Positions 1 to 64,000 of a stretch of 64,000 nt of DNA are shown here, piece by piece. Made by a program: the position numbers and the translations under genes. This stretch comes from Cytophagales bacterium. Lineage in GTDB: Bacteria > Bacteroidota > Bacteroidia > Cytophagales > Flammeovirgaceae. The stretch's first letter is position 1; each line of letters opens with the position of its first letter. The notes under the pieces were generated by a model. It made no database searches, was not told the origin of the DNA, and worked only from the letters and a program-made list of their open reading frames with translations. Location of the stretch: contig JANWWC010000001.1 in assembly GCA_025056215.1 (NCBI GenBank), forward strand, positions 186,001 through 250,000, written 5' to 3'.

Positions 1-957
1 TTCTTTAAGGGTGGTTTTCGCTTATTTAAGCCGAAGGATATTATTCCTCCTACAGAAAAAGAACTTATTCTCAATGAATTAGATAAGCTTCCAGCATCCT
101 GTAAAATTCATACACAAAAAAATTATGAACTCTATATTGCTACAGCCGATTTAATTCCTAACATATTAAACGAAATTGGACGCTTGCGAGAAATTACTTT
201 TCGCGAAGTAGGGGAGGGCTCTAATAAAAAAGTGGATTTAGATGAGTTCGACTTATATTATCATCATCTTTTCTTATTTGACAGAGAAAAAGAGCAAATT
301 GTAGGGGCTTATCGCATGGGAAAAGGAAACGATATTTTCAATAAATATGGTAAAAAAGGCTTTTATGTAAATAGTTTGTTTAAGTTTGATAAAAGTTTCG
401 AGCCTATCTTTCGTCAGTCTATTGAGTTAGGGCGCTCTTTTATTGTAAAAGAATACCAAGCCAAGCCGCTTTCATTGTTTATTTTGTGGAAAGGACTGTT
501 ATATTTCTTACTTACAAATCCAGAATATAAATACTTACTCGGTCCTGTCAGTATTAGCAATTCTTACTCTCATGTTTCAAAGAGCTTGCTCATTGAGTTT
601 ATCAAACAGCATTATTACGATGAAAATTTGGCCAAACTTGTTCAACCTCGCAAAGATTTCGAACCTAACTTTGAAAATTTGGACACCGAAATATTAGCAG
701 AAAAATATTTTAAAGACAAAGATATGACCGAGTTAGACAAACTCATTGGAGAAATAGAACAACATCGACAGCGTATTCCTGTACTTTTAAAAAAATACAT
801 CAAACAAAATGCAAAAATTATCAGCTTTAACATTGACCCAAAATTTAATGATGCTCTTGACGGACTGATGATTTTAGACTTAAAAAACCTTCCAGAAGAG
901 ACTATTAATAGCTTGAAAAAGGAAATGAATATTCAAATCGCTAAGTTTGATAGGTAA
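1..957 (+). CDS. C-terminal part of an OlsF/GlsB-like aminolipid N-acyltransferase (left-truncated)
   Basis: The reading frame is open to the left edge, so only the last 318 residues are visible. The visible part looks like the OlsB/hemolysin-type GNAT-fold acyltransferase: a DREKEQIVGAYRMG strand near the start and an LLGPVSISNSYS motif near residue 190. In Bacteroidota this domain usually follows an N-terminal PlsC-type acyltransferase. In OlsF/Gls-type enzymes the GNAT half attaches a hydroxy-fatty acid to the amino group of ornithine or glycine, and the PlsC half adds the second acyl chain, giving phosphorus-free membrane lipids. The missing N-terminus lies outside the window, so the fusion is inferred from family knowledge. 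A strong terminator follows directly. Confidence 0.7.
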   Translation, partial: FFKGGFRLFKPKDIIPPTEKELILNELDKLPASCKIHTQKNYELYIATADLIPNILNEIGRLREITFREVGEGSNKKVDLDEFDLYYHHLFLFDREKEQIVGAYRMGKGNDIFNKYGKKGFYVNSLFKFDKSFEPIFRQSIELGRSFIVKEYQAKPLSLFILWKGLLYFLLTNPEYKYLLGPVSISNSYSHVSKSLLIEFIKQHYYDENLAKLVQPRKDFEPNFENLDTEILAEKYFKDKDMTELDKLIGEIEQHRQRIPVLLKKYIKQNAKIISFNIDPKFNDALDGLMILDLKNLPEETINSLKKEMNIQIAKFDR

Positions 958-981
958 GCAATTGCTACGACATAGCCCAAT

Positions 982-1007
982 AAGCGAGTAAAAGCTCGCT
1001 TTTTTAG
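982..1007 (+). terminator. Rho-independent terminator of the acyltransferase gene
   Basis: A 7-bp perfect stem, AAGCGAG paired with CTCGCTT, encloses the 6-nt loop TAAAAG and runs into a T-rich tract. It sits 25 nt after the stop codon and ends the incoming transcription unit before cheR. Confidence 0.85.
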
Positions 1008-1096
1008 TTTTTTTAACAGAGTTTCTTAGAATTTCAAAAAAAATTATAAGTTTTTCCATAAATTTGAACTTAAATAATTAATGCACTTGTGTTATT

Positions 1097-1942
1097 ATGT
1101 TTCCAGAGCAAACCCAACAGGATGATATTGAAATTGCTGATATCCGCAAGCTCACGCAACTTATCAAAGATAAGTATGGATATGACTTTAAGGATTACGC
1201 AATGTCTTCTTTTAAAAGAAGAATCAAGCGCGTTATTGAAATTTACAAATTCAAATCGGTAGATGCTCTTATCCAGAGGTTGGACACTCAGCCTTCATTT
1301 TTTGAAGAATTCGTTTCCGAAATCACAGTAAACGTTACGGAAATGTTTCGAGATCCTACCTTCTGGAAAGCTCTTAGAGACCAAATTATTCCAAGTATTC
1401 TTCTAAACCATAACAAAATTAGCATTTGGCATGCCGGTTGTTCTTCAGGTGAAGAAGTTTTTTCGATGAATATTCTTCTTTCTGAAATGGGTATCCTCGA
1501 TAAAGCAAAAATTATCGCTACAGATATTGATACTTCTATTATTGAAAAAGCAAAAAAAGGAGCTATCAATATCAAAAATATGGAAGTTAATATTAAAAAT
1601 TATCAACGATTTGGAGGAGTTGCCTCTTTAGACAAATACTACAAAGAAGTAGATAATATAGCTTATATTAATCGAGAATTGGTAGATTCTGTTTCTTGGC
1701 GCAAGCATGATTTAGTTCAAGGCCCTGTCTTTTCTAAATTTGATTTAATTTTATGCCGTAATGTAATGATTTATTTTAATCAAACATTACAAAATAACGT
1801 CCTTTACAAATTACACGAAAGTTTGTTTAAATACGGTTATTTAGCAATTGGCTCTAAAGAATCGCTGATTTGGTGTGATATTGCTAATAAATTTATTGTA
1901 GTGAATAATGAAGAAAAAATCTATAAAAAAATTAAGGACTAA
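1097..1942 (+). CDS. cheR: CheR-type protein-glutamate O-methyltransferase
   Basis: 281 residues, full length for the family. An all-helical N-terminal domain (about 1-85) ends in VNVTEMFRDP. The SAM-binding domain follows, with HAGCSSGEEVFSM at about 112-124, the ATDID strand at about 141-145 and DLILCRNVMIYF near 217-228. CheR methylates receptor glutamates with S-adenosylmethionine, which resets receptor sensitivity. A TAAATTTG sequence (1059-1066), like a Bacteroidota -7 box, lies 31 nt upstream, but no TTG partner is seen at the right distance. The stop overlaps the cheB start as TAATG, so the two are translationally coupled. No receptor, CheA or CheW is nearby, so the substrate is unknown. 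Confidence 0.93.
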   Translation: MFPEQTQQDDIEIADIRKLTQLIKDKYGYDFKDYAMSSFKRRIKRVIEIYKFKSVDALIQRLDTQPSFFEEFVSEITVNVTEMFRDPTFWKALRDQIIPSILLNHNKISIWHAGCSSGEEVFSMNILLSEMGILDKAKIIATDIDTSIIEKAKKGAINIKNMEVNIKNYQRFGGVASLDKYYKEVDNIAYINRELVDSVSWRKHDLVQGPVFSKFDLILCRNVMIYFNQTLQNNVLYKLHESLFKYGYLAIGSKESLIWCDIANKFIVVNNEEKIYKKIKD

Positions 1943-2565
1943 TGCCCAAGTTTAGTTTGTTAAGTCCAAAATATAAAGCAGTAGTAATTGGAGGCTCCGC
2001 TGGCAGTTTCCAGCCTATTACCAAAATACTTTCGGAAATTCCTAAAAGCTTTCCGCTACCTATTTTTTTATGTCTCCACCGATTAAAACATGTAAGACAC
2101 GGATTTGTGGAAGCTCTTTCTATTAAAAGTAACAAACCGATTGTAGAACCTACAGATAAAGAAACTATTAAACGCGGACAAGTATACCTAGCTCCCGCTA
2201 ACTATCACCTATCTATAGAATTGGGCAATACGATTTCTATCTCTACAGAAGAACTCGTTAATAATTCTCGTCCTGCTATTGATATTATGTTCGAGAGCGC
2301 TTCTTATGCGTACAAAGATAAATTAATTAGTATTCTTCTTTCAGGCGCAAATAAAGATGGAGCTTATGGCATGTTAAAAACTAAGCAGCGTGGAGGTCTT
2401 ACAATCGTGCAAGACCCTGAAGAAAGCATGATCAATACTATGCCTAATGCAGCACTTGCTTCTACTCAAATTGATTATATCCTCAAAACAGATGAAATAG
2501 TAGAACTTTTTTTAGAACTTGATTCAATTTTAAAGGCTCATGAAAATCTCAAAGAGAGTTATTAA
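1942..2565 (+). CDS. cheB: CheB-type protein-glutamate methylesterase, catalytic domain only
   Basis: 207 residues containing only the CheB esterase domain; the usual N-terminal receiver domain is absent. The expected triad is visible: Ser19 in IGGSAGS, His46 in LCLHRLKH and Asp139 in SGANKDGAYG. A typical QDPEESMINTMPNAAL segment follows. It should hydrolyse receptor glutamate methyl esters and counteract the coupled CheR. Because the receiver is missing, its activity cannot be set by direct phosphorylation as in enteric CheB. The 3' end overlaps the next gene by 26 nt, giving a tight three-gene operon. Confidence 0.9.
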   Translation: MPKFSLLSPKYKAVVIGGSAGSFQPITKILSEIPKSFPLPIFLCLHRLKHVRHGFVEALSIKSNKPIVEPTDKETIKRGQVYLAPANYHLSIELGNTISISTEELVNNSRPAIDIMFESASYAYKDKLISILLSGANKDGAYGMLKTKQRGGLTIVQDPEESMINTMPNAALASTQIDYILKTDEIVELFLELDSILKAHENLKESY

Positions 2566-3337
2566 CATCTTTTTAGGAGGATTGCTTATTGTGATAGGAA
2601 TTATTTCAGCAATTCAACTGTATTTCTTACCTAAAACTATTTTATGGAAATTAGGAATTCCCGGAAATATTCCTCTAACACAGGCATATACTGCCAGCAT
2701 ACCACTTTATATTTCATTAGGATTTTTTGCTTTAATAGCTTTTTTACTCATTTACTTGATGAATGAGCGTCTCAATAGTCAAGATAAAGCAGAAGTAATT
2801 TACGTGGAGCGGCGCGTTGTAAGCACTAATCAACAACAACAAAACCAAGAAGAAGAAAAAAGTGTACACGCTCGCATTCAACGCCTTAAAACGGTAAGAC
2901 TTTACGCAGCAGGGAGTGAAACCGTATTAGCGCAAATGCTCAGCCAAATTTGCAAAGAACTCGAAATAGGAGTAGGAATTTTATATAAAACTGTTCATGA
3001 AAATGGTATTCGATATTTAGAATTTTTGTCAGGCTTTGCTTATGAAAAGCCTGACAGTAAAAGTTTTAGAATTGAATTTGGTGAAGGACTTACCGGACAA
3101 GTAGCTAAATCAGCTAAACCAATTGTAATTAACGATGTACCAGCAGGCTACATAGAGATTTATTCTGGTCTTGGCAAAGCTACCGCCAAAAGCATGGCAA
3201 TTTATCCTATTCTGAATCATTCTCAAGCTACAGTAATTGGTGTTTTGGAAGTCGCTTCTTTTTTGACGCTTACAGAAGCTGATGCAGAATACCTTAAGCA
3301 AGCTTCAGAATTGCTAGCGATAGAAATGTTGAGCTAA
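2540..3337 (+). CDS. Two-TM membrane protein with a cytoplasmic GAF domain
   Basis: 265 residues. Two hydrophobic segments (about 8-30 and 52-75) are followed by a short charged linker rich in Gln and Glu and a GAF domain (about 125-265; GEGLTGQVAKSAKPIVINDV is typical of GAF). There is no kinase, cyclase or MCP signalling domain. It is the third gene of the cheR-cheB operon, overlapping cheB by 26 nt, which suggests it is the sensory or modified partner of the methylation pair. That link is inferred from context only. Confidence 0.8.
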   Translation: MKISKRVINIFLGGLLIVIGIISAIQLYFLPKTILWKLGIPGNIPLTQAYTASIPLYISLGFFALIAFLLIYLMNERLNSQDKAEVIYVERRVVSTNQQQQNQEEEKSVHARIQRLKTVRLYAAGSETVLAQMLSQICKELEIGVGILYKTVHENGIRYLEFLSGFAYEKPDSKSFRIEFGEGLTGQVAKSAKPIVINDVPAGYIEIYSGLGKATAKSMAIYPILNHSQATVIGVLEVASFLTLTEADAEYLKQASELLAIEMLS

Positions 3338-3359
3338 ACTTTTTTAACTATTTACAACA

Positions 3360-4232
3360 ATGTTTTTGAACGTTCATAACGAAACAGATACATTAAAAGC
3401 AGTAATAGTAGGAACTGCTCTTGATGGAAGAAAAGTCTCTCCAGGCAACAATCCTAAGGTGAGAGAACATATCGAAAAAGGCACAATGCCTACTGAAGAA
3501 CAACTACAAGAACAATTAGATGAGTTTTGCAATGTTCTTCAGGCAAGAGGAGTAACCGTGTTTCGCCCTCAAAATCTACCAGAAACAGGGCAAATCTTTA
3601 CAAGAGATTTAGGTTTCGTTATTGGAAATACTTTTGTAAAAGGAAATTTGCTGCGTCAAAATAGAAGGGTCGAATATGAAGGATTGCAGTATATTGTACA
3701 ACAAATTCCTGAGTCTCACATATTAATAGCTCCAGAGGAAATTATATTAGAAGGAGGGGATATCGTTTTATATAACCAGTACGTATTTGTAGGAATTGGC
3801 GACCGCACCCAAGAAAAGGGTTATCAGTTTTTAAAAGAGCATTTTGAACCACAAAAGCAAGTGATTCCGCTATATATTCGCGCTACTGACGACCCCCGCA
3901 CTAACGTGTTACACTTAGATTGCGCATTTCAGCCTGTAGGAAAGGATTGTGCCATTATTTACGAAGAAGGTTTTGTGAAACGACCTGATATTTTGTATCA
4001 GCTGTTTCCTTCTGAAAAACTGATTCGTGTTTCATCTGATGAGATGTACGAAATGTTTCCAAACATATTTTCAATCTCACCTTCTACGGTGGTTATCGAA
4101 CGCAATTTTAGAAGGCTTCGCGATGAACTTCACAAGCGAAATATAAATACTCTTGAAGTAAGCTTTGACCAAGTAAGCAAATTGGGAGGACTTTTAAGGT
4201 GTTCGACATTACCTCTTAAGAGAACTCCTTAA
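3360..4232 (+). CDS. Amidinotransferase / arginine deiminase-superfamily enzyme
   Basis: 290 residues of the guanidino-modifying pentein fold. Visible active-site signatures are FTRDLGFVIG (about 78-87), ILEGGDIVLY (about 128-137), the catalytic His in NVLHLDCAFQP (about 183-193) and the C-terminal catalytic Cys in GGLLRCSTLPL. The family includes dimethylarginine dimethylaminohydrolases, arginine deiminases and glycine amidinotransferases. The substrate cannot be assigned from sequence alone; the short length argues against a classical arginine deiminase. It follows the che operon by 22 nt and may be co-transcribed. The last codons include an inverted repeat (CTCTTAAG ... CTTAAGAG, 4213-4235) without a T-run. 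Confidence 0.8.
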   Translation: MFLNVHNETDTLKAVIVGTALDGRKVSPGNNPKVREHIEKGTMPTEEQLQEQLDEFCNVLQARGVTVFRPQNLPETGQIFTRDLGFVIGNTFVKGNLLRQNRRVEYEGLQYIVQQIPESHILIAPEEIILEGGDIVLYNQYVFVGIGDRTQEKGYQFLKEHFEPQKQVIPLYIRATDDPRTNVLHLDCAFQPVGKDCAIIYEEGFVKRPDILYQLFPSEKLIRVSSDEMYEMFPNIFSISPSTVVIERNFRRLRDELHKRNINTLEVSFDQVSKLGGLLRCSTLPLKRTP

Positions 4233-4320
4233 GAGTTAATAAGTTCAAAAAACGTTTTATGTAGAGTCAAAAATCGTATCATTTGCAGATGCAGTTAAGC
4301 TGAAAGGAGTTCCATGCTTC

Positions 4321-5157
4321 TTATTCGAAAAATTTTTGCTTTTTTAGCCAACTTTCAAGGATAAGTTCATCCGTCTTTCCATAATTCTGACGAACAAATT
4401 CCAACACCTCTGACTTAAGCTTTTCTTCTTCTACGTGTTGTAAGAAAGACTTTATAGATAGTAAATCTTTAAAAATTTGATCGTCAGATGCAAACAACGG
4501 TTCAAAACGAGCGAGCTCTTTTTTTTCTTTCGTAGTTTTATCAAAATAAATGAGTTCGCATTGCTTGACATGATGTGGATTGATAGCGACGCTATCATTG
4601 GTGAGAATAAATTTTTTGTCGAAAATCAACCAATTGTTTTCGTAGGATGAGACTCTTTTATATATAGACTGATCTTCATAATAATACCGAATGGCTATAA
4701 TCCGATTAGAGTCAAGTTGAAAACTTTTAGAAGATAGCTTTACAATAAAAGTATCTCCTAAGAATAAAAACTTACCTTTTCCGAAATATGCTTGCAAGTC
4801 AGTTATTTCATGGTCAGAAGAGTGGCGAGTACTCAGTTGTCGATTAGTGACGGTGGGTACTAGAACATCATTTACAAACGCAATGAGTTCATTTTTGGAA
4901 GGTTCTTTTTTAAGAGTGTGCCCATCGATTATTTTTCTTCCCGCATGTTTGTCCAACACTACTGCGTATGAACTTGTGGAGAAAAAGCGAAGTTTGTCAC
5001 TGCTTTTAAGAGTACTTCCTTTTTCTAAATCTTGTTGAGCGGTCAGATTACGTATTTTCCCCGATACTTGTAACACATAATAATCTTGTCCCAAGAGTTT
5101 TTTAAAGCTGACGCTGAATAGTACTAAAAAAAATATGATTTTCATAATAAAAAACAT
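4321..5157 (-). CDS. Exported protein of unknown function
   Basis: 278 residues with a clear signal peptide (MKIIFFLVLFSVS, cleavage likely near LLGQ-DYYV). The second Met (start at 5145) is an equally good start. The mature part begins with a short beta-rich segment (residues about 27-85, with KGSTLKSSDKLRFFS), then a polar region without recognisable enzyme motifs and a Lys/Glu-rich helical tail. I do not recognise the family. It stands alone, divergent from the gene at 5217. Export to the periplasm or surface is the only supported inference. Confidence 0.75.
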   Translation of the reverse strand: MFFIMKIIFFLVLFSVSFKKLLGQDYYVLQVSGKIRNLTAQQDLEKGSTLKSSDKLRFFSTSSYAVVLDKHAGRKIIDGHTLKKEPSKNELIAFVNDVLVPTVTNRQLSTRHSSDHEITDLQAYFGKGKFLFLGDTFIVKLSSKSFQLDSNRIIAIRYYYEDQSIYKRVSSYENNWLIFDKKFILTNDSVAINPHHVKQCELIYFDKTTKEKKELARFEPLFASDDQIFKDLLSIKSFLQHVEEEKLKSEVLEFVRQNYGKTDELILESWLKKQKFFE

Positions 5158-5216
5158 TTTCTAAACATTAAACAAAAATCGTGTTAATTTCATCGTAGTT
5201 TACGAAAAAAATTCTA

Positions 5217-5675
5217 ATGAACTGGAATATTCTCAGTGGATATATTCTTACAGCAGCTCTTAGTGGGCTAAAATTTATTTTCGGACCTATTACAGGATAT
5301 AGTATAGGACTTTCTTTGTTTGAAACTTCGCTTTGTACAGCTTTAGGTATGATAACAACGGTTTGGCTAATAAGCATAGCAGGCAGAAAAATACACAATT
5401 TTTTTATTCCTAAAAATCGCAAATTATTTACATCTCGCAACCGCATGATTATCCGAATATGGAGACGCTACGGAATTTGGGGAGTTGCTTTTTTTACTCC
5501 TCTCATTCTCACACCTATAGGCGGAACGATTATCGCTGTTTCTTTAGGAGAGCGATATACTAAAATATTGCCTTATATGTCTGTAAGTGCTTTTTTTTGG
5601 GCGTTTATTTTTAGTTATGCAGTGTATCAACTCGGAGGCAACTTGAATAAAATTTTAGAATTACTACCATTTTAG
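5217..5675 (+). CDS. Small polytopic membrane protein (small multidrug export / DedA-like)
   Basis: 152 residues with about four hydrophobic segments. The central RRYGIWGVAFFTPLILTPIG segment, with its Gly/Pro-rich TPLILTPIGG stretch, resembles the small multidrug export and DedA-type membrane proteins. The substrate is unknown. It ends 2 nt before the RlmI-like methyltransferase, so the two are likely one operon; I see no functional link between them. Confidence 0.7.
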   Translation: MNWNILSGYILTAALSGLKFIFGPITGYSIGLSLFETSLCTALGMITTVWLISIAGRKIHNFFIPKNRKLFTSRNRMIIRIWRRYGIWGVAFFTPLILTPIGGTIIAVSLGERYTKILPYMSVSAFFWAFIFSYAVYQLGGNLNKILELLPF

Positions 5676-5677
5676 AA

Positions 5678-6844
5678 ATGAAAAAACTTCTTCTAAAGAA
5701 AGGAAAAGAAAGAGCGCTTTACAATCGACATCCTTGGATTTTTTCAGGAGCTGTGAAAGACCTGCCTAACTCAGAAAACGGGGAAATTGTGCAAATATTC
5801 GATTATCAACAACAGCTATTAGGATATGGTTTTTTTTCTCCTAAGAATCAAATTGTTTGCAGAGTGTTTGAATTCACATCTTATCCCATAACGATTGATA
5901 AACAGTATTGGTTTCATAAAATTCAAAGAGCTTTTGGATTAAGAAAGCAACTCATCGATTTTCAAACTACTAACTGTTTTCGTTTATTACATGCGGAAGG
6001 AGATTTTTTCCCTGGTGTTATTGCCGATGTGTATAACCAAACGGTTGTTTTGCAGATTCTAATTCGAGGAACAGAGCTCATTCTTGAAAGCATTGTAGAA
6101 GCTCTCTTAAAGCTCGGATTTCAATATATCTACTTAAAAACTAAAGATGTATCTCACTCCATAGAAAAAATTCAAACTGACTCCGGTTGGATAGGAAATA
6201 TAGGTACTACTATTATAGAAGTTAAAGAAAACAATATCGTATTTAAGGTAGATATTGCAGAAGGACAAAAAACGGGTTTTTTTCTCGACCAACGAGATGC
6301 TCGACGTTTAGTAAAAGAATACGCATTTGGAAAGACCGTTTTAAATGCTTTTAGCTATACAGGAGGATTTAGTGCATATGCGCTTTGTGGAGGAGCTGTT
6401 CTCGTGCATTCGGTAGATTCTTCTAAAGCAGCTATTCAACTAGCAAAAGAAAATATGTTATTAAATGGGTTTTCAGCACATGAGGCTTTTTGTGAAGATG
6501 TATTTGATTTTCTCAAACAAACTCATCATCAATACGATATGATTATTCTCGACCCTCCAGCATTCGCAAAAACCGCTAAAGCCGTATCAAATGCGGCACG
6601 AGGATATAAAGAGCTCAATTTAAAGGCGTTTCAAAAAATAAAGTCAGGGGGCATTGTAGCGACTTTCTCGTGTTCACAAAAAATTGATAAAGAGCTTTTT
6701 AGAAAAATTGTTTTCGCTGCAGCTGCAGATGCTCGACGAAATGTTAGAATCCTACATCAAACAACTCAGCCCCCAGACCATCCTATCAATATTTTTCACC
6801 CAGAGAATGAATATTTAAAGGGACTTTTTTTATATGTAGAATAA
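5678..6844 (+). CDS. RlmI-like class I SAM-dependent rRNA methyltransferase
   Basis: 388 residues. An N-terminal PUA domain (about 1-70, with YNRHPWIFSGAV) is followed by an RlmI-type linker and a Rossmann methyltransferase domain: FFLDQRDARRL at about 204-214, SYTGGFSAYALCGGA, and the catalytic-loop motif IILDPPAFAK. RlmI makes 5-methylcytosine in 23S rRNA; the exact target base here is inferred from the family. GGIVATFSCSQ near the end fits the C5-methyltransferase group. It starts 2 nt after the upstream membrane-protein gene. Confidence 0.88.
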   Translation: MKKLLLKKGKERALYNRHPWIFSGAVKDLPNSENGEIVQIFDYQQQLLGYGFFSPKNQIVCRVFEFTSYPITIDKQYWFHKIQRAFGLRKQLIDFQTTNCFRLLHAEGDFFPGVIADVYNQTVVLQILIRGTELILESIVEALLKLGFQYIYLKTKDVSHSIEKIQTDSGWIGNIGTTIIEVKENNIVFKVDIAEGQKTGFFLDQRDARRLVKEYAFGKTVLNAFSYTGGFSAYALCGGAVLVHSVDSSKAAIQLAKENMLLNGFSAHEAFCEDVFDFLKQTHHQYDMIILDPPAFAKTAKAVSNAARGYKELNLKAFQKIKSGGIVATFSCSQKIDKELFRKIVFAAAADARRNVRILHQTTQPPDHPINIFHPENEYLKGLFLYVE

Positions 6845-6917
6845 AACAATTTATTTGAATATCAAACAAAACTTCTGCTTTTTTCTCTTAGCTTTGTGAG
6901 ACAAATGTAAGGTTAAT

Positions 6918-7493
6918 ATGGAAATTATTGAAAGTACTTGCGTACCATTGCCTATCGAAAATATTGACACAGACCAAATTATTCCAGCTCGCTTCTTGAA
7001 AGCCACTACGCGCGAAGGATTCGGCGAAAACTTGTTTAGAGACTGGCGTTTTCACAGCGATAATACTCCTAAAAAGGATTTTGTGCTCAACAATCCTATT
7101 TATAAAGGCAGGATTTTAGTAGCAGGAAAAAATTTCGGCTGTGGCTCTAGCCGCGAACATGCTGCATGGGCTTTAAAAGATTATGGATTTGATGTAGTAA
7201 TTTCTAGTTTCTTTGCTGATATTTTTAAAAATAACGCTCTCAACAACAGTGTTTTACCTGTAGTAGTATCTCAATCTTTTTTAGACAAGCTTTTAACACT
7301 TGTTCAAGAAAACCCACAAACTGTTGTTAGAGTAGATTTACCTGCAGAGACAGTTTCTGTTTTAGGGACTGATCTCTTAGAAACCTTCGAAATTAACCCT
7401 TATAAAAAATTATGTCTTATCAAAGGGTACGACGATATAGATTATTTACTGAGCTTGAAACCAGAAATTGAAAAGTTCGAAGCATCTCGTTAG
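6918..7493 (+). CDS. leuD: 3-isopropylmalate dehydratase small subunit
   Basis: 191 residues, normal length. Diagnostic motifs are [14 protein letters not shown] at the N-terminus and [15 protein letters not shown] in the swivel domain. With LeuC it interconverts 2- and 3-isopropylmalate in leucine biosynthesis. LeuC, which carries the iron-sulfur cluster, is not in this window, nor are leuA or leuB. A TAGCTTTG box (6889-6896) of the Bacteroidota -7 type lies 21 nt upstream, without a well-placed -33 TTG. The next gene starts 2 nt after the stop and is probably co-transcribed. Confidence 0.95.
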
Positions 7494-7495
7494 TT

Positions 7496-8020
7496 ATGGA
7501 CGCTTTTATCGAAATAACCAAAATTGTTTTACCTTCTCTTATAGTTTTGTATGGCATGTTTTTGGTAGTCAAATCCTTTTTAGAAAAATACTACGAAACT
7601 TCTCTTGCCAAAATTCGGTTAGAAACGCATGAACAAACGCTTTCTTTAAGGCTACAGGCATATGAAAGAATGGTAATCTTTTTAGAAAGAATTAAGCCTA
7701 ATCATCTTATTACAAGATTAAGCGATACCGATTTGGATGCGATCGCTTTTCAAAGCTATCTCGTAATGAACATTCGAGAAGAATATAATCACAATCTTTC
7801 TCAGCAAGTTTATATGAGCAATGAAGCATGGAATTTGATTACAGTTGCTTATGAAGAGATAATTTCACTTATCAATCGTTCTGCAGAAGGACTATCTTCA
7901 CAAAACAAGGCAATCGATTTAGCAAAAAATATTCTTGATAATTACGCATCAGCGCAGCACTATCCTATTGAAACCGCTATTCTGTATCTCAAAAATGAAG
8001 TTAGAGAATTATATCAATAA
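7496..8020 (+). CDS. Conserved Bacteroidota protein with one N-terminal TM helix, unknown function
   Basis: 174 residues. A single hydrophobic helix (about 9-27) is followed by a polar, mostly helical cytoplasmic domain (LRLQAYERMVIFLERIKP; VYMSNEAWNLI). The arrangement recalls a family seen widely in Bacteroidota without known function (DUF7935-like; the name is tentative). It is placed 2 nt after leuD, but nothing in the protein points to amino-acid metabolism. Confidence 0.8.
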   Translation: MDAFIEITKIVLPSLIVLYGMFLVVKSFLEKYYETSLAKIRLETHEQTLSLRLQAYERMVIFLERIKPNHLITRLSDTDLDAIAFQSYLVMNIREEYNHNLSQQVYMSNEAWNLITVAYEEIISLINRSAEGLSSQNKAIDLAKNILDNYASAQHYPIETAILYLKNEVRELYQ

Positions 8021-8405
8021 ATCTTTCAAACAAAATTTATTATGTTACTTGAGCATTCTTGTATTCGAGTATGCTTTTCAAAAAGTTCACCTTGTTGATA
8101 TGTTTTGCAGGGTGTTATGAAGTATTACATGCGTAAGCTTCTCAGTTTAGTCAATTTTATGCACATTTTGTATGTGAATCTTCTTTTACTGGCTCAGTCA
8201 GCGTACACTACTCGCATAGAGAGCATTTACGGAAACCAATGAAAAATGTTGAAGGTTTACTACTTGTTATTTCTTAAAAGTCATCAGTTCTTTAATGAAA
8301 ATGGAGCAAACAAGATAAAGCCACAAAAATGTTTCCCAAAGTTTCCATTTCATATCCCTGATAAAAAAGGCAATAATCACGATTAAAGATTTGTAGTAAA
8401 CTTTT
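8021..8405. other. 385-bp intergenic stretch with short signal-peptide-like and TM-like ORFs
   Basis: No full gene is visible. On the plus strand, 8071-8136 encodes 21 residues with a lipobox-like start (LLICFAGC) and then stops, and 8117-8242 encodes 41 residues with a signal-peptide-like core (VNLLLLAQSAYT). On the minus strand, directly after argS, 8267-8353 encodes a 28-residue, single-TM-like peptide, and that frame stays open upstream into the end of argS. These could be remnants of a lost exported protein or chance ORFs in AT-rich DNA. I do not call any of them as genes. Confidence 0.4.
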
Positions 8406-10211
8406 TTACATTCTTTCAGGCATTTCAATTCCTAGCAACCTAAAAGAACGCTTGAGAACTTCTGCTACATAGTAAGAAAGAATTACCCTAAATTGTTTTT
8501 TTAGAGGATGAGATTCTCCTAAAATGGAAAATGTATTGTAAAAAGTATTGTAAGTTTTGGCTGTTTCGTAAGCGTGATTTGCTATTATAGAAGGAGCATA
8601 TTCCTGTGCAGCTTCTTCTACTTTTTGCTTATAGCGAACTATTGCAGAAATAAGTTGCTGTTCTATGGGTTCTATGTCTGAAAAGTCTTGTAGTTCTGTA
8701 AAAGAAAGCGAAATATTTTCAGCTTTTGCCTTTCGCAAAATAGATGCAATTTTAGCGTATGTATACTGAATATAAACTCCCGTATTCCCTTGAAAATCAA
8801 TAGATTCTTTAGGATTAAATAGCATTTTTTTGGATGGCTCCACTCTTAACAGATAATATTTGAGAGCTCCCATTGCCAAAACGTGATACAATTTTTGAAG
8901 TTCTTCTTCGGTAAATCCCTCTATTTTCCCGAGAGCTAAAGTTCGTTCGCGCGCCGTTTCTATCATTTCTTCGATTAAGTCATCGGCATCTACCACAGTA
9001 CCTTCGCGGGATTTCATTTTGCCTTCGGGCAATTCTACCATTCCGTAAGATAAATGGTATAAGCCTTCAGCATATGGGCGACCTAATTTTTGAAGAATAA
9101 GCTTCAATACTTTGAAGTGGTACTCTTGTTCGTTCCCCACTACATAGATGAGTTTATTCATTGGAAAATCTTGATAGCGCATATCAGCAGTTCCCAAATC
9201 TTGGGTAATGTATACCGAAGTACCATCGCTTCGAAGCAAGAGTTTATGGTCAAGCCCTTCAGCAGTTAAATCTACCCAAACAGAACCATCTGATTTGCGG
9301 TAAAAGATACCTTTTTCTAATCCTTCTTGCACTAAGTCTTTGCCGAGTAGATACGTATCTGATTCGTAATAAATTTTATCAAAATGTACTCCTATCTTGC
9401 GGTATGTGGCTTCAAAACCTTCATACACCCAACTATTCATTTGTTTCCACAGCGCTACAATTTCAGGATCTCCTTCTTCCCACTTTCTCAACATTTCTTG
9501 TGCCTGAAGAATAGCAGGCGCTTCTTTTTCTGCAAGTTCTTCGGCTTGCTCCTCTGAAAGAGAAGGATTTTCTTGGCGATGTTTCGCAGCAATTTCTTTT
9601 ACTTGTTCTTTGTACCATTTGTCGAACATTACATAATATTTTCCCACTAAATGGTCGCCTTTAAGAGTAGAGGAAGGTTTTTCTCCGTTGCCAAATTTTT
9701 GGTAGGCTAACATAGACTTGCAAATGTGGATTCCTCTATCGTTTACCAAATTCACCATCATGACTTCATAACCTACCTCTTTAAGAATTTGCGAAATTGA
9801 CCAACCCAAAAAATTATTTCGCAGATGACCTAAATGCAAAGGTTTGTTAGTATTAGGCGATGAATATTCGACCATTACTTTTTCTGAGCGCTTTGCGAAT
9901 TTAAAATCGATTCCTTCAGAAAAAATTTGAATCCAGCTTTTTGTTTGCAAGGTCAAGTTTAAAAAGCCTTTTATGACTTGATATTTCGACACGTAAGATG
10001 TGTGATTTATCAAATAATTTCCTATAAGTTCGCCAAGTTCTTCTGGTTTTTTGTGAGTCTGCTTAACATAAGGAAAGACAATAAAAGTAAGATTTCCTTC
10101 AAATTCTTTTCGAGTCGGTTGCAACTGAATGGCAGAAGCCTCTAAAGAGAGTCCAAAAAGCAATTGAAAAGCGTTTGAAATATCACTTGCAAGTTGTAGT
10201 TCTATGTTCAT
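8406..10211 (-). CDS. argS: Arginyl-tRNA synthetase
   Basis: 601 residues, full length. It begins with the ArgRS-specific N-terminal domain (about 1-105). The class I HIGH-type motif appears as KPLHLGHLRNN (HLGH at 126-129), the KMSKS counterpart as GKMKSREGTVV near 395, and the all-helical anticodon-binding DALR domain is at the C-terminus. It charges tRNA-Arg with arginine. It is the last gene of the long minus-strand series that starts at 16014, but a 94-bp gap from the transketolase gene leaves room for its own promoter. Confidence 0.97.
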   Translation of the reverse strand: MNIELQLASDISNAFQLLFGLSLEASAIQLQPTRKEFEGNLTFIVFPYVKQTHKKPEELGELIGNYLINHTSYVSKYQVIKGFLNLTLQTKSWIQIFSEGIDFKFAKRSEKVMVEYSSPNTNKPLHLGHLRNNFLGWSISQILKEVGYEVMMVNLVNDRGIHICKSMLAYQKFGNGEKPSSTLKGDHLVGKYYVMFDKWYKEQVKEIAAKHRQENPSLSEEQAEELAEKEAPAILQAQEMLRKWEEGDPEIVALWKQMNSWVYEGFEATYRKIGVHFDKIYYESDTYLLGKDLVQEGLEKGIFYRKSDGSVWVDLTAEGLDHKLLLRSDGTSVYITQDLGTADMRYQDFPMNKLIYVVGNEQEYHFKVLKLILQKLGRPYAEGLYHLSYGMVELPEGKMKSREGTVVDADDLIEEMIETARERTLALGKIEGFTEEELQKLYHVLAMGALKYYLLRVEPSKKMLFNPKESIDFQGNTGVYIQYTYAKIASILRKAKAENISLSFTELQDFSDIEPIEQQLISAIVRYKQKVEEAAQEYAPSIIANHAYETAKTYNTFYNTFSILGESHPLKKQFRVILSYYVAEVLKRSFRLLGIEMPERM

Positions 10212-10305
10212 TTTACAACATTTTTCAAGTTTGAATAATAAAAATGCTACTTCCCGACCTACTCTTTAAAGAATAGTAGTAGGATGCAAATTTAGTCAAA
10301 AATTT

Positions 10306-11265
10306 CTAACGATTTTTTCGGGCTATTGCTCTTTTAGCTGCTTCTACAATATTAGTATGTTTCAGTCCGTATTTCGCTAGAAGTTCATCTGGCTTTCCAC
10401 TTTCTCCGAAAGAGTCATTAACGGCTACAAACTCTTGAGGAGTAGGCAAGTTGCGCGATAAAAAGCCAGCAATAGTTTCGCCTAACCCTCCGTTAATTTG
10501 ATGCTCTTCTGCGGTGACTATACATCCTGTTTTTTTTACAGAGCGAATCAAAAGTTCTGTATCCAGTGGTTTGACGGTATGCATATCAATAATGTCTGCT
10601 TCTATGCCTTGGTCTGCAAGAATCTCACCCGCTACGATAGCCTCCCATACAAGATGCCCATTTGCTACGATTGTAACAGCATCGCCTTCATTTAAAAGAA
10701 TACCTTTTCCGATTTGAAAGTTCATATTTTCAGGATAAAAAATCGGTACAGGAGGGCGGCCAAAGCGTAAATATACAGGTCCTTCGTAATATGCTGCAGC
10801 AATAGTTGCAGCTTTGGTAGAATTGAAATCGGCTGTACAAATTACTGTCATGTGGGGAAGCATTTTCATCATACCTATGTCCTCTAACATTTGGTGAGTA
10901 GCCCCGTCTTCGCCTAAAGTCAAACCATGATGAGATGCTGCAATTTTTACATTTTTTTTAGAGTAAGCAATCGATTGGCGTATTTGGTCATAAACGCGAC
11001 TTGTAGAAAAATTAGCGAATGTTCCCGTAAAAGGAATTTTTCCTCCGATGGTTAAACCTGCTGCAATGCCCATCATGTTAGCCTCTGCAATTCCGCATTG
11101 AATAAATCTATCGGGATATTTGGCAGCAAATTCAGTCATTTTCATAGAACCTGCCAAATCTGCAGTAAGAGCTACTACATTAGGATTTTTTTCACCTAAT
11201 TCTAAGAGTCCTTTCCCAAAACCTGAGCGTGTATCGCTTTTGGCGGTGAATGTATATTTTTTCAT
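10306..11265 (-). CDS. Transketolase C-terminal subunit (split transketolase)
   Basis: 319 residues matching the second half of transketolase: the pyrimidine-binding domain (CGIAEANMMGIAAGL at about 57-71, SHHGLTLGEDGATHQ at about 111-125) and the C-terminal domain (ADIIDMHTVKPLD). In many Bacteroidota, transketolase is split into two polypeptides that together bind thiamine diphosphate and run the non-oxidative pentose-phosphate pathway. The N-terminal subunit, with the TPP/Mg motif, is normally adjacent but is not in this window. Neighbours are a nucleoside phosphorylase (upstream) and argS. Confidence 0.92.
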   Translation of the reverse strand: MKKYTFTAKSDTRSGFGKGLLELGEKNPNVVALTADLAGSMKMTEFAAKYPDRFIQCGIAEANMMGIAAGLTIGGKIPFTGTFANFSTSRVYDQIRQSIAYSKKNVKIAASHHGLTLGEDGATHQMLEDIGMMKMLPHMTVICTADFNSTKAATIAAAYYEGPVYLRFGRPPVPIFYPENMNFQIGKGILLNEGDAVTIVANGHLVWEAIVAGEILADQGIEADIIDMHTVKPLDTELLIRSVKKTGCIVTAEEHQINGGLGETIAGFLSRNLPTPQEFVAVNDSFGESGKPDELLAKYGLKHTNIVEAAKRAIARKNR

Positions 11266-11307
11266 ATGGCTAAGATTAACAAACTTTCTTGCAAGAATAC
11301 AGAATTT

Positions 11308-12195
11308 TTAATTCGCATCAGTTATTTTTCCTAAATCTTTCTGGCTAACTTTTTCGAGTACATGTAAGATTAGTTTTTCTATAGTTTTTTCAGGATTTTT
11401 TGAAAATTTTTTGTTAATTCGATTAGCTAAAATAGCATTCGTAGAGAGAACTTCGTGCCCTAAAGACTTTCCTAAAGTGTAATAAGCGGATGTTTCCATT
11501 TCTAAATTGGTAATCCTAAAACCTTGAGAGTGAAAAGATTGAAGTTTGTCTATCCAATTAGAAAATCTACTGCTTAGGCGTAAAGTTCTTCCTTGAGGAG
11601 CGTAAAAACCCGGACATGTAGCAGTAGTGCCCCATATTAAACCTTCTCCTACAGTTTTAAGTAGCAAATCAGAAGCACAACTGACAACAGGAACATAAGA
11701 AAGCCGAAGATGATTTTGCAAATTAAGAGAGATTTCCAAGTATGAATTTTCAATTTGATAGTAATGTGGGAGAATGTCTAGGGCTACACTGTAATGAGTA
11801 GCCAATAATGCATCTGGCTCTATTTCAGGACGAATACTTCCTGATGTTCCTATTCTTATGATATAAAGAACTGTTTTAGAAGATTTTATGGTGCGAGTTT
11901 GAAAATCTATGTTAAAAAGAGCATCTAGTTCGTTAAGAAAGATGTCCATATTGTCGGTTCCCATGCCCGTGGACATAACTGTAATTCGTTTTCCGTTATA
12001 TTCACCTGTTTGGGTTACAAATTCTCTTTTGCAAGTAATAGGCTCTTTTTTGTCGAAAAAATGCGCGACCTGTTTTACTCGTTCTGGGTCACCTACTGTA
12101 AGAATAATATTAGAAATTTGTCCTGGACAAATTCCTAAGTGATAAATTGAACCATCAGGATTAATAATGAGCTCTGTTTCTGGAATGTAGAACAT
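11308..12195 (-). CDS. Nucleoside phosphorylase (uridine phosphorylase-like)
   Basis: 295 residues of the PNP/UDP superfamily. Phosphate- and sugar-binding signatures are LTVGDPERVKQVA (about 32-44), MSTGMGTDNMDI (about 74-85) and IRIGTSGSIRPE (about 113-124), and the NLEMETSAYYTLG motif carries the ribose-contacting Glu. It should split nucleosides with phosphate, releasing base and pentose-1-phosphate; uridine is the likely substrate, but purines cannot be excluded. Its start overlaps the nfu stop as TAATG. A pentose-phosphate link to the transketolase gene downstream is plausible. Confidence 0.85.
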   Translation of the reverse strand: MFYIPETELIINPDGSIYHLGICPGQISNIILTVGDPERVKQVAHFFDKKEPITCKREFVTQTGEYNGKRITVMSTGMGTDNMDIFLNELDALFNIDFQTRTIKSSKTVLYIIRIGTSGSIRPEIEPDALLATHYSVALDILPHYYQIENSYLEISLNLQNHLRLSYVPVVSCASDLLLKTVGEGLIWGTTATCPGFYAPQGRTLRLSSRFSNWIDKLQSFHSQGFRITNLEMETSAYYTLGKSLGHEVLSTNAILANRINKKFSKNPEKTIEKLILHVLEKVSQKDLGKITDAN

Positions 12196-12809
12196 TATAT
12201 ACCTTCAGCGACAACTTCCTTTACTTGAGGAACTAATTTTTTGACTAAGTTTTCAATTCCTGCTTTCAGAGTAACCATCGAAGAGGGGCAGCCACTGCAA
12301 GAGCCTTGAAGTTCTACTCTTAATAATCCGCTACTTTCATCAAAAGAATGAAACCGAATGGCGCCTCCATCCATTTCTACAGCCGGTTTGATATATTCTT
12401 CAAGAATAGATTTTATTTTTTTCACAGCTTCTGAATCGTCGCTTTGAATATCAGACGCATCAGCAAAAGGATCTTTGGTAAAAATTTTATTTCCTTGTTC
12501 GATGTATTCTTTGATATGTTTTTTAAGAATCGGAGAAATTTCAAACCAATCAGCAGATTCCTTTTTTGTGATGGTAATAAAATTGCTCATAAAAAATATG
12601 CGTTCTACAAAATCAAAATTAAAAAGACTTTGAGCCAATGGAGAGAGCTCAGCAGAGTCTTTGTCAGGAAAATCTATGCTTTCACCTGCAGGCAATAACA
12701 TGAAGTTGAGCATAAACTTCATGCTATTTGGATTAGGATTGGCTTCCGTATAAATAGTTACTAAGTTTGTGCGATAGAGTTGTTCGCGGTTGTATGTGTT
12801 TTCTGACAT
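12195..12809 (-). CDS. nfu: Nfu/NifU-type iron-sulfur cluster scaffold or carrier protein
   Basis: 204 residues from the Met of MSENTYNREQ. A longer frame begins at 12917 but its extra 36 residues overlap the upstream gene and look non-conserved, so I prefer the internal start. An Nfu N-terminal domain (about 15-100, TEANPNPNSMKFMLN) is followed by the NifU-like domain (about 130-204) with MDGGAIRF and the cluster-binding CxxC in GSCSGCPSSM. It delivers Fe-S clusters to apo-proteins in the cytoplasm. It is coupled by TAATG to the phosphorylase gene. Confidence 0.93.
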   Translation of the reverse strand: MSENTYNREQLYRTNLVTIYTEANPNPNSMKFMLNFMLLPAGESIDFPDKDSAELSPLAQSLFNFDFVERIFFMSNFITITKKESADWFEISPILKKHIKEYIEQGNKIFTKDPFADASDIQSDDSEAVKKIKSILEEYIKPAVEMDGGAIRFHSFDESSGLLRVELQGSCSGCPSSMVTLKAGIENLVKKLVPQVKEVVAEGI

Positions 12810-12895
12810 ATTACAAAAATTTTTCTCAAATAACGCAATTTTACTTCGAAAAGAAAAGCCTTCTTTAAACTTGGTAGCTGTTAAATAACTTATTC

Positions 12896-13930
12896 TTATG
12901 AGGGTAAAGTTAAGCAAAACTGCATTACATCGATATTATCGGGGTAATCGAATAGAGTAGGGGATTGCGTCTGACCTATCGGAATGCTATTAGGAAACCA
13001 ACCATTTTCCGATGCTATACATTGTATTTTGTGATTGAACTCAGCAAGTTGATTAAAAACTTCTTCTATTTTTTGGTACTTTTGATAATAAACAACAGAA
13101 ATCGGAGAAACTAGTTCTGTAGTTTCTAATGCAATTAAAGAGCCATTATCCAAATGAGGAATTTGATTGACTAGGTAAATAGATTTATTGTAATCATAGT
13201 TATTAGCATATTTATAGTGTTGGTGGCATTCTTTTGACCATGGTGTTGCAATAGCCAAAAATTTCTCAATGCTAAAATGTTGGGGAACAAAAATTTTAGC
13301 GACATTCCTACAACCTAACCCATAATACAAAAGAATGTCTTTTGTAAGAAGTTCTAAGGTAGCGTCAGTTTCATCTCCATGCAAAACGGCTACTGACACT
13401 CTGTTTTTACGAATAATGTGCGGTTTATTTCGAAAATAATACTCAAAATACCGCGCAGAATTGTCGCTTCCTGTAGCAATAAATGCATCTGCCTCTTTTA
13501 GCATTTCAGCCCAAACGATTTGTCTTTCGAATTTAGGTTGTATAAAAATGAGTTCTTGTGCGATAGCTTTTAATAAGAAGTCGTCTATAGAAGAAAGCTT
13601 AGCCAGTATTTGATGCCCACTCATGAGTACGCATATAAAATCGTGAAACCCAACGGCGGGAATATTTCCTGCCATTATCACTCCCACTTTTTTAGAATCG
13701 CAGCGTTCAGGTATTTGGTAATATCTTACCCACATTTCGAGTTCTTTCTCTTGGAGCATGCAAGCGATTTTTTCGATAGCATAGCGCACATGAAACTCAT
13801 CGAACCAAGCATTTTTAGCTTGCGATTTATAACACCATTCTTGAATTTGTTGTTCTGAAAGAGTAGCTAGTTTTTTTCCTAGTTTTTGAAAAGCTTCGAG
13901 CCTCTCTGAGACTGAAAGTGTAGAATTCAT
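12896..13930 (-). CDS. LuxC-like acyl-CoA reductase
   Basis: 344 residues, typical for the acyl-CoA reductase found across Bacteroidota. AGNIPAVGFHDF (about 87-98) and ATGSDNSARYFEYYF (about 152-166) are family signatures, and the likely catalytic Cys lies in GLGCRNVAKIF. LuxC-type enzymes reduce fatty acyl groups to aldehydes with NADPH; the physiological product in non-luminous Bacteroidota is not established. The start overlaps the upstream sensor gene by 4 nt (ATGA), so they are co-transcribed. Confidence 0.88.
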   Translation of the reverse strand: MNSTLSVSERLEAFQKLGKKLATLSEQQIQEWCYKSQAKNAWFDEFHVRYAIEKIACMLQEKELEMWVRYYQIPERCDSKKVGVIMAGNIPAVGFHDFICVLMSGHQILAKLSSIDDFLLKAIAQELIFIQPKFERQIVWAEMLKEADAFIATGSDNSARYFEYYFRNKPHIIRKNRVSVAVLHGDETDATLELLTKDILLYYGLGCRNVAKIFVPQHFSIEKFLAIATPWSKECHQHYKYANNYDYNKSIYLVNQIPHLDNGSLIALETTELVSPISVVYYQKYQKIEEVFNQLAEFNHKIQCIASENGWFPNSIPIGQTQSPTLFDYPDNIDVMQFCLTLPS

Positions 13931-16014
13931 GATTTATAGGTACTAAGTTCTTCTATTTTACGTTTGAGCTCCTCAATTTGAGATTGTTGGCTTAAAATAG
14001 TAGCTTGTGCTTTTGTAATATCTTGGTTTTGTATTTCTAAAAGCAATTTTTTGTTTTCGATTTCTTGAGTGATATCGGCACAAATACAGGTTACTTTTTT
14101 AACTTTTCCGTTTGTGTCGAGAATGGGGAAATAATACACTCGAAGCCAAACAGAAGAACCATCTTTGCGGAGGCGACGTACATCGCGCATAAAATATTCT
14201 TCTTTAGTAGGATTTTGTATAATTTGCTCAAAGATATTTGCATTTTCACGCTCTTCTTTAGGAACGTAAAAAGAGTAATGGTTCCCAATAACTTCTCTTG
14301 AAGAGTAGCCAAATGTGTTGCAAAATTTTTCATTTACATAAGTAATGACTCCTGTAGTATCGAGTTCTATAAGAATAGTTGAAATATTGATAGCATTCAC
14401 AAAAGCGTCGAGTTCGCGTTTTTGTCTGTTGAGTTCTTCTTGAGTAGCTTGGAGTTCTTCCATGTTTTGGCGCATTTCTTCTTCTTGAGCGCGCATCATT
14501 TCAGTGGTCATTTGAGCGGTTTCGAGAAGCTTGCGAGTTTTTTCATTGTTTTCTAAATTAATAATTGCTGAAGCAATACTTTCACATATTTTTTCAACAA
14601 ATTCTAATTGGTAATTTTCGAATAATTTAAAAGAAGCTAACTCAATGATACCGTAAGCTGTGTCGCCTACCTTGAGCGGCACTACGAATAATGCTCTTGG
14701 TTTAGATTCTCCTAATCCTGAAGTAATATACAAATAGTGATCTGGAACATCAGTGATGTAAATAGATTTTTTTTCTTGAAACACTTCTCCTACGATGCCT
14801 TCTCCTTTTTCGACGGTGCGCTGTCTGTACTTGTGGCGGTCGTAGGCGTACCACGCTTTGAGCTCTAGTTTTTGTCCGAAGCTATCAGGCGGACTTACAT
14901 AAATTAATCCTTGAGAAGCGCCTAAATATTTTACTAATTCTAAGATAACTTCGTTACAGAGTTTGTCTAAGTCGTTAGCATGTTCACTAAGTAAAGCAGC
15001 AAACTTGGCAATACCAGTATTCACCCAATTGCGTTTAGCGTCATCTTCAGCAATAGCTTTTAAACTATTCTTCATTTCAGCGAGAGCCTTTCCGAGAACT
15101 CCCTCTCCCTGAAAGGCGTTAAAGTCGCTCGAAAAGTCTTTTTTTCCGATAGCAATAGCAGCCTGTTTTACGATAGATAAGTTATGCACTAACACGTTAA
15201 GATTTTGAAGTATAGAGCTAAATTCATCATTTCCTGTAGGAATTTTTTCGGGGAGTTGTCCTATAGAGATCTCGTGTGTAGCGTATTTGATTTCTTTAAT
15301 TCTCTGCAATGTTGTAATAATCGTATAAGAGCCTATGATGATACCAATTGCTACAACAAATAAAATTAGAATCATCATTTCATAAAACAAGTTGGTAAGG
15401 TCTTCTCGGTTTTGTTTTTCAATTTTTACTATTTCCTCCTCTTGCAGTTCGATAAGGTTTTCGAGCTGATTAATAATATCTTCTATTAGAATATCTATTC
15501 TACTGAGTTGTTCCATTCTTGTTTCTTTGCTTTCTCCTCCGAACAAATCATCGGACACAAGTTTATTGCTATGTTTTCTTTCGATAAGATCTTGTTCAGT
15601 TCGCAAAGAATTTGCTTTTACGCTAATATCGTATACCAAAGAAGTGGCTACGTTATTCTCCCACGACTTAGTATAAGTAAGCAATGAATCTAAAGCGCTT
15701 CGAAAGTCTTTTTGCCAAATTTGATTGCGTTTTTGCACAAAATATTTATCGCTTGTGAGCAAATAATTATCTAGCGCTGAGTTAGTTTTTGCTAATATTA
15801 CTTCGATAGCACTGCAGTAGTATTTTGTAGGAATAATTCCAGCAATAATTTGTTCGTAGCGTTGATGCACTTTTTCATAGACATGGATAGGATACCAAGA
15901 AATGGAGAGCATTAAAAAAGCTACTATGAGAAGAGAAGCTGTAATTTTGCCTTGAACAGTTTTAAACTCAGGGCGAAAATAATACCACAAGCTCCGCTGA
16001 TTATTATGTTTCAT
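13927..16014 (-). CDS. Membrane sensor with HAMP, GAF and PAS domains but no output kinase
   Basis: 695 residues. TM1 (about 23-43), a large helical extracytoplasmic region (about 45-205), TM2 (about 211-234), HAMP (about 235-285), GAF (about 340-490, with GEGIVGEVFQEKKSIYI), a Gln/Glu-rich coiled coil (EEEMRQNMEELQATQEEL), PAS with PAC (about 545-655) and a final coiled coil. No HisKA, HATPase, GGDEF or MCP domain is visible. This layout is common in Cytophagia, where the coiled coil may signal to a separate partner. It is first in the unit with the acyl-CoA reductase, a link that is unexplained. Confidence 0.85.
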   Translation of the reverse strand: MKHNNQRSLWYYFRPEFKTVQGKITASLLIVAFLMLSISWYPIHVYEKVHQRYEQIIAGIIPTKYYCSAIEVILAKTNSALDNYLLTSDKYFVQKRNQIWQKDFRSALDSLLTYTKSWENNVATSLVYDISVKANSLRTEQDLIERKHSNKLVSDDLFGGESKETRMEQLSRIDILIEDIINQLENLIELQEEEIVKIEKQNREDLTNLFYEMMILILFVVAIGIIIGSYTIITTLQRIKEIKYATHEISIGQLPEKIPTGNDEFSSILQNLNVLVHNLSIVKQAAIAIGKKDFSSDFNAFQGEGVLGKALAEMKNSLKAIAEDDAKRNWVNTGIAKFAALLSEHANDLDKLCNEVILELVKYLGASQGLIYVSPPDSFGQKLELKAWYAYDRHKYRQRTVEKGEGIVGEVFQEKKSIYITDVPDHYLYITSGLGESKPRALFVVPLKVGDTAYGIIELASFKLFENYQLEFVEKICESIASAIINLENNEKTRKLLETAQMTTEMMRAQEEEMRQNMEELQATQEELNRQKRELDAFVNAINISTILIELDTTGVITYVNEKFCNTFGYSSREVIGNHYSFYVPKEERENANIFEQIIQNPTKEEYFMRDVRRLRKDGSSVWLRVYYFPILDTNGKVKKVTCICADITQEIENKKLLLEIQNQDITKAQATILSQQSQIEELKRKIEELSTYKS

Positions 16015-16110
16015 TTCGAATCAATCAAACTTTATCTCAATATTACAAACTAAATCTGCATTGCTATAACAATTTTGCCAGAAAAATACGAAAAAAAGGA
16101 TCTTACTTAA

Positions 16111-16429
16111 CATAAATTTGCTGTTTTAGTTCAATCTAATATTTTTGATGTCCGCAGTGAGCAAGAAATCATAGGGGGAGTGTATATGGACTTGCGACTC
16201 TTGGTTCGTCCCAACAATCTTTTCAAACATCAAGAGTTTCTGATAGAGTTGAAATATTTGAAAAAAAGAAGAAGAACATTTACTTTCAGAAACAATGCAG
16301 GAGGCAAAGAGTCAAGTATTAACGTACTTTCAAAAAGATGAAAGCCTGCAAGGGAAGTAAATGTTACATCTGTGGGCGTTGGTGGTGGTGAAAGATAAAG
16401 TTTTTGCAGAGGAAGTGTTGTTGTCATGA
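16111..16429 (+). pseudogene. Decayed C-terminal PD-(D/E)XK nuclease domain of an AAA-ATPase-type protein
   Basis: The first frame (16111-16341) reads FDVRSEQEIIGGVYMDLRLL followed by VRPNN and EFLIELKYLKK, which is the E ... D ... ExK core of the PD-(D/E)XK domain found at the end of Bacteroidota/Clostridia AAA-ATPase-like proteins (DUF1703 group). After a run of A/G bases near 16261-16276 the homologous sequence shifts frame to MQEAKSQVLTYFQKDESLQG, meets TAA at 16358-16360 and continues as ALVVVKDKVFAEEV to the stop at 16427-16429. The N-terminal ATPase part is absent. I call it a truncated, frameshifted remnant; a short reverse ORF across it is spurious. Confidence 0.75.
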
Positions 16430-16633
16430 GTTTTTTTACCCAAGTTTTATCTTCGTAAAATCAATTAATTTTATCGGCAATACAAAATGCGCAATAAGTG
16501 ATGATTTTATGCATGACGGCAATTGACAAGCTCATGGACGAAATGGACTATTAAAATCAAGAAGAAAAAAGTTCTGGAAATATCATTTACTTGACTTTAC
16601 TAAACATAATATAAATTATGTAACAAATTATTT
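16430..16633. other. Non-coding stretch after the nuclease remnant
   Basis: About 200 bp of AT-rich DNA without an ORF of convincing length, promoter or hairpin. Short in-frame peptides can be read but none resembles a known protein. Together with the flanking pseudogene and direct repeat it looks like a site of past insertion and decay. The 96 bp upstream of the pseudogene (16015-16110) likewise contain no visible gene and should hold the promoter of the minus-strand sensor gene. Confidence 0.5.
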
Positions 16634-16734
16634 GTTGTGGTTAACTAAAATTTTAGAACTTTTTCCACCCGGCTGAAGGCTATCTAGTTCCACTTATGGT
16701 TGTGGTTAACTAAAATTTTAGAACTTTTTCCACC
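16634..16734. repeat. Perfect 36-bp direct repeat with 29-bp spacer
   Basis: The same 36 bases occur at 16634-16669 and 16699-16734 without a mismatch, separated by 29 bp of unrelated sequence. Each copy begins GTTGTGG, ends CCACC and contains the palindrome CTAAAATTTTAG. The second copy covers the last five codons and the stop of the minus-strand DUF4349 gene, so the first copy may be a duplicated gene tail. The repeat and spacer sizes also happen to match a one-spacer CRISPR unit, but no cas gene or further repeat is visible. Confidence 0.85.
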
Positions 16735-17596
16735 ATTTTCGATATCCCCAATATAAGGCTACAAACAAAATTAGGAGAAGCCAAATGCGTACTAAAAAGA
16801 GCACTGCTTCTCCTATAATACGAAAGCTGTCTAAAAAAGCGTCTTTTAGTTTAGAAAAATAAGAAGGTTCGTATTCCTTGATAGATGGCTGTATATTGGG
16901 TAGAGTCTGACGTATTTGGGTTTGGCGCTGATAAACAGAAATATTAAGCGTTGCATAATTAATTTCATCTTCTAAACGCAAGTTGTCTATAATAGCTTGG
17001 TCGCGTTCTTCTTCGCGTTCGGGGCGCTTATCCGCTTTTTTTGACCTTTTAATAGTAAGCTGATTAGAAAGTTCTCTAAGAGTTACGTCTTCGGCGCGTA
17101 TGGTTCTATAGTCTAAATAATCTGCTTTTGATACCAGTAGGCGCAGGGCAGAATCCAATACGTTTACTGGAATACGGGTTGTTATGTCGTTGTTTACAGT
17201 GTAGTATGTAATTTCAACAACTGAATCTTTGCTAATAGGAATAGTTTGAGTGTAATCTTGTGAGTTGCGCAATTGGGTATATATAACAAAGCCTCCCATT
17301 CTCATAACAATATTTTCTATTTCAAGAGAATATTGATAAACATCTTTTACTCTCATGCGAATTTCAGCGGTGCGAATGAATTTTCGATTTTGGGCATTAA
17401 GAAGATTTTGGGAGGTGATCTGAGAACTCAGATATTGTTCTGAAGAAGAGCTTTCGATGTGTGTTTCATCGTTTTTCTTTTCTTCCTCTATATTTTTTTG
17501 TGCTTGATTGGTGTAAGTTGTCGATGAGGACTCAGGAGAAGAAGAATTGCAACTGTGGAGCAATAATAATAACCCACTTATTATGTATACTCTCAT
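16718..17596 (-). CDS. DUF4349-family lipoprotein with C-terminal TM helix
   Basis: 292 residues from MRVYIISG. The frame could extend to 17644, but the internal Met gives a clean lipoprotein signal peptide ending in LLLLLHSC-N. A Ser/Thr/Glu-rich linker (about 20-65) leads to the DUF4349 domain (RKFIRTAEIRMRVKDVYQYS, then a coiled-coil part with EEERDQAIIDNLRLEDE). A TM helix (about 262-284) and a short basic tail WWKKF end the protein. The family is envelope-associated and of unknown function. The last codons lie inside a 36-bp direct repeat. It is divergent from the RND pump with a 71-bp gap. Confidence 0.85.
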   Translation of the reverse strand: MRVYIISGLLLLLHSCNSSSPESSSTTYTNQAQKNIEEEKKNDETHIESSSSEQYLSSQITSQNLLNAQNRKFIRTAEIRMRVKDVYQYSLEIENIVMRMGGFVIYTQLRNSQDYTQTIPISKDSVVEITYYTVNNDITTRIPVNVLDSALRLLVSKADYLDYRTIRAEDVTLRELSNQLTIKRSKKADKRPEREEERDQAIIDNLRLEDEINYATLNISVYQRQTQIRQTLPNIQPSIKEYEPSYFSKLKDAFLDSFRIIGEAVLFLVRIWLLLILFVALYWGYRKWWKKF

Positions 17597-17667
17597 GAGA
17601 CAAAATTGTTGTAGTTTTTTTGTAAAGAAACACATAATCGCCAAATTTGCTGCCGAGCAATTTTTGT

Positions 17668-20600
17668 ATGATAGACAAAATTATAGATTATTCCATTAAA
17701 AACAAGCTTGTAATTGCTTTATTTACTGCAGCAATAGTCATATGGGGAAGTTATTCTTTAGTCAAGCTTCCCATTGATGCCCTTCCCGATGTTACAAGCA
17801 ATCAAGTAGATATTATCACCGTATGCCCCAATCTGGCGACTGTCGAAACAGAAACCTTTATTACGGCACCTATTGAAATGGCAATGACCAACATCAGAGG
17901 TATTCAAGAAATTCGCTCTACTTCAAGGTTTGGTCTATCGGTAGTAAAACTCATTTTTGACGATGAAACCGATGTTTATTGGGCAAGACAACAAATTTCA
18001 GAACGCTTAGAACTGATTAAAGATGAAATCCCAACAGAATTCGGAAAACCTTTTATGGGTCCTATTTCTACAGGTTTAGGAGAAGTATTTCAATATGTTA
18101 TTCGAACAACTGACTGGGAAGACAAGTCGTTTTCCCTTATGGAAATAAGAACTTTACAAGACTGGGTAGTGCGAAAACAACTTCTTTCTGTTCCGGGAGT
18201 TGCTGAAGTTTCTGGTTTTGGAGGATATCGAAAGGAATATCAGTGTCAGATAGACTTAGAAAGACTGCGTTCTCTTGGAGTTACTATGCAAGAGTTATTT
18301 TATGCGTTAGATAATTCCAATAAGAATACAGGAGGAGCTTATATCGAAAAGGCGGGAAAAGCATTTGTCATTCGAGGAATTGGCTTGGCTACCTCCTTGG
18401 AAGATATTGAAAATATTGTTATCAAGCTCAACGGAAATACACCCATTTTAGTAAAAGATGTAGCTGACGTAAAATTTGGCAACAGCATCCGCTACGGTAT
18501 GATGAACATGAATGGAAAAGGTGAAGTAGCAGGTGGTATCATTATGATGATGAAAGGAGCTAACGGCAACGAAGTCATTCGGAACATCAAAATAAAGATG
18601 CAAGAAATTCAGAAATCTCTTCCTGCAGGTTTGATTATTGAACCTTTTATTGACAGAGAAAAAATTGTAAATGCTGCTATTAAAACTGTGTTTACTAATC
18701 TAATTGAAGGGGCACTTATTGTAGTGGGAGTAATCTTAGTATTTTTAGGAAATTGGCGCGCAAGTCTGATTGCTGCTTCTTTGATTCCGCTCTCTATGTT
18801 GTTTGCTTTCATCTTGATGAATCAGTTTGGAGTGGTGGGAAATTTGATGAGTTTAGGCGCTATCGATTTTGGGTTATTGGTAGATAGCGCTATCATAGTA
18901 GTAGAATCTGTTATGATGGTATACGGAACGTATGTTAGCAGAATTCTAAAATCTAACGAACAAGGCTTCCCTACCCTTAAATTTAGCCAAGCTGAAAAAG
19001 ACCGTTTAACAGCTGCTGCTTCTAAGCAAGTAAAACAATCTGTGGTGTTTGGAGGACTTATTATTTTGATTGTTTATTTTCCTCTTTTGACTCTTACGGG
19101 AATAGAGGGAAAAATGTTCGCTCCTATGGCTAAAACGATTAGCTTCGCAATTGGAGGAGCTCTATTGTTTTCAATTACTTATATTCCGATGATGTGCTCA
19201 TTGCTCTTAAATCCACCTAAAAATCCGAATGATCATGGTATTTCTGAGCACATTATCCAAAGCATTTATACGAAAATTTTGAAGCCTGCTTTAATTTTTC
19301 TTCTTAGAAAGCAATATTTAGCAATTCTAATAGCGTGTGCTGTTCTCTTAACAGGATATTTAGGGTTCAGACAAATCGGCGGAGAGTTTTTGCCTAAGCT
19401 CATGGAGGGAGATTTTGTCGTGACAGTAACTCTCCCTGTAGGAACAGCCATGAGCCAAACGGAAGAGCTAAGCAGCAAACTTCAAGAAATGTTGCTCAAG
19501 AAATATCCTGATGAAATCGTACGCATCGTATCTAAAATTGGAACTTCTGAACTTCCACTCGATCCCGCTCCTATGGAGATGTTTGATATGGTTGTCGTGC
19601 TAACGGATAAAAGCACATGGACAAAAGCAAAAGATCAACACGAATTAGCCTCACTCTTTGAAAAAGACTTTCAAGCATTTCCAGGTGTTTCTTTCGCTAT
19701 TATGCAACCTATTGAAAACCGCGTAAACGATTTGATGTCTGGCGCTAAGACAGATGTAGTTATTCAGCTATTTGGATATAATCTCGATTCATTAGCGAAA
19801 ATCGGCAAAAGAATCGCAAATACAATACGAAATGTTCCGGGAGTTACTGATTTACAACAAATTAAGTTGTTTGGGTTGCCTATGATAGATATCAAGTATA
19901 ATCACCGTCAGTTAGCTGTGTACGGTATAAGTGTCGAAAGTATTAACAAAGCAATCCAAATGGCGTATGCAGGAGTAGTAGCAGGTACAATCTATGAAAA
20001 AGAAAAAAGGTTCGACTTAACCATTCGACTCTCTGAAAAAGACCGGGCTAACATCAGCAATCTGAAAAATTTGTTAATTACAACAGCTGATGGACATACT
20101 GTTCCGCTCTCTGCTTTAGCAGATATTACAGAAAAAATAGGACCTGCTGAGATCAAACGTGTAGGGTTGAACCGTGTTCTTAACATTGAGTTTAATGTGC
20201 GCGGAAGAGATATGGAGTCTACTGTAGCTGAAATACGCCGAAAAATTGAAAAAGAAATCGTTTTACCCAAAGGTTTTCAAATAAAATATGGCGGTTCTTT
20301 CGAAAACTTAACGAGCGCTAAACAAAGATTAGCGATTGTAGTACCCGTAGCCTTATTAATTATTTTTTCTATTTTATACTCTACGTTTCGCAATTTTAAA
20401 GATAGTTTACTAATTTATACTATTGTTCCGATTTCAGCAGTAGGAGGCGTATTTGCTTTGATTGTTCGACAAATGAATTTTAGCATTTCTGCAGGCGTCG
20501 GATTTATTGCGTTATTCGGAATAGCTGTATTGAATGGGATTCTACTGGTGAGTTATTTTAACCAACTTCGCGATGAGTACGGCGTTTTTGACGTGCAAGA

Positions 20601-20850
20601 AAGAGTATTAGTAGGAATCCAAAATCGCTTGCGCCCTGTTTTGATGACTACCTTTGTTGCAGCATTAGGATTTTTGCCGATGGCACTGTCAAATTCTGCT
20701 GGTGCTGAAGTCCAAAAGCCATTAGCGTCAGTAGTCATTGGCGGATTGTTCACTGCTACAGTGCTCACTTGTATTATTTTACCTGTGTTATATTGTATGT
20801 TTAACGCACATGAAAAAATAGAAAGCATTAGTAATGAAGAAATTGCGTAG
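17668..20850 (+). CDS. Heavy-metal efflux RND transporter (CusA/CzcA family)
   Basis: 1060 residues from MIDKIIDYS; a TTG 21 nt upstream is less likely. Normal length for the HME-RND inner-membrane pump: TM1 near 10-30, a large periplasmic loop (about 35-330), six TM segments, a second periplasmic loop and five more TMs. The proton-relay region reads LGAIDFGLLVDSAIIVVES in TM4, as in CusA/CzcA. DPAPMEMFD in the second loop resembles monovalent (Cu/Ag) pumps, but the metal is not resolved. It overlaps the TolC-like gene by 17 nt. No periplasmic adaptor (CusB/CzcB) gene is adjacent. Confidence 0.92.
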   Translation: MIDKIIDYSIKNKLVIALFTAAIVIWGSYSLVKLPIDALPDVTSNQVDIITVCPNLATVETETFITAPIEMAMTNIRGIQEIRSTSRFGLSVVKLIFDDETDVYWARQQISERLELIKDEIPTEFGKPFMGPISTGLGEVFQYVIRTTDWEDKSFSLMEIRTLQDWVVRKQLLSVPGVAEVSGFGGYRKEYQCQIDLERLRSLGVTMQELFYALDNSNKNTGGAYIEKAGKAFVIRGIGLATSLEDIENIVIKLNGNTPILVKDVADVKFGNSIRYGMMNMNGKGEVAGGIIMMMKGANGNEVIRNIKIKMQEIQKSLPAGLIIEPFIDREKIVNAAIKTVFTNLIEGALIVVGVILVFLGNWRASLIAASLIPLSMLFAFILMNQFGVVGNLMSLGAIDFGLLVDSAIIVVESVMMVYGTYVSRILKSNEQGFPTLKFSQAEKDRLTAAASKQVKQSVVFGGLIILIVYFPLLTLTGIEGKMFAPMAKTISFAIGGALLFSITYIPMMCSLLLNPPKNPNDHGISEHIIQSIYTKILKPALIFLLRKQYLAILIACAVLLTGYLGFRQIGGEFLPKLMEGDFVVTVTLPVGTAMSQTEELSSKLQEMLLKKYPDEIVRIVSKIGTSELPLDPAPMEMFDMVVVLTDKSTWTKAKDQHELASLFEKDFQAFPGVSFAIMQPIENRVNDLMSGAKTDVVIQLFGYNLDSLAKIGKRIANTIRNVPGVTDLQQIKLFGLPMIDIKYNHRQLAVYGISVESINKAIQMAYAGVVAGTIYEKEKRFDLTIRLSEKDRANISNLKNLLITTADGHTVPLSALADITEKIGPAEIKRVGLNRVLNIEFNVRGRDMESTVAEIRRKIEKEIVLPKGFQIKYGGSFENLTSAKQRLAIVVPVALLIIFSILYSTFRNFKDSLLIYTIVPISAVGGVFALIVRQMNFSISAGVGFIALFGIAVLNGILLVSYFNQLRDEYGVFDVQERVLVGIQNRLRPVLMTTFVAALGFLPMALSNSAGAEVQKPLASVVIGGLFTATVLTCIILPVLYCMFNAHEKIESISNEEIA

Positions 20851-22111
20851 TAAGGCTATAGATTTAGTTTTGAGGGTGACATGCCTGATGGCTTCTTTTT
20901 ATGCGTGCGCTCAAGTTCTCTCTTCAGAAAAAGAAGAACTTTTTACAGAAAACCAATCACACAATAAACTTACTGCTCGATATATTTCTTTATCAGAAGT
21001 TTTGTCAATCGTAGAGAAACAAAATCCGTCATTTTTACTTTCAGAAAAGCAAGTAGAAAGAGAAATTGCACTAAAAAGATCGCCTTATCTTCTTCCTAAT
21101 ACCGAAATTTTGTGGGAGGCTCCCACAGGTGATGTTTTGCGCCCTGGTGTGTTGCAAAATATTCCTTATCTTGGGGCTATTGCTTCTCAAGTGAATGCTC
21201 AAAAGCAGCGGATTTTATTAAGCGAAATAGAGAAAAAAATCGTTTTACAGCGTTTGAGATACAATGCTACTTTTATTTATAACGAAATTCAATATCTCCT
21301 TGAGCGCGTTCGAATCTTACAAGAGCAAGATACTTTCTATAGCAACATTGTAGAAATTACGCGCATTCGGCGAGAGTTAGGCGAAATTACAAAATTAGAG
21401 CAATTAAATGCTGAATCGCGTTACAAACAAGTACAAACGCAACTCGACGCCTCTCGCGCTGAGCTTCGAGGCGTACAAGCGCAGTTAGCTTATATTATTG
21501 GAATGCCTTATGAAAAAAATTTAATTCCTAATGAAAGAATTACCCACTTGCCTTTCCTTATAGATAAACCCATCTTTGACTCTACTGCTATTTTAAAAAA
21601 TCCCTTGTTGTCTTTTAATCAGCAGCAGGAGCGTCTTAATGAATTTTTATTGCAATCTGAAAAAAGGAGTCGCCTGCCGGGCATCATTATAGGTTATCTG
21701 AATCAAGGTGCAGACAATACACCGTTAGAATACCGATTGCGGTTAGGTATTTCTTTTCCTTTAGCTCAGTGGTTGAACTCCTCGAGAATAAAAGCAGCTC
21801 AAAAAAATTTGGAAATCTCTCGATTGCAAACTTTAGCTTCTGCTTTGCAACTTAACAACGAATACAGCATGGCAGTTTCTCGTTATCGCCAGTATGGAGA
21901 AGCGCTCCAATATTACGAAGAAATAGGATTGGCGCAAGCCTCTGAAATTCTTCGGAACGCTAAGGAAAGTTATCGACTAGGAAATATTCCATATTACAAC
22001 TACATCCAAAACTCCGAGTTAGCTTATCAAATTAGACTTAATTACTTAGAAACTCTTCGCAACTACAATCAGGCTGTTTTAATGATTCAGTATTTGCAAG
22101 GAGACCTCTAA
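20834..22111 (+). CDS. TolC/CzcC-family outer-membrane efflux protein
   Basis: 425 residues: signal peptide (about 1-27), then two helical-hairpin repeats typical of outer-membrane efflux ducts (first around SLSEVLSIVEKQNPSFLLSE, second around EILRNAKESYRLGNIPYYNY). It should form the trimeric exit duct for the RND pump, whose gene it overlaps by 17 nt. The adaptor that normally joins pump and duct must be encoded elsewhere, if present. It converges with the next gene, with 1 nt between the stops. Confidence 0.88.
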   Translation: MKKLRSKAIDLVLRVTCLMASFYACAQVLSSEKEELFTENQSHNKLTARYISLSEVLSIVEKQNPSFLLSEKQVEREIALKRSPYLLPNTEILWEAPTGDVLRPGVLQNIPYLGAIASQVNAQKQRILLSEIEKKIVLQRLRYNATFIYNEIQYLLERVRILQEQDTFYSNIVEITRIRRELGEITKLEQLNAESRYKQVQTQLDASRAELRGVQAQLAYIIGMPYEKNLIPNERITHLPFLIDKPIFDSTAILKNPLLSFNQQQERLNEFLLQSEKRSRLPGIIIGYLNQGADNTPLEYRLRLGISFPLAQWLNSSRIKAAQKNLEISRLQTLASALQLNNEYSMAVSRYRQYGEALQYYEEIGLAQASEILRNAKESYRLGNIPYYNYIQNSELAYQIRLNYLETLRNYNQAVLMIQYLQGDL

Positions 22112-22112
22112 A

Positions 22113-22736
22113 TTAGTTCTTGATGCTCTCTTTGTTTAGAAAGATTGCATCTTCTTGAAAAGGCATTTGTGTAAGATTTATTTCTAATTCTTTAATTTTA
22201 TAATGAATTGCACCTATAGGAGAGAGTATTTCTTTTAAAAACATGAGCATATCGTACATTAATTTGCGCTGCTGTGCAAGTTGATGGTTGTGCTGGGCTG
22301 TTTCAAGAGCTAACTTTTTATAGGAGTCTTGTAGTTTTTTTTGATGTTCATACTCGAGTTGCTTAATAAGATTGGCTTTTTCAGATAAAAGTTCTTGAGC
22401 TTTTTTTTGCGCTTGTTCTTGGATTTTTTCTGCTTTGATTTCAGCTTCTTGTACAATTAAAGAGGCTTTGCGTTGCGCGTCGTGTAGCAAGGATTGATTG
22501 CGCGTTTCTTGTAAACGCATATTTTCTACCAGAACAGTAGTTTTTTCACGAAATTCTCTTTCAAGTTCTTCTTTTTCTTGTTGTATCTTGTTTAGTTGGC
22601 TTTGCAAATATGCAATAGTATGAGCGCACATTTCTAATTTTTCTATAAGAAGCTTGGAATTTATCTGACCTAACCAATTTTTAGGAAGATGCTGAATAAA
22701 AGTACGGATTTCCTCTGTGGTAATGCTGTTGTTCAT
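22113..22736 (-). CDS. Coiled-coil protein of unknown function
   Basis: 207 residues. After an N-terminal helical segment, residues about 45-160 are a long Gln/Glu/Lys-rich coiled coil with alanine-rich heptads (IVQEAEIKAEKIQEQAQKKA) resembling DivIVA or ATP-synthase b-type helices. No signal peptide or TM helix is visible, so it is probably cytoplasmic. The function is not recognisable; a structural or cell-division role is only a guess from the shape. The 185-bp divergent gap to 22922 contains a TAGTTTTG box (22896-22903). Confidence 0.7.
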   Translation of the reverse strand: MNNSITTEEIRTFIQHLPKNWLGQINSKLLIEKLEMCAHTIAYLQSQLNKIQQEKEELEREFREKTTVLVENMRLQETRNQSLLHDAQRKASLIVQEAEIKAEKIQEQAQKKAQELLSEKANLIKQLEYEHQKKLQDSYKKLALETAQHNHQLAQQRKLMYDMLMFLKEILSPIGAIHYKIKELEINLTQMPFQEDAIFLNKESIKN

Positions 22737-22921
22737 TTTTGGGAAGGATATTTGGTTTATATTTGCTTATGCAATATGTAAAAATCTTATGGATTATCCA
22801 AAACTCACAAGAAATAAAGTTCTACTTATAAGTTCCTCTTTTTAACGATTGCCCTAAAATCTCTAAAACTTTTATGGGATAGTTTTTTTTAATATTAGTT
22901 TTGCTTTGAAGTATCAGAAAC

Positions 22922-24352
22922 ATGATAACAGAAAATACCAAAATTGCTGTAATTGGAGCAGGCCCAGCAGGATTGACAGCAGCCTATCAACTTACTAAGC
23001 ATACTCCTAACGTCGACTTGTATGAATTAAGTCCTTATGTGGGCGGTATGTGCCGTACTTTTGAGTTGTGGGGAAGTAAAGTAGACGTAGGTCCTCATCG
23101 TTTTTTTAGTTATGACCAGCGTGTAAACAAAATATGGTTGGAAGTAGCTCAGAACGATTACGACATGGTCAAACGGCTGACGCGTATTTATTACAACAAC
23201 CGTTTTTTTGCTTATCCTCTTAAACCTTTTAACGCATTTGCCAATTTAGGACCTTTTGAAACTGTTAATTGTATTTTCAGTTATTTAAAAGAGAAAGTCT
23301 CTCCTACTCCTCTCAAAAATGATTTTGAAACATGGGTTATCCGCCGTTTTGGCAAGCGCTTATACGAAATTTTTTTCAAGACTTATTCAGAAAAGCTGTG
23401 GGGAATTCCTTGCCATGAATTAGATTCTGATTTTGCGGCGCAGCGCATTAAAAAACTGTCGCTCTCAGAAGCTATTAAAAATGCCTTTGCAAAATCCGGG
23501 AATCATAAAACATTGGTTGATGAATTTGCCTATCCGCTTCATGGAACAGGAATGATCTATGAAAGAATGGCTCAAGCCATTCGAACAAGGGGAGGAAAAA
23601 TTTTTTTAAAAACACCTGTACAAAAAATTTTAACGCAAAATCGTCAAGTAAAAGGGCTCCAACTCGTAGACGGTACACAAAAAGAATACGATTATATCAT
23701 TTCTTCGATGCCTCTTACCCAACTTACTCAAAGGCTTGACGAAGCGCCCGACGATATAAAAGCAAAAGCTTCTCAACTTACTTATCGAAACACAATTATT
23801 GTATATCTTAATATCGAATCGAATTGTCTTTTTCCAGATAATTGGTTGTATATTCACTCTGAAAAACTTAAAACTGGACGAATCACAAATTTCAACAACT
23901 GGCTTCCGTCGCTTATCGGAAATCCAGAGAGAACTATTTTAGCACTCGAATATTGGTGTTATGAAATAGATGAAATATGGAAAAGCCCTGATGAAGTTTT
24001 GATAAATATTGCTCAAGAAGATATTCGAAATACTGGCTTAATCAAAGGAGCTAATATTTTAGATGGATACGTACTTCGAATTCCAAAATGCTATCCTGTT
24101 TACAAAGCTGGCTATAAAGAAATTCTCAAACCAATAGAAAAATACTTAGCCACTATTCAGAACTTATATCCTATCGGACGCTACGGAGCTTTTAAATACA
24201 ACAATCAAGACCATTCCATTTTGATGGGATTGTTAGCTGCTGAAAATATTATTCATGACGCTTGCCATAATTTATGGGAAATCAACACAGATTATGACAC
24301 CTATCAAGAGAGTGTAATAATTACGAAAACAGGATTGCAAAAAAAGAGTTAA
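22922..24352 (+). CDS. FAD-dependent oxidoreductase of the amine-oxidase/PPOX/UGM type
   Basis: 476 residues. The N-terminal dinucleotide-binding motif is VIGAGPAGLTAAYQL (about 10-24), followed by ELSPYVGGMCRTF and VDVGPHRFFSYD. The segment around YSEKLWGIPCHELDSDFAAQ is seen in proteins annotated as protoporphyrinogen-oxidase-like or UDP-galactopyranose-mutase-like flavoproteins, often linked to polysaccharide synthesis. The substrate cannot be told from sequence. It seems to have its own promoter region and is followed after 24 nt by DUF420. Confidence 0.8.
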   Translation: MITENTKIAVIGAGPAGLTAAYQLTKHTPNVDLYELSPYVGGMCRTFELWGSKVDVGPHRFFSYDQRVNKIWLEVAQNDYDMVKRLTRIYYNNRFFAYPLKPFNAFANLGPFETVNCIFSYLKEKVSPTPLKNDFETWVIRRFGKRLYEIFFKTYSEKLWGIPCHELDSDFAAQRIKKLSLSEAIKNAFAKSGNHKTLVDEFAYPLHGTGMIYERMAQAIRTRGGKIFLKTPVQKILTQNRQVKGLQLVDGTQKEYDYIISSMPLTQLTQRLDEAPDDIKAKASQLTYRNTIIVYLNIESNCLFPDNWLYIHSEKLKTGRITNFNNWLPSLIGNPERTILALEYWCYEIDEIWKSPDEVLINIAQEDIRNTGLIKGANILDGYVLRIPKCYPVYKAGYKEILKPIEKYLATIQNLYPIGRYGAFKYNNQDHSILMGLLAAENIIHDACHNLWEINTDYDTYQESVIITKTGLQKKS

Positions 24353-24376
24353 TAAATAAAAGTTAATTTGAATTCT

Positions 24377-24925
24377 ATGGAAAAAGTTTCTCAATCTACA
24401 CAAGATAAGAAATTTCTCATTGGGATTGGAATTCTTTCGGTGCTTATCCCGATTGTAGTAGCATTTTTGTTGTTCATTCCTCAAACAGGAAAACTGGGGA
24501 ATTTAGATGTTTCCTTTTTGCCACACTTAAACGGTATTTTAAACACAGCCACTACTGTTTGTTTAATCATTGGCTACTTTTTTATTCGCTCTAAAAATGA
24601 AAAAGCACATAAAGTTATGATGATGGTTGCTTTTGTGCTTTCGTCTGTTTTTTTGGTATCTTATGTTGTATACCATTATCAGGCTGCTCCCACCAAATTC
24701 GGAGGAGAAGGAATCATCCGACCTATTTATTATTTCTTACTGATCACACACATTACCTTAGCAGCGATAATTGTACCTTTAGTGCTTCTTGCATTTTATT
24801 ATGCGCTCTCTCGTCAAATTCCAAAACACAAAAGTATTGTGAAATACACCTTCCCTATATGGCTGTATGTTGCTGTTAGCGGTGTTTTGGTTTATTTGCT
24901 TATCAGTCCTTACTATCAAGCTTAA
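24377..24925 (+). CDS. DUF420 membrane protein (likely cytochrome oxidase assembly)
   Basis: 182 residues from MEKVSQST (a TTG three codons earlier is less likely). Five hydrophobic segments, with conserved histidines in HLNGILNTATT, VYHYQ and THITLAA, match DUF420. In Firmicutes, a family relative (CtaM/YozB) is, as I recall, needed for heme-copper oxidase function, and Bacteroidota copies often sit near SCO or cox genes. A SCO1 gene lies about 6 kb downstream in this window but not in the same operon. Role inferred from the family. Confidence 0.82.
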   Translation: MEKVSQSTQDKKFLIGIGILSVLIPIVVAFLLFIPQTGKLGNLDVSFLPHLNGILNTATTVCLIIGYFFIRSKNEKAHKVMMMVAFVLSSVFLVSYVVYHYQAAPTKFGGEGIIRPIYYFLLITHITLAAIIVPLVLLAFYYALSRQIPKHKSIVKYTFPIWLYVAVSGVLVYLLISPYYQA

Positions 24926-24927
24926 AG

Positions 24928-25785
24928 TTAGTTTTGTTTGTAATAAGATTTTGCAATAAAATGGATGGGAGTTTCAATGATGTCGGCTAAGTTTCCCCCA
25001 AAACCTACGATCACTTCGCGAACAATATCAGAAAAAACACTAGCAGTCTTTCCTACAAAAAAAACAGGGTAGTTTTTCCACGCAGGTAAACGCAAAAGAT
25101 ACTTTTCTACAAAAAGCTGATACGATTGTTTAACAACTTGCTGAGTGTAGTTTGTAACATTTTCAGAAGCAAATACAGCAAAAGAAGCTAAATATTTGTT
25201 AGGAAATTTATGGCGATATACATTATCTAACATTCCTTCTTTGCTTTCAGGGTATTTCTTTTGAAAGAGTTGAGTTTCATTGGGAGGCATTATTCCTGCT
25301 AAATAATCGCTGAGAAGTTGCTTTCCGATATGTCCTGCACTGCCTTCATCGCCGAGCCATATTCCTAAAGAAGGAGCACGCTCTACGATTTTTCCTCGAT
25401 GAACTACGCAGGCATTAGAACCTGTGCCTGAGATGCAAACGATTCCGTCTTTATCTGGACAAATTCCTAAAGCTGCGCCTTCAATATCCGATTTTACATC
25501 AATTTCTGCATTCGGAAAAGCAGCGATTAAAGCCGTTTTCATATCTTTTCGTTTAGACTCCGTGCTGCAACCTGCTCCGAAAAATATCACTCCTTCGATT
25601 TTTTTTTCAGAAATAGGGAGTTCTAGTTCGTCTTCAATGGTTAGATAGATAGATTCTGCAGAAAGATAATAAGGATTAAGACCTTTTGTGCGGAACTCGT
25701 ATACTTTTGCTTCGTCGGGAATAAATAACTTCCAATCTGTTTTCGATGAACCACTATCAGCAATAAGAGTTATTTTTGACGTCAT
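24928..25785 (-). CDS. N-acetylglucosamine kinase-like ATPase (BadF/BadG family)
   Basis: 285 residues of the ASKHA sugar-kinase fold. LIADSGSSKTDWKLF (about 7-21) is the phosphate-1 loop, GIVCISGTGSNACVV (about 114-128) the phosphate-2 loop, and LGIWLGDEGSAGHIG (about 141-155) the typical active-site segment. Bacteroidota homologues are annotated as N-acetylglucosamine or glucosamine kinases, which would recycle amino sugars from the cell wall or chitin. No sugar-recycling gene is adjacent. Its end converges with DUF420, with 2 nt between the genes. Confidence 0.85.
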   Translation of the reverse strand: MTSKITLIADSGSSKTDWKLFIPDEAKVYEFRTKGLNPYYLSAESIYLTIEDELELPISEKKIEGVIFFGAGCSTESKRKDMKTALIAAFPNAEIDVKSDIEGAALGICPDKDGIVCISGTGSNACVVHRGKIVERAPSLGIWLGDEGSAGHIGKQLLSDYLAGIMPPNETQLFQKKYPESKEGMLDNVYRHKFPNKYLASFAVFASENVTNYTQQVVKQSYQLFVEKYLLRLPAWKNYPVFFVGKTASVFSDIVREVIVGFGGNLADIIETPIHFIAKSYYKQN

Positions 25786-25849
25786 TTGGAGTTAGTTTTT
25801 AGTTTGTTTCCGCTTACCTTTAACGAAGAAAAACTTAAAAAGTAGACAA

Positions 25850-27079
25850 ATGAGCTTAAAATTTAAAAAAATTTTAATAGGAGTTTGTGGAGGAATTGCT
25901 GCTTACAAATCTGCTCATCTGATTAGGCTGTTTAAAAAACAAGGTGCAGAAGTTCAAGTAATTATGACTCCTGAGTCCACTGCATTCATAAGTCCGCTTA
26001 CTTTATCTACTCTTTCAGAAAAACCAGTACTCATTCATTTTCAAAAAAAAACAGAAGGAGAGTGGAACAACCACGTAGCTTTAGGATTATGGGCAGATGT
26101 CATGATTATTGCTCCAGCAACTGCTCATACGCTCGGCAAAATGGCAAATGGAATTGCCGATAATTTGCTAACAGCTGTGTATTTCTCAGCGCGTTGCCCT
26201 GTATTTTTTGCACCTGCCATGGATTTGGACATGCTGATACATCCCTCCGTAAAGCGAAATATCGAATATTTACAATCAATAGGAAATTATCTGATTGATG
26301 CAGAAGTCGGAGAATTAGCGAGTGGATTGTATGGCAAAGGAAGAATGGCAGAGCCAGAGCATATTATCCAAACAATAGAAAAATTTTTCTGTCCGTATCG
26401 CCCACTTGAAGGAAAAAAGGTAATGATTACTTTAGGTGCTACTCGCGAATACTTAGACCCTGTTCGATATATCACAAATGCTTCAAGCGGAAAAATGGGA
26501 TTTGCTTTGGCTGAACACGCACACAATTTAGGAGCAGAAGTGTTTGCTATTGTCGGAAGTGTAAGTTCTCAGACTTCTAATTCGCAGATACATCAAATTC
26601 ATGTAAAAACAGCACTCGAGATGTTTGAAAAAAGTCGAGAGCTTTTTTCATTGATGGACTACGCTATTTTTTGTGCAGCTGTGGCAGATTATCGACCTAA
26701 AACTGTACATTCTCAGAAAATGAAAAAATCTTCGGAAACTGTTACTTTAGAACTCATTAAAAACCCCGATATTGCTCAAGAGTTAAGCAAATTCAAAAAA
26801 GAACATCAAATTACAGTCGGTTTTGCTTTGGAAACAGAACAGGCACTCGAGAATGCACGCCTTAAAAGAATTCGTAAGCACCTAGATATTATCGTAATGA
26901 ATTCTATTGAAAATCCGCAGTCTACCTTTGAGTACGATACTAATCAGGTGGTGGTAATTACGCCTACACAAGAAATTTCTTTACCTTTAAAGTCTAAAAA
27001 AGAAATTGCACAGGATATTTGGAAAATTATTTTATCATTTGAAAAAGAAAAGTCTTCTCAAAGACATGAATCTTTATAA
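25850..27079 (+). CDS. coaBC: Phosphopantothenoylcysteine synthase/decarboxylase
   Basis: 409 residues, bifunctional and full length. The N-terminal flavin-dependent decarboxylase (about 1-180) shows GVCGGIAAYKSAHLIR, the catalytic-His segment EGEWNNHVALG and FAPAMDLDM. The C-terminal synthase (about 190-400) shows LGATREYLDPVRYITNASSG and KNPDIAQELS. It converts 4'-phosphopantothenate and cysteine to 4'-phosphopantetheine for coenzyme A. It overlaps coaE by 14 nt, so two CoA steps are coupled in one operon. Confidence 0.96.
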   Translation: MSLKFKKILIGVCGGIAAYKSAHLIRLFKKQGAEVQVIMTPESTAFISPLTLSTLSEKPVLIHFQKKTEGEWNNHVALGLWADVMIIAPATAHTLGKMANGIADNLLTAVYFSARCPVFFAPAMDLDMLIHPSVKRNIEYLQSIGNYLIDAEVGELASGLYGKGRMAEPEHIIQTIEKFFCPYRPLEGKKVMITLGATREYLDPVRYITNASSGKMGFALAEHAHNLGAEVFAIVGSVSSQTSNSQIHQIHVKTALEMFEKSRELFSLMDYAIFCAAVADYRPKTVHSQKMKKSSETVTLELIKNPDIAQELSKFKKEHQITVGFALETEQALENARLKRIRKHLDIIVMNSIENPQSTFEYDTNQVVVITPTQEISLPLKSKKEIAQDIWKIILSFEKEKSSQRHESL

Positions 27080-27710
27080 GACTATTCAAGTAGGCATAAC
27101 AGGTGGCATAGGCAGCGGGAAATCGGTAGTTTGTAAAGTTTTTCGAACTTTAGGAGCTCCCGTATACGATGCTGACTTTCATGCAAAACGCCTTATGAGC
27201 GAAAACTCATTTTTGATAGAAAACATTCAGCGTATTTTTGGAAATGAATCTTACACTATTTTCAACAATAAAAAACAACTCAACAGATTGTACATAGCTA
27301 AAGTTGCATTTGAAGATCCTTCTAAACTACAAAAATTGAATGCCATTGTCCACCCTGTAGTAAGAGAAGATTTTTTGCATTGGAAAGCAGAATACGATGG
27401 AAAGGTTCCGTACATCATTCGAGAAGCTGCACTCTTGTTAGAATCGGGATTTGCTCATGAGCTTGATTGTATCGTTGGAGTGTTTGCTCCCGAATCGATT
27501 AGAATGCAGCGCATCTTGCAACGCGACCCGCACCGTACTGAAGAAGACATCAAAAGAATTATGAATCAACAACTCCCTGAAGCTACTTTTCGTCAAAAAG
27601 TCCATACTTGTATTGAAAATGACGGCTTTACTCCTATTTTGGCACAATTACTCGACTTACATCATCAATGGATTCAACAGAGCCAACAGCCTACTTTTCT
27701 TTCTCTATAA
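27066..27710 (+). CDS. coaE: Dephospho-CoA kinase
   Basis: 214 residues from MNLYKTIQVG; an upstream TTG (27006) would add 20 residues deep inside coaBC and is unlikely. The P-loop GITGGIGSGKS lies at about 10-20, followed by YDADFHAKRL, VHPVVREDF and EAALLLESG. It phosphorylates dephospho-CoA, the last step of CoA synthesis. It overlaps coaBC by 14 nt upstream and the opposite-strand nuclease gene by 20 nt at its 3' end. Confidence 0.96.
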   Translation: MNLYKTIQVGITGGIGSGKSVVCKVFRTLGAPVYDADFHAKRLMSENSFLIENIQRIFGNESYTIFNNKKQLNRLYIAKVAFEDPSKLQKLNAIVHPVVREDFLHWKAEYDGKVPYIIREAALLLESGFAHELDCIVGVFAPESIRMQRILQRDPHRTEEDIKRIMNQQLPEATFRQKVHTCIENDGFTPILAQLLDLHHQWIQQSQQPTFLSL

Positions 27711-30561
27711 AATCGATAGATGTATCTAATATTAAATTTACTAATTTCGCTAAAAATTCTTCTACGTACTGACAGAACAAAATTGGTTGCTGCGGCTCGT
27801 CCTGAAGTTGATAAGTAATGAATCCATCTCCGAGTTTTCGAAAAAAGTAAAATCCAGAAAAGGGAAGTTGTTCGTTTTGTGCTTTGTTATTTTTATAAAC
27901 CAAGTATCTATAGAGCATCAACTGAATAATCTTTCCTTTTTCGTCGTCTTTAAGAAGTTCTTCCCGCGAAGTAGCTTCTAAGCTTTTTTTGTTGTAAGTA
28001 CCTGTTTTATAATCGACAATTCGAATATTTCCGTTGTAGTGATCAATTCGGTCTGCAATACCTTTTAATTTCAATACAATCGAATCATTATGATTTGTTT
28101 TTAAAGAAATCTCATGATACAAAACCTTTTCTAATGATAGAATTACAATAGAATTTCCACTATCTATTTCTTTTTTTTGCTGTTCCAAAAATTTAAGTAC
28201 AAGCTTTTGTGCCACTTGTTGAGCTAAGTAGTTTTTTCCTGTTTGAGAAGGAAGGTTGTTATAGTATTTTTTAAAAACTGTTTTTACAATTTGGTCGATA
28301 TGCTGAGGCTTCTCAATTAATTCATTTAGATTTTGCACATTTATTTTGTTTTGAATAAAGTTTTGAAAGATAAATTCTAGAGCGCCATGGAGAAGAGTAC
28401 CGAAAGTGCGGCTATCAATGTTTTCTTCTATTTCGTTGAGTTCATCAATTTTCATGATATAAGAAGTAAAAAACTCTCTCGGATTTCTCAGAAAAGTAAT
28501 AAGTGCACTCGGAGCGATTCCTTCTGACAACCTTTGTTTAACTAATTGAACGATTTGAGGAGTTTTGCGAATTCCTGGTAAAGACAAGTTTTCAGGCAAA
28601 ACAACAGCAGGTTGCACATACCGAAAAGTAATATTAGGTAAAGAGGCTAACTCTTTGCGAATCTGTAGTAAAAAGCGGCTCGGTTCTTTGAGTTGCGAGT
28701 TTACACTATCTTTTGCATCCACATAAAGAAGCATGATTTTTCGAGCTTGTTCGAACAAACGATAAAATAAATAGGCACAAGTAGTATCATTTTCTTGGTA
28801 AGTAGGTAAATGAAACATTCTGCGCAAATCGAAAGGAATAAGTGAATCGGCAATTTTTCCTTGCGGTAAAACTCCTTCGTTACAAGAAAGAATGATTACT
28901 TCTTCAAAGTCGAGTGTGCGAGTTTCCAATAGTCCTAATACTTGAATGGGACTAATAGGTTCGCCTGTAAAGGGCAAAGACACATTGCGGAGCATCTCCG
29001 ACAAAAAGTATTCTAAAACGCTAACTGTTAAAGATTCTTTGTGGGAGCTTTTTCGGTAGAATTCTTCAAATCGATGAAGAAAAGTGTAAAGTTTTAATAA
29101 AAAACTGCGCTCAGCGTCATATTCAGGAGCGTCAAGATGCTGATAAATAATAAAAATACATTCTTTAATGTGCTGTAAAATGCTATTTGTATCGTTGCCA
29201 CACCAAACAAAAACATGAAGAAGCAATACAAAAGGTGCTTGGTGAAATACCTCTTCAGGAACAAATACCAACCCATCGTTTCTGATATGAAGCAAAATTT
29301 TATTGAGTGCCTCAGGATTTTCAATATGGCGTACAAAAGGATGCAACAAAACAGAAACTACATCTTCATGATAATACCCTTTTGAAATTTGATATTTTTT
29401 TTGAAGCGCAAAAAAGAGCTTTATCCATTCGTATGTTTGCGAATACCGCATCTGAAAGCCCATTGTGATGTTAATAAGATGTCTTTGTTGTTCTTGTAGA
29501 AGCTGAGCTTGTGCTTCTATGAACGAGGCAGGAAGAGAATGTAAAAGAGTATGAAGTAAGTTGTACTCAGGAAGTACAATAGCAATCTGATTTGGCGTTT
29601 GCTGGAAGGTTGGATTTTTCCATTGGTTTTGTGTCTCTAGCAGCAGGTTTCCTACGATTTTAGATTGTAATACTGAGTAGTTAGCAGGAATCACTACAAT
29701 TTCTTTTGGAGAGCTTCTAATCATATCTCTATGAAAAGAAGTATCAATCGCATAGCCGATTTCTTGGAGCCATTCGAAGGTTTTTCGCAAAGAATATCCT
29801 GCTTCTTGGTGCTTGTTATCTAAATAATACCTATCCGTATCGAAGTAAAAATCAACTTTGTTTTGTTGATGTAAAAACGCCCACGTTTGTTGTTCTGATT
29901 GCGAAAACTGGTGGAATCCTGCTACAGTTACAAACTCTATTTCTTCTTCCTTAATAATTTGAGAGATATTTTCTGCTACATGTCTAAAAATTAAACCTAG
30001 ATAGGCTTTATTGCTTTGTAATAAGCTTTTTTTAAACTCAAAATATGTCTCATAAAAATATTCCCAAAATTTAAAATATTCGTTGAGATATTTATACCTG
30101 GTAAGATTTTTTTCTAAGTGTAGGTCTTCTGCCCATTTTTCGATTCGCTTCACGTCGCGCAAATATTCTAAGAGTTTTTGAGCTTTTTGAGGAGGCAGGT
30201 GTTTGTCTATCATTGAGAAATCGCGCAGCATCGCCATGCCAATAGGCACAAAATTTTCTAAATCATGAGATTTATTAAGGTCAAATTTTTTATAAGTATA
30301 ATACAATTCAAAAATTAAAGTTAAATCGTCAGGTTTTTCTAAATGCGATATACTACTAAAAAAAGCCTCTTCAGTAAGAATAACAGGCGCTAAAATAGTT
30401 TTTTGAGATATTTTTGATAAATAGTACTTAAAGTACAAACATGCCCTTTGTGTAGGCAATATCACATATTCTGTGCCTTTTCTTTGTTCTTGGCTGCGAT
30501 TGCGTTGTAAAAATTTTTCAGCTACTCTTTGTAAGAATGGAGCAGACATAGTTAGGCTCAT
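27691..30561 (-). CDS. AddB-like PD-(D/E)XK nuclease/helicase-fold protein
   Basis: 956 residues. The N-terminal region resembles AddB/RexB-type inactivated helicase modules (VILPTQRACLYFKYYL near the start, IILSCNEGVLPQ near the middle). The C-terminal RecB-type nuclease domain has GTLLHGALEFIF, the KGIADRIDHYNGNIRIVDYK core with its Asp and ExK-like Lys, and QLMLYRYLVYK. Such proteins usually pair with a UvrD-type AddA subunit in double-strand-break repair. No AddA gene is in this window. The stop overlaps coaE (27691-27710). Whether it acts in AddAB or alone is open. Confidence 0.8.
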   Translation of the reverse strand: MSLTMSAPFLQRVAEKFLQRNRSQEQRKGTEYVILPTQRACLYFKYYLSKISQKTILAPVILTEEAFFSSISHLEKPDDLTLIFELYYTYKKFDLNKSHDLENFVPIGMAMLRDFSMIDKHLPPQKAQKLLEYLRDVKRIEKWAEDLHLEKNLTRYKYLNEYFKFWEYFYETYFEFKKSLLQSNKAYLGLIFRHVAENISQIIKEEEIEFVTVAGFHQFSQSEQQTWAFLHQQNKVDFYFDTDRYYLDNKHQEAGYSLRKTFEWLQEIGYAIDTSFHRDMIRSSPKEIVVIPANYSVLQSKIVGNLLLETQNQWKNPTFQQTPNQIAIVLPEYNLLHTLLHSLPASFIEAQAQLLQEQQRHLINITMGFQMRYSQTYEWIKLFFALQKKYQISKGYYHEDVVSVLLHPFVRHIENPEALNKILLHIRNDGLVFVPEEVFHQAPFVLLLHVFVWCGNDTNSILQHIKECIFIIYQHLDAPEYDAERSFLLKLYTFLHRFEEFYRKSSHKESLTVSVLEYFLSEMLRNVSLPFTGEPISPIQVLGLLETRTLDFEEVIILSCNEGVLPQGKIADSLIPFDLRRMFHLPTYQENDTTCAYLFYRLFEQARKIMLLYVDAKDSVNSQLKEPSRFLLQIRKELASLPNITFRYVQPAVVLPENLSLPGIRKTPQIVQLVKQRLSEGIAPSALITFLRNPREFFTSYIMKIDELNEIEENIDSRTFGTLLHGALEFIFQNFIQNKINVQNLNELIEKPQHIDQIVKTVFKKYYNNLPSQTGKNYLAQQVAQKLVLKFLEQQKKEIDSGNSIVILSLEKVLYHEISLKTNHNDSIVLKLKGIADRIDHYNGNIRIVDYKTGTYNKKSLEATSREELLKDDEKGKIIQLMLYRYLVYKNNKAQNEQLPFSGFYFFRKLGDGFITYQLQDEPQQPILFCQYVEEFLAKLVNLILDTSIDFIEKEK

Positions 30562-30627
30562 CAGAATTTAAAGATTTTCAAACAAGAATTTGTAAATTTG
30601 CGTTGTTTTTCTAAAAACAAAGCTAAT

Positions 30628-31314
30628 ATGAATCGAAAAATTCAGTTTTTAATTCTAGGAGTTATTTTACTATTGCCTGCTTTTATTTTTATTTTTCTGC
30701 ATGTTGCAGGAAGAAATGTATATCGCGTTCCAGAAGTAAATCCTTTTGATTCGTTGAACATTCTCAACCCTCAGAACATAAATTGCCCAGACTATCGAGT
30801 AAATGGAGTTCACCGCATACCGCCCTTTCGGTTACTAAATCAGGATAGCGTAGAAGTTTCTGAAGAAATTGTAAAGGGAAAAATTTATGTAGCCGCTTTT
30901 TTCTTTACGCGATGTGGAAACATTTGTTTGGATATGTCTCGCCAAATGTATCGTTTACAGGAAACTTTTAAGAATTATCCTGATGTGTTGCTTCTCTCCT
31001 ACTCCGTAGATCCTGAATTTGACCGCCCTAAAGTTCTAAAAATGTACTCTGAAAAATACCAAGCTGATCCTAATAAATGGATATTTTTAACAGGAAATAA
31101 AGATAGTATCTATGAGTTAGCGCGCTGCGGGTATTATGTTGTAGCAAAGCCTTATGAAAATCGTCCTAATGACTTCATTCATAGCGATAAATTAGTATTG
31201 GTAGACAAACAAAAAAGAATTAGAGGGTATTACAGCGGAACACTTCGCGAAGATGTAGACCGCCTTATTACAGAAATTCAAGTTTTAATGCGAGAACAAC
31301 AAAAACCCTTATAA
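30628..31314 (+). CDS. SCO1/SenC-family copper metallochaperone
   Basis: 228 residues from MNRKIQF; the frame extends 10 codons upstream to a TTG. An N-terminal membrane anchor (about 5-25) is followed by a thioredoxin-like domain with the copper/redox motif RCGNICL (CxxxC) and the distal histidine in DFIHSDKLVLVD. SCO proteins load the CuA centre of cytochrome oxidase at the outer face of the inner membrane. A TAAATTTG box (30593-30600) lies 28 nt upstream. The 3' end overlaps ftsE by 6 nt, tail to tail. Confidence 0.93.
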   Translation: MNRKIQFLILGVILLLPAFIFIFLHVAGRNVYRVPEVNPFDSLNILNPQNINCPDYRVNGVHRIPPFRLLNQDSVEVSEEIVKGKIYVAAFFFTRCGNICLDMSRQMYRLQETFKNYPDVLLLSYSVDPEFDRPKVLKMYSEKYQADPNKWIFLTGNKDSIYELARCGYYVVAKPYENRPNDFIHSDKLVLVDKQKRIRGYYSGTLREDVDRLITEIQVLMREQQKPL

Positions 31315-32022
31315 TTTTTTGAAAGACTCTTCCATTCTTTTAACTACAAATTCTTTTTCAATGTCTCTAACTATTCCTTCTTCGCAGTATAAGACGCGAG
31401 AAGGAAATTGTTTCAAAAAGTTATGGTAATGAGTAGCTATAATCACCGCTGCTCCTTGGCGATGAATCTTTTTGAACAATTCTAATATTTCAGCTGATAC
31501 GACAGGGTCTAAATTGCCTGTAGGCTCATCAGCTAAAAGCAAACGAGGGCGATTGAGCAGGGCTCTAGCAATTACCACCCTTTGTTGTTCGCCTCCAGAA
31601 AGCTGGTGAGGCATATTTTTTATTTTATCAGAAAGTCCTACAGATTCAAGTACTTCTTCAATGCGTTGTCGAATCTGCCGAGAATCTTTCCAATCAGTCG
31701 CGCGCAATACGAATGCTAAGTTTTCAAAAACGTTTCTGTCGTAAAGAAGCTCGAAATCTTGAAAGATGATGCCTAGTTTTCTTCTTAAAAACGGAATTTG
31801 ATGATGCTTGATGAGTGTCAAATCATAATCTGCTACTTCTACCCAGCCACTATGAATAGGCAAATCGGCATATAATACTTTTAGTAAGGACGATTTTCCG
31901 CTTCCTGTCTTGCCAATAAGATACAAAAATTCTCCGTCTGCTACATCGAAACTAACATCTTTAAGTACTTGTTTCTGGCGATGTTCTACATACAAATTTC
32001 GCACACTCACTACGAAACTCAT
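31309..32022 (-). CDS. ftsE: FtsE-type ABC transporter ATP-binding protein
   Basis: 237 residues of a single ABC ATPase: Walker [10 protein letters not shown] (about 37-45), signature [15 protein letters not shown], Walker [13 protein letters not shown] and H-loop IIATHYHNF. The sequence is of the FtsE/LolD type, with FtsE favoured (short, [19 protein letters not shown]). FtsE works with the membrane protein FtsX to activate septal peptidoglycan hydrolases. No ftsX gene is in the window. The start overlaps the upstream 68-residue gene by 4 nt (ATGA). Confidence 0.85.
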
Positions 32023-32225
32023 GGCAATTCTAAACGTTGAAGTCTGCCGTAAGGCAATTCTTTGATAAGTTTTTCTAAATAAGATTCTTTTCCTTCCAAG
32101 CCATATTTTTCCATTTTTGCAAGGGGACGGTCTGCTCTAAAATATGCAACTAGTACAAAATTATCGTCTCGCAATTGAATATAATCAGGGATTTTGGCTT
32201 TACCTTTGACCTTGATGATATACAT
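32019..32225 (-). CDS. Small conserved protein coupled to ftsE, unknown function
   Basis: 68 residues from MYIIKVKGK; an in-frame Met 24 nt upstream is possible. It is a basic, soluble-looking small protein (PDYIQLRDDNFVLVAYFRAD). The 4-nt overlap with ftsE shows translational coupling, which supports a real gene, but I do not recognise a function. Confidence 0.7.
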   Translation of the reverse strand: MYIIKVKGKAKIPDYIQLRDDNFVLVAYFRADRPLAKMEKYGLEGKESYLEKLIKELPYGRLQRLELP

Positions 32226-32261
32226 AAAAAACTTGTTTTTAAAATTCAAACTACAAATTTA

Positions 32262-32294
32262 TTGGATGATTCGCAAAAAGTTTTGATACCTTTG
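32262..32294 (+). promoter_or_regulatory. Candidate Bacteroidota-type promoter for gldH
   Basis: A TTG (32262-32264) and a TACCTTTG box (32287-32294, consensus TAnnTTTG) are 22 bp apart, within the usual 17-23 bp range. They lie about 90 nt upstream of the gldH start in the divergent gap. Confidence 0.45.
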
Positions 32295-32383
32295 AAAAAT
32301 TTCATCATCAGTTGAACGGTTTGTTTTGCACTTATTATACGAAACTTGAGCAAAAATTTTAAGTGTTCAAAACCTTTAAAAAC

Positions 32384-32851
32384 ATGGCAAAAAAATTACA
32401 TTATTGTATTGGGGTTTTATTAATGATGATATCTTGTAGGTCTGATATTATTTTTGAGAGCTATTATAATACTCTTGAAAACCAATGGATTTACGATTCA
32501 ATTTATACCTTCCACTTCTCTGTTAAACAAAACGCCAAGTACGATATTTTCTATAACATAAGAAATACCGTAGAATATCCCTTTGCAAACCTATATGTAC
32601 AATATAAATTCCTTTATAACGACGTTGTATTAGATTCAGGTTTACATGAACATTTTTTGATGGATCAAAAAACTGGTTTCCCCTTAGGAAGAAGCGTAGG
32701 CAGTTTTTACGATCACCTTATTCCTTTGTTTGTTTCTCGATATCTTTTAGAAGGGAATTATACCATCCAGCTACGCCAATACATGCGAGAAGATACTTTG
32801 CAAGGAATTACGGCAGTAGGGGCGACCATACGCTTGGCTGAGCGACCGTAA
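32384..32851 (+). CDS. gldH: Gliding motility lipoprotein GldH
   Basis: 155 residues from MAKKLHYC (a GTG seven codons earlier is also in frame). The lipoprotein signal ends in LLMMISC. The mature part has the GldH pattern: WIYDSIYTFHFSV, a NIRNTVEYPFANLYV strand and GRSVGSFYDH. GldH is an outer-membrane lipoprotein needed for gliding in Flavobacterium johnsoniae. No other gld gene is in the window. Its last 44 nt overlap the opposite-strand phosphopantetheinyl transferase gene. Confidence 0.88.
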   Translation: MAKKLHYCIGVLLMMISCRSDIIFESYYNTLENQWIYDSIYTFHFSVKQNAKYDIFYNIRNTVEYPFANLYVQYKFLYNDVVLDSGLHEHFLMDQKTGFPLGRSVGSFYDHLIPLFVSRYLLEGNYTIQLRQYMREDTLQGITAVGATIRLAERP

Positions 32852-33452
32852 CATGAGCATTGTCCCATTCAAAAAAATACAAATCAGCGTAGATGGTTTC
32901 ATAATCACCCGTAATGATTCCTTTCAACTCATTTCCTACTGGTTGAATTCGAATCATTTCTTTAAAGTCTAATCTTTTGCGCGCGTATAATTTATAGAGC
33001 GCTTCTTTGGCTGTCCAGAATTTGCACAACAAATTTAGATTAGAGGTAGTAATCATTTTTTGCTCTGAGGGATGTAAAAATTTGTTAATTACTCTTTCAA
33101 TTTTAGAGGAAGGGTACTCAATATCAATTCCTGTACTTTGAGTAAGATGTATCGAAGCTGCTGCCCACCCTTCTGTATGAGCAATTGAAACAGAGTAAGG
33201 CAAACCCACCAATTCTGGCTTATTAAATTGATTTTTGCGAACCCCTTGATATTTAATTCCGCAATAGCTGCAAAGCGCTTTAACCGTCAACCGCGAAGCG
33301 ATTGTTTCAAGTTGTTTGATAGGATGATGAATAAATTGAAAAAAATCCCTATCTACTGAGGAGAGCTCTGTCAGTTGATGGATATCTTCTGACAAAATAG
33401 GACGCACCGCCCATATATGAACATCAGAAATAGGGAAAAAATTAACTAACAA
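32808..33452 (-). CDS. 4'-phosphopantetheinyl transferase superfamily protein
   Basis: 214 residues, in the size range of Sfp-type enzymes. The two magnesium-binding signatures are GIDIEYPSSKIERV (about 107-120) and FWTAKEALYKLYARK (about 146-160), and a conserved SIAHTEGWAAASI segment lies between N-terminal and central parts. It moves the phosphopantetheine arm of CoA to acyl or peptidyl carrier proteins. The CoA operon in the same window supplies the substrate, but the link is only metabolic. It overlaps gldH tail to tail by 44 nt and lies 2 nt downstream of the AtpZ gene. Confidence 0.88.
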   Translation of the reverse strand: MLVNFFPISDVHIWAVRPILSEDIHQLTELSSVDRDFFQFIHHPIKQLETIASRLTVKALCSYCGIKYQGVRKNQFNKPELVGLPYSVSIAHTEGWAAASIHLTQSTGIDIEYPSSKIERVINKFLHPSEQKMITTSNLNLLCKFWTAKEALYKLYARKRLDFKEMIRIQPVGNELKGIITGDYETIYADLYFFEWDNAHVTVAQPSVWSPLLP

Positions 33453-33454
33453 CT

Positions 33455-33688
33455 TTAAGAATTCATTTTAGTCATCATATCGCGTATGAGTTTGTACATT
33501 GCACCACAAACTCCAAATAATGCCAAAGATGCTGTAAAAAATGGTTTTTCAGTTTGAAAATATTTATCTAATTGAATACCTAACCACACAAAAACGAGCA
33601 GAATTCCCAACATTTGGAATGCCATCGTTGAATACACTAAAAATTTATTGAACTGTTGCTGGTTTTCTTTCCTTATCATGGCTTCCAT
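33455..33688 (-). CDS. AtpZ/AtpI-family small membrane protein
   Basis: 77 residues with two TM helices (about 19-39 and 50-68); the Gly/Asp-containing loop WLGIQLDKYF is typical of AtpZ/AtpI proteins of the F0F1 ATP synthase cluster. Starting at the second Met gives 33679 instead. The family helps assemble the c-ring or supplies magnesium, depending on the species. The start lies inside the end of the bactofilin gene (35-44 nt overlap). No other ATP synthase gene follows; the next gene is a phosphopantetheinyl transferase. Confidence 0.8.
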   Translation of the reverse strand: MEAMIRKENQQQFNKFLVYSTMAFQMLGILLVFVWLGIQLDKYFQTEKPFFTASLALFGVCGAMYKLIRDMMTKMNS

Positions 33689-34079
33689 TTAGATGAGCTT
33701 GTGAAGTAGCTTGAGCTCGATTCCCCATTTTGCAGTTGCCCATAAAGATAGCACCATCCTCCACTATTAAACGACTTGTTAAAATATCTCCGATTACTTT
33801 TGCAGAGGGCTTAAGGATAAGAAGTTCTGTTACTTCGATAATTCCTTGCACTTCTCCTTGAATTTCAGCATTTTGAGCAATGATATTTCCTTCTACAATA
33901 GAACCTTCTCCTAGTGCTACTTTTGCCTTGCATTTAATATTCCCTCGCAACTTACCATCTATACGCAAGTTTCCAGCTGACTCAATGTCTCCTATAATTG
34001 TAGTGCCTTTTCCGATGATATTACTTGAACTTTGCCCTAATTCTTGAGCTTGAACAGAATTTTTATTGAACAATCCCAT
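33645..34079 (-). CDS. Bactofilin
   Basis: 144 residues. A short disordered N-terminus leads into the beta-helical bactofilin core: STNI-like SSSNIIGKGTTIIGDIES, then repeated short strands with G, I and V periodicity (GNLRIDGKLRGNI, GEVQGIIEVTE). A polar tail ends the protein. Bactofilins are self-assembling cytoskeletal proteins that set cell shape or position envelope enzymes. No M23 peptidase, a frequent neighbour, is seen. It overlaps the AtpZ gene, and the pair is probably one operon. Confidence 0.92.
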   Translation of the reverse strand: MGLFNKNSVQAQELGQSSSNIIGKGTTIIGDIESAGNLRIDGKLRGNIKCKAKVALGEGSIVEGNIIAQNAEIQGEVQGIIEVTELLILKPSAKVIGDILTSRLIVEDGAIFMGNCKMGNRAQATSQAHLNGSHDKERKPATVQ

Positions 34080-34198
34080 ATCTTTAATATTTTAATGAAA
34101 CTTTTACACTGTAAACGCAAAATTCAACTAAATATTTGTATAAAATCAAAAAATTTTAAGTATAAAAACAAGAAAAAATTTATGCGATGTTTTCTTTT

Positions 34199-35566
34199 TT
34201 AAAAAGTGATAGATTGTAAGTTTAAAAATTCTCTCATTCCCGCGATCCCTAGTTCTTTGCCGTAACCCGATTGTTTAATTCCTCCGAACGGCAGTTCCCA
34301 ATCTGAGCGCAACAAAGCATTAAAACTTATCTGTCCTACCTGAAAATCAGATGCCCTTGATAACCACTTATCAACATGTTCTGGATTTGTGAAAATAGTA
34401 CATCCCAAGCCATATATGGTTTGATTGGCCAAGTCTATCATTTCTTCCATAGAACTTGCTTTTACTACTACTGCAAGTGGTCCGAACGTTTCTTCTTTGA
34501 AAGCAATGGTCTGCGTAATATTTTTTCCACTTAGCACGGCAGGGGTAAAAAAATTCTTCTCTGAATGAGGTCGCAATAATATTTCTACGTCTGAAACGCA
34601 AGAAGATGCTTCAAATTGATGTCGGATGTTCTGACACAAATCTGGTCGCGCCAAAGGTGCTAAAGTAGTAGTATTTTCTAAAGGGTTCCCTATCTTAACA
34701 TCAGTTAAATGTTTGATAAACAGCTCTATAAAAATTTCAAATACATCCTGGTGAACAATAAATCGCTTAGCAGCAATACAGCTTTGACCTGCATTAATCA
34801 AGCGAGATTGTGCTCCTACCTTTGCTGCAAGTGCAATATCAGCAGAGGCATCTACTAAAAACCCGTCACTACCTCCTAGTTCTAATACTGTTTTTTTTAA
34901 GTATTTACCTGCCAATTGTGCAACAGCTTTTCCTGCACGGCTGCTCCCCGTGAGCGTCACGCCACTCACAATGGGTGAAGCTACAATTTGCTCAATTTGC
35001 TCAACATCTATTCGAAGGCTTTGAAAGGTTCCTTCAGGAAATTCTGCCTCTCTAAAAATGTTCTCTAAAAGGTTTGCACACTCAAAAGTATTAGGAGCTA
35101 ACTTTAGAATGGTAACATTTCCTGCGCATAAAGTAGGAATTGCATATCGCATTGTTTGCCATACTGGAAAATTCCATGGCATAATCCCTAGTACACATCC
35201 TGTAGGTTGATAATAAATTTGCGCTTTAATCCTTGCACTATGAATATTTTCAGGTTGTAAAAACTTTTCTCCATGTTGAGCATAGTACTTGCATATCTGA
35301 ATACTTTTTTCTACCTCTGCTTCTGCTTCTGAAATGAGTTTTCCCATTTCTAATGTGATGCATTCGGATAAAGCTTTTTTGCGTTGTTGGAGCACAGAAG
35401 CTAGCTTCTCAAGAAGATTAAATCGATTCTTATTAGTTTTCCAAGAGATGAAAGATTTCTCTGCTCTGTATAGTGCTAAAGAAATTTCTCGCGAAGTGTG
35501 GGCAGGATGTTCATATATTATTTCTTGTGTGTACGGATTGATACTAAAAAATTTATCAATAGGCAT
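34199..35566 (-). CDS. NAD(P)-dependent aldehyde dehydrogenase (succinate-semialdehyde type)
   Basis: 455 residues. LGIMPWNFPVWQTMRYAIP (about 126-144) is the cofactor segment, VLELGGSDGFLV (about 230-241) includes the general-base Glu, and the catalytic Cys is in NAGQSCIAAKRF (about 260-271). The segment PFGGIKQSGYGKELG near the end fits the succinate-semialdehyde dehydrogenase group. It oxidises an aldehyde to the acid; succinate semialdehyde is the best guess. No GABA or tetrapyrrole pathway gene is near, so the role is unclear. Confidence 0.9.
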   Translation of the reverse strand: MPIDKFFSINPYTQEIIYEHPAHTSREISLALYRAEKSFISWKTNKNRFNLLEKLASVLQQRKKALSECITLEMGKLISEAEAEVEKSIQICKYYAQHGEKFLQPENIHSARIKAQIYYQPTGCVLGIMPWNFPVWQTMRYAIPTLCAGNVTILKLAPNTFECANLLENIFREAEFPEGTFQSLRIDVEQIEQIVASPIVSGVTLTGSSRAGKAVAQLAGKYLKKTVLELGGSDGFLVDASADIALAAKVGAQSRLINAGQSCIAAKRFIVHQDVFEIFIELFIKHLTDVKIGNPLENTTTLAPLARPDLCQNIRHQFEASSCVSDVEILLRPHSEKNFFTPAVLSGKNITQTIAFKEETFGPLAVVVKASSMEEMIDLANQTIYGLGCTIFTNPEHVDKWLSRASDFQVGQISFNALLRSDWELPFGGIKQSGYGKELGIAGMREFLNLQSITF

Positions 35567-35973
35567 AATTTAAATGCTTTCAAAAGGACTCCGAAAGTAT
35601 TATTGAGAATTTGAAAACACAAAAGTTGTTCTATACTTTTTTCAACTTCTTCAGAATATCACTTACATTACTTGTTTTTACATTGTGTTTGTGTGTGTAT
35701 TAGTTACGACTTAACCTGAGATTTGGAGCGATCTGGATCATTTGAAAATTTTTCATTTAAGTTTTATATTTTGCCCAAGATGGAGAATCTTTTAAGGGTC
35801 TGCATAGAAAAGTTTTGCCGTAACGATACTTTCCATTTATGCGTCTTTTCTTCGTTGTAATAAATTATTCCATGCATCTATAAAATTCATGTTGATAATT
35901 ATCTGGTTGGGACAATGATAGTGGTTCAAGTTACGAAGTAGGAACACATACAGCCGAAATTTGGTGTAATGTT
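35567..35973. other. Intergenic stretch with no convincing gene
   Basis: About 400 bp without a long ORF. The plus-strand frame of the following ORF is open from 35899 and reads SGWDNDSGSSYEVGTHTAEI, but it has no start codon, so the next ORF may be the tail of a decayed gene. I see no hairpin with a T-run and no tRNA. The promoter of the minus-strand aldehyde dehydrogenase should lie in the left part of this stretch. Confidence 0.4.
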
Positions 35974-36201
35974 ATGGGAAAACAAACATTTACCATACCA
36001 AACATATCGAAGTTTATTTTTATCACACCCAATGAAGATGGAGCCTTTACAATAAAGCACCCCATTAAAAAAGGAAGGGCAATCGTTGAAATCGATACAG
36101 ACGGTTGTTATGTATTGAGTGAAACTAACGTAGAAGAAAGCGACAAAGTAAAGATGTTTAATAAGTTTATTCCCGATTTGAAAAGGTTGATGCAACAATA
36201 A
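35974..36201 (+). pseudogene. Short protein or truncated gene tail, unknown family
   Basis: 75 residues from Met (MGKQTFTIPNISKFIFI). Composition looks like real coding sequence (KKGRAIVEIDTDGCYVLSE), with the reverse-strand reading of the same DNA rich in Phe/Cys/Tyr and clearly a shadow. The frame continues 25 codons upstream of the Met without a start codon, which suggests a gene whose 5' part has been lost. I do not recognise the family. It sits alone between aldehyde dehydrogenase and the sigma/anti-sigma unit. It may equally be an intact small gene. Confidence 0.45.
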
Positions 36202-36324
36202 AAACAGGAAAACTTTAGCACAAAAATCCAAATTGAGTAATTTTAGCTCCAGTTTTTATATTTTGTCAAACTTTTTCTAAGGTCGCCATTTTTATTTTAC
36301 TAGAATAACTTTCAGACGCATTGT

Positions 36325-37275
36325 TCACTTTACTATCGTAATAGAACCGATTTGCTCCGAGCGATCTAACAATACAAATCGATATTGGTAAACACCTAAA
36401 GGCAATTCTTCTCCATTTGTGCGGCGTCCATCCCACCGGTCTTGATAGCTGTATCCTGTTACAGTAGTAGAGTATACTAAAACTCCATATTTATCGAAAA
36501 TCTGTAATTGCGCCCCTTCTTGCTGAACAGGGAATTCCCAATATTCTCCGTTCAAGGGAGCAAAAATAAACTCTCGATATTGTGATTTTAACGGTTCGTA
36601 CAGTGGGTTTTCTGAGGAACTGATTTCTCTTAATGAAGTTAGTTCTTCTTGCGCAACTGTCGATTGGTTTTCTGTTTTAGGTATATCAGGTTTGACAAGT
36701 ACAGGAGTACTCTGGCTTTCTGCTAAAGAAGTAATGCTCGGTTCTGAGATAGGCCGAGACTCTGTTGAAAGAGGTTCTGCAAATAGATCTTTGGAAAAGT
36801 TTTGTTGTGATATAGATGCAGAATTCTTGTTGTAGTTCTGAGAAGAAGATATTTCTCTCTTAGTTGTAAGGCTTTGTGGTGAAGTCATTTGTGTATCTGT
36901 AGCATTATAAAGGTATTCAGAAATAGCTTTTTCTTGGATTAAATCTTTAGATAATTTGTTTGGTTGAATGGATTGCCAATAGGCTATCGAGCCTATTATT
37001 CCAGTTCCTACAAAAATAAGTGCTCCGCCAAGCCATAATTTTTTTTGAGCTTGCTTCTGAATATAAAGTTCTTTTTGGTGCTCTAATTTTTTTTGTAGCT
37101 CTGCTACTCCTGCACAAAATAGAATTTCTTCGCAAATTTTATGAAGTTCTACGTTTTCTTGTAGTGAAGTATCTTTTAGAAGCTCTGTTTGAAAAGCTTC
37201 TAATTCTTCAGCCGAGAGCTCGTTGCGCAAGTAGCGTTCGATTTTTTCATATTGTTGAATATCTTCCTGATTCAT
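36325..37275 (-). CDS. Membrane anti-sigma-like protein with gliding-motility C-terminal (CHU_C-like) domain
   Basis: 316 residues. A cytoplasmic helical N-terminus (about 1-78, YEKIERYLRNELSAEELEAF) resembles Bacteroidota anti-sigma proteins. One TM helix (about 81-99) follows, then a long Ser/Thr/Glu-rich periplasmic linker (about 100-240), and a C-terminal domain (about 245-316; QIFDKYGVLVYSTTV, DRWDGRRTNGEELPLGVYQY) like the gliding-motility-associated / type B CTD of secreted proteins. The start lies 9 nt after the sigma gene, so it is the natural partner of that ECF factor. The outward domain could sense the secretion system or surface state; this is inference. Confidence 0.82.
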   Translation of the reverse strand: MNQEDIQQYEKIERYLRNELSAEELEAFQTELLKDTSLQENVELHKICEEILFCAGVAELQKKLEHQKELYIQKQAQKKLWLGGALIFVGTGIIGSIAYWQSIQPNKLSKDLIQEKAISEYLYNATDTQMTSPQSLTTKREISSSQNYNKNSASISQQNFSKDLFAEPLSTESRPISEPSITSLAESQSTPVLVKPDIPKTENQSTVAQEELTSLREISSSENPLYEPLKSQYREFIFAPLNGEYWEFPVQQEGAQLQIFDKYGVLVYSTTVTGYSYQDRWDGRRTNGEELPLGVYQYRFVLLDRSEQIGSITIVK

Positions 37276-37284
37276 GGGCGATGT

Positions 37285-37869
37285 TTAGCTTTTAGAAAAT
37301 GTTTCGTATAGAACAGGATTCCTTTTAATAACTTCTAAGAGTTTTTGTTTGCATTTGTAGTTCTGAGTTTTTGCAGCGTTTTCTGTACTAAATCCCATTT
37401 TAGCACAAATTTCTTTCATAGAAAGTCGGTGAAAAGTCGAATAAATCAAAAGTTGCTGACATTTTTCACCGATTTGAGAAAGTGCCTGTTGTACCATTGA
37501 TTGTTTTTCAGCAGATAATACGATGTCGAGCGCTGTTTGTTCGTAAGTAATTTCTGGTGTTTGATCTGAAACTAACATTTTTTGTAGTTTCTTTGCTTCA
37601 TTGATCCACTTATTTTTACATATTTGAAACAAAAACCCACCTAACTCATATTCTTGCTTATATCTATTTTTTTTTATTTCAATGCAGAGCGATAAAAGAG
37701 CATCTTGAAAAATATCAAAAGCTTGTTCGCGCGTTCCGTTGTTTTTGCGAATATATTGCACTATTTTGGGTAAATGCTTGTTGTACAAATATTCTATCAT
37801 TCCGGATGTTTCTTCGCCTTTCCGAATAGCATCGATAATTTCTACGTCGCTATATCTTCTGCGAATCAT
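37285..37869 (-). CDS. ECF-type RNA polymerase sigma factor
   Basis: 194 residues. Region 2 (about 20-90) contains EQAFDIFQDALLSLCIEIKK, with a short linker, and region 4 (about 125-185) contains LSMKEICAKMGFSTENAAKT as the -35 helix-turn-helix. It should direct RNA polymerase to a small regulon, released by signals acting on the adjacent membrane anti-sigma protein (9 nt downstream). The pair likely autoregulates from a promoter in the 44-bp gap upstream. Confidence 0.9.
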   Translation of the reverse strand: MIRRRYSDVEIIDAIRKGEETSGMIEYLYNKHLPKIVQYIRKNNGTREQAFDIFQDALLSLCIEIKKNRYKQEYELGGFLFQICKNKWINEAKKLQKMLVSDQTPEITYEQTALDIVLSAEKQSMVQQALSQIGEKCQQLLIYSTFHRLSMKEICAKMGFSTENAAKTQNYKCKQKLLEVIKRNPVLYETFSKS

Positions 37870-37913
37870 TTATTTTTAAGAGTGCTACAAATTTGTTTTT
37901 AAAAAGTAACTTC

Positions 37914-38990
37914 TTAAGGAGAAAGCCTTAAAAACTTTTTCATACGCCTCACTTGAAATTCTAAACTAATCTTAGGGTAATGTGTTTGAAATCCTTTCTG
38001 CAAAGATAGCAATATATGCCTGTTCGATTGTAAGTCTAGCAATGCTTTTCCGAGTTCAGAGGGATCATAAAAATACGCAATGTTTTGGAAATCTGAATAT
38101 TTCTCGAATGACTTTTCAAGCAATAAAGGAATAGAAGCCCAATACGCCAAGTTATATGCTCCTGAGATGTTTGAATACAAGTAATCTCGAAAAATGTCAG
38201 ATTGACTCGGATGAATGAGTGTTGCAATCGCATGACAAGTTAATAAAACATTCAAAAGTTCGGCATCTGGTATAAATTTGTCGTAAAAGACAAAGAAAGA
38301 TTCAAGTCCCGCTGAAGCGATTTTTTCTCGAACTTGCAGTGCAAAAGGAGTTCGAGCATTTCCCAAGCATACAAATTCTATTTTGTTGTTCAAGCAATTT
38401 TTTTGGTCTGAAAGCACTCGAAGAAGAGTTTCAAAATCTTTTTTATCTGGGCTAATCTCTCCGATCAAAGCAATTCTCAATTTATCAGTGAAATTTTGCT
38501 TGGAAAGAGGTTTCAACTTTCGAAAAACGGCATACAGAACATCAACTTTTGATGTGTCTGTTATTGAACCGTTTTCAAAAAACATGCGGCTAAGAATCCA
38601 GTACTTTTCTGTGCCCCAAGAGATGATCTTTTGAGTAGTTCCTTTGCGAAGTTTATCTACGTAGTGGCAAACTCCCAAAATTCTTAGGCTAGGAATCCAT
38701 TTTGCGAGCAAAACGAAGTTGCGCATGCGAATTCCGTGAGCTGTATTGCAAACTACAAACTGAAATTTATGTTTAAAGATTTGATACAATAGCTCTATGA
38801 GGTACCAATACGTTTTATCTGAAAAGAAAGAACATCGTTCCAAACAAAGCTCAGAAACCTTATCTTTGAGTCTTTGATTAAGAAAAAAATGAACTTCATA
38901 TCCTAATGCTTCCCAAAGGCACTGGTGCGAATACAGGAGTTCATAATGAGAGCCATAAAATTCGACGATTACGACTTTTTGAGAATTCAT
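37914..38990 (-). CDS. GT-B fold glycosyltransferase-like protein
   Basis: 358 residues without signal peptide. Weak similarity to glycosyltransferase family 4: an N-terminal VVIVEFYGSHYELLYSHQ segment, a second half with LRIALIGEISPDKKDFETLL (the typical 'I G ... K' start of the donor domain), FVCLGNAR, and a nucleotide-sugar-pocket-like GAYNLAYWASIPLLLEKSF. Substrate and polysaccharide are unknown. It is isolated, without other glycan genes. Confidence 0.65.
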   Translation of the reverse strand: MNSQKVVIVEFYGSHYELLYSHQCLWEALGYEVHFFLNQRLKDKVSELCLERCSFFSDKTYWYLIELLYQIFKHKFQFVVCNTAHGIRMRNFVLLAKWIPSLRILGVCHYVDKLRKGTTQKIISWGTEKYWILSRMFFENGSITDTSKVDVLYAVFRKLKPLSKQNFTDKLRIALIGEISPDKKDFETLLRVLSDQKNCLNNKIEFVCLGNARTPFALQVREKIASAGLESFFVFYDKFIPDAELLNVLLTCHAIATLIHPSQSDIFRDYLYSNISGAYNLAYWASIPLLLEKSFEKYSDFQNIAYFYDPSELGKALLDLQSNRHILLSLQKGFQTHYPKISLEFQVRRMKKFLRLSP

Positions 38991-39022
38991 ACAAATTAAA
39001 AAGTACTTTCATTTTTACAAGC

Positions 39023-39982
39023 TTAACAAGAAGCTCTTCTTAATCGATCGTTTATAGCTGAACCGAGTCCTTTTTCAGGTAAAAATTCTGCTAAAATAAT
39101 ATCGATGTTTTGAGCATCTAAGTAACGAAGTCCACTAAAAAAGCGCTGAGTGGCTTCTTGTAAGTCAGCTTTTGAGGAAAGTATAAACTGATACTCTTCA
39201 GGCACCTTTTCAATTTTCTGGCAAAAACTCATAATCCCTACCTTATAAGTGCTATAGTGTTGCAAAAGTTCTGTAAGATTTCCCACTTTCAGAGGTTTTC
39301 TAGGTGCATAGTGTTGCAAAAGCATTCCAGGCGCCTTCGGGTTAGAAGAGGAATAAGAGCGGACAACTACGTGTTCTTTGAGCACATCTTGAATTTGTTC
39401 GAGAGAAATACCTCCTTTCCGAAAGACAGTAACTTTATGATTTTCAATGCCTACTATGGTAGATTCTATTCCTATGTTGCAGGTTCCTCCATCAAGAATA
39501 TAAGGAATTTTTCCTTTTAGGTTATCATAAACATGCTGTGCAGTTGTAGGGCTAATGTATCCAAAAGGATTCGCACTTGGAGCTGCTAACGGGAAATCCA
39601 ATTTTTGCAACACTTCTTGGGCTAATGGGTGCGATGGAATTCTCACAGCCACTGTATCGAGTCCGTTAGTTACCAAGTCAGGAACAATAGAAAGACGAGG
39701 AAGTACAAGAGTAAGCGCGCCAGGCATGAATTTTTCTGCTAACTTTTGTAAAGGAGAGGGTATTTCTTTTACAAAGCTGTATATTTTATCGATAGAACTT
39801 GTATGCAAAATCAGAGGGTCAAAAAAAGGACGATTTTTCACTACAAAGATTTTGGCTACTACTTCAGGTACAAAACCATTTCCTGCTAACCCATAAACAG
39901 TTTCTGTAGGTAGCGCTATAAGCTCGCCCTTTCTTAAGAGTCGAACTGCCTCTCCTACGCTTTTACCAATTTGAGTGTTCAT
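39023..39982 (-). CDS. tsaC: L-threonylcarbamoyladenylate synthase (Sua5/YrdC/YciO family)
   Basis: 319 residues from MNTQIGKSVG; the frame could extend to 40171 but the extra 63 codons lie inside the AAA gene and are not conserved. The YrdC domain shows LPTETVYGLAGNGF, FVVKNRPFFDPLILH and PSANPFGYISPT; the C-terminal Sua5 domain starts after the KAPGMLLQHYAP motif. It makes threonylcarbamoyl-AMP from threonine, bicarbonate and ATP for t6A37 in ANN-decoding tRNAs. It starts 4 nt after the AAA gene. Confidence 0.95.
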   Translation of the reverse strand: MNTQIGKSVGEAVRLLRKGELIALPTETVYGLAGNGFVPEVVAKIFVVKNRPFFDPLILHTSSIDKIYSFVKEIPSPLQKLAEKFMPGALTLVLPRLSIVPDLVTNGLDTVAVRIPSHPLAQEVLQKLDFPLAAPSANPFGYISPTTAQHVYDNLKGKIPYILDGGTCNIGIESTIVGIENHKVTVFRKGGISLEQIQDVLKEHVVVRSYSSSNPKAPGMLLQHYAPRKPLKVGNLTELLQHYSTYKVGIMSFCQKIEKVPEEYQFILSSKADLQEATQRFFSGLRYLDAQNIDIILAEFLPEKGLGSAINDRLRRASC

Positions 39983-39986
39983 ATTT

Positions 39987-42647
39987 TTAAAAACCAATAG
40001 GTTTAGACGAAGCCAACATTTCGTGTTGCTCATTAAATTCTTCAACATCTTCCAAGGTAAGAGTAGAAAGCATCTGAGCATCGTATTCTTGAGCAGAAAT
40101 TTTAGAGAGTCGAATGTGTTGGTTGCGAATAGCCTTTTCGACAATTTTACGAACAGAGCGCGCGTTCCCAAAAAACTTATTTCGTTGCTGATAAAGCTTG
40201 TTAATAAACTTTTGAAGATGTTGAGCGGCTTGGGGGTCGGGAGTAAGGTTTTCTTTGCTCAGCATGCGCAATGCTACTTGATAAAGCTCTTCAGCATCGA
40301 GATCTTCAAAATAAAACTCACGATCGAAACGCGATCTCAAGCCTGGATTTGCATCCAAAAATTTTTTCATTTCTTCTGGATAACCTGCTACAATCACCAC
40401 AAACTCGAAGCGATAGTCTTCCATCGCTTTGAGCAAAATTTCAATGGCTTCAATTCCGAAATCGTGATGTGCATCCGTAGGAGCAAGCGCATAAGCTTCA
40501 TCGATAAACAAAACGCCACCTTTGGCACGTTCGATGATTTCCTTAGTTTTAAGAGCGGTTTGTCCTACATAACCCGCTACAAGGTGTTGCCGGTCGCATT
40601 CTACTAAATGACCGCGTTCTAAAATGCCTAATGCTTTGTAAATGTTCGCAATAATGCGCGCTACAGTAGTTTTGCCAGTGCCTGGGTTTCCTTTAAACAC
40701 CGTATGCAGAGAGAATTTTCCTAAGACTTCTTTATGAGTAAGTTTGTAGAACCTAACGAGTTGAACGAGTTCTTTGATTTCTTTTTTCACTTTTGTTAAA
40801 CCCGTCAGCGAGTCAAGTTCTGATAAAGCTTCTTGTAATGCTGCTTCGTCAATAGGAATATTAGGAAGAGCACATTTTTTCTTTTCTAGGATAGGCATTA
40901 CATCTTCACGGGTAATTGTATGAACTATTTCTAATGTTCGATCTTGTTCAGGAACACTGCGCATCACCCTCAATCCAAGATTTTTTTTGGCTTCTTCCAC
41001 TAAATTCTGTACAAATCGCGCATTTCCGAAAGACTTATCTCTATTGCGATATTCTTCAATGATATGCCTATGCAAAAGCTGCTTGGCTTCCTCAGTAAAC
41101 TTGACTTTCTTTTGCTCTGCAAGTTTCTCAAGAATTTCTAAAAGTTCTTGAGGGAGATAGTCAGGAAATTCAAGAGTTAGTCCGAAGCGAGAGCGCAATC
41201 CTGGGTTAGAGTTAAGAAAAACATTCATTTCTTTAGGGTAGCCCGCTGCAAAAATTGCAATATCACCTTCCCCATCAGACATTTCTTTGACGAGCACTTC
41301 AATTGCTTCATTGCCGTAATCTCTTTCGTCGTCAGAAGAACGCATTAAGGAATAAGCTTCGTCAATAAAAAGGACTCCTCCGCGAGCGTTTTCAATCATT
41401 TCTTTCACTTTTGGAGCGGTTTGTCCGATATATTGTCCAATCAGCTCATTCCGCCCTACTTCGTGTACAGTTCCATTAGAGAGCAATCCTAATTTATGAT
41501 AAATTTTGCCGATAAGTTTAGCAATCGTAGTTTTGCCCGTACCAGGATTCCCCAAAAAGACCGAATGCAAATTAAACTTTTTATCTTCTTGGAACCCCAT
41601 TGATTCGCGCAGTTTTAAAAATTCAATGTATTCCACATAGTCATGAATGCGTTTTTTAATTTCATGGAGCCCTACCAAACTGTCCAACTCTTTTAACAAA
41701 ACTTCTAATGATTCTTCTACAGGCGCGTGTTTTTCTTCTCGTTTAGCACTTTTTCTTTCAAGGGTTCCGCTAAACATCGTATCAAAGCTATCGAAAGGCT
41801 CTGAAAAATCTTCTAATATAGTATCAGTAAATTCTACTTCTCCTGGAATATCTTTCCAGCCTGCTCGAAAATAGAGCACTGCTATTAGAATATCCATGAA
41901 AATAATTTCTAATCTATAGATATCTTTTGGCCAAGGAATTTCGTTGGCATACAATGTGGTGTGTATGAGAGTGTCTTTGTATTTAAGAGGAGGATTTAAA
42001 ACGACAAGTTCATTTTGAGAGATTTTTAAAAAGCCGTTGCTATCATAACAATTTAAAATGAATTCTAATGTGAGAGGAGATGTATTAAAGTGGCCCTCTA
42101 CAGCAATTTCAATACCTATTGCAGGCGTGTTAGCATCGAATTCTTTTAAATACAATCGTCCATTTGAGGAAGGCAGATTTGAATCCCGATACAAAGAAAT
42201 TTTTTTGAGCATAAAATAGGGATTGTCGTCCTCGCTGGTAATGCCGACATTATGAATGTATAAAGTATCTTTTCCTGCAAATTCTCCGTTTATCCACACT
42301 TCACAGAGGTATTCTCCTGCAGACCAAAAATGGCTTCCTCGATAGTTTCTAACATTTACATAAAAACGAGCTATAGCATCGCTAGGGTATACTTCAGACT
42401 GTATAGCGTTTTCTGCATATGGCTTGTCGTAATTATCACTTTTAAAAAACTTAACAGCTACATAAGCAGTCCACGTTTCTATATCAAATTTTTTGTTAAA
42501 CAAACTAACCTCCACGAACAGTGTGCCCAGTTCATTTACATCAAATACTTTTCTATACTTTCTTTTCCCATCTACAAGCGTGCTGGGCGATGTAAAAAAT
42601 TTTAATTCTTTAAATTTATACAATTTATTTTTTTTCCCGAATATCAT
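39987..42647 (-). CDS. Double AAA+ ATPase of the CbxX/CfqX (EccA-like) type
   Basis: 886 residues. Two CbxX-type AAA+ modules lie in the second two-thirds. The first has Walker [12 protein letters not shown] near 367, [13 protein letters not shown] pore region and Walker [11 protein letters not shown]; the second has [11 protein letters not shown] near 652, [13 protein letters not shown] and [10 protein letters not shown], and both end in helical lids. Residues about 1-270 are a beta-rich region, with no signal peptide, of unknown fold. The family (CbbX, EccA) remodels protein complexes with ATP. The two intact Walker A/B sets indicate two active sites. It sits next to the tRNA t6A gene without obvious connection; its target is unknown. 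Confidence 0.85.
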
Positions 42648-42684
42648 CTTAAATAAAAGTCACGATTAATAATAAACTGTTTTT

Positions 42685-44559
42685 ATGTTTCAAAAGTTGC
42701 AATTTTACTTGAGCTTGTTCAGAAATATTTTAAGAACCTTTGTATGGTTTTATTCGGCATGTGTAAGCGCAAAAGAACTGCTCATCGATAAAAATTTCAG
42801 TAGCGAATTTCTAAATTCTTGCATATATTATTGGAAAGATACTAGTCTAAAAAGAATTGATGAAATCATTTTGATTAGTTCAGCTTTTAGTCCTCTGAAG
42901 AATGCACAAGTGAACTTTGGATATTCAAAATATTATCATTACTTTACTTTTGCAATTCATAACACTACTTCAGAAACGCAATATTTGGTTTTAGATATTC
43001 AACAACATTTTATTGAACAATTAAAGCTCTACCAACAAACCGACTCTCTTGTTTCTTTTGTAGTTGAATACAGCATATTTACGGAGTTTCATAAACGAGA
43101 TAAACAGTTCTTAGAGGTTTCTAGTTGTGCTGTTCCTTTGAAAATAGAACCGTATCAAAAAAAACGTTACTGGATTACAGCTAGCAATCGAATTGCTTCG
43201 CTTAGATTGCCTATCTACTTAAAATCATATGAAGTATTCTTGAAGGACAGAACTGCAAAAGATTTTGTGTGGGGAGGACTGATAGGCTTTTTGTTAGTTA
43301 TTTTCATAGGAGGGGTGCTTACTTACATAAGTACTTTTAATAAAATAACTCTGTTTTTTTGCTTATATATTCTTTCGCTTTTATTCTTTGTTCTGAGTGC
43401 GGCAGGCTACGGCTTTACAATGATATGGAGTCATTATCCACAATTTGAATTTCATTCACGCGCTATTGCTCTTATTTTGATTCATGTTTTTATGACTCTT
43501 TTTTTCTGTCACTTTTTTGAAATCAAAAAACATTACGCTTTGGCTTATACCTTTTTGCAAGGCTTAATTTTTCTTTATTTTTTGTTGTTATCCACAGTAT
43601 TTTTTAATTTTCTAGACTCTTATAAACAGTCGTTAGTCATTTTTTCTAACGTGTTGCATGTGATTGTCAATTTTATTATCATTTTTGTTGCCATTTTATT
43701 ATGGAGAAAAAAAAATCTGAATGCGAAGTTTTATCTAGTATCTATTTTTCCATTGCTTATTGTAGCGATATTAGTTTTATTGCGAAATTTTAAAGTCGTT
43801 GCTGATGTTCCACTTTTATATTTTCTTCAACCATATGCAATTGCTTTTCATACTATTATGGTTGCTTATGGCGTATCTTATCGCTTCAAGCAAATTCAAG
43901 ATGAAAAATCAAAACTTTTGTTAGCCATCCATCAACAGCAGAAAAAAACAGTAGATGCCATTCTTGAAGCGCAAGAAAAAGAGCGCGTCCGAATCGGAAC
44001 AGAACTTCACGACGGTTTGGGGCATCTTCTTGCAATAATTAAACTTCGTCTTTCTGAAATTTCTTCATTTGATACTTTTTTATCTCAATTTCAGATTATT
44101 AATTCTTTATTTGATAAAGTTATTCAAGAGGTTCGTTTGATTTCTCATAACTTAGCGCCTAGTATCTTGCTTCAGGTGGGTCTCAGAGCTGCAATTATTG
44201 AATTTATATCAGAAATTCAAAAAAATTATTCCTCCCCTACGATTTACTATTATGTTTCTCTTCAAGAAGAATCTATCAGCCGTGAACTGAAAGTCGGAAT
44301 TTTTCGCATTTTACAAGAAGTAGTTACTAATGCTTTAAAGCATGCCCATGCTCAATACATTAGTATTCAGCTTACGAACGAGAACAACTCTATTTTTCTT
44401 TTGATAGAGGACGACGGCATTGGCTTCAACTTCCATCAGGTAGCAGATTCTGCACATGGCTTATGGTACATCAAACAAAGAGCAGAATCTTTAGGCGCAA
44501 AAGTTTTCGAAATTGATACAAAACCCAAAAAAGGTACTGTCATTTTTGTGGAATTTTAA
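42685..44559 (+). CDS. 7TMR-DISM sensor histidine kinase
   Basis: 624 residues. Signal peptide (about 1-29), DISMED2-type extracellular sensor (about 35-185), seven TM helices (about 193-385), HisKA_3 dimerisation domain with the phosphorylated His442 in TELHDGLGHL, and a C-terminal HATPase domain (FRILQEVVTNALKHAHA for the N-box, VEDDGIGFNF-like DDGIGF). It should phosphorylate the LuxR-type regulator encoded 44 nt downstream, forming a NarL-class two-component system. The ligand is unknown; DISMED2 domains often bind carbohydrates. Confidence 0.92.
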   Translation: MFQKLQFYLSLFRNILRTFVWFYSACVSAKELLIDKNFSSEFLNSCIYYWKDTSLKRIDEIILISSAFSPLKNAQVNFGYSKYYHYFTFAIHNTTSETQYLVLDIQQHFIEQLKLYQQTDSLVSFVVEYSIFTEFHKRDKQFLEVSSCAVPLKIEPYQKKRYWITASNRIASLRLPIYLKSYEVFLKDRTAKDFVWGGLIGFLLVIFIGGVLTYISTFNKITLFFCLYILSLLFFVLSAAGYGFTMIWSHYPQFEFHSRAIALILIHVFMTLFFCHFFEIKKHYALAYTFLQGLIFLYFLLLSTVFFNFLDSYKQSLVIFSNVLHVIVNFIIIFVAILLWRKKNLNAKFYLVSIFPLLIVAILVLLRNFKVVADVPLLYFLQPYAIAFHTIMVAYGVSYRFKQIQDEKSKLLLAIHQQQKKTVDAILEAQEKERVRIGTELHDGLGHLLAIIKLRLSEISSFDTFLSQFQIINSLFDKVIQEVRLISHNLAPSILLQVGLRAAIIEFISEIQKNYSSPTIYYYVSLQEESISRELKVGIFRILQEVVTNALKHAHAQYISIQLTNENNSIFLLIEDDGIGFNFHQVADSAHGLWYIKQRAESLGAKVFEIDTKPKKGTVIFVEF

Positions 44560-44603
44560 ATCTTTTTGAATCTTGTAATCAAAAAATTAAATTATTTCAA
44601 GTC

Positions 44604-45227
44604 ATGAAAATTTTATTAATAGACGACCACCGCCTTTTTCTTGACGGAATTGTTGAAATTTTCGCCAAGAATGAAAAACTAAAAACTTCTCAAATTTTTA
44701 AAAGCTATAGTTATCATCAAGTTATTCAAATGCTAGAAACTCAAAGAGTTGATCTGGTGATTTGCGATATAAATTTGCCTGATAATTCTGGTTTAAATGC
44801 TATTCCCGTCATAAAGTCACTTTGTCCGAAAGCAAAGATTTTAATGCTTTCCATTTATAACCAACCCGAAATTATTCAGCGCGCTATTCGATTAGGCGCT
44901 AACGGATTTATCAACAAAGACATAGAACAAAAAGAATTGTTAGAATCTATTCAAATCGTCATGCAAGGAGGTCTGTATTTGAGTGAAAAAACTCTTAAAG
45001 CTTTAGAAAAAGAAACTCCACATCAAGAAGAAGAACTTACTAAACGCGAAATTGAAATATTAGGATGTATTATTAAAGAGATGTCAAACGCTGAAATAGC
45101 AGAAAAACTTTTTATTAGCCCGCGAACTGTAGAAACTCACCGCAAAAATATTCTTCGAAAGACTAACAATCATACTGTTATAGGATTAATAAAATACGCC
45201 TATAGAAAAGGAATTTCCCTTGAATAA
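44604..45227 (+). CDS. LuxR/NarL-family response regulator
   Basis: 207 residues. Receiver domain (about 1-120) with DD at 7-8, phospho-acceptor Asp55 in LVICDINLPDNSG and the switch Lys in FINKDIEQ; HTH-LuxR domain (about 143-205) with TKREIEILGCI and LFISPRTVETHRKNIL. It is the cognate regulator of the upstream 7TMR-DISM kinase. The target promoters are not visible here. Confidence 0.94.
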   Translation: MKILLIDDHRLFLDGIVEIFAKNEKLKTSQIFKSYSYHQVIQMLETQRVDLVICDINLPDNSGLNAIPVIKSLCPKAKILMLSIYNQPEIIQRAIRLGANGFINKDIEQKELLESIQIVMQGGLYLSEKTLKALEKETPHQEEELTKREIEILGCIIKEMSNAEIAEKLFISPRTVETHRKNILRKTNNHTVIGLIKYAYRKGISLE

Positions 45228-45237
45228 CTCAATCCAT

Positions 45238-45267
45238 TTTGCTAAATTAGAGGTTTAATTTAGCAAA
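45238..45267 (+). promoter_or_regulatory. Perfect 12-bp inverted repeat in the leader of the MksE-like gene
   Basis: TTTGCTAAATTA at 45238-45249 and its exact complement TAATTTAGCAAA at 45256-45267 enclose the 6-nt loop GAGGTT. The right arm ends 2 nt before the ATG at 45270. There is no T-run, so it is not a typical terminator. It could be an operator for a dimeric regulator or an RNA hairpin presenting or hiding the only GAGG sequence before the start. Confidence 0.8.
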
Positions 45268-45269
45268 CT

Positions 45270-45821
45270 ATGAATCTTCCTAAGCAGACACGCGATATTT
45301 TTGAAATTTTAAGCAAAGGTCAATTTATATGTTCTATGGGCAAATATGCTCATTTGTACGACCTTCTCAAGAATCCAGATAATTTCGATTTGCTTTACGA
45401 TTATTTTCAAGCTATTGGATTTTGTTTAGAAAGTGGAAATGGGTACTTTTATTTTAGCAAAATACAAGAAAGCACTAGTGATATATCCGAAAAACTCCTA
45501 CAATTTGAACGATATATAGATATCTTAGACTTGTTTGCTAGCTTAGATTCTAAAATTAAAGTAGGCGATACTTTCACTCCCGCCAAAATAGCAGAAGAAT
45601 GTGCAGACAACCCTGTTTTGCGCCTAAAACTCAAGAATATCAGCACTAGCAAAAGAGACGATAATATTATCAACATCATACGAAGTATCGTAGAAAAGCT
45701 CGAAAAAGAAACTTTTATTGAAAAAATCGATGAAGAAGAGGAACGCTATAAAGTATTAGATTCTTTTCAATACTTAGAGCAATTGGTCATGCAGATTTGT
45801 ATCAACGAATCATCTGAATAA
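45270..45821 (+). CDS. MksE-like condensin subunit (kleisin partner, tandem winged-helix type)
   Basis: 183 residues, acidic and mostly helical, without signal or TM. The arrangement matches Bacteroidota proteins annotated as condensin subunit MksE: RDIFEILSKGQFICS at the N-terminus, a YDYFQAIGFCLESGNGYFYF winged-helix segment, FASLDSKIKVGDTFTPAKIA, and a C-terminal wing ending in YKVLDSFQYLEQLVM. MksE works with MksB (SMC-like) and MksF in chromosome condensation, or as JetB in Wadjet plasmid defence. Neither partner nor JetD is in this window. A perfect inverted repeat precedes the start; an esterase gene follows after 14 nt. Confidence 0.65.
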   Translation: MNLPKQTRDIFEILSKGQFICSMGKYAHLYDLLKNPDNFDLLYDYFQAIGFCLESGNGYFYFSKIQESTSDISEKLLQFERYIDILDLFASLDSKIKVGDTFTPAKIAEECADNPVLRLKLKNISTSKRDDNIINIIRSIVEKLEKETFIEKIDEEEERYKVLDSFQYLEQLVMQICINESSE

Positions 45822-45835
45822 ATATCATTTTAGGC

Positions 45836-46666
45836 ATGTATATCCAGGCAGATACTACCCTTTTGCTATGGCAAGAGAGGCCAGCTTTTGCAAAAGGAAA
45901 TAGCGAAACAGATATTCCTAAGATGCAAATATTTTTATCTCCTCCAGAAATTAATTCAAAGACAGGAGTTATTATTTGTCCAGGTGGCGCTTACGGACGC
46001 CTTTCTACTGAAAAAGAAGGGCGAGAGGTTGCTCTATGGTTAAATACTCTAGGCATCTCAGCTTTTGTACTTCATTATCGCTTAGGAACAAACGGATATC
46101 AGCATCCAGTTCCTTTAATAGATTTACAGCGCGCAATGGTAGTAGTTAAACAAAATGCAATACGTTGGAACTTAGACACTGCAAAAATCGGCGTTTTAGG
46201 ATTCTCGGCAGGAGGGCACCTGACTTCTACCCTTGGAACTCATTTTGACAAACTCTACTACACCCCTACTGAAGAAAAAGAGCTTTCGATTTCTGTTCGC
46301 CCTGATTTTATGATGCTCGTCTATCCTGTAATTACAATGCAAGATAGTTTTACGCATAACACTTCCCGAAAAAATCTGTTAGGAGATATTCCTTCTCAAG
46401 AACTTAAAAATTTGTTGTCTAACGAACTGCAAGTAACTTCTCAAACTCCTCCTACTTTTATCACTCATACTTATGATGATGCATCGGTGCCTGTTGAGAA
46501 TAGTTTGTTGTTTTTTGAAGCGCTTCGAAAGGCGAAAGTTCCTGCCGAACTGCATATTTACGCTTCTGGTGGACATGGATATGGCTTAAGAAGACAACTT
46601 GGCGTTCATGCCGAATGGTACAAGCATGCTGAGAATTGGTTGAGATCTTCTGGTTTTATCAAATAA
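45836..46666 (+). CDS. Alpha/beta hydrolase of the acetyl-esterase (BD-FAE) type
   Basis: 276 residues, no signal peptide in the predicted start. The oxyanion segment is VIICPGGAYGRLS (about 45-57), the nucleophile Ser124 is in VLGFSAGGHLTST, the acid Asp is in HTYDDASVPVENS and the His is in SGGHGYGLR. Family members remove acetyl or feruloyl groups from xylo- or other oligosaccharides. A cytoplasmic location is expected without a signal. It converges with a GH2 beta-galactosidase-like gene, which also fits glycan use, though they are on opposite strands. Confidence 0.88.
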   Translation: MYIQADTTLLLWQERPAFAKGNSETDIPKMQIFLSPPEINSKTGVIICPGGAYGRLSTEKEGREVALWLNTLGISAFVLHYRLGTNGYQHPVPLIDLQRAMVVVKQNAIRWNLDTAKIGVLGFSAGGHLTSTLGTHFDKLYYTPTEEKELSISVRPDFMMLVYPVITMQDSFTHNTSRKNLLGDIPSQELKNLLSNELQVTSQTPPTFITHTYDDASVPVENSLLFFEALRKAKVPAELHIYASGGHGYGLRRQLGVHAEWYKHAENWLRSSGFIK

Positions 46667-46673
46667 ATTAAAG

Positions 46674-49361
46674 CTAAGGTAGTTTTCTGAGCCGAACTCC
46701 ATTCAGAATAGGATTTCCCTTCTTAGGTACAAATTTTATTTCTATTCCTTTATCGTTTTCGACAAAAATATGAAACTTAAAGGCTACTGCCCTATGTTCT
46801 CCATATTGTTTGGCAATATTAAGATTTTCTAAATAAAGTTTTTCATTAATCCATACATCAAACTCGCGTTGAATAAGTTCAGGGGCTTTTGCTGCATCAG
46901 CTTCTAAGTTATTAAGAATGATTTTTTTTTCTTTTTCGCTTAAAAGCTCCGCAAAGTGAAGTTCTAACTCATAACTTCCGTTAGCTACGTCAAAACGAAA
47001 TCCTTGCAAACTATCGCGTTGCGTTTGATAAAGCGGTTCTCTGTCGGTTCCAAAAATTTCTTTCTCAGTTCCTACGCGAGAGCCATTCCACGTCATAAAT
47101 CGGTTTCCTCCTATGTAACCCCAACTTCCCTTTGTATAAGGTTTTTCTGCAATCCATACTAAATTTTTTTGTTGTTCTACAAAATCGAAATGGCTTCCTA
47201 CATTTACATTAATTTCTTCAAATGTTTCATCAGCAAGATTTTCAGGAATAAACTTCATTGTTACCCATACTAAATCTTTGACGATTTTACCATTTTTTCC
47301 AATAGCTTTACATGAAAGCTCATTTCTTCCATTTACCATTGCAACATCAAACACGCATTTTTTAAGTGAATCAGGTTGTTTTTTGCCAAGAGAAACTCCA
47401 TTGAGCATTAGTTCTACATCGCTACAATTAGAATAAACGGTAATAGGTTGTAAAACTACGCTTTCATTTTTAGGCACTATTGCGGTGCGAAGCCTCCAGT
47501 CAGAGGTAGCAATCTTAAGAACAGGTTCCTCTGAAAGCATCGCCTTGTAGAAGTAAAAAATATCTTTTTTCTCTCTATTATACTTGAGAATCCCCTTGTT
47601 GTTGATATGTGGATTTGTATCTTTTCTTCCCTCCGAATTAAAATCTACGAAATTCCATATGGCAGCGCCTGTAACTTGAGGTGTTTGCAAAATTGCTTTT
47701 AAATATTTTTGGTGAAACAACTCAAACCATTCCACAGAAAAATCAAAACGAGAAGGATTGTGCGCATGAATGCGCTCATCACAACCAGCGCCATATTCGC
47801 TAATAATGATAGGAGTTTGGGGAAACTCCGTAGTAGCGCGCTTTATAAATTCTTCAAATTTTTCAAATCCTTCTACATACCATCCAAAGTATAAATTCCA
47901 TCCACAAATTTGGGTAACATCAATCAGATTCAAACTTTTATAAGCTTCATAATCACTATGGTGAGCAATTACTGTATAGCGATAAGGATCTTCTGCGCGT
48001 GCCACCGAATCCAGATAGCGCGCCAAACTAGCAATGCGAGATTTGTTAGCTTCGAATACTTCTTTTTGGTGGAAACGAGCTAGTAAAATTTCATTCATAA
48101 AACCCCACATCACAATAGAAGGGTGATTATAATGTTGGCGAATCATTTCTACCACTTGCGTGTAAGAAGTTTGCTTGAATCTTTCTGTATAACTTATCTC
48201 ATTCACAATCGGAATTTCTTCCCAAGCAATAATCCCTAAGCGATCGCAACTTTCTAAAATAACAGGGTCTTGAGGATAATGAGCAATTCTAATAAAATTA
48301 GCACCCATTTCCTTCAATAACTTCATATCTTGAAGATGAAGCTCATCAGGCAACGCATTTCCCAAACTTGGGTAATCCTGATGTCGATTAGCTCCAAGTA
48401 GTTTTAAAGGCTTGTCGTTTAAAAAGAATCCTTTTTGTGCATCGAGTCTGAACCACCGAAAAGCGGTTGTAATATTTAAAAAATCGTGTCGAGTTTCTTT
48501 TGTTTGGTTGAGAAGTTCTACTTCTACCTTATACAAATAAGGACTTTCGGGAGACCATAGCTTTGGATTTTCCACTCCAAAAGATATATAAAAAGATTGT
48601 TTTTCAAACGGTTTTAGGATAATTGGTTTTTCTTGGGTTTTCTGAACGACCGTTCTCCCTGCACTATCCTTTAAAGTAATACGAATAAAGGATTTTTGTA
48701 AAGTTTTATGCTCATTTCTTAATTCTCCACTTAGGTGCACTTCAAAACTTCGCTGGTCCTTGTCTTTTTGTGTTCTTACAAATACACCATCAGAGGCGTA
48801 ATTCATCATTTCAAAATGGAGAGGCTCGACTATTTCAAGAAATACATCTCGATAAATACCGCCAAAAAATGTAAAGTCAGCTGAAAGCGGTGCAATATCA
48901 GAATTGACGCGATTATCTACGCGCACAGCGAGCAAGTTCGGACGGTTGAAAAAAATCTTATCAGTAATATCGAATCGGAATGCAGTATATCCTCCTTCGT
49001 GCCTTCCTACAAAATTTCCGTTTACAAATACATCAGTAATTTGGTTAGCTCCTTCAAAAAATAAGTATATTTTTTTGTTCTGAGCAGATTGAGGCAGAAT
49101 AAAAATTTTTCTGTACCAACCAATTCCTGCATAATATCCATCTTCATCATCCAGTGCGTCTATATTGTTCCATGTGTGAGGAAGATGAACAGTTTGCCAC
49201 TTTTCAGTCTCAAAAAAATAAATTTGTTCTGCTAAAGGAACTTCCCCTTTCTGAAATTTCCAGCCTTCATTGATAGTAAATTTAAGGCGTTGAGCGATGA
49301 GAGTCGTACAAATTCCTAATAGAAAAACGCCCATCAGAGCAGCACTCTTTTTCATTTTCAA
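46674..49361 (-). CDS. Exported GH2 beta-galactosidase/glucuronidase-like glycoside hydrolase
   Basis: 895 residues. Signal peptide (about 1-24, ending LIAQ). GH2 sugar-binding domain (about 25-185), immunoglobulin-like domain (about 186-295), TIM barrel (about 300-610) with acid/base Glu424 in IVMWGFMNE and nucleophile Glu522 in PIIISEYGAGC, and a C-terminal part with an Ig-like segment and a malectin-like domain (about 735-890, NVGSHFDF ... ELHFAELLSE). It should cleave terminal beta-linked sugars in the periplasm or outside. Substrate specificity is unresolved. A deacylase gene lies at its 3' side. Confidence 0.9.
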   Translation of the reverse strand: MKMKKSAALMGVFLLGICTTLIAQRLKFTINEGWKFQKGEVPLAEQIYFFETEKWQTVHLPHTWNNIDALDDEDGYYAGIGWYRKIFILPQSAQNKKIYLFFEGANQITDVFVNGNFVGRHEGGYTAFRFDITDKIFFNRPNLLAVRVDNRVNSDIAPLSADFTFFGGIYRDVFLEIVEPLHFEMMNYASDGVFVRTQKDKDQRSFEVHLSGELRNEHKTLQKSFIRITLKDSAGRTVVQKTQEKPIILKPFEKQSFYISFGVENPKLWSPESPYLYKVEVELLNQTKETRHDFLNITTAFRWFRLDAQKGFFLNDKPLKLLGANRHQDYPSLGNALPDELHLQDMKLLKEMGANFIRIAHYPQDPVILESCDRLGIIAWEEIPIVNEISYTERFKQTSYTQVVEMIRQHYNHPSIVMWGFMNEILLARFHQKEVFEANKSRIASLARYLDSVARAEDPYRYTVIAHHSDYEAYKSLNLIDVTQICGWNLYFGWYVEGFEKFEEFIKRATTEFPQTPIIISEYGAGCDERIHAHNPSRFDFSVEWFELFHQKYLKAILQTPQVTGAAIWNFVDFNSEGRKDTNPHINNKGILKYNREKKDIFYFYKAMLSEEPVLKIATSDWRLRTAIVPKNESVVLQPITVYSNCSDVELMLNGVSLGKKQPDSLKKCVFDVAMVNGRNELSCKAIGKNGKIVKDLVWVTMKFIPENLADETFEEINVNVGSHFDFVEQQKNLVWIAEKPYTKGSWGYIGGNRFMTWNGSRVGTEKEIFGTDREPLYQTQRDSLQGFRFDVANGSYELELHFAELLSEKEKKIILNNLEADAAKAPELIQREFDVWINEKLYLENLNIAKQYGEHRAVAFKFHIFVENDKGIEIKFVPKKGNPILNGVRLRKLP

Positions 49362-49505
49362 GAACCATTTTGACTTTGTCGTTCAAAGATATTCCCAAAA
49401 TCTTATCTTGAAAATATCCTCCGAACTTGAATAAAAAATGCTAATTCGTTGAGGTTAGTTGAAAAACTTTGCAACTTTGAAAAGCAGTAACAAATAATCC
49501 TTCTT

Positions 49506-51554
49506 ATGAAAGTAAAAGCATTTTTCTTGTTCTTTTTGATTTTGCTCAATTTGTATGCTGAGGAAGATAATACTAAAGAAAAAGCGTTCTATAACGCAAT
49601 AAATACAGGTAACAAATCAGAAGCAGCGCGTTTGGCTATAGAACTTGCTACTGAATATTCTCTTGCTCGCAATGCTAATGCAAAAGCAGTGGAAAAATAC
49701 CAAGAAGCAATTCGTTTAGCTTCAGAAATAGGCGATAAGCTTTTAGAAGCGCGTGCCGAAGAAGCTTACGGCGATCATTTTGCGCGCCACGGAAAAAAAT
49801 TTGCGGATGAAGCTTTAGAACATTATAAAAATGCTTATGTTTTATATAAAAATTCTTCCAAAAGAGAACTTTATGCAAATGTAGGAGTAAAAGCTGCTGA
49901 AATCTATTTGGATATAAAAGCTGATTATACCACATCTGAAAAACTTTTAACAGAAGCTCTCAAAATAGCTTTCAATATTAACGACATCGATTTAATCGAA
50001 ACAGCAAATGAACTCTTAGACCGCCTTTATGATAAAACTGACAATGATGCAGGTTTTGTAAGATTCAAAGAAGAAGTAGCAGCGTACTTTCGCAGAAGAG
50101 GCGATGAAGAAGCGGAATTAACCGCATTGATGGATCTCCGCAATACTTATCAATATATGGACGGCACTGAAAATCAAAAGGCGTATATTCGAACTCTAGA
50201 ACGGTTGGCATTCTTGTACGAAAAAAATAAAGACTTAGAAAATGCTGCTAACATGTGGAGTTTTCTGATCGCGGAGTATGCAGATATAGGAGATACTAAT
50301 AATGAAGCAAAATACCAAGCTAAGTTGGACGCATGGGAAGCAGAGGAAAAAGCCAAAGAAGAAGCTCGCAAAAAAGAGGAAGCCGCTAAATTAACACAAA
50401 CAAATGGAGTTCATTCTATCACAAATAGCAGTTCTATAGTGGAAACACCTACTGAGACGCCTGTTATTCCTATTATGAACTCAAAAGTAGCTGAAAAAGT
50501 AACAATCATCTCAGATTCTGTTTCTAAAGCAAAAGATGCTATTCTTCGAAAGGAAAAAGAACTTGAAGAAATCCGACAAAAAGCAGAGCGCGAGACCGAC
50601 CCGCGCAAAAGAAAAGAACTTGAAAAGAAAGCTAGAGAAAAAGAACAAGCTCTTGAAGCAGAACGCCAAAGAATTCTTGAACTAGAAGAAAAAATCAAAC
50701 TTTATGAAATTTCGCAGCGATATTTCATGTATGGAATTGGCGCAAGTGTTTTTGCCATTATCGTTGTAATTGCTTTTTTAATTAAGGTAGCACGCGACCG
50801 CAAAAAACTAGCTGAAAAAAATCGACTCTTAGCGCAACAAAATGAAATTATCGAACGACAAAAAACAGAAGTAGAACGGGAAAGACAAAAATCAGAAGAA
50901 TTGTTGCTGAATATTCTCCCTAAAGAAGTAGCCGAAGAGCTCAAACAAAAAGGCAAATACGAGGCGCGCACTTATGGAATGGCGAGCATTATTTTTACAG
51001 ATTTTAAAGGATTCACAGAACTTACTTCTAAACTTACCATTGAAGAAAAACCCGGCGAACTCGTAGAGGAGCTTGACGCTTGCTTTAAAGGTTTTGATGC
51101 AATAGTGGAAAAGTATGGCTTAGAAAAAATTAAGACTATCGGAGATGCCTATATGTGCGCTAACGGATTAAATGAACATCGCGATTTTGAAGCTCCTAAA
51201 CGAGCAGTACTTGCTGCATTAGAAATGGTAGAGTTCATAAAGAAAAGAAAAATTGAAAATGAAGCAAAAGGAAAACCTGCTTTTGATGTACGAGTAGGTA
51301 TCAATACAGGTACTGTAATTGCAGGTGTAGTAGGCTCTAAAAAATTCGCATACGATATTTGGGGAGATGCTGTTAACATAGCTGCTCGAATGGAATCAAG
51401 CGGAGAAGTGGGAAAAGTTAATATTTCTGCTACTACTTACAGCTTTATTCGAAATGACGAGCATTTTGAAGTAGAATATAGAGGAGATGTAGCCGCAAAA
51501 GGAAAAGGCTATTTAGAAATGTGGTTCGTAAAAAGTTATTCAAACAAAAATTGA
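49506..51554 (+). CDS. Class III adenylate cyclase with N-terminal TPR region
   Basis: 682 residues. Signal peptide (about 1-18), TPR-like helical repeats (about 25-270, EEAYGDHFARHGKKFADEAL), a long charged coiled coil (about 275-400), one TM (about 407-427), a second coiled coil, and a class III cyclase domain (about 487-670) with metal Asp in IIFTDFKGF and IKTIGDAYMCANG. The base-recognising pair reads Lys (KTIGDAY) and Asp (YDIWGDAVN), which favours ATP over GTP. The TPR part would be periplasmic and could pass an outside signal to cAMP or another cyclic nucleotide. It stands alone between opposite-strand genes. Confidence 0.9.
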   Translation: MKVKAFFLFFLILLNLYAEEDNTKEKAFYNAINTGNKSEAARLAIELATEYSLARNANAKAVEKYQEAIRLASEIGDKLLEARAEEAYGDHFARHGKKFADEALEHYKNAYVLYKNSSKRELYANVGVKAAEIYLDIKADYTTSEKLLTEALKIAFNINDIDLIETANELLDRLYDKTDNDAGFVRFKEEVAAYFRRRGDEEAELTALMDLRNTYQYMDGTENQKAYIRTLERLAFLYEKNKDLENAANMWSFLIAEYADIGDTNNEAKYQAKLDAWEAEEKAKEEARKKEEAAKLTQTNGVHSITNSSSIVETPTETPVIPIMNSKVAEKVTIISDSVSKAKDAILRKEKELEEIRQKAERETDPRKRKELEKKAREKEQALEAERQRILELEEKIKLYEISQRYFMYGIGASVFAIIVVIAFLIKVARDRKKLAEKNRLLAQQNEIIERQKTEVERERQKSEELLLNILPKEVAEELKQKGKYEARTYGMASIIFTDFKGFTELTSKLTIEEKPGELVEELDACFKGFDAIVEKYGLEKIKTIGDAYMCANGLNEHRDFEAPKRAVLAALEMVEFIKKRKIENEAKGKPAFDVRVGINTGTVIAGVVGSKKFAYDIWGDAVNIAARMESSGEVGKVNISATTYSFIRNDEHFEVEYRGDVAAKGKGYLEMWFVKSYSNKN

Positions 51555-51589
51555 AGCTGGCAATTTAACTCAATTGAACCCACTAATCC

Positions 51590-53023
51590 CTAATTTATTT
51601 TATGAAGAGCTACTTTCTGACTAAGAACATTCGATAATTTAGACGCTAAATTGAATGGATCTGGAGTAGTATTATTAAAATTGTAGACTGCTCGAGGATA
51701 AGAAGCAGATTTATTAGTAGTTAGCACTGTAGGTTCAACACTCGCAAAATTATTTCCTATTATCAAGTCTGTGAAATCAATTTTAATATCTATAGTAAGA
51801 TTTTGACCTACGCGAATAATGCGAGGTTGTGGAAAAGAAATAGTATGTTCATGCGCAGCAACTTTATATCGCATATCGAATCTTGCCGAATCGTACTGAA
51901 ACCCGCTAAAATTATTGGGGTTGATTGTGACTGATGGGTCGTAGTATCTGTATTTTCCAATAAGAGCAAGTGTTGCAATCTCTCCGTTGGGAAGTCGCAT
52001 TTCGTTGCGTCTATTCAAATCACCAACGTTTTCCGCGGGAAGATTGTTAGGCAATCCGATAGTGAATCGAATTCCCACGTATTTAATAGTATCAGTTCCA
52101 TTAAAACTGCCACTTGGATATACACCTCGCAAAGTAAACCGACTCCCTGCATTATTATTGCCATCGTTAGTAGCCTCCACTAAATGATAAGAGTTGACAA
52201 TAGGTGCACTACTTCCATCGGGAAATACGAGCCTTACTTGTGAAATCCAAAACATTAAAGAATCTATTTGCAAGTAATCTTTGGTAGTGATAGGATTGTT
52301 TAGACTATCTCTCACAAAAGAGTTATTAGGATGATTTCCTTGTAAATATTGATAACGAAACAACCCACCTCCATCTGCTGAAGAAAGTGTAATTGCATTA
52401 AATAAAGTATCAGCTTTACCACCTTGCAAACCAGCCACAATAAGAGGTGTAAAAATTTGAGTAACATTTCCAGCTACTGGAAAATTGCTCGACCATCTTA
52501 AAGTAGAGGAGTAAGGAGCGTTATAACCCAAAATTGTATCTGAGAGTGCTTCAAAAACAAGTTCATCACTTCCTCGTTTTAGACGAAAAGAGGTAGACGA
52601 AAAATCAACAATATCAAAAACTATGTCTTCAGGTTGTACGATTCTTACTCCTAAGAACCCAAAAATTCTGCCGAAGTTCATTTTTTTATTTTCCCAATCT
52701 ACTACCCTTCCGCCATTATTAAAGTCGGTGTGGCTTACTGATTGGTTTTCATTGCATCGTGTAGGACCTTCAGCAATAATGACCTTATAAACTTGGTTAA
52801 AAATCAATAAATTATCTTTTTCACAACTATCTATATTGATGTCATTAAAATCTCTTCCTTGCAGAAGTCTTACAAGGGGAACACCACGAGTTTGCTTCCA
52901 AATCTTACCGTTTACAAAAGTTTGCTGGTATACTGAAGGAGTAGGAGTCTCTTCCTGTGATTTTCTGCAAGAAATTAAAGTGGACGCTATTAAAATAAAA
53001 CAAATGCGTATTTTCATTTTCAT
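51590..53023 (-). CDS. MbnP-family lipoprotein with N-terminal lipocalin-like domain
   Basis: 477 residues. Lipoprotein signal ending in LIASTLISC-R. An N-terminal part (about 28-160; GKIWKQTRGVPL, DNLLIFNQVYKVI) resembles small lipocalin-like or DUF-type Bacteroidota surface domains. The C-terminal half (about 225-465) matches the MbnP family: LQIDSLMFWISQVRLVFPDG, YHLVEATNDG, GIRFTIGLPNNLPAENVGDL, ALIGKYRY and HEHTISFPQP. MbnP-type proteins are tied to copper in methanobactin clusters; metal binding here is unproven. It ends with a tail rich in Asn and Ser. The fusion of the two parts is noted but not unusual. Confidence 0.78.
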   Translation of the reverse strand: MKMKIRICFILIASTLISCRKSQEETPTPSVYQQTFVNGKIWKQTRGVPLVRLLQGRDFNDINIDSCEKDNLLIFNQVYKVIIAEGPTRCNENQSVSHTDFNNGGRVVDWENKKMNFGRIFGFLGVRIVQPEDIVFDIVDFSSTSFRLKRGSDELVFEALSDTILGYNAPYSSTLRWSSNFPVAGNVTQIFTPLIVAGLQGGKADTLFNAITLSSADGGGLFRYQYLQGNHPNNSFVRDSLNNPITTKDYLQIDSLMFWISQVRLVFPDGSSAPIVNSYHLVEATNDGNNNAGSRFTLRGVYPSGSFNGTDTIKYVGIRFTIGLPNNLPAENVGDLNRRNEMRLPNGEIATLALIGKYRYYDPSVTINPNNFSGFQYDSARFDMRYKVAAHEHTISFPQPRIIRVGQNLTIDIKIDFTDLIIGNNFASVEPTVLTTNKSASYPRAVYNFNNTTPDPFNLASKLSNVLSQKVALHKIN

Positions 53024-53090
53024 AACTCAAATCTCTCTTGAAACTTTTGTAAAATGACAAAAAATAATTCTAAAAAGAAAATATATGTGC

Positions 53091-53129
53091 TTTTAAATAA
53101 AAAAGCCTGCAAGTTAAATAATTGCAGGC
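53091..53129 (-). terminator. Rho-independent terminator of the ExbB/ExbD unit
   Basis: A perfect 8-bp stem (GCCTGCAA at 53105-53112 with TTGCAGGC at 53122-53129, 9-nt loop) is followed on the minus strand by TTTTTTATTTA (53104 downward). It lies 22 nt after the last ExbD gene. Confidence 0.85.
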
Positions 53130-53151
53130 AAAGTTTTACAACATTGAAAAC

Positions 53152-53610
53152 TCAACTTGCTTTTTGAACGCTTGCATAATTAACTTTCAATGCTTTTGCT
53201 TTTCTCAATTGTAATTTGACATCGTTTACGATTCCCATTTTGCATTCTTTATCTATGCGAAGAGAAATAGTAAGCTTGTCCCTATCAACTTCTGGCAATT
53301 TATCTTTTTCTTGTAACACCCATTGTTCAATTTTATTGAGTTCGATAAGTACATCATTCACTTGAATGCGAGGTTCTGAGCCAAAGCGATCTGTTTCACG
53401 AGGTTTCCCTAAGTACAAATTTGCTACGAGCGACTTCTGTTCAAGTTTTTGCAACTGACTTGCGCTGGGTAGTTTATTTTCTACCAAAATAGTAGCTTCT
53501 CTTAAAACTGTTGTTACCATAAAAAAGAACAACAGCATGAAAATGATATCTGGCAATGCAGACGTTGGAATTTCTTGGCTTGTCTTAGATTTTTTCTTAA
53601 ACTTCGACAT
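53152..53610 (-). CDS. exbD: ExbD/TolR-type biopolymer transport protein
   Basis: 152 residues. A short cytoplasmic N-terminus (SKFKKKSKTSQEIPTSALPD) leads to one TM helix with the conserved Asp in PDIIFMLLFFFMVTTVLRE; the periplasmic domain follows. ExbD works with ExbB to couple proton flow to TonB-dependent uptake or to other envelope motors. It is the last of the four-gene minus-strand unit and is followed by a strong terminator. Confidence 0.92.
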   Translation of the reverse strand: MSKFKKKSKTSQEIPTSALPDIIFMLLFFFMVTTVLREATILVENKLPSASQLQKLEQKSLVANLYLGKPRETDRFGSEPRIQVNDVLIELNKIEQWVLQEKDKLPEVDRDKLTISLRIDKECKMGIVNDVKLQLRKAKALKVNYASVQKAS

Positions 53611-53628
53611 AAGAGTTATCGTTTTAAT

Positions 53629-54198
53629 TCATTTTTTCTTAGGTGCACTAGCATCTGCATCTGAAATTTGCAATGGAAAAGCCTCCTTAGCTTTTTTTAA
53701 CAACTCCTTTTCTTCTGGATTTTTTTCATCTAGTTTTAAATAATCCTCCAAGCTCATTTGCAGAAAGGCAGCGCGCAGTTCGTTATAAGCTCTTCGGACC
53801 TCGTCTTGTACTGCTATATATTTTTCATAGCTCGTACCTCGGTCCGTTTTGATAGAAATGATAGCATCTTTAGGGCTATCTGAAAGCTTAGGATTTCTAC
53901 CATTATTAGAAATAAACTCTTTTACCATATTCTTAATCATATGGATTTCTCCTAATTCATTTTCTATCAAAAGCATATCTTTTGAGTTGAGCAATATATT
54001 AAACACGTTGCGTTCATTTATTTGAACGTCTGTTTCAGGAGCGTCATCGGGATGAGGAGGAAGTACTACCGTAATTCCTTTTTCAGATGCTATAGTAGTA
54101 GTTACTAAAAAGAAAATAAGAAGTAAGAACGCGATATCTGCCATTGAACTGGCATTAATTTCTTGTTTAGCGCGTTCTTTTTTTCCTTTACTAATCAT
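53629..54198 (-). CDS. exbD: Second ExbD/TolR-type biopolymer transport protein
   Basis: 189 residues, longer than its neighbour. The N-terminus (GKKERAKQEINASSMADIAF) carries the conserved Asp of the ExbD TM helix (MADIAFLLLIFFLVTTTI), followed by a periplasmic domain and a C-terminal tail rich in Ala, Glu and Lys (KEAFPLQISDADASAPKKK). Two different ExbD subunits next to one ExbB are common in Bacteroidota; the pair may form a heteromeric motor component. It lies 12 nt from the upstream membrane-protein gene. Confidence 0.92.
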   Translation of the reverse strand: MISKGKKERAKQEINASSMADIAFLLLIFFLVTTTIASEKGITVVLPPHPDDAPETDVQINERNVFNILLNSKDMLLIENELGEIHMIKNMVKEFISNNGRNPKLSDSPKDAIISIKTDRGTSYEKYIAVQDEVRRAYNELRAAFLQMSLEDYLKLDEKNPEEKELLKKAKEAFPLQISDADASAPKKK

Positions 54199-54210
54199 AC
54201 TGATAAAAGA

Positions 54211-54642
54211 TTAACGGTCAAAAAATTTAACTATCTCTCCGTAAATAATCAAGCCCAATAAAGTAAATATCATGACATAAGTCATAATAAGAGAAGCCCC
54301 AATGGTTTTAGAGGTTGCTTCTGTAATTCCCATTTCTTTGAATTTTTCACTTACAGAGCCATCAGATATCAGATAGCCAATCAGAAACAAAACTACAATA
54401 GTGCCGATTCCGATTCCAATGGTTGTAAACGTTTTAAGATTATCTAAATTTGCCCAAATAGGCAGCAGAAGAGAACCTCCAAAAGCTAAAATGATCATCA
54501 CATAGCTTTCTCGCAAAGCAAAATCCGCCATAAAATTTTTTAGGCTGTCACCACCTGAAATCATGGCAAATAAAGATCCCAACACAAACACTACCACGAA
54601 CACATAACTAATAATGACGGCTGGCTTTAATAAGTTTTTCAT
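54211..54642 (-). CDS. Small four-TM membrane protein in the ExbB/ExbD unit
   Basis: 143 residues with four hydrophobic segments (about 10-28, 47-64, 73-91, 115-133) and almost no soluble domain. It sits between exbB and the two exbD genes in the same orientation, with 12-20 nt gaps. Such a protein is found in this position in several Bacteroidota ExbB/D clusters. The function is unknown; an accessory or assembly role in the motor is inferred from position. Confidence 0.75.
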   Translation of the reverse strand: MKNLLKPAVIISYVFVVVFVLGSLFAMISGGDSLKNFMADFALRESYVMIILAFGGSLLLPIWANLDNLKTFTTIGIGIGTIVVLFLIGYLISDGSVSEKFKEMGITEATSKTIGASLIMTYVMIFTLLGLIIYGEIVKFFDR

Positions 54643-54662
54643 ATCAATTGAAAAGTTATTTT

Positions 54663-55454
54663 TTACTTTTTGGTGAGGTTATGTTTGATAAGTACATCAA
54701 CTAGTGAGATAGAAGCTTCCTCCATACTACCCACAATACCATCTATTTTGGAAGAGCAGTAATTGTAACACAACTGGAGAATAATCGCTACTACAAGCCC
54801 CCCTACAGTAGTGATAAGAGCTACTTTAATACCACCTGCTACTACAGTAGGAGAAATATCACCTGCGGCTTCAATCATGTCAAAAGCCTGAATCATACCG
54901 ATAACCGTACCTAAGAATCCGAGCATAGGAGCAAGCGCAATAAAGAGAGAAATCCAAACTAACCCTCTTTCCAATTTTGCCATCTCTACTGATCCATAAG
55001 CAATAATTGATTTTTCTACCATTTCAATACCTTCTGACATACGCATAAGCCCTTGTGTAAAAATAGAAGCTACAGGACCTCTCGTCGATTTAGTAACTTG
55101 CAAAGCAGCTTCCACTCCGCCCTCTTCGAGTGCCTCTTCTACCTTTTTCACCAACTTTGTGGTGTTAGTAGTAGCTAAGTTAAGGGTAATAATCCGTTCA
55201 ATAGCTACAGAAAGCCCTAAAATTAAACAAATGAGCACTAAAGACATAAACTCCCACCCTCCCTCAATAAATTTAGTTTTGAGAGCTTGATGGAAAGTTT
55301 CTTCTTGCACTGGTGTGGAGGCGGAAGACGATGTAGTAGTAGAATTCGCCTCTGTTTTGGGTTCACTCGCAGGAGTTTGCGCATTATCCTGAGCGTAAAG
55401 AATTGTTGATACAAAAAACGTACAAGCAACTAAGCTATAAATAACCTTTCTCAT
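54663..55454 (-). CDS. exbB: ExbB/TolQ/MotA-family proton channel protein
   Basis: 263 residues from MRKVIYSL; a Met 23 codons earlier is in frame but the later start gives a clean signal peptide (VACTFFVSTILYAQ). A Ser/Thr/Glu-rich linker (about 22-52) is followed by the MotA/TolQ/ExbB region: first TM (about 70-90), a large cytoplasmic loop and two further TMs (LVWISLFIALAPMLGFLGTV, VALITTVGGLVVAIILQL). It forms the proton channel with the ExbD subunits and powers TonB or an envelope motor. The long N-terminal extension with a signal sequence is common in Bacteroidota ExbB. Confidence 0.9.
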   Translation of the reverse strand: MRKVIYSLVACTFFVSTILYAQDNAQTPASEPKTEANSTTTSSSASTPVQEETFHQALKTKFIEGGWEFMSLVLICLILGLSVAIERIITLNLATTNTTKLVKKVEEALEEGGVEAALQVTKSTRGPVASIFTQGLMRMSEGIEMVEKSIIAYGSVEMAKLERGLVWISLFIALAPMLGFLGTVIGMIQAFDMIEAAGDISPTVVAGGIKVALITTVGGLVVAIILQLCYNYCSSKIDGIVGSMEEASISLVDVLIKHNLTKK

Positions 55455-55541
55455 TTTTAAAACTGATGTAGTTAAACAATTAAATTTCCGGCTGAAAAAT
55501 AATAATGAATCTAAAATGAACAATAAAAAATTACAAATTTT

Positions 55542-56594
55542 TCAATAGCCGCGTTTTAAAGTTGATTTTCTAATGATTAATTCTCCTTTAAGCTTAATAT
55601 GAACAGGAGGAGGTATTGTAATTTTTTCTTGATTTTTTTGTTTTTCGATTGCTTCGATGCGTTCAATTAACAAACGCATAGCAGTAGCTCCAATCTCAAA
55701 ACCTGGCTGAGCTACTACTGTAATAGGAGGTTCTACAGCACAAGTAAGCGGATCGTTTGTAAATCCCCCTAAAGCAATTTCCTCTGGAATTTGAATTCCT
55801 CTCTCTTTGAGTTTATAAAAAGCGCCTAATGTTACTAAATTATTCATTCCAAAAATAGCATCTATTTCTTTTCCAGAGCTTAAAATTTGTTCTGCTGCTT
55901 CCATTCCTCCTTGTAAACTCATATCACTCTGGAAGATAAGAGAGTTGTCCAATGGAATTTTATAGGTGGCCAATGCGGCTACATATCCTTTCAAACGCTC
56001 TAAAGCGATAGAAGAACTTTTAGGTCCGCTGATATGCGCAATTTTAGTACAACCTTGTTGAATGAGATGTTCTACAAGCTTAAAAGCTCCTTCATGGTCG
56101 TCTACTTCTACTGTGCTTACATCAAAATCGCGGCAAACTCTATCATAAAACACAAAAGGCACTCCTTTAGATACAAGCCTTTCAAAATGGTCGTATTCGG
56201 TGGTAGTAGCTGCTACCGAAATGAGAAGTCCATCCACTCGGCTTGAAACCAACGCTTGAATATCTCCTTTTTCACGTTCATAACTTTCTTTTGACTGGCA
56301 AACCATGACCCTATACCCTCTTTCATAAGCGACAGACTCCATGCCACTCAATACTGTGGAAAAGAAGTGGTTGACAATTTCGGGCACTACTACTCCAATC
56401 ATGTTAGACTTGCTCTTGCGCAGATTGAGCGCCAACATATTAGGTTGGTAGTCCAACTCTTGAGCGAGCTTTTGAACGGCTTCTTTAGTTTTAGCGCTTA
56501 TATCGGGATGATCTTGCAACGCACGTGATACAGTAGAGGTGGAGAGCCCTAATTTTCGTGCTATATCTTTTAGCGTTACTTGTGTTGGTTTCAT
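55542..56594 (-). CDS. LacI-family transcriptional regulator
   Basis: 350 residues from MKPTQVTL (the frame could start 10 codons earlier). HTH with hinge at 1-60 (VTLKDIARKLGLSTSTVSRA), then the periplasmic-binding-like effector domain (VVPEIVNHFFSTVLSGMES; DGLLISVAATT). It is 23 nt downstream of the sodium:solute symporter gene, so it may control sugar uptake by that unit and be autoregulated. A candidate dyad with two GATC boxes (58423-58440) lies upstream of the symporter start. The effector is unknown. Confidence 0.9.
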   Translation of the reverse strand: MKPTQVTLKDIARKLGLSTSTVSRALQDHPDISAKTKEAVQKLAQELDYQPNMLALNLRKSKSNMIGVVVPEIVNHFFSTVLSGMESVAYERGYRVMVCQSKESYEREKGDIQALVSSRVDGLLISVAATTTEYDHFERLVSKGVPFVFYDRVCRDFDVSTVEVDDHEGAFKLVEHLIQQGCTKIAHISGPKSSSIALERLKGYVAALATYKIPLDNSLIFQSDMSLQGGMEAAEQILSSGKEIDAIFGMNNLVTLGAFYKLKERGIQIPEEIALGGFTNDPLTCAVEPPITVVAQPGFEIGATAMRLLIERIEAIEKQKNQEKITIPPPVHIKLKGELIIRKSTLKRGY

Positions 56595-56617
56595 AGACAA
56601 ATGAGCAGTATTAAAAT

Positions 56618-58417
56618 TTACCAAAATACCGCGTATAGAACTGTGAGAATCAAAAGAATCCCGCTAGCGCCTATATTGAAAGCCCTGCCTGTTACAAATA
56701 GGTGCGTTCCATACATTATCGATTTTTTATCGTCCTTAATAGTACTTAAAGCTGATAAAGCTAAAATTAAAGTTTCAATTACAAGCAAATGTATCAATAT
56801 TTTTCCTAAAATGCTATCAACATTCACGCCTTTTGATTGAGCTACTAAGAAAAGTACTAAAGTTACTAAAAATAGCGCAAAGTGAAACAAAGTCTTGGTC
56901 AATAAAAGTTTGTCGTCTTTGTGCTCATCGGTACTCCTGTGGTCATAAGCGCTTACCCCCATCATAATAAAAGACAACAAAACAAATACAATTCCCATTC
57001 TATCTAAGAAAGCCATAGAAGGAAGCATAATTTTTAATCCAAAAGAAAGCGGTAGTGTTGTGATTGCTACTGCATACGCACCATTAGCAGTAGCCTTTTT
57101 CCAAAAGAATCCGAAGACAAAAATGACAAAGATGCCAGGGCTTACTAAGCCTGTAAATTCTTGTATAAATTGAAAAGCCTGTTCGATTTTTCCTAATAGG
57201 GGTGCTACAGCGCAAGCAATCAACAAAGAAACAAAGCTTACAATTCTACCTACGGCTACCTGACGCTTGTTTGAAGCATTTTTATCAAAAAAATGTTTGT
57301 AAATGTCAAGTGTAAAAATAGTGGCGGTACTGTTCATCATCGAAGCCAAAGAAGAAACAATAGCTGCCGAAAGTGCTGCAAAAGCAGCCCCTTTGAGTCC
57401 TGGAGGTAAAAGTTGTAACAATGCCGGATATGCTTTGTCGGGTTTAGGAGTACCTTCAATGTTCATGTTGTTAACAATTACATCAACTCCTTCATGATAG
57501 AGCACGTATGCTGCAATTCCAGGAATGACTACAATCAAAGGCATTAACAACTTAAGATATCCTGCAAATACGACTCCTTTTTGGGCTTCTTCTAAAGATT
57601 TAGCGGCTAATGCGCGTTGTGTGATATACTGGTTGCAACCCCAGTAATTTAGATTTACAATCCACATTCCTCCAATCAGAACTGTAATTCCTGGCAAATC
57701 GATGTAATTTTTGTGACTACTTTCAAGAATCATATGAAAATGCTGAGGAGCTTTTTCGATGAGCGTAAAAAAACCTAAAAGAGCTTTTTGAGGAGCCACC
57801 AAATTAAGAGCTAAGTAAGTAGTAGCAAGCCCTCCGACTACCAAAAAAATTACTTGAATAATATCTGTCCACGCTACAGCCATTAATCCGCCATAAATAG
57901 AATACACCAAAGCAAAAAGCGCTAAGGCGAAGATAGCATAATGTAAATCTATTCCAAAAACAGTGTTAATACTCAGCGCTCCTAAATACAAGACAGAGGT
58001 GAGATTGACAAATACATAAACTGCCAACCAAAAAACTGCTAAAATAGTGCGCACGCGGCTGTCATAGCGCATCTCCAAAAATTGAGGCATAGTAAAAATT
58101 TTCTTTTCTAAAAAGATGGGTAGAAAAAACTTTCCAACAATCACTAAAGTAGCAGCAGCCATCCACTCATAAGTAGAAATCGCAAGACCTAAAGCAAATC
58201 CCGAACCTGACATTCCAATAAATTGCTCTGCCGAAATGTTGGAAGCAATTAAGGACGCCCCAATAGCCCACCAAGGAAGAGCTTTGCCTGCCAAGAAGTA
58301 ATCTTCTGATGTTTTTTCATGACCGCTTTTATCGCGAGACACCCAAAGACCTACCCCCACAATAATGATACAATAAATTGAGAAAACGATAATATCAATT
58401 GTAGCAAAATTTTCCAT
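56618..58417 (-). CDS. Sodium:solute symporter (SSS family)
   Basis: 599 residues with about 14 TM helices. Family signatures include GVGLWVSRDKSGHEKTSEDY near the N-terminus, WWAIGASLIASNISAEQFIG (about 50-69) and AALSAAIVSSLASMMNS in the middle, which carries the sodium-binding Ser residues. SSS proteins import sugars, amino acids, vitamins or sialic acid with Na+. The adjacent LacI regulator suggests a sugar. Close similarity to SGLT-type transporters is likely but not proven. Confidence 0.92.
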   Translation of the reverse strand: MENFATIDIIVFSIYCIIIVGVGLWVSRDKSGHEKTSEDYFLAGKALPWWAIGASLIASNISAEQFIGMSGSGFALGLAISTYEWMAAATLVIVGKFFLPIFLEKKIFTMPQFLEMRYDSRVRTILAVFWLAVYVFVNLTSVLYLGALSINTVFGIDLHYAIFALALFALVYSIYGGLMAVAWTDIIQVIFLVVGGLATTYLALNLVAPQKALLGFFTLIEKAPQHFHMILESSHKNYIDLPGITVLIGGMWIVNLNYWGCNQYITQRALAAKSLEEAQKGVVFAGYLKLLMPLIVVIPGIAAYVLYHEGVDVIVNNMNIEGTPKPDKAYPALLQLLPPGLKGAAFAALSAAIVSSLASMMNSTATIFTLDIYKHFFDKNASNKRQVAVGRIVSFVSLLIACAVAPLLGKIEQAFQFIQEFTGLVSPGIFVIFVFGFFWKKATANGAYAVAITTLPLSFGLKIMLPSMAFLDRMGIVFVLLSFIMMGVSAYDHRSTDEHKDDKLLLTKTLFHFALFLVTLVLFLVAQSKGVNVDSILGKILIHLLVIETLILALSALSTIKDDKKSIMYGTHLFVTGRAFNIGASGILLILTVLYAVFW

Positions 58418-58508
58418 TTTTTGATCGTTGTAGTGTGATCGTAAAAAGTGAATTTATCTTTTCAAAAAAAACTATCGTTTCTGAAAACAAAAAATATTTT
58501 TTCAAAAA

Positions 58509-59213
58509 CTATTTAGGATTGGTTGCCCAAATGGTAGCCTCTGTAATAAAACCCACATCATTGAGTTGTAACATCGAAAGAATAGTATGAGCTACCTCCG
58601 TTGCTTGAAGTTTCGTAGGATTAAATTCTTTAGGTTCTCTTCCCGAATTTTGAGCAAAATTGGTTTGTACTTCACTTGGATTGACCAACATTACGCGAAT
58701 ATTATGCTTGCGAAGTTCCGCTCGCCAGCACTCTGTCATTCCTGCCAAAGCGAATTTAGAAGCTACATAAGCTGTTCCGCCTGCAAATCCTGCTTTTCCA
58801 GCAGTGGAAGAAATATTGACAATATTTCCATAATTATTGGCAATAAAATGCTTAGCAGTTTCGCGTGCTACCAACATCGCTCCTGTAACGTTAGTAGCTA
58901 GAAGTTCGTTGAATCGTTGTGTATCAATTTCGGTAAGCATGCTGAAATAACCATGAGCAGCATTATTGATAAGGGTATTAAATCCTCCTAAAGTTTTGAC
59001 AGTAAAAGCAACAAGATCTTCTACATCTTTTTCTATGGCTACGTCTGCTCTAAAAAAATGAACTCCAAGTTCGTGAGCACTTTTTTCGAGTCTTTCGCGA
59101 TTTCTTCCACAGATTACTACCTGAGCGCCATGGTTTTTGAGTTGGCGAGCTGTTTCATATCCGATCCCAGATGAACCTCCTGTTATCAATACTTTTGCAT
59201 CTGATAGTTTCAT
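58509..59213 (-). CDS. Short-chain dehydrogenase/reductase (SDR family)
   Basis: 234 residues, classical SDR. TGGSSGIGYETARQL (about 11-25) binds the cofactor, NNAAHGY is the NNAG-type segment, the catalytic Ser is in IVNISSTAGKAG and the YxxxK pair is in AYVASKFALAGM. It likely reduces a 3-oxoacyl or similar carbonyl group. The basic residues after the first strand (CGRNRERL) suggest NADP(H). It follows the Hpt gene with a 9-nt gap; I see no functional tie. Confidence 0.9.
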   Translation of the reverse strand: MKLSDAKVLITGGSSGIGYETARQLKNHGAQVVICGRNRERLEKSAHELGVHFFRADVAIEKDVEDLVAFTVKTLGGFNTLINNAAHGYFSMLTEIDTQRFNELLATNVTGAMLVARETAKHFIANNYGNIVNISSTAGKAGFAGGTAYVASKFALAGMTECWRAELRKHNIRVMLVNPSEVQTNFAQNSGREPKEFNPTKLQATEVAHTILSMLQLNDVGFITEATIWATNPK

Positions 59214-59222
59214 AAAATACGC

Positions 59223-59543
59223 TTAAATTTGGACATTTGATTGTGTTTCTTTTAAAATCTGCAACAATTCTACAAATTCTTTTTGACCTAAAGAACGGTT
59301 AGCGAGAAGTTCTTTTTCACATTCGGCTACTTTCTCAAAAAGAGCAATCGCTCCAAATGTGCGCGCCAAACCTTTTAAGGTATGCAGTCCGATTCGAATA
59401 CTATTAGCAGAATGTTGTTTATGAATTTCTTGTAATAAAAGAAAAGCATCAGAAAAGAACTCAGATAAAAGTTTCCTGAATTCTTCTTCTGATGCTGATA
59501 ACTCTCTTAAATCAGATAACGTCTTGTGGTTCCAATACTGCAT
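59223..59543 (-). CDS. Orphan histidine-containing phosphotransfer (Hpt) protein
   Basis: 106 residues from MQYWNHKTLSD; a longer frame to 59582 lies within the upstream gene. A four-helix Hpt domain with the phospho-acceptor in LHTLKGLARTFGA. It can pass a phosphoryl group between hybrid kinases and receivers in a relay. Its start is coupled to the upstream DUF4177 gene by TAATG, which is a firm sign of co-translation. No hybrid kinase is in the window. Confidence 0.88.
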   Translation of the reverse strand: MQYWNHKTLSDLRELSASEEEFRKLLSEFFSDAFLLLQEIHKQHSANSIRIGLHTLKGLARTFGAIALFEKVAECEKELLANRSLGQKEFVELLQILKETQSNVQI

Positions 59544-59851
59544 TATCCAAGTGCGTGATCGCTTACATATTCTTTTTTCCAAAAGAATAAGTAACCATCT
59601 GTAAGCGAATAACCATAACCATATCCTCCATCTCCGATACGGTCATAGTCGTACTCACCGCGCAACACAGCTTGTACGCTCACCAATTCCCAGCCTTGTT
59701 CACCCATTTCTTCGAGCATACGCTCGTAGCGCTCGTTTCCGATAAGGCTGTCGATTTTTGCCATCTTAGGTGTGAGTAATTCGTCGTACTGATTCCAACG
59801 CTCTGCATACTCAATTGGAAAGAATGTTGTTTTATAACGATACTTTACCAT
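59543..59851 (-). CDS. DUF4177-like small protein
   Basis: 102 residues, soluble. The C-terminal pattern GEQGWELVSVQAVLRGEYDY followed by LFFWKKEY matches DUF4177; Tyr and Gly are frequent near the end (DGGYGYGYSLTDGYLF). Function unknown. It is the first gene of the unit with Hpt (TAATG overlap) and SDR. A promoter for this unit should lie in the 97-bp gap to 59949, which it shares with the divergent exonuclease gene. Confidence 0.78.
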   Translation of the reverse strand: MVKYRYKTTFFPIEYAERWNQYDELLTPKMAKIDSLIGNERYERMLEEMGEQGWELVSVQAVLRGEYDYDRIGDGGYGYGYSLTDGYLFFWKKEYVSDHALG

Positions 59852-59872
59852 AGCTAAATAACCGGTTGATAA

Positions 59873-59903
59873 TTGCCTGCGCTAAATTGAATAATTATTT
59901 TTG
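59873..59903 (+). promoter_or_regulatory. Candidate Bacteroidota-type promoter for the exonuclease/GIY-YIG gene
   Basis: TTG at 59873-59875 and TATTTTTG at 59896-59903 (consensus TAnnTTTG) are spaced 20 bp apart, the usual range being 17-23. The -7 box ends 45 nt before the ATG at 59949. Confidence 0.55.
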
Positions 59904-59948
59904 CTTCACAAGCATTCTTAATATGAAATTTCCTTAAAAAAGGTTAAA

Positions 59949-61319
59949 ATGTATGCTATCGTTGATATTGAAACTACAGGAGGGCAGCCTGCCCAACACG
60001 AATTGATAGAAATTGCTGTAGTAATTCATGACGGAATACAAATTATCCATTCTTTTCAGTCTCTTGTAAACCCTCAAATTCCTATTCCTAGCTATATTTC
60101 AGGTCTTACTGGTATTACTAATGAAATGGTAGCGGATGCACCTACATTTGATAAAATTGCTAAACAAATTTTAGAACTCACAGATAATAAAATTTTTGTC
60201 GCTCATAATGCACATTTTGATTATACCTTCTTACAAACCAAATTTAAAAACTTGGGCTATGCATTCGAAAGAGCGCATCTCTGTACTATCAGATTATCTC
60301 GCAAAATTTTCCCTGGTTTAAGAAAATACAATCTCGGAGCGATTTGTCAGCATTTAAAAATTCCTATTGAAAACAGACATCGCGCACTTGGAGATGCACA
60401 AGCAACAGCGTTATTATTTTCGAAATTGTTAGAATCAGTTCCTTACCAAGAAATCCTAAAAGAGTTAGAATCGTTTGCCCAAAAATTTTACTTTCCTCCT
60501 TCAATTCCAGAAGAGAAAATACTCCAAATTCCGCAAAGTACTGGCATTTATTTTTTTCACGATGTTCAAGGAAATATTGTTTATGTAGGAAAAGCTAATA
60601 ACTTGCAAGAGCGCATCAAACAACATTTTTCTAAAGGCTCCCCTACTCAACAGGATCCTCTTATGATATCTGAAATTTACGACATTTCTTTTGAGGAGAC
60701 AGGTCACGAACTAATTGCATTGTTAAGAGAATGCGAGGAAATTCAAAAGATGTATCCTAAATACAACCGAGCGCTTAAAAATTCTTTTTTAGGATACGGA
60801 ATTTTCCAGTATCAAGACCAACTTGGATATAATAGATTATCTATCAACAAACTCAGCAGAAGTAACCATTGCGCTCCTATGTTTTATTTTGATAGCGAAT
60901 CAGCATGCAGAGCCTTTTTGAAAAAATTGAGTGAAGAACACAAACTTTGCGCTAAAATGATAGGGTTACACTCCACCTCTACGACTTGTTACGATTACGA
61001 CAAAGGAAATTGTTTAGGAGCCTGTTGCAAAAAAGAATCCGCTTTTGCGCATAACAAACGCCTTACAATAGCTTTGCTGAGTTTTCAAAAAGAATCTTTT
61101 CTTTTAAAAGGAAAAGGGAGAAATCAGTCTGAAGCAAGTTGGATTTGGATAGACAAAGGCGTATACAAAGGATTCTGTTTTATAAACAAACAACTAAGCA
61201 TTCCTCATTATCAGATTATTCAAAATATTCCTACAAAACCTTACTCTGCTGAGGCAAATAAAATCTTAGAATCTTATTTAAAACTTCATGAGCATGAATT
61301 TGAAAAAATTCATCTATAG
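59949..61319 (+). CDS. DnaQ-type 3'-5' exonuclease fused to a GIY-YIG (UvrC/Cho-like) nuclease
   Basis: 456 residues. The N-terminal DEDDh exonuclease (about 1-165) has Asp6/Glu8 in DIETTG, Asp91 in NAHFDYTF and His144/Asp149 in RHRALGDAQA. The GIY-YIG domain (about 195-270) has TGIYFFHDVQG, VYVGKANNL and the catalytic Arg222. The remaining 190 residues are Cys-rich in one place (CYDYDKGNCLGACCK), resembling the UvrC middle region. The whole is like Cho/PolC-epsilon-type fusions seen in many bacteria. It lacks the UvrB-binding and HhH parts of UvrC. A repair role is inferred. Confidence 0.9.
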   Translation: MYAIVDIETTGGQPAQHELIEIAVVIHDGIQIIHSFQSLVNPQIPIPSYISGLTGITNEMVADAPTFDKIAKQILELTDNKIFVAHNAHFDYTFLQTKFKNLGYAFERAHLCTIRLSRKIFPGLRKYNLGAICQHLKIPIENRHRALGDAQATALLFSKLLESVPYQEILKELESFAQKFYFPPSIPEEKILQIPQSTGIYFFHDVQGNIVYVGKANNLQERIKQHFSKGSPTQQDPLMISEIYDISFEETGHELIALLRECEEIQKMYPKYNRALKNSFLGYGIFQYQDQLGYNRLSINKLSRSNHCAPMFYFDSESACRAFLKKLSEEHKLCAKMIGLHSTSTTCYDYDKGNCLGACCKKESAFAHNKRLTIALLSFQKESFLLKGKGRNQSEASWIWIDKGVYKGFCFINKQLSIPHYQIIQNIPTKPYSAEANKILESYLKLHEHEFEKIHL

Positions 61320-61377
61320 CAAAAACTATTCAAACAATTATCTAAAATTATAGTTTTAGCAAAAAAAATGCTAATGC

Positions 61378-62238
61378 ATGGACTACATTAAATTATTTAA
61401 TACTACTACTTTCGAATGCAGCAAAATTATCACCCAGCGCTATAGTACTTCTTTTTCTTTAGGTATTCGTGTATTAGACAAATCGCTTCATCAACCTATC
61501 TATGCTATCTATGGATTTGTTCGGTATGCCGACGAAATTGTAGATACTTTCCATCATCACGATAAAAAGAAGCTACTTGAGCATTTCAAAGAAGAAACCT
61601 ATCGCGCTATAGAAGAAAGGATTAGTCTTAACCCAGTACTCCACGCATTTCAACTTACCGTAAATCAGTATCATATCGAAAAAGAGCTCATCGATGCTTT
61701 TCTTTATAGCATGGAATTAGACTTGTATAAATCTACTTACGATGAAAATTTTTATCAAACTTACATCTATGGCTCAGCAGAAGTTGTCGGCTTGATGTGC
61801 TTACATGTGTTTTGTAATGGAGATAAGCAATTGTATAACAATCTTAAAGAACCTGCGAGGAGACTCGGCGCTGCTTTCCAAAAAGTAAACTTTTTGCGAG
61901 ACATGAAAAGCGATTATTTAGAACGCGGACGCATTTACTTCCCTAATCTTAATATTGAAAATTTTGACGAAAAAACAAAAAAGCTTATCGAAAAAGATAT
62001 TCAAGCAGATTTTGATGCTGCTTTAGAAGGTATTAAAAAACTCCCGTTCTCAGCTAGAACAGGTGTTTACCTTGCGTATGTATATTACTTAAAGCTTTTT
62101 GAAAAAATAAAAACAGTAGAAGCAAAGAAAGTATTACAAGAGCGCATCAGAGTGCCCGATCTTGCTAAAATATGGCTACTTTTCAAAAGTTATTGTTACT
62201 TGCACCTTTCAGAAAAGTACTTGTACAAAGCAGGATAA
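61378..62238 (+). CDS. Phytoene/squalene synthase family protein
   Basis: 286 residues. Both Asp-rich motifs are present: YADEIVDTF (about 51-59) and the second, FLRDMKSDYLERGRIYF (about 178-194), with AAFQKVN just before it. The enzyme condenses two prenyl diphosphates head to head, giving phytoene (C40, carotenoids) or squalene. No carotenoid or hopanoid gene is adjacent, so the product is open. Bacteroidota commonly make carotenoids, which favours phytoene. It is followed by rnhB after 9 nt. Confidence 0.9.
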   Translation: MDYIKLFNTTTFECSKIITQRYSTSFSLGIRVLDKSLHQPIYAIYGFVRYADEIVDTFHHHDKKKLLEHFKEETYRAIEERISLNPVLHAFQLTVNQYHIEKELIDAFLYSMELDLYKSTYDENFYQTYIYGSAEVVGLMCLHVFCNGDKQLYNNLKEPARRLGAAFQKVNFLRDMKSDYLERGRIYFPNLNIENFDEKTKKLIEKDIQADFDAALEGIKKLPFSARTGVYLAYVYYLKLFEKIKTVEAKKVLQERIRVPDLAKIWLLFKSYCYLHLSEKYLYKAG

Positions 62239-62247
62239 TTTCGCCAT

Positions 62248-62835
62248 ATGCTTAAATCACATTATCAGGGAGGAATTTATGAAGCGGGTGTAGACGAGGT
62301 CGGAAGAGGGTGTATTGCAGGACCCGTAGTAGCTGCTGCTGTCGTTCTTCCGAGCGATTTTTATTGTGAAGCTATCAAAGATTCAAAAAAACTCTCTGCA
62401 TCTCAGCGAAAATTTCTCGCCCAATACATTTCCAAGCATGCCATAAGTTATGGCATCGGAGAAGCAAGCGTAGAAGAAATTGAAAAGCTTAATATTTTGC
62501 AGGCTTCTTTTTTAGCTATGCATCGCGCAATTGCTCATTTAACTCCTCAGCCAGAGCTATTGCTCATCGATGGAAATTATTTCAAACCTTATCAAAGCTG
62601 CCCTCATGTTTGCATTATAAAAGGAGATAGTCAATATTTATCAATTGCAGCGGCCTCCATTTTAGCCAAGGAGCACAGGGATAATCTTATGAAACAGTAC
62701 GCTTTGTTCTATCCTGGTTATGAATGGGAACGAAATGTAGGATATCCTACAAAATCGCATCGAAAAGCAATTGCTACACTGGGAATCACCCCTCTACATC
62801 GCAAATCTTTTCAGTTGCTTCCCCTTACAGAATAG
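62248..62835 (+). CDS. rnhB: Ribonuclease HII
   Basis: 195 residues, full length. The active-site Asp16/Glu17 are in GVDEVGRGCIAGP; other signatures are KDSKKLSASQR and LLIDGNYFK with a catalytic Asp, and ASILAKEHRDNLM. It removes RNA from RNA/DNA hybrids and single ribonucleotides from DNA. It is likely co-transcribed with the upstream synthase gene. Confidence 0.96.
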   Translation: MLKSHYQGGIYEAGVDEVGRGCIAGPVVAAAVVLPSDFYCEAIKDSKKLSASQRKFLAQYISKHAISYGIGEASVEEIEKLNILQASFLAMHRAIAHLTPQPELLLIDGNYFKPYQSCPHVCIIKGDSQYLSIAAASILAKEHRDNLMKQYALFYPGYEWERNVGYPTKSHRKAIATLGITPLHRKSFQLLPLTE

Positions 62836-62845
62836 TTTCATTAAA

Positions 62846-62873
62846 AAAAGCTTTATTAAGATATTTAGCTTTT
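62846..62873 (+). terminator. Weak hairpin after rnhB, possible terminator
   Basis: AAAAGCT (62846-62852) and AGCTTTT (62867-62873) can pair around a 14-nt loop, followed by TTCTT in a T-rich context. It is a weak, A/T-rich stem, so the assignment is tentative. Confidence 0.35.
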
Positions 62874-62971
62874 CTTAGAACCTTTTATTACTATTCTGTT
62901 AAATATTCTTTCTCGACGAGCATAAAATCATTCTTTTACAGAAATTTGAATATCTTCAAATAAAAACTTCA

Positions 62972-64000
62972 ATGAGTATTTTCAAGATAGTATTCATCGG
63001 TAGTTTCGTAGGTTTTTATTGTTCTTCATTTGCTCAAATTCTTTTTCAAGACAATTTTAATTATACGTCTTTTTCGAGTTCTCTCAATAGTTGGACAGCT
63101 GTACATAGCGCAAGTTCTTTTACGGCTCCCGACTCTTTTTTCAGTGTAACAGGCACAAAGCTCCAATCGCGCACTATTTCAGGAACGGGAAATCGCAATA
63201 CAAGCCTATCAGCACCTTTATCTTCTTCTTTAGCACTCAACAGCCAACTGTTGCAATGGACTTTCAATGTAGAAATTCAATATACACAACCGCTTTCTGC
63301 TGCCCTCACTGCCACTAATCACGCCAGAGTGTATTTGGTAGCCTCCAACAATACCGATTTGAATAGTGCAAACGGCTATTACGTTCGCGTAGATACTATG
63401 GTATATTTGTACGCCACATCCTCTTCTACTCCTCTAATTTCTTCGACGCGTTTGGCTGATGGTTTAGTAAACGTAGGCGTGCGCGTAACGAGGCAAACCA
63501 ACGGCACGTGGGAACTCTTTGTAAACAACGTTTCGCAAGGAACTGTCAACAATACTGCTTTTACTACATCCGAAAGAATAGGCTTTAATATACGCTATTC
63601 TTCTAATGCACGCAGTGGACAGTTCGCTTTTGATAGTCTTGTTTTGCGCCAAATCGTGCCCGTAGATAGTACGCCTCCGACCTTAGATAATGTCACCGTA
63701 AATAATGCTAGAACGCTTACACTCAAATTTTCTGAACCTGTAATGCTTTCTACTGTAATTCCCGCCAACTTCGTAGTGAATGGCTCTATTAATCCGCACA
63801 CAGCAGTTCGCAACGCATTGGATAGCTCTGTTGTAAGTCTCACCTTTTCGAGCGATTTGCCAGATGGAAGCAATACGCTTTCCATTAATAACATACGCGA
63901 TACTGCCAATAATTTAGCAGGAACACTCACACGCAGTTTTACAGTAGTGTCAGGCGTTTTGTTTAGCGACAATTTTAATTATGCTTCACTTTCAAGTTCT
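62972..64000 (+). CDS. Secreted repeat protein with Big_5/Ig-like module (right-truncated)
   Basis: The frame opens at an ATG and is still open at the right edge, giving 343 residues. Signal peptide (about 1-22, ending SSFAQ). A beta-rich jelly-roll-like region follows (QDNFNYTSFSSSLNSW start; LLQWTFNVEIQYTQ), then a bacterial Ig-like (Big_5/SbsA) segment starting DSTPPTLDNVTVNNARTLTL with KFSEPV. At residue about 333 the opening sequence returns (SDNFNYASLSSS), so the protein consists of tandem units of 306 residues. Such proteins in Bacteroidota are surface or secreted, often with a type IX signal at the C-terminus, which is beyond the window. Confidence 0.82.
   Translation, partial: MSIFKIVFIGSFVGFYCSSFAQILFQDNFNYTSFSSSLNSWTAVHSASSFTAPDSFFSVTGTKLQSRTISGTGNRNTSLSAPLSSSLALNSQLLQWTFNVEIQYTQPLSAALTATNHARVYLVASNNTDLNSANGYYVRVDTMVYLYATSSSTPLISSTRLADGLVNVGVRVTRQTNGTWELFVNNVSQGTVNNTAFTTSERIGFNIRYSSNARSGQFAFDSLVLRQIVPVDSTPPTLDNVTVNNARTLTLKFSEPVMLSTVIPANFVVNGSINPHTAVRNALDSSVVSLTFSSDLPDGSNTLSINNIRDTANNLAGTLTRSFTVVSGVLFSDNFNYASLSSS
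63050..63082 (+). repeat. Start of a 918-bp in-frame repeat unit
   Basis: GACAATTTTAATTAT occurs at 63050-63064 and again at 63968-63982, followed in both by related bases ending AGTTCT. The 918-bp distance is exactly 306 codons, so the coding unit repeats in frame. Only the beginning of the second unit is visible. Confidence 0.75.

Follow-up and report, generated by a model that had tools for sequence, protein, structure and literature searches.

The mksE gene and its neighbourhood

The gene considered here lies in a 64 kb stretch of DNA (the window, a term used for this whole stretch) on contig C9 of genome G000, an assembly of 2.83 Mb in 17 contigs that is 99.5% complete. An unbroken open reading frame on the forward strand, whose ends in the list of open reading frames are exactly 45270 and 45821 (C9:231270-231821, + in the genome), encodes a protein of 183 amino acids. 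This gene is mksE, which specifies the KITE (tandem winged-helix) subunit of an MksBEF-type condensin, as identified by PF21980, an AlphaFold2 model, and fold matches in the PDB. Two genes precede mksE on the same strand: a sensor histidine kinase gene (42685-44559; 7TMR-DISM, HisKA_3, and HATPase_c domains by Pfam; present in the reading frame list) and, 44 bp further on, a gene for a NarL/LuxR-type response regulator (44604-45227; PF00072 Response_reg, E 9e-24; PF00196 GerE, E 2e-17), which ends 42 bp before mksE. An esterase gene (45836-46666, +; BD-FAE, S9, or pectin-acetylesterase-like by Pfam, below the cut-off in NCBIfam) begins 14 bp after mksE and is possibly a passenger on its transcript. 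Pfam thus bears out the first-pass annotation, which had placed a two-component regulator gene before mksE and an esterase gene after it. Divergent from the kinase-regulator-mksE unit and 37 bp from it is a gene for a double-AAA ATPase with two AAA and two AAA_lid_6 stretches (39987-42647); neighbouring genes for a CheR methyltransferase and a CheB methylesterase occupy positions 1097-2562 of the window.

A perfect inverted repeat with 12-nt arms and a 6-nt spacer (45238-45267, no strand assigned) lies between the regulator gene and mksE, with 2 nt separating its end from the mksE ATG. The repeat has a fold z of -2.17 and is not a classical intrinsic terminator, because no T-run follows it; no terminator-like sites are found in the region 42500-46900. 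The repeat occurs at a single site in the genome when up to 3 mismatches are allowed, and the idea that it is an operator common to other promoters is therefore unsupported. A promoter pattern that we take to be of the Bacteroidota type has 4 matches in the window against 4.3 expected, none of them near mksE.

Among window reading frames of at least 60 amino acids (overlapping frames thinned), the frame at 45270-45821 is the sole match to the MksE profile, and profiles of MksB, MksF, and MksG-like proteins have no match. The earlier description of mksE as lacking MksB and MksF is accurate for the 64 kb window and wrong for the genome, where both are present.

Identity and predicted fold of MksE

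The mksE product matches Pfam PF21980 (MksE) with E 4.1e-34 and 118.7 bits, above the curated cut-off of 27, and covers the profile from end to end (1-163 of 163). NCBIfam yields no match to the protein up to E 1, and PADLOC yields a weak JetB match (E 0.0028) together with one unrelated weak match. In the AlphaFold2 model, which was built from 47 aligned sequences (mean pLDDT 89.2, pTM 0.83), a long helix connects two winged-helix-like halves, giving the MukE-like tandem winged-helix KITE fold. All 11 Foldseek matches below 0.001 are MukEF, MukBEF, or JetABC entries (best E 5.7e-5). The VIA ranking is led by chain 3euh_E of a MukE-MukF entry (Z 11.3, 158 residues, rmsd 3.4); ranks 1-7 are all MukE, MukEF, or MukBEF entries (Z 11.3 to 9.3), the MukE dimer 7v8p scoring Z 11.0. 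JetABC entries follow at Z 9.2 to 8.1, and at Z 7.3 and lower there are one further JetABC entry and unrelated winged-helix proteins. Since the model matches MukE and JetABC chains, the protein belongs with MukE, MksE, and JetB among the KITE subunits.

The nearest solved fold is therefore MukE of E. coli MukBEF, although the MukE chains share just 11-14% identity with this MksE in the VIA alignments. Sequence searches against PDB chains return one match for the single MksE sequence (E 0.33) and nothing relevant for the MksE profile. The protein has its own peculiarities: a nearly invariant asparagine (N23) is replaced, and a 3-residue stretch and a C-terminal tail found in relatives of clade B are missing. 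The first-pass annotation had recognized an MksE-like protein and called for two winged helices in a fold prediction; profile and predicted fold agree with it on both points, and the frame at 45270-45821 encodes a genuine MksE.

MksB and MksF elsewhere in the genome

Both partners of MksE are encoded on contig C10. The mksB reading frame (C10:317735-321412, -) encodes 1225 amino acids and contains the single genome match of an MksB profile built from relatives (C10:317765-321397, E 5.9e-219), with no internal stop; the protein also matches PF12128/DUF3584 (E 3.4e-55). Its translation keeps the motifs that we take to be Walker A (GKNNLGKTT), the signature (GSEGTD), and Walker B with the catalytic glutamate (MIDEVGKL), so that the genome carrying mksE also encodes an SMC-like MksB whose ATPase motifs are intact. 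Against PDB chains the MksB profile gives matches of the coiled-coil type only, Smc6 included. PF13558, a Walker B family, proved unsuitable as a probe: it picked up only SbcC and RecF (named by reading the matched proteins) and missed MksB, which is detected only with the profile made from relatives.

The kleisin MksF is encoded by a reading frame of 404 amino acids (C10:366334-367548, -), within which lies the single genome match of an MksF profile, likewise built from relatives (C10:366406-367521, E 1.9e-58). Up to E 0.1, Pfam yields nothing for MksF, whose profile has no match among PDB chains at E 10. The MksF of relative L099, which is 41% identical, was modelled with a pLDDT of 74.8 and a pTM of 0.40; the model has a winged helix at its N-terminus, a winged-like domain at its C-terminus, and a long run of helices between them. 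Its three Foldseek matches below 0.001 are all JetABC(D) or MukBEF chains, with chain names assigned by length and entry title. In VIA, unrelated helical bundles outrank the MukF rows, and the helical part of this model is accordingly not distinctive.

The mksB and mksF genes are about 45 kb apart on C10, and mksE is on the separate contig C9. The mksF-mksE-mksB operon, which is usual and not strictly defining, is thus absent, and the genes occupy three separate places. The genome-wide profile search proposed in the first-pass annotation yields one match each for MksE, MksB, and MksF, and none for JetD_C. Since PF21980 matches the genome exactly once, the frame at 45270-45821 is the only MksE found for MksB and MksF. 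With both partners intact elsewhere in the genome, mksE most likely encodes an ordinary component of a DNA-organising machine whose genes are scattered. It is the gene layout that is unusual; the machine is ordinary.

A common history of the three subunits

Loci within the length limits number 96 for MksE, 91 for MksF, and 85 for MksB. Quick trees used 37 rows each, chosen by hand as a spread of these loci and without family f16; careful trees of 39, 37, and 38 rows added loci including L192, with support given as ultrafast bootstrap/SH-aLRT. In the quick trees the proteins of this genome adjoin clade B in all three cases (98, 99, and 100). The careful MksE tree groups this genome with clade B, f16, and L192 (94/83). 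In the careful MksF tree it joins clade B and f16 (100/100) and, within that group, clade B alone (97/90), and in the careful MksB tree it again joins clade B and f16 (99/95), these two forming a group that excludes it (100/99). The exact sister groups of the three proteins differ among the three careful trees. Best matches by score in clade B are 48% identical for MksE, 43% for MksF, and 33% for MksB; outside clade B, in the set without f16, the corresponding values are 42%, 32%, and 30%. Identity to f16 is 39-43% for MksF and 35% for MksB.

At the level of this group, MksE, MksF, and MksB have a common history. Because all three fall within one divergent Bacteroidota group, they look like one co-inherited complex. 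Their branches in the careful trees are long (0.73, 1.06, and 1.46 changes per column), which makes a changed role or relaxed constraint possible.

The long branch of MksE, its solitary place in the window, and the possibility that tandem winged helices bind DNA would all suit an MksE that works alone in some new role, for example as a DNA-binding winged-helix protein belonging to no condensin. Yet the genome has one match each for MksB and MksF, both intact and from the group to which MksE belongs, and also a single PF21980 match; we regard a stand-alone MksE as very unlikely. The long branch and the detachment of mksE from an operon could also be read as signs of a gene left over from a lost mks operon and now decaying; however, the mksE frame is full-length, the profile is fully covered, the fold is confident, and both partners are intact, which makes decay extremely improbable. 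Of the two ideas put forward in the first-pass annotation, the intact MksB and MksF, which fall in its phylogenetic group, support membership in a standard Bacteroidota MksBEF system with dispersed genes; the other, a free-standing protein that has taken on a new role, finds no support.

Arrangement of the mks genes in relatives

MksE is carried by 17 of 58 genomes (this one counted) at 22 places, 20 of which were taken with wide flanks; two within 300 bases of a contig edge were left out. An SMC-sized gene adjoins MksE in all 19 stretches other than that of this genome. In L029 (genome G005, same family) no MksF lies beside MksE, and MksF is found on that contig at a distance of about 154 kb. 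A wider scan of GTDB genomes gave 121 MksE places, of which the best 80 were kept. Both MksF and MksB are present in the stretch at 77 of these best 80 of 121 loci; two more (L076 and L142) have one partner only, in stretches that end at a contig edge. The sole locus among them with neither partner in the stretch is L138:8001-8558 (Chitinophagaceae LY-5). A solitary MksE is therefore rare, at least one partner being in the same stretch at 79 of the best 80 loci. The MksB of LY-5 (L198:9307-12960) and its MksE are on different contigs, and the 19.5 kb around MksB contain no MksE, MksF, or MksG-like gene; the dispersal of the mks genes there is apparently independent.

Within the order, 26 of 390 genomes (this one counted) match MksE at E 1e-15; the order-wide scan also supplied the position of mksE at L188. 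Among 14 further loci of the order, L192 has MksE and MksB, but no MksF, in the stretch. Genomes G114 and G063, which belong to one genus of this order, have an MksE with neither MksB nor MksF in the stretch (L196:9136-9705 and L197:9422-9988); here mksE overlaps the end of an amino-acid-kinase gene, and an S41 peptidase gene lies downstream (domains scanned in L197). One of the pair additionally carries a complete mks operon (L191). The splits in LY-5, L029, L192, and L196/L197 indicate that splitting is rare yet has occurred more than once.

In clade B and f16 the three mks genes are clustered. One extra gene lies between mksE and mksB at 15 of 40 clade B loci, and four lie there at L092. 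The intervening gene, which encodes about 330-340 amino acids (e.g., L066:4067-5065), is conserved in these 15 loci; the start of the L066 product, the one scanned, resembles a signal peptide, and it has no significant Pfam match.

The exact split of this genome, with mksE, mksB, and mksF all apart, is not seen in the relatives examined. Synteny, which the first-pass annotation had wished to see compared, is a cluster in most relatives and a different split in a few, with no counterpart of the present layout; that annotation had also anticipated partners elsewhere in a conserved split arrangement, and the partners are indeed elsewhere, in a split that the relatives examined do not share. A solitary mksE need not imply a new function, and searches for MksBEF or Wadjet that rely on operons can overlook dispersed, complete systems. 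Dispersed mks genes are not treated in the accessible parts of PMC10197239 and PMC12153180.

Condensin or Wadjet

JetD_C (PF09983) is not matched in this genome; matches occur in 5 of 58 genomes and are partial in two. The JetD/MksG nuclease of Wadjet may also take another form: many class A operons have a fourth gene of the DUF7281 type, with weak similarity to JetD in the one protein scanned. Such a DUF7281/JetD-like fourth gene is present at 32 of the 40 loci outside clade B among the best 80 of 121 in the GTDB scan. The remaining 8 comprise two with space for such a gene but none present and six that are cut or have no MksB in the stretch. The DUF7281 type was sought in the window and in the three stretches around this genome's own mks genes, and no MksG-like gene was found in these three stretches. 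Nor was one found in 11 class A stretches of its own family (L029-L035 and L037-L040) or in 40 clade B and 6 f16 stretches. Where at least 900 bases follow mksB, the count is 0 of 32 clade B loci and 0 of 5 f16 loci. The genome does contain an Smc hinge (C9) and ScpA (C11); this, together with the missing JetD_C, gives MksBEF the look of a second, non-Wadjet condensin.

The presence of all three subunits, the MksE fold, the MksB ATPase motifs, and the lack of a JetD_C match here are features of an MksBEF condensin. In place of the usual mksFEB operon, however, the genes occupy three places on two contigs, and two of them lie behind two-component regulators. With MksBEFG and Wadjet JetABCD the system shares homologous subunits (MksE/JetB, MksB/JetC, and MksF/JetA), but it lacks a JetD_C match and a four-gene operon, and the PADLOC match to JetB is weak (E 0.0028). 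It differs from E. coli MukBEF in that the genome additionally has an Smc hinge and ScpA. A review (PMC10586767) describes MksBEF of P. aeruginosa as likely JetABCD minus JetD and as aiding chromosome organisation, and PMC10123090 reports an mksFEBG operon structure that is conserved among the organisms it shows.

A Wadjet plasmid-defence system (JetABCD/MksBEFG) with its nuclease encoded elsewhere too would be in keeping with the fourth gene seen at those 32 of 40 loci outside clade B; against it are the unmatched PF09983 in this genome and the absence of an MksG-like gene beside mksB at those clade B and f16 loci where at least 900 bases follow mksB. We consider a Wadjet system unlikely. Instead, mksE very probably belongs to a complete MksBEF condensin whose three genes are dispersed, and an auxiliary role in organising the chromosome is favoured over a Wadjet role.

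Complexes of the MukBEF/MksBEF family work as an ATP-driven ring that traps DNA and extrudes it: the kleisin MksF joins the ATPase heads of an MksB dimer and is itself bound by MksE. By the same scheme, MksE of this genome would bind MksF, MksF would bridge the heads of the MksB dimer, and the ring would entrap and extrude DNA at the expense of ATP. The assembly would then act alongside Smc/ScpA as an auxiliary chromosome-organising condensin and not as a Wadjet plasmid cutter. Complex formation, co-expression, and a role on the chromosome are what we infer for this MksBEF.

Two-component regulators beside mksE and mksF

GerE has three matches in the genome. Two of these proteins carry a receiver domain; the third (L153) has PAS-like matches and no receiver domain. 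Each of the two receiver-bearing regulators is encoded directly upstream of an mks gene on the same strand, one of mksE (42 bp) and the other of mksF (3 bp). The kinase-regulator-mksF unit on C10 (L064:9334-12406, i.e., C10:366334-369406) is tight, with the kinase gene overlapping the regulator gene by 50 bp before the 3 bp gap, and mirrors the kinase-regulator-mksE unit of the window. The mksB gene has no such regulator neighbour. The two regulators are just 35% identical and their kinases are of different types, on which grounds a recent duplication is rejected.

This arrangement suggests a condensin under the control of signals, in which two kinase-regulator systems would co-transcribe and perhaps control MksE and MksF, so that assembly would require two environmental signals, which would jointly set the amount of complete condensin. 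Both receiver-bearing regulators, out of only three GerE matches, directly precede mksE or mksF; the chance of both preceding one of the 3 mks genes is about 1e-6 by a post hoc estimate for 2 regulators placed at random among an assumed 2,500 genes. However, the linkage is not seen in the relatives examined, mksB has no regulator neighbour, and the regulators and kinases are as dissimilar as described; moreover, in other splits mksE follows an amino-acid-kinase gene or a glycosyltransferase-looking gene. Signal control is for these reasons a doubtful proposal, and the linkage may be due to chance; it is a lead, not a result. If functional, it would offer a direct route into the regulation of a bacterial condensin.

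A search of the literature, outside which most subscription papers lay, turned up neither a dispersed MksBEF nor a regulator linkage of this kind. The accessible literature combining MksB with two-component terms concerns only GacS in P. aeruginosa. Among loci L184-L197 no protein resembles either regulator; among L025-L044 and L063-L145, similar proteins are found at only 4 other loci (L110, L130, L034, and L077), and none is encoded directly upstream of an mks gene. An ancestral linkage in clade B is rejected, as only 2 of its 40 loci (L110 and L077) have a similar protein. At L110 the similar regulator lies 2.2 kb downstream of mksB, and at L077 a protein of 678 amino acids with a weak match lies 0.9 kb downstream.
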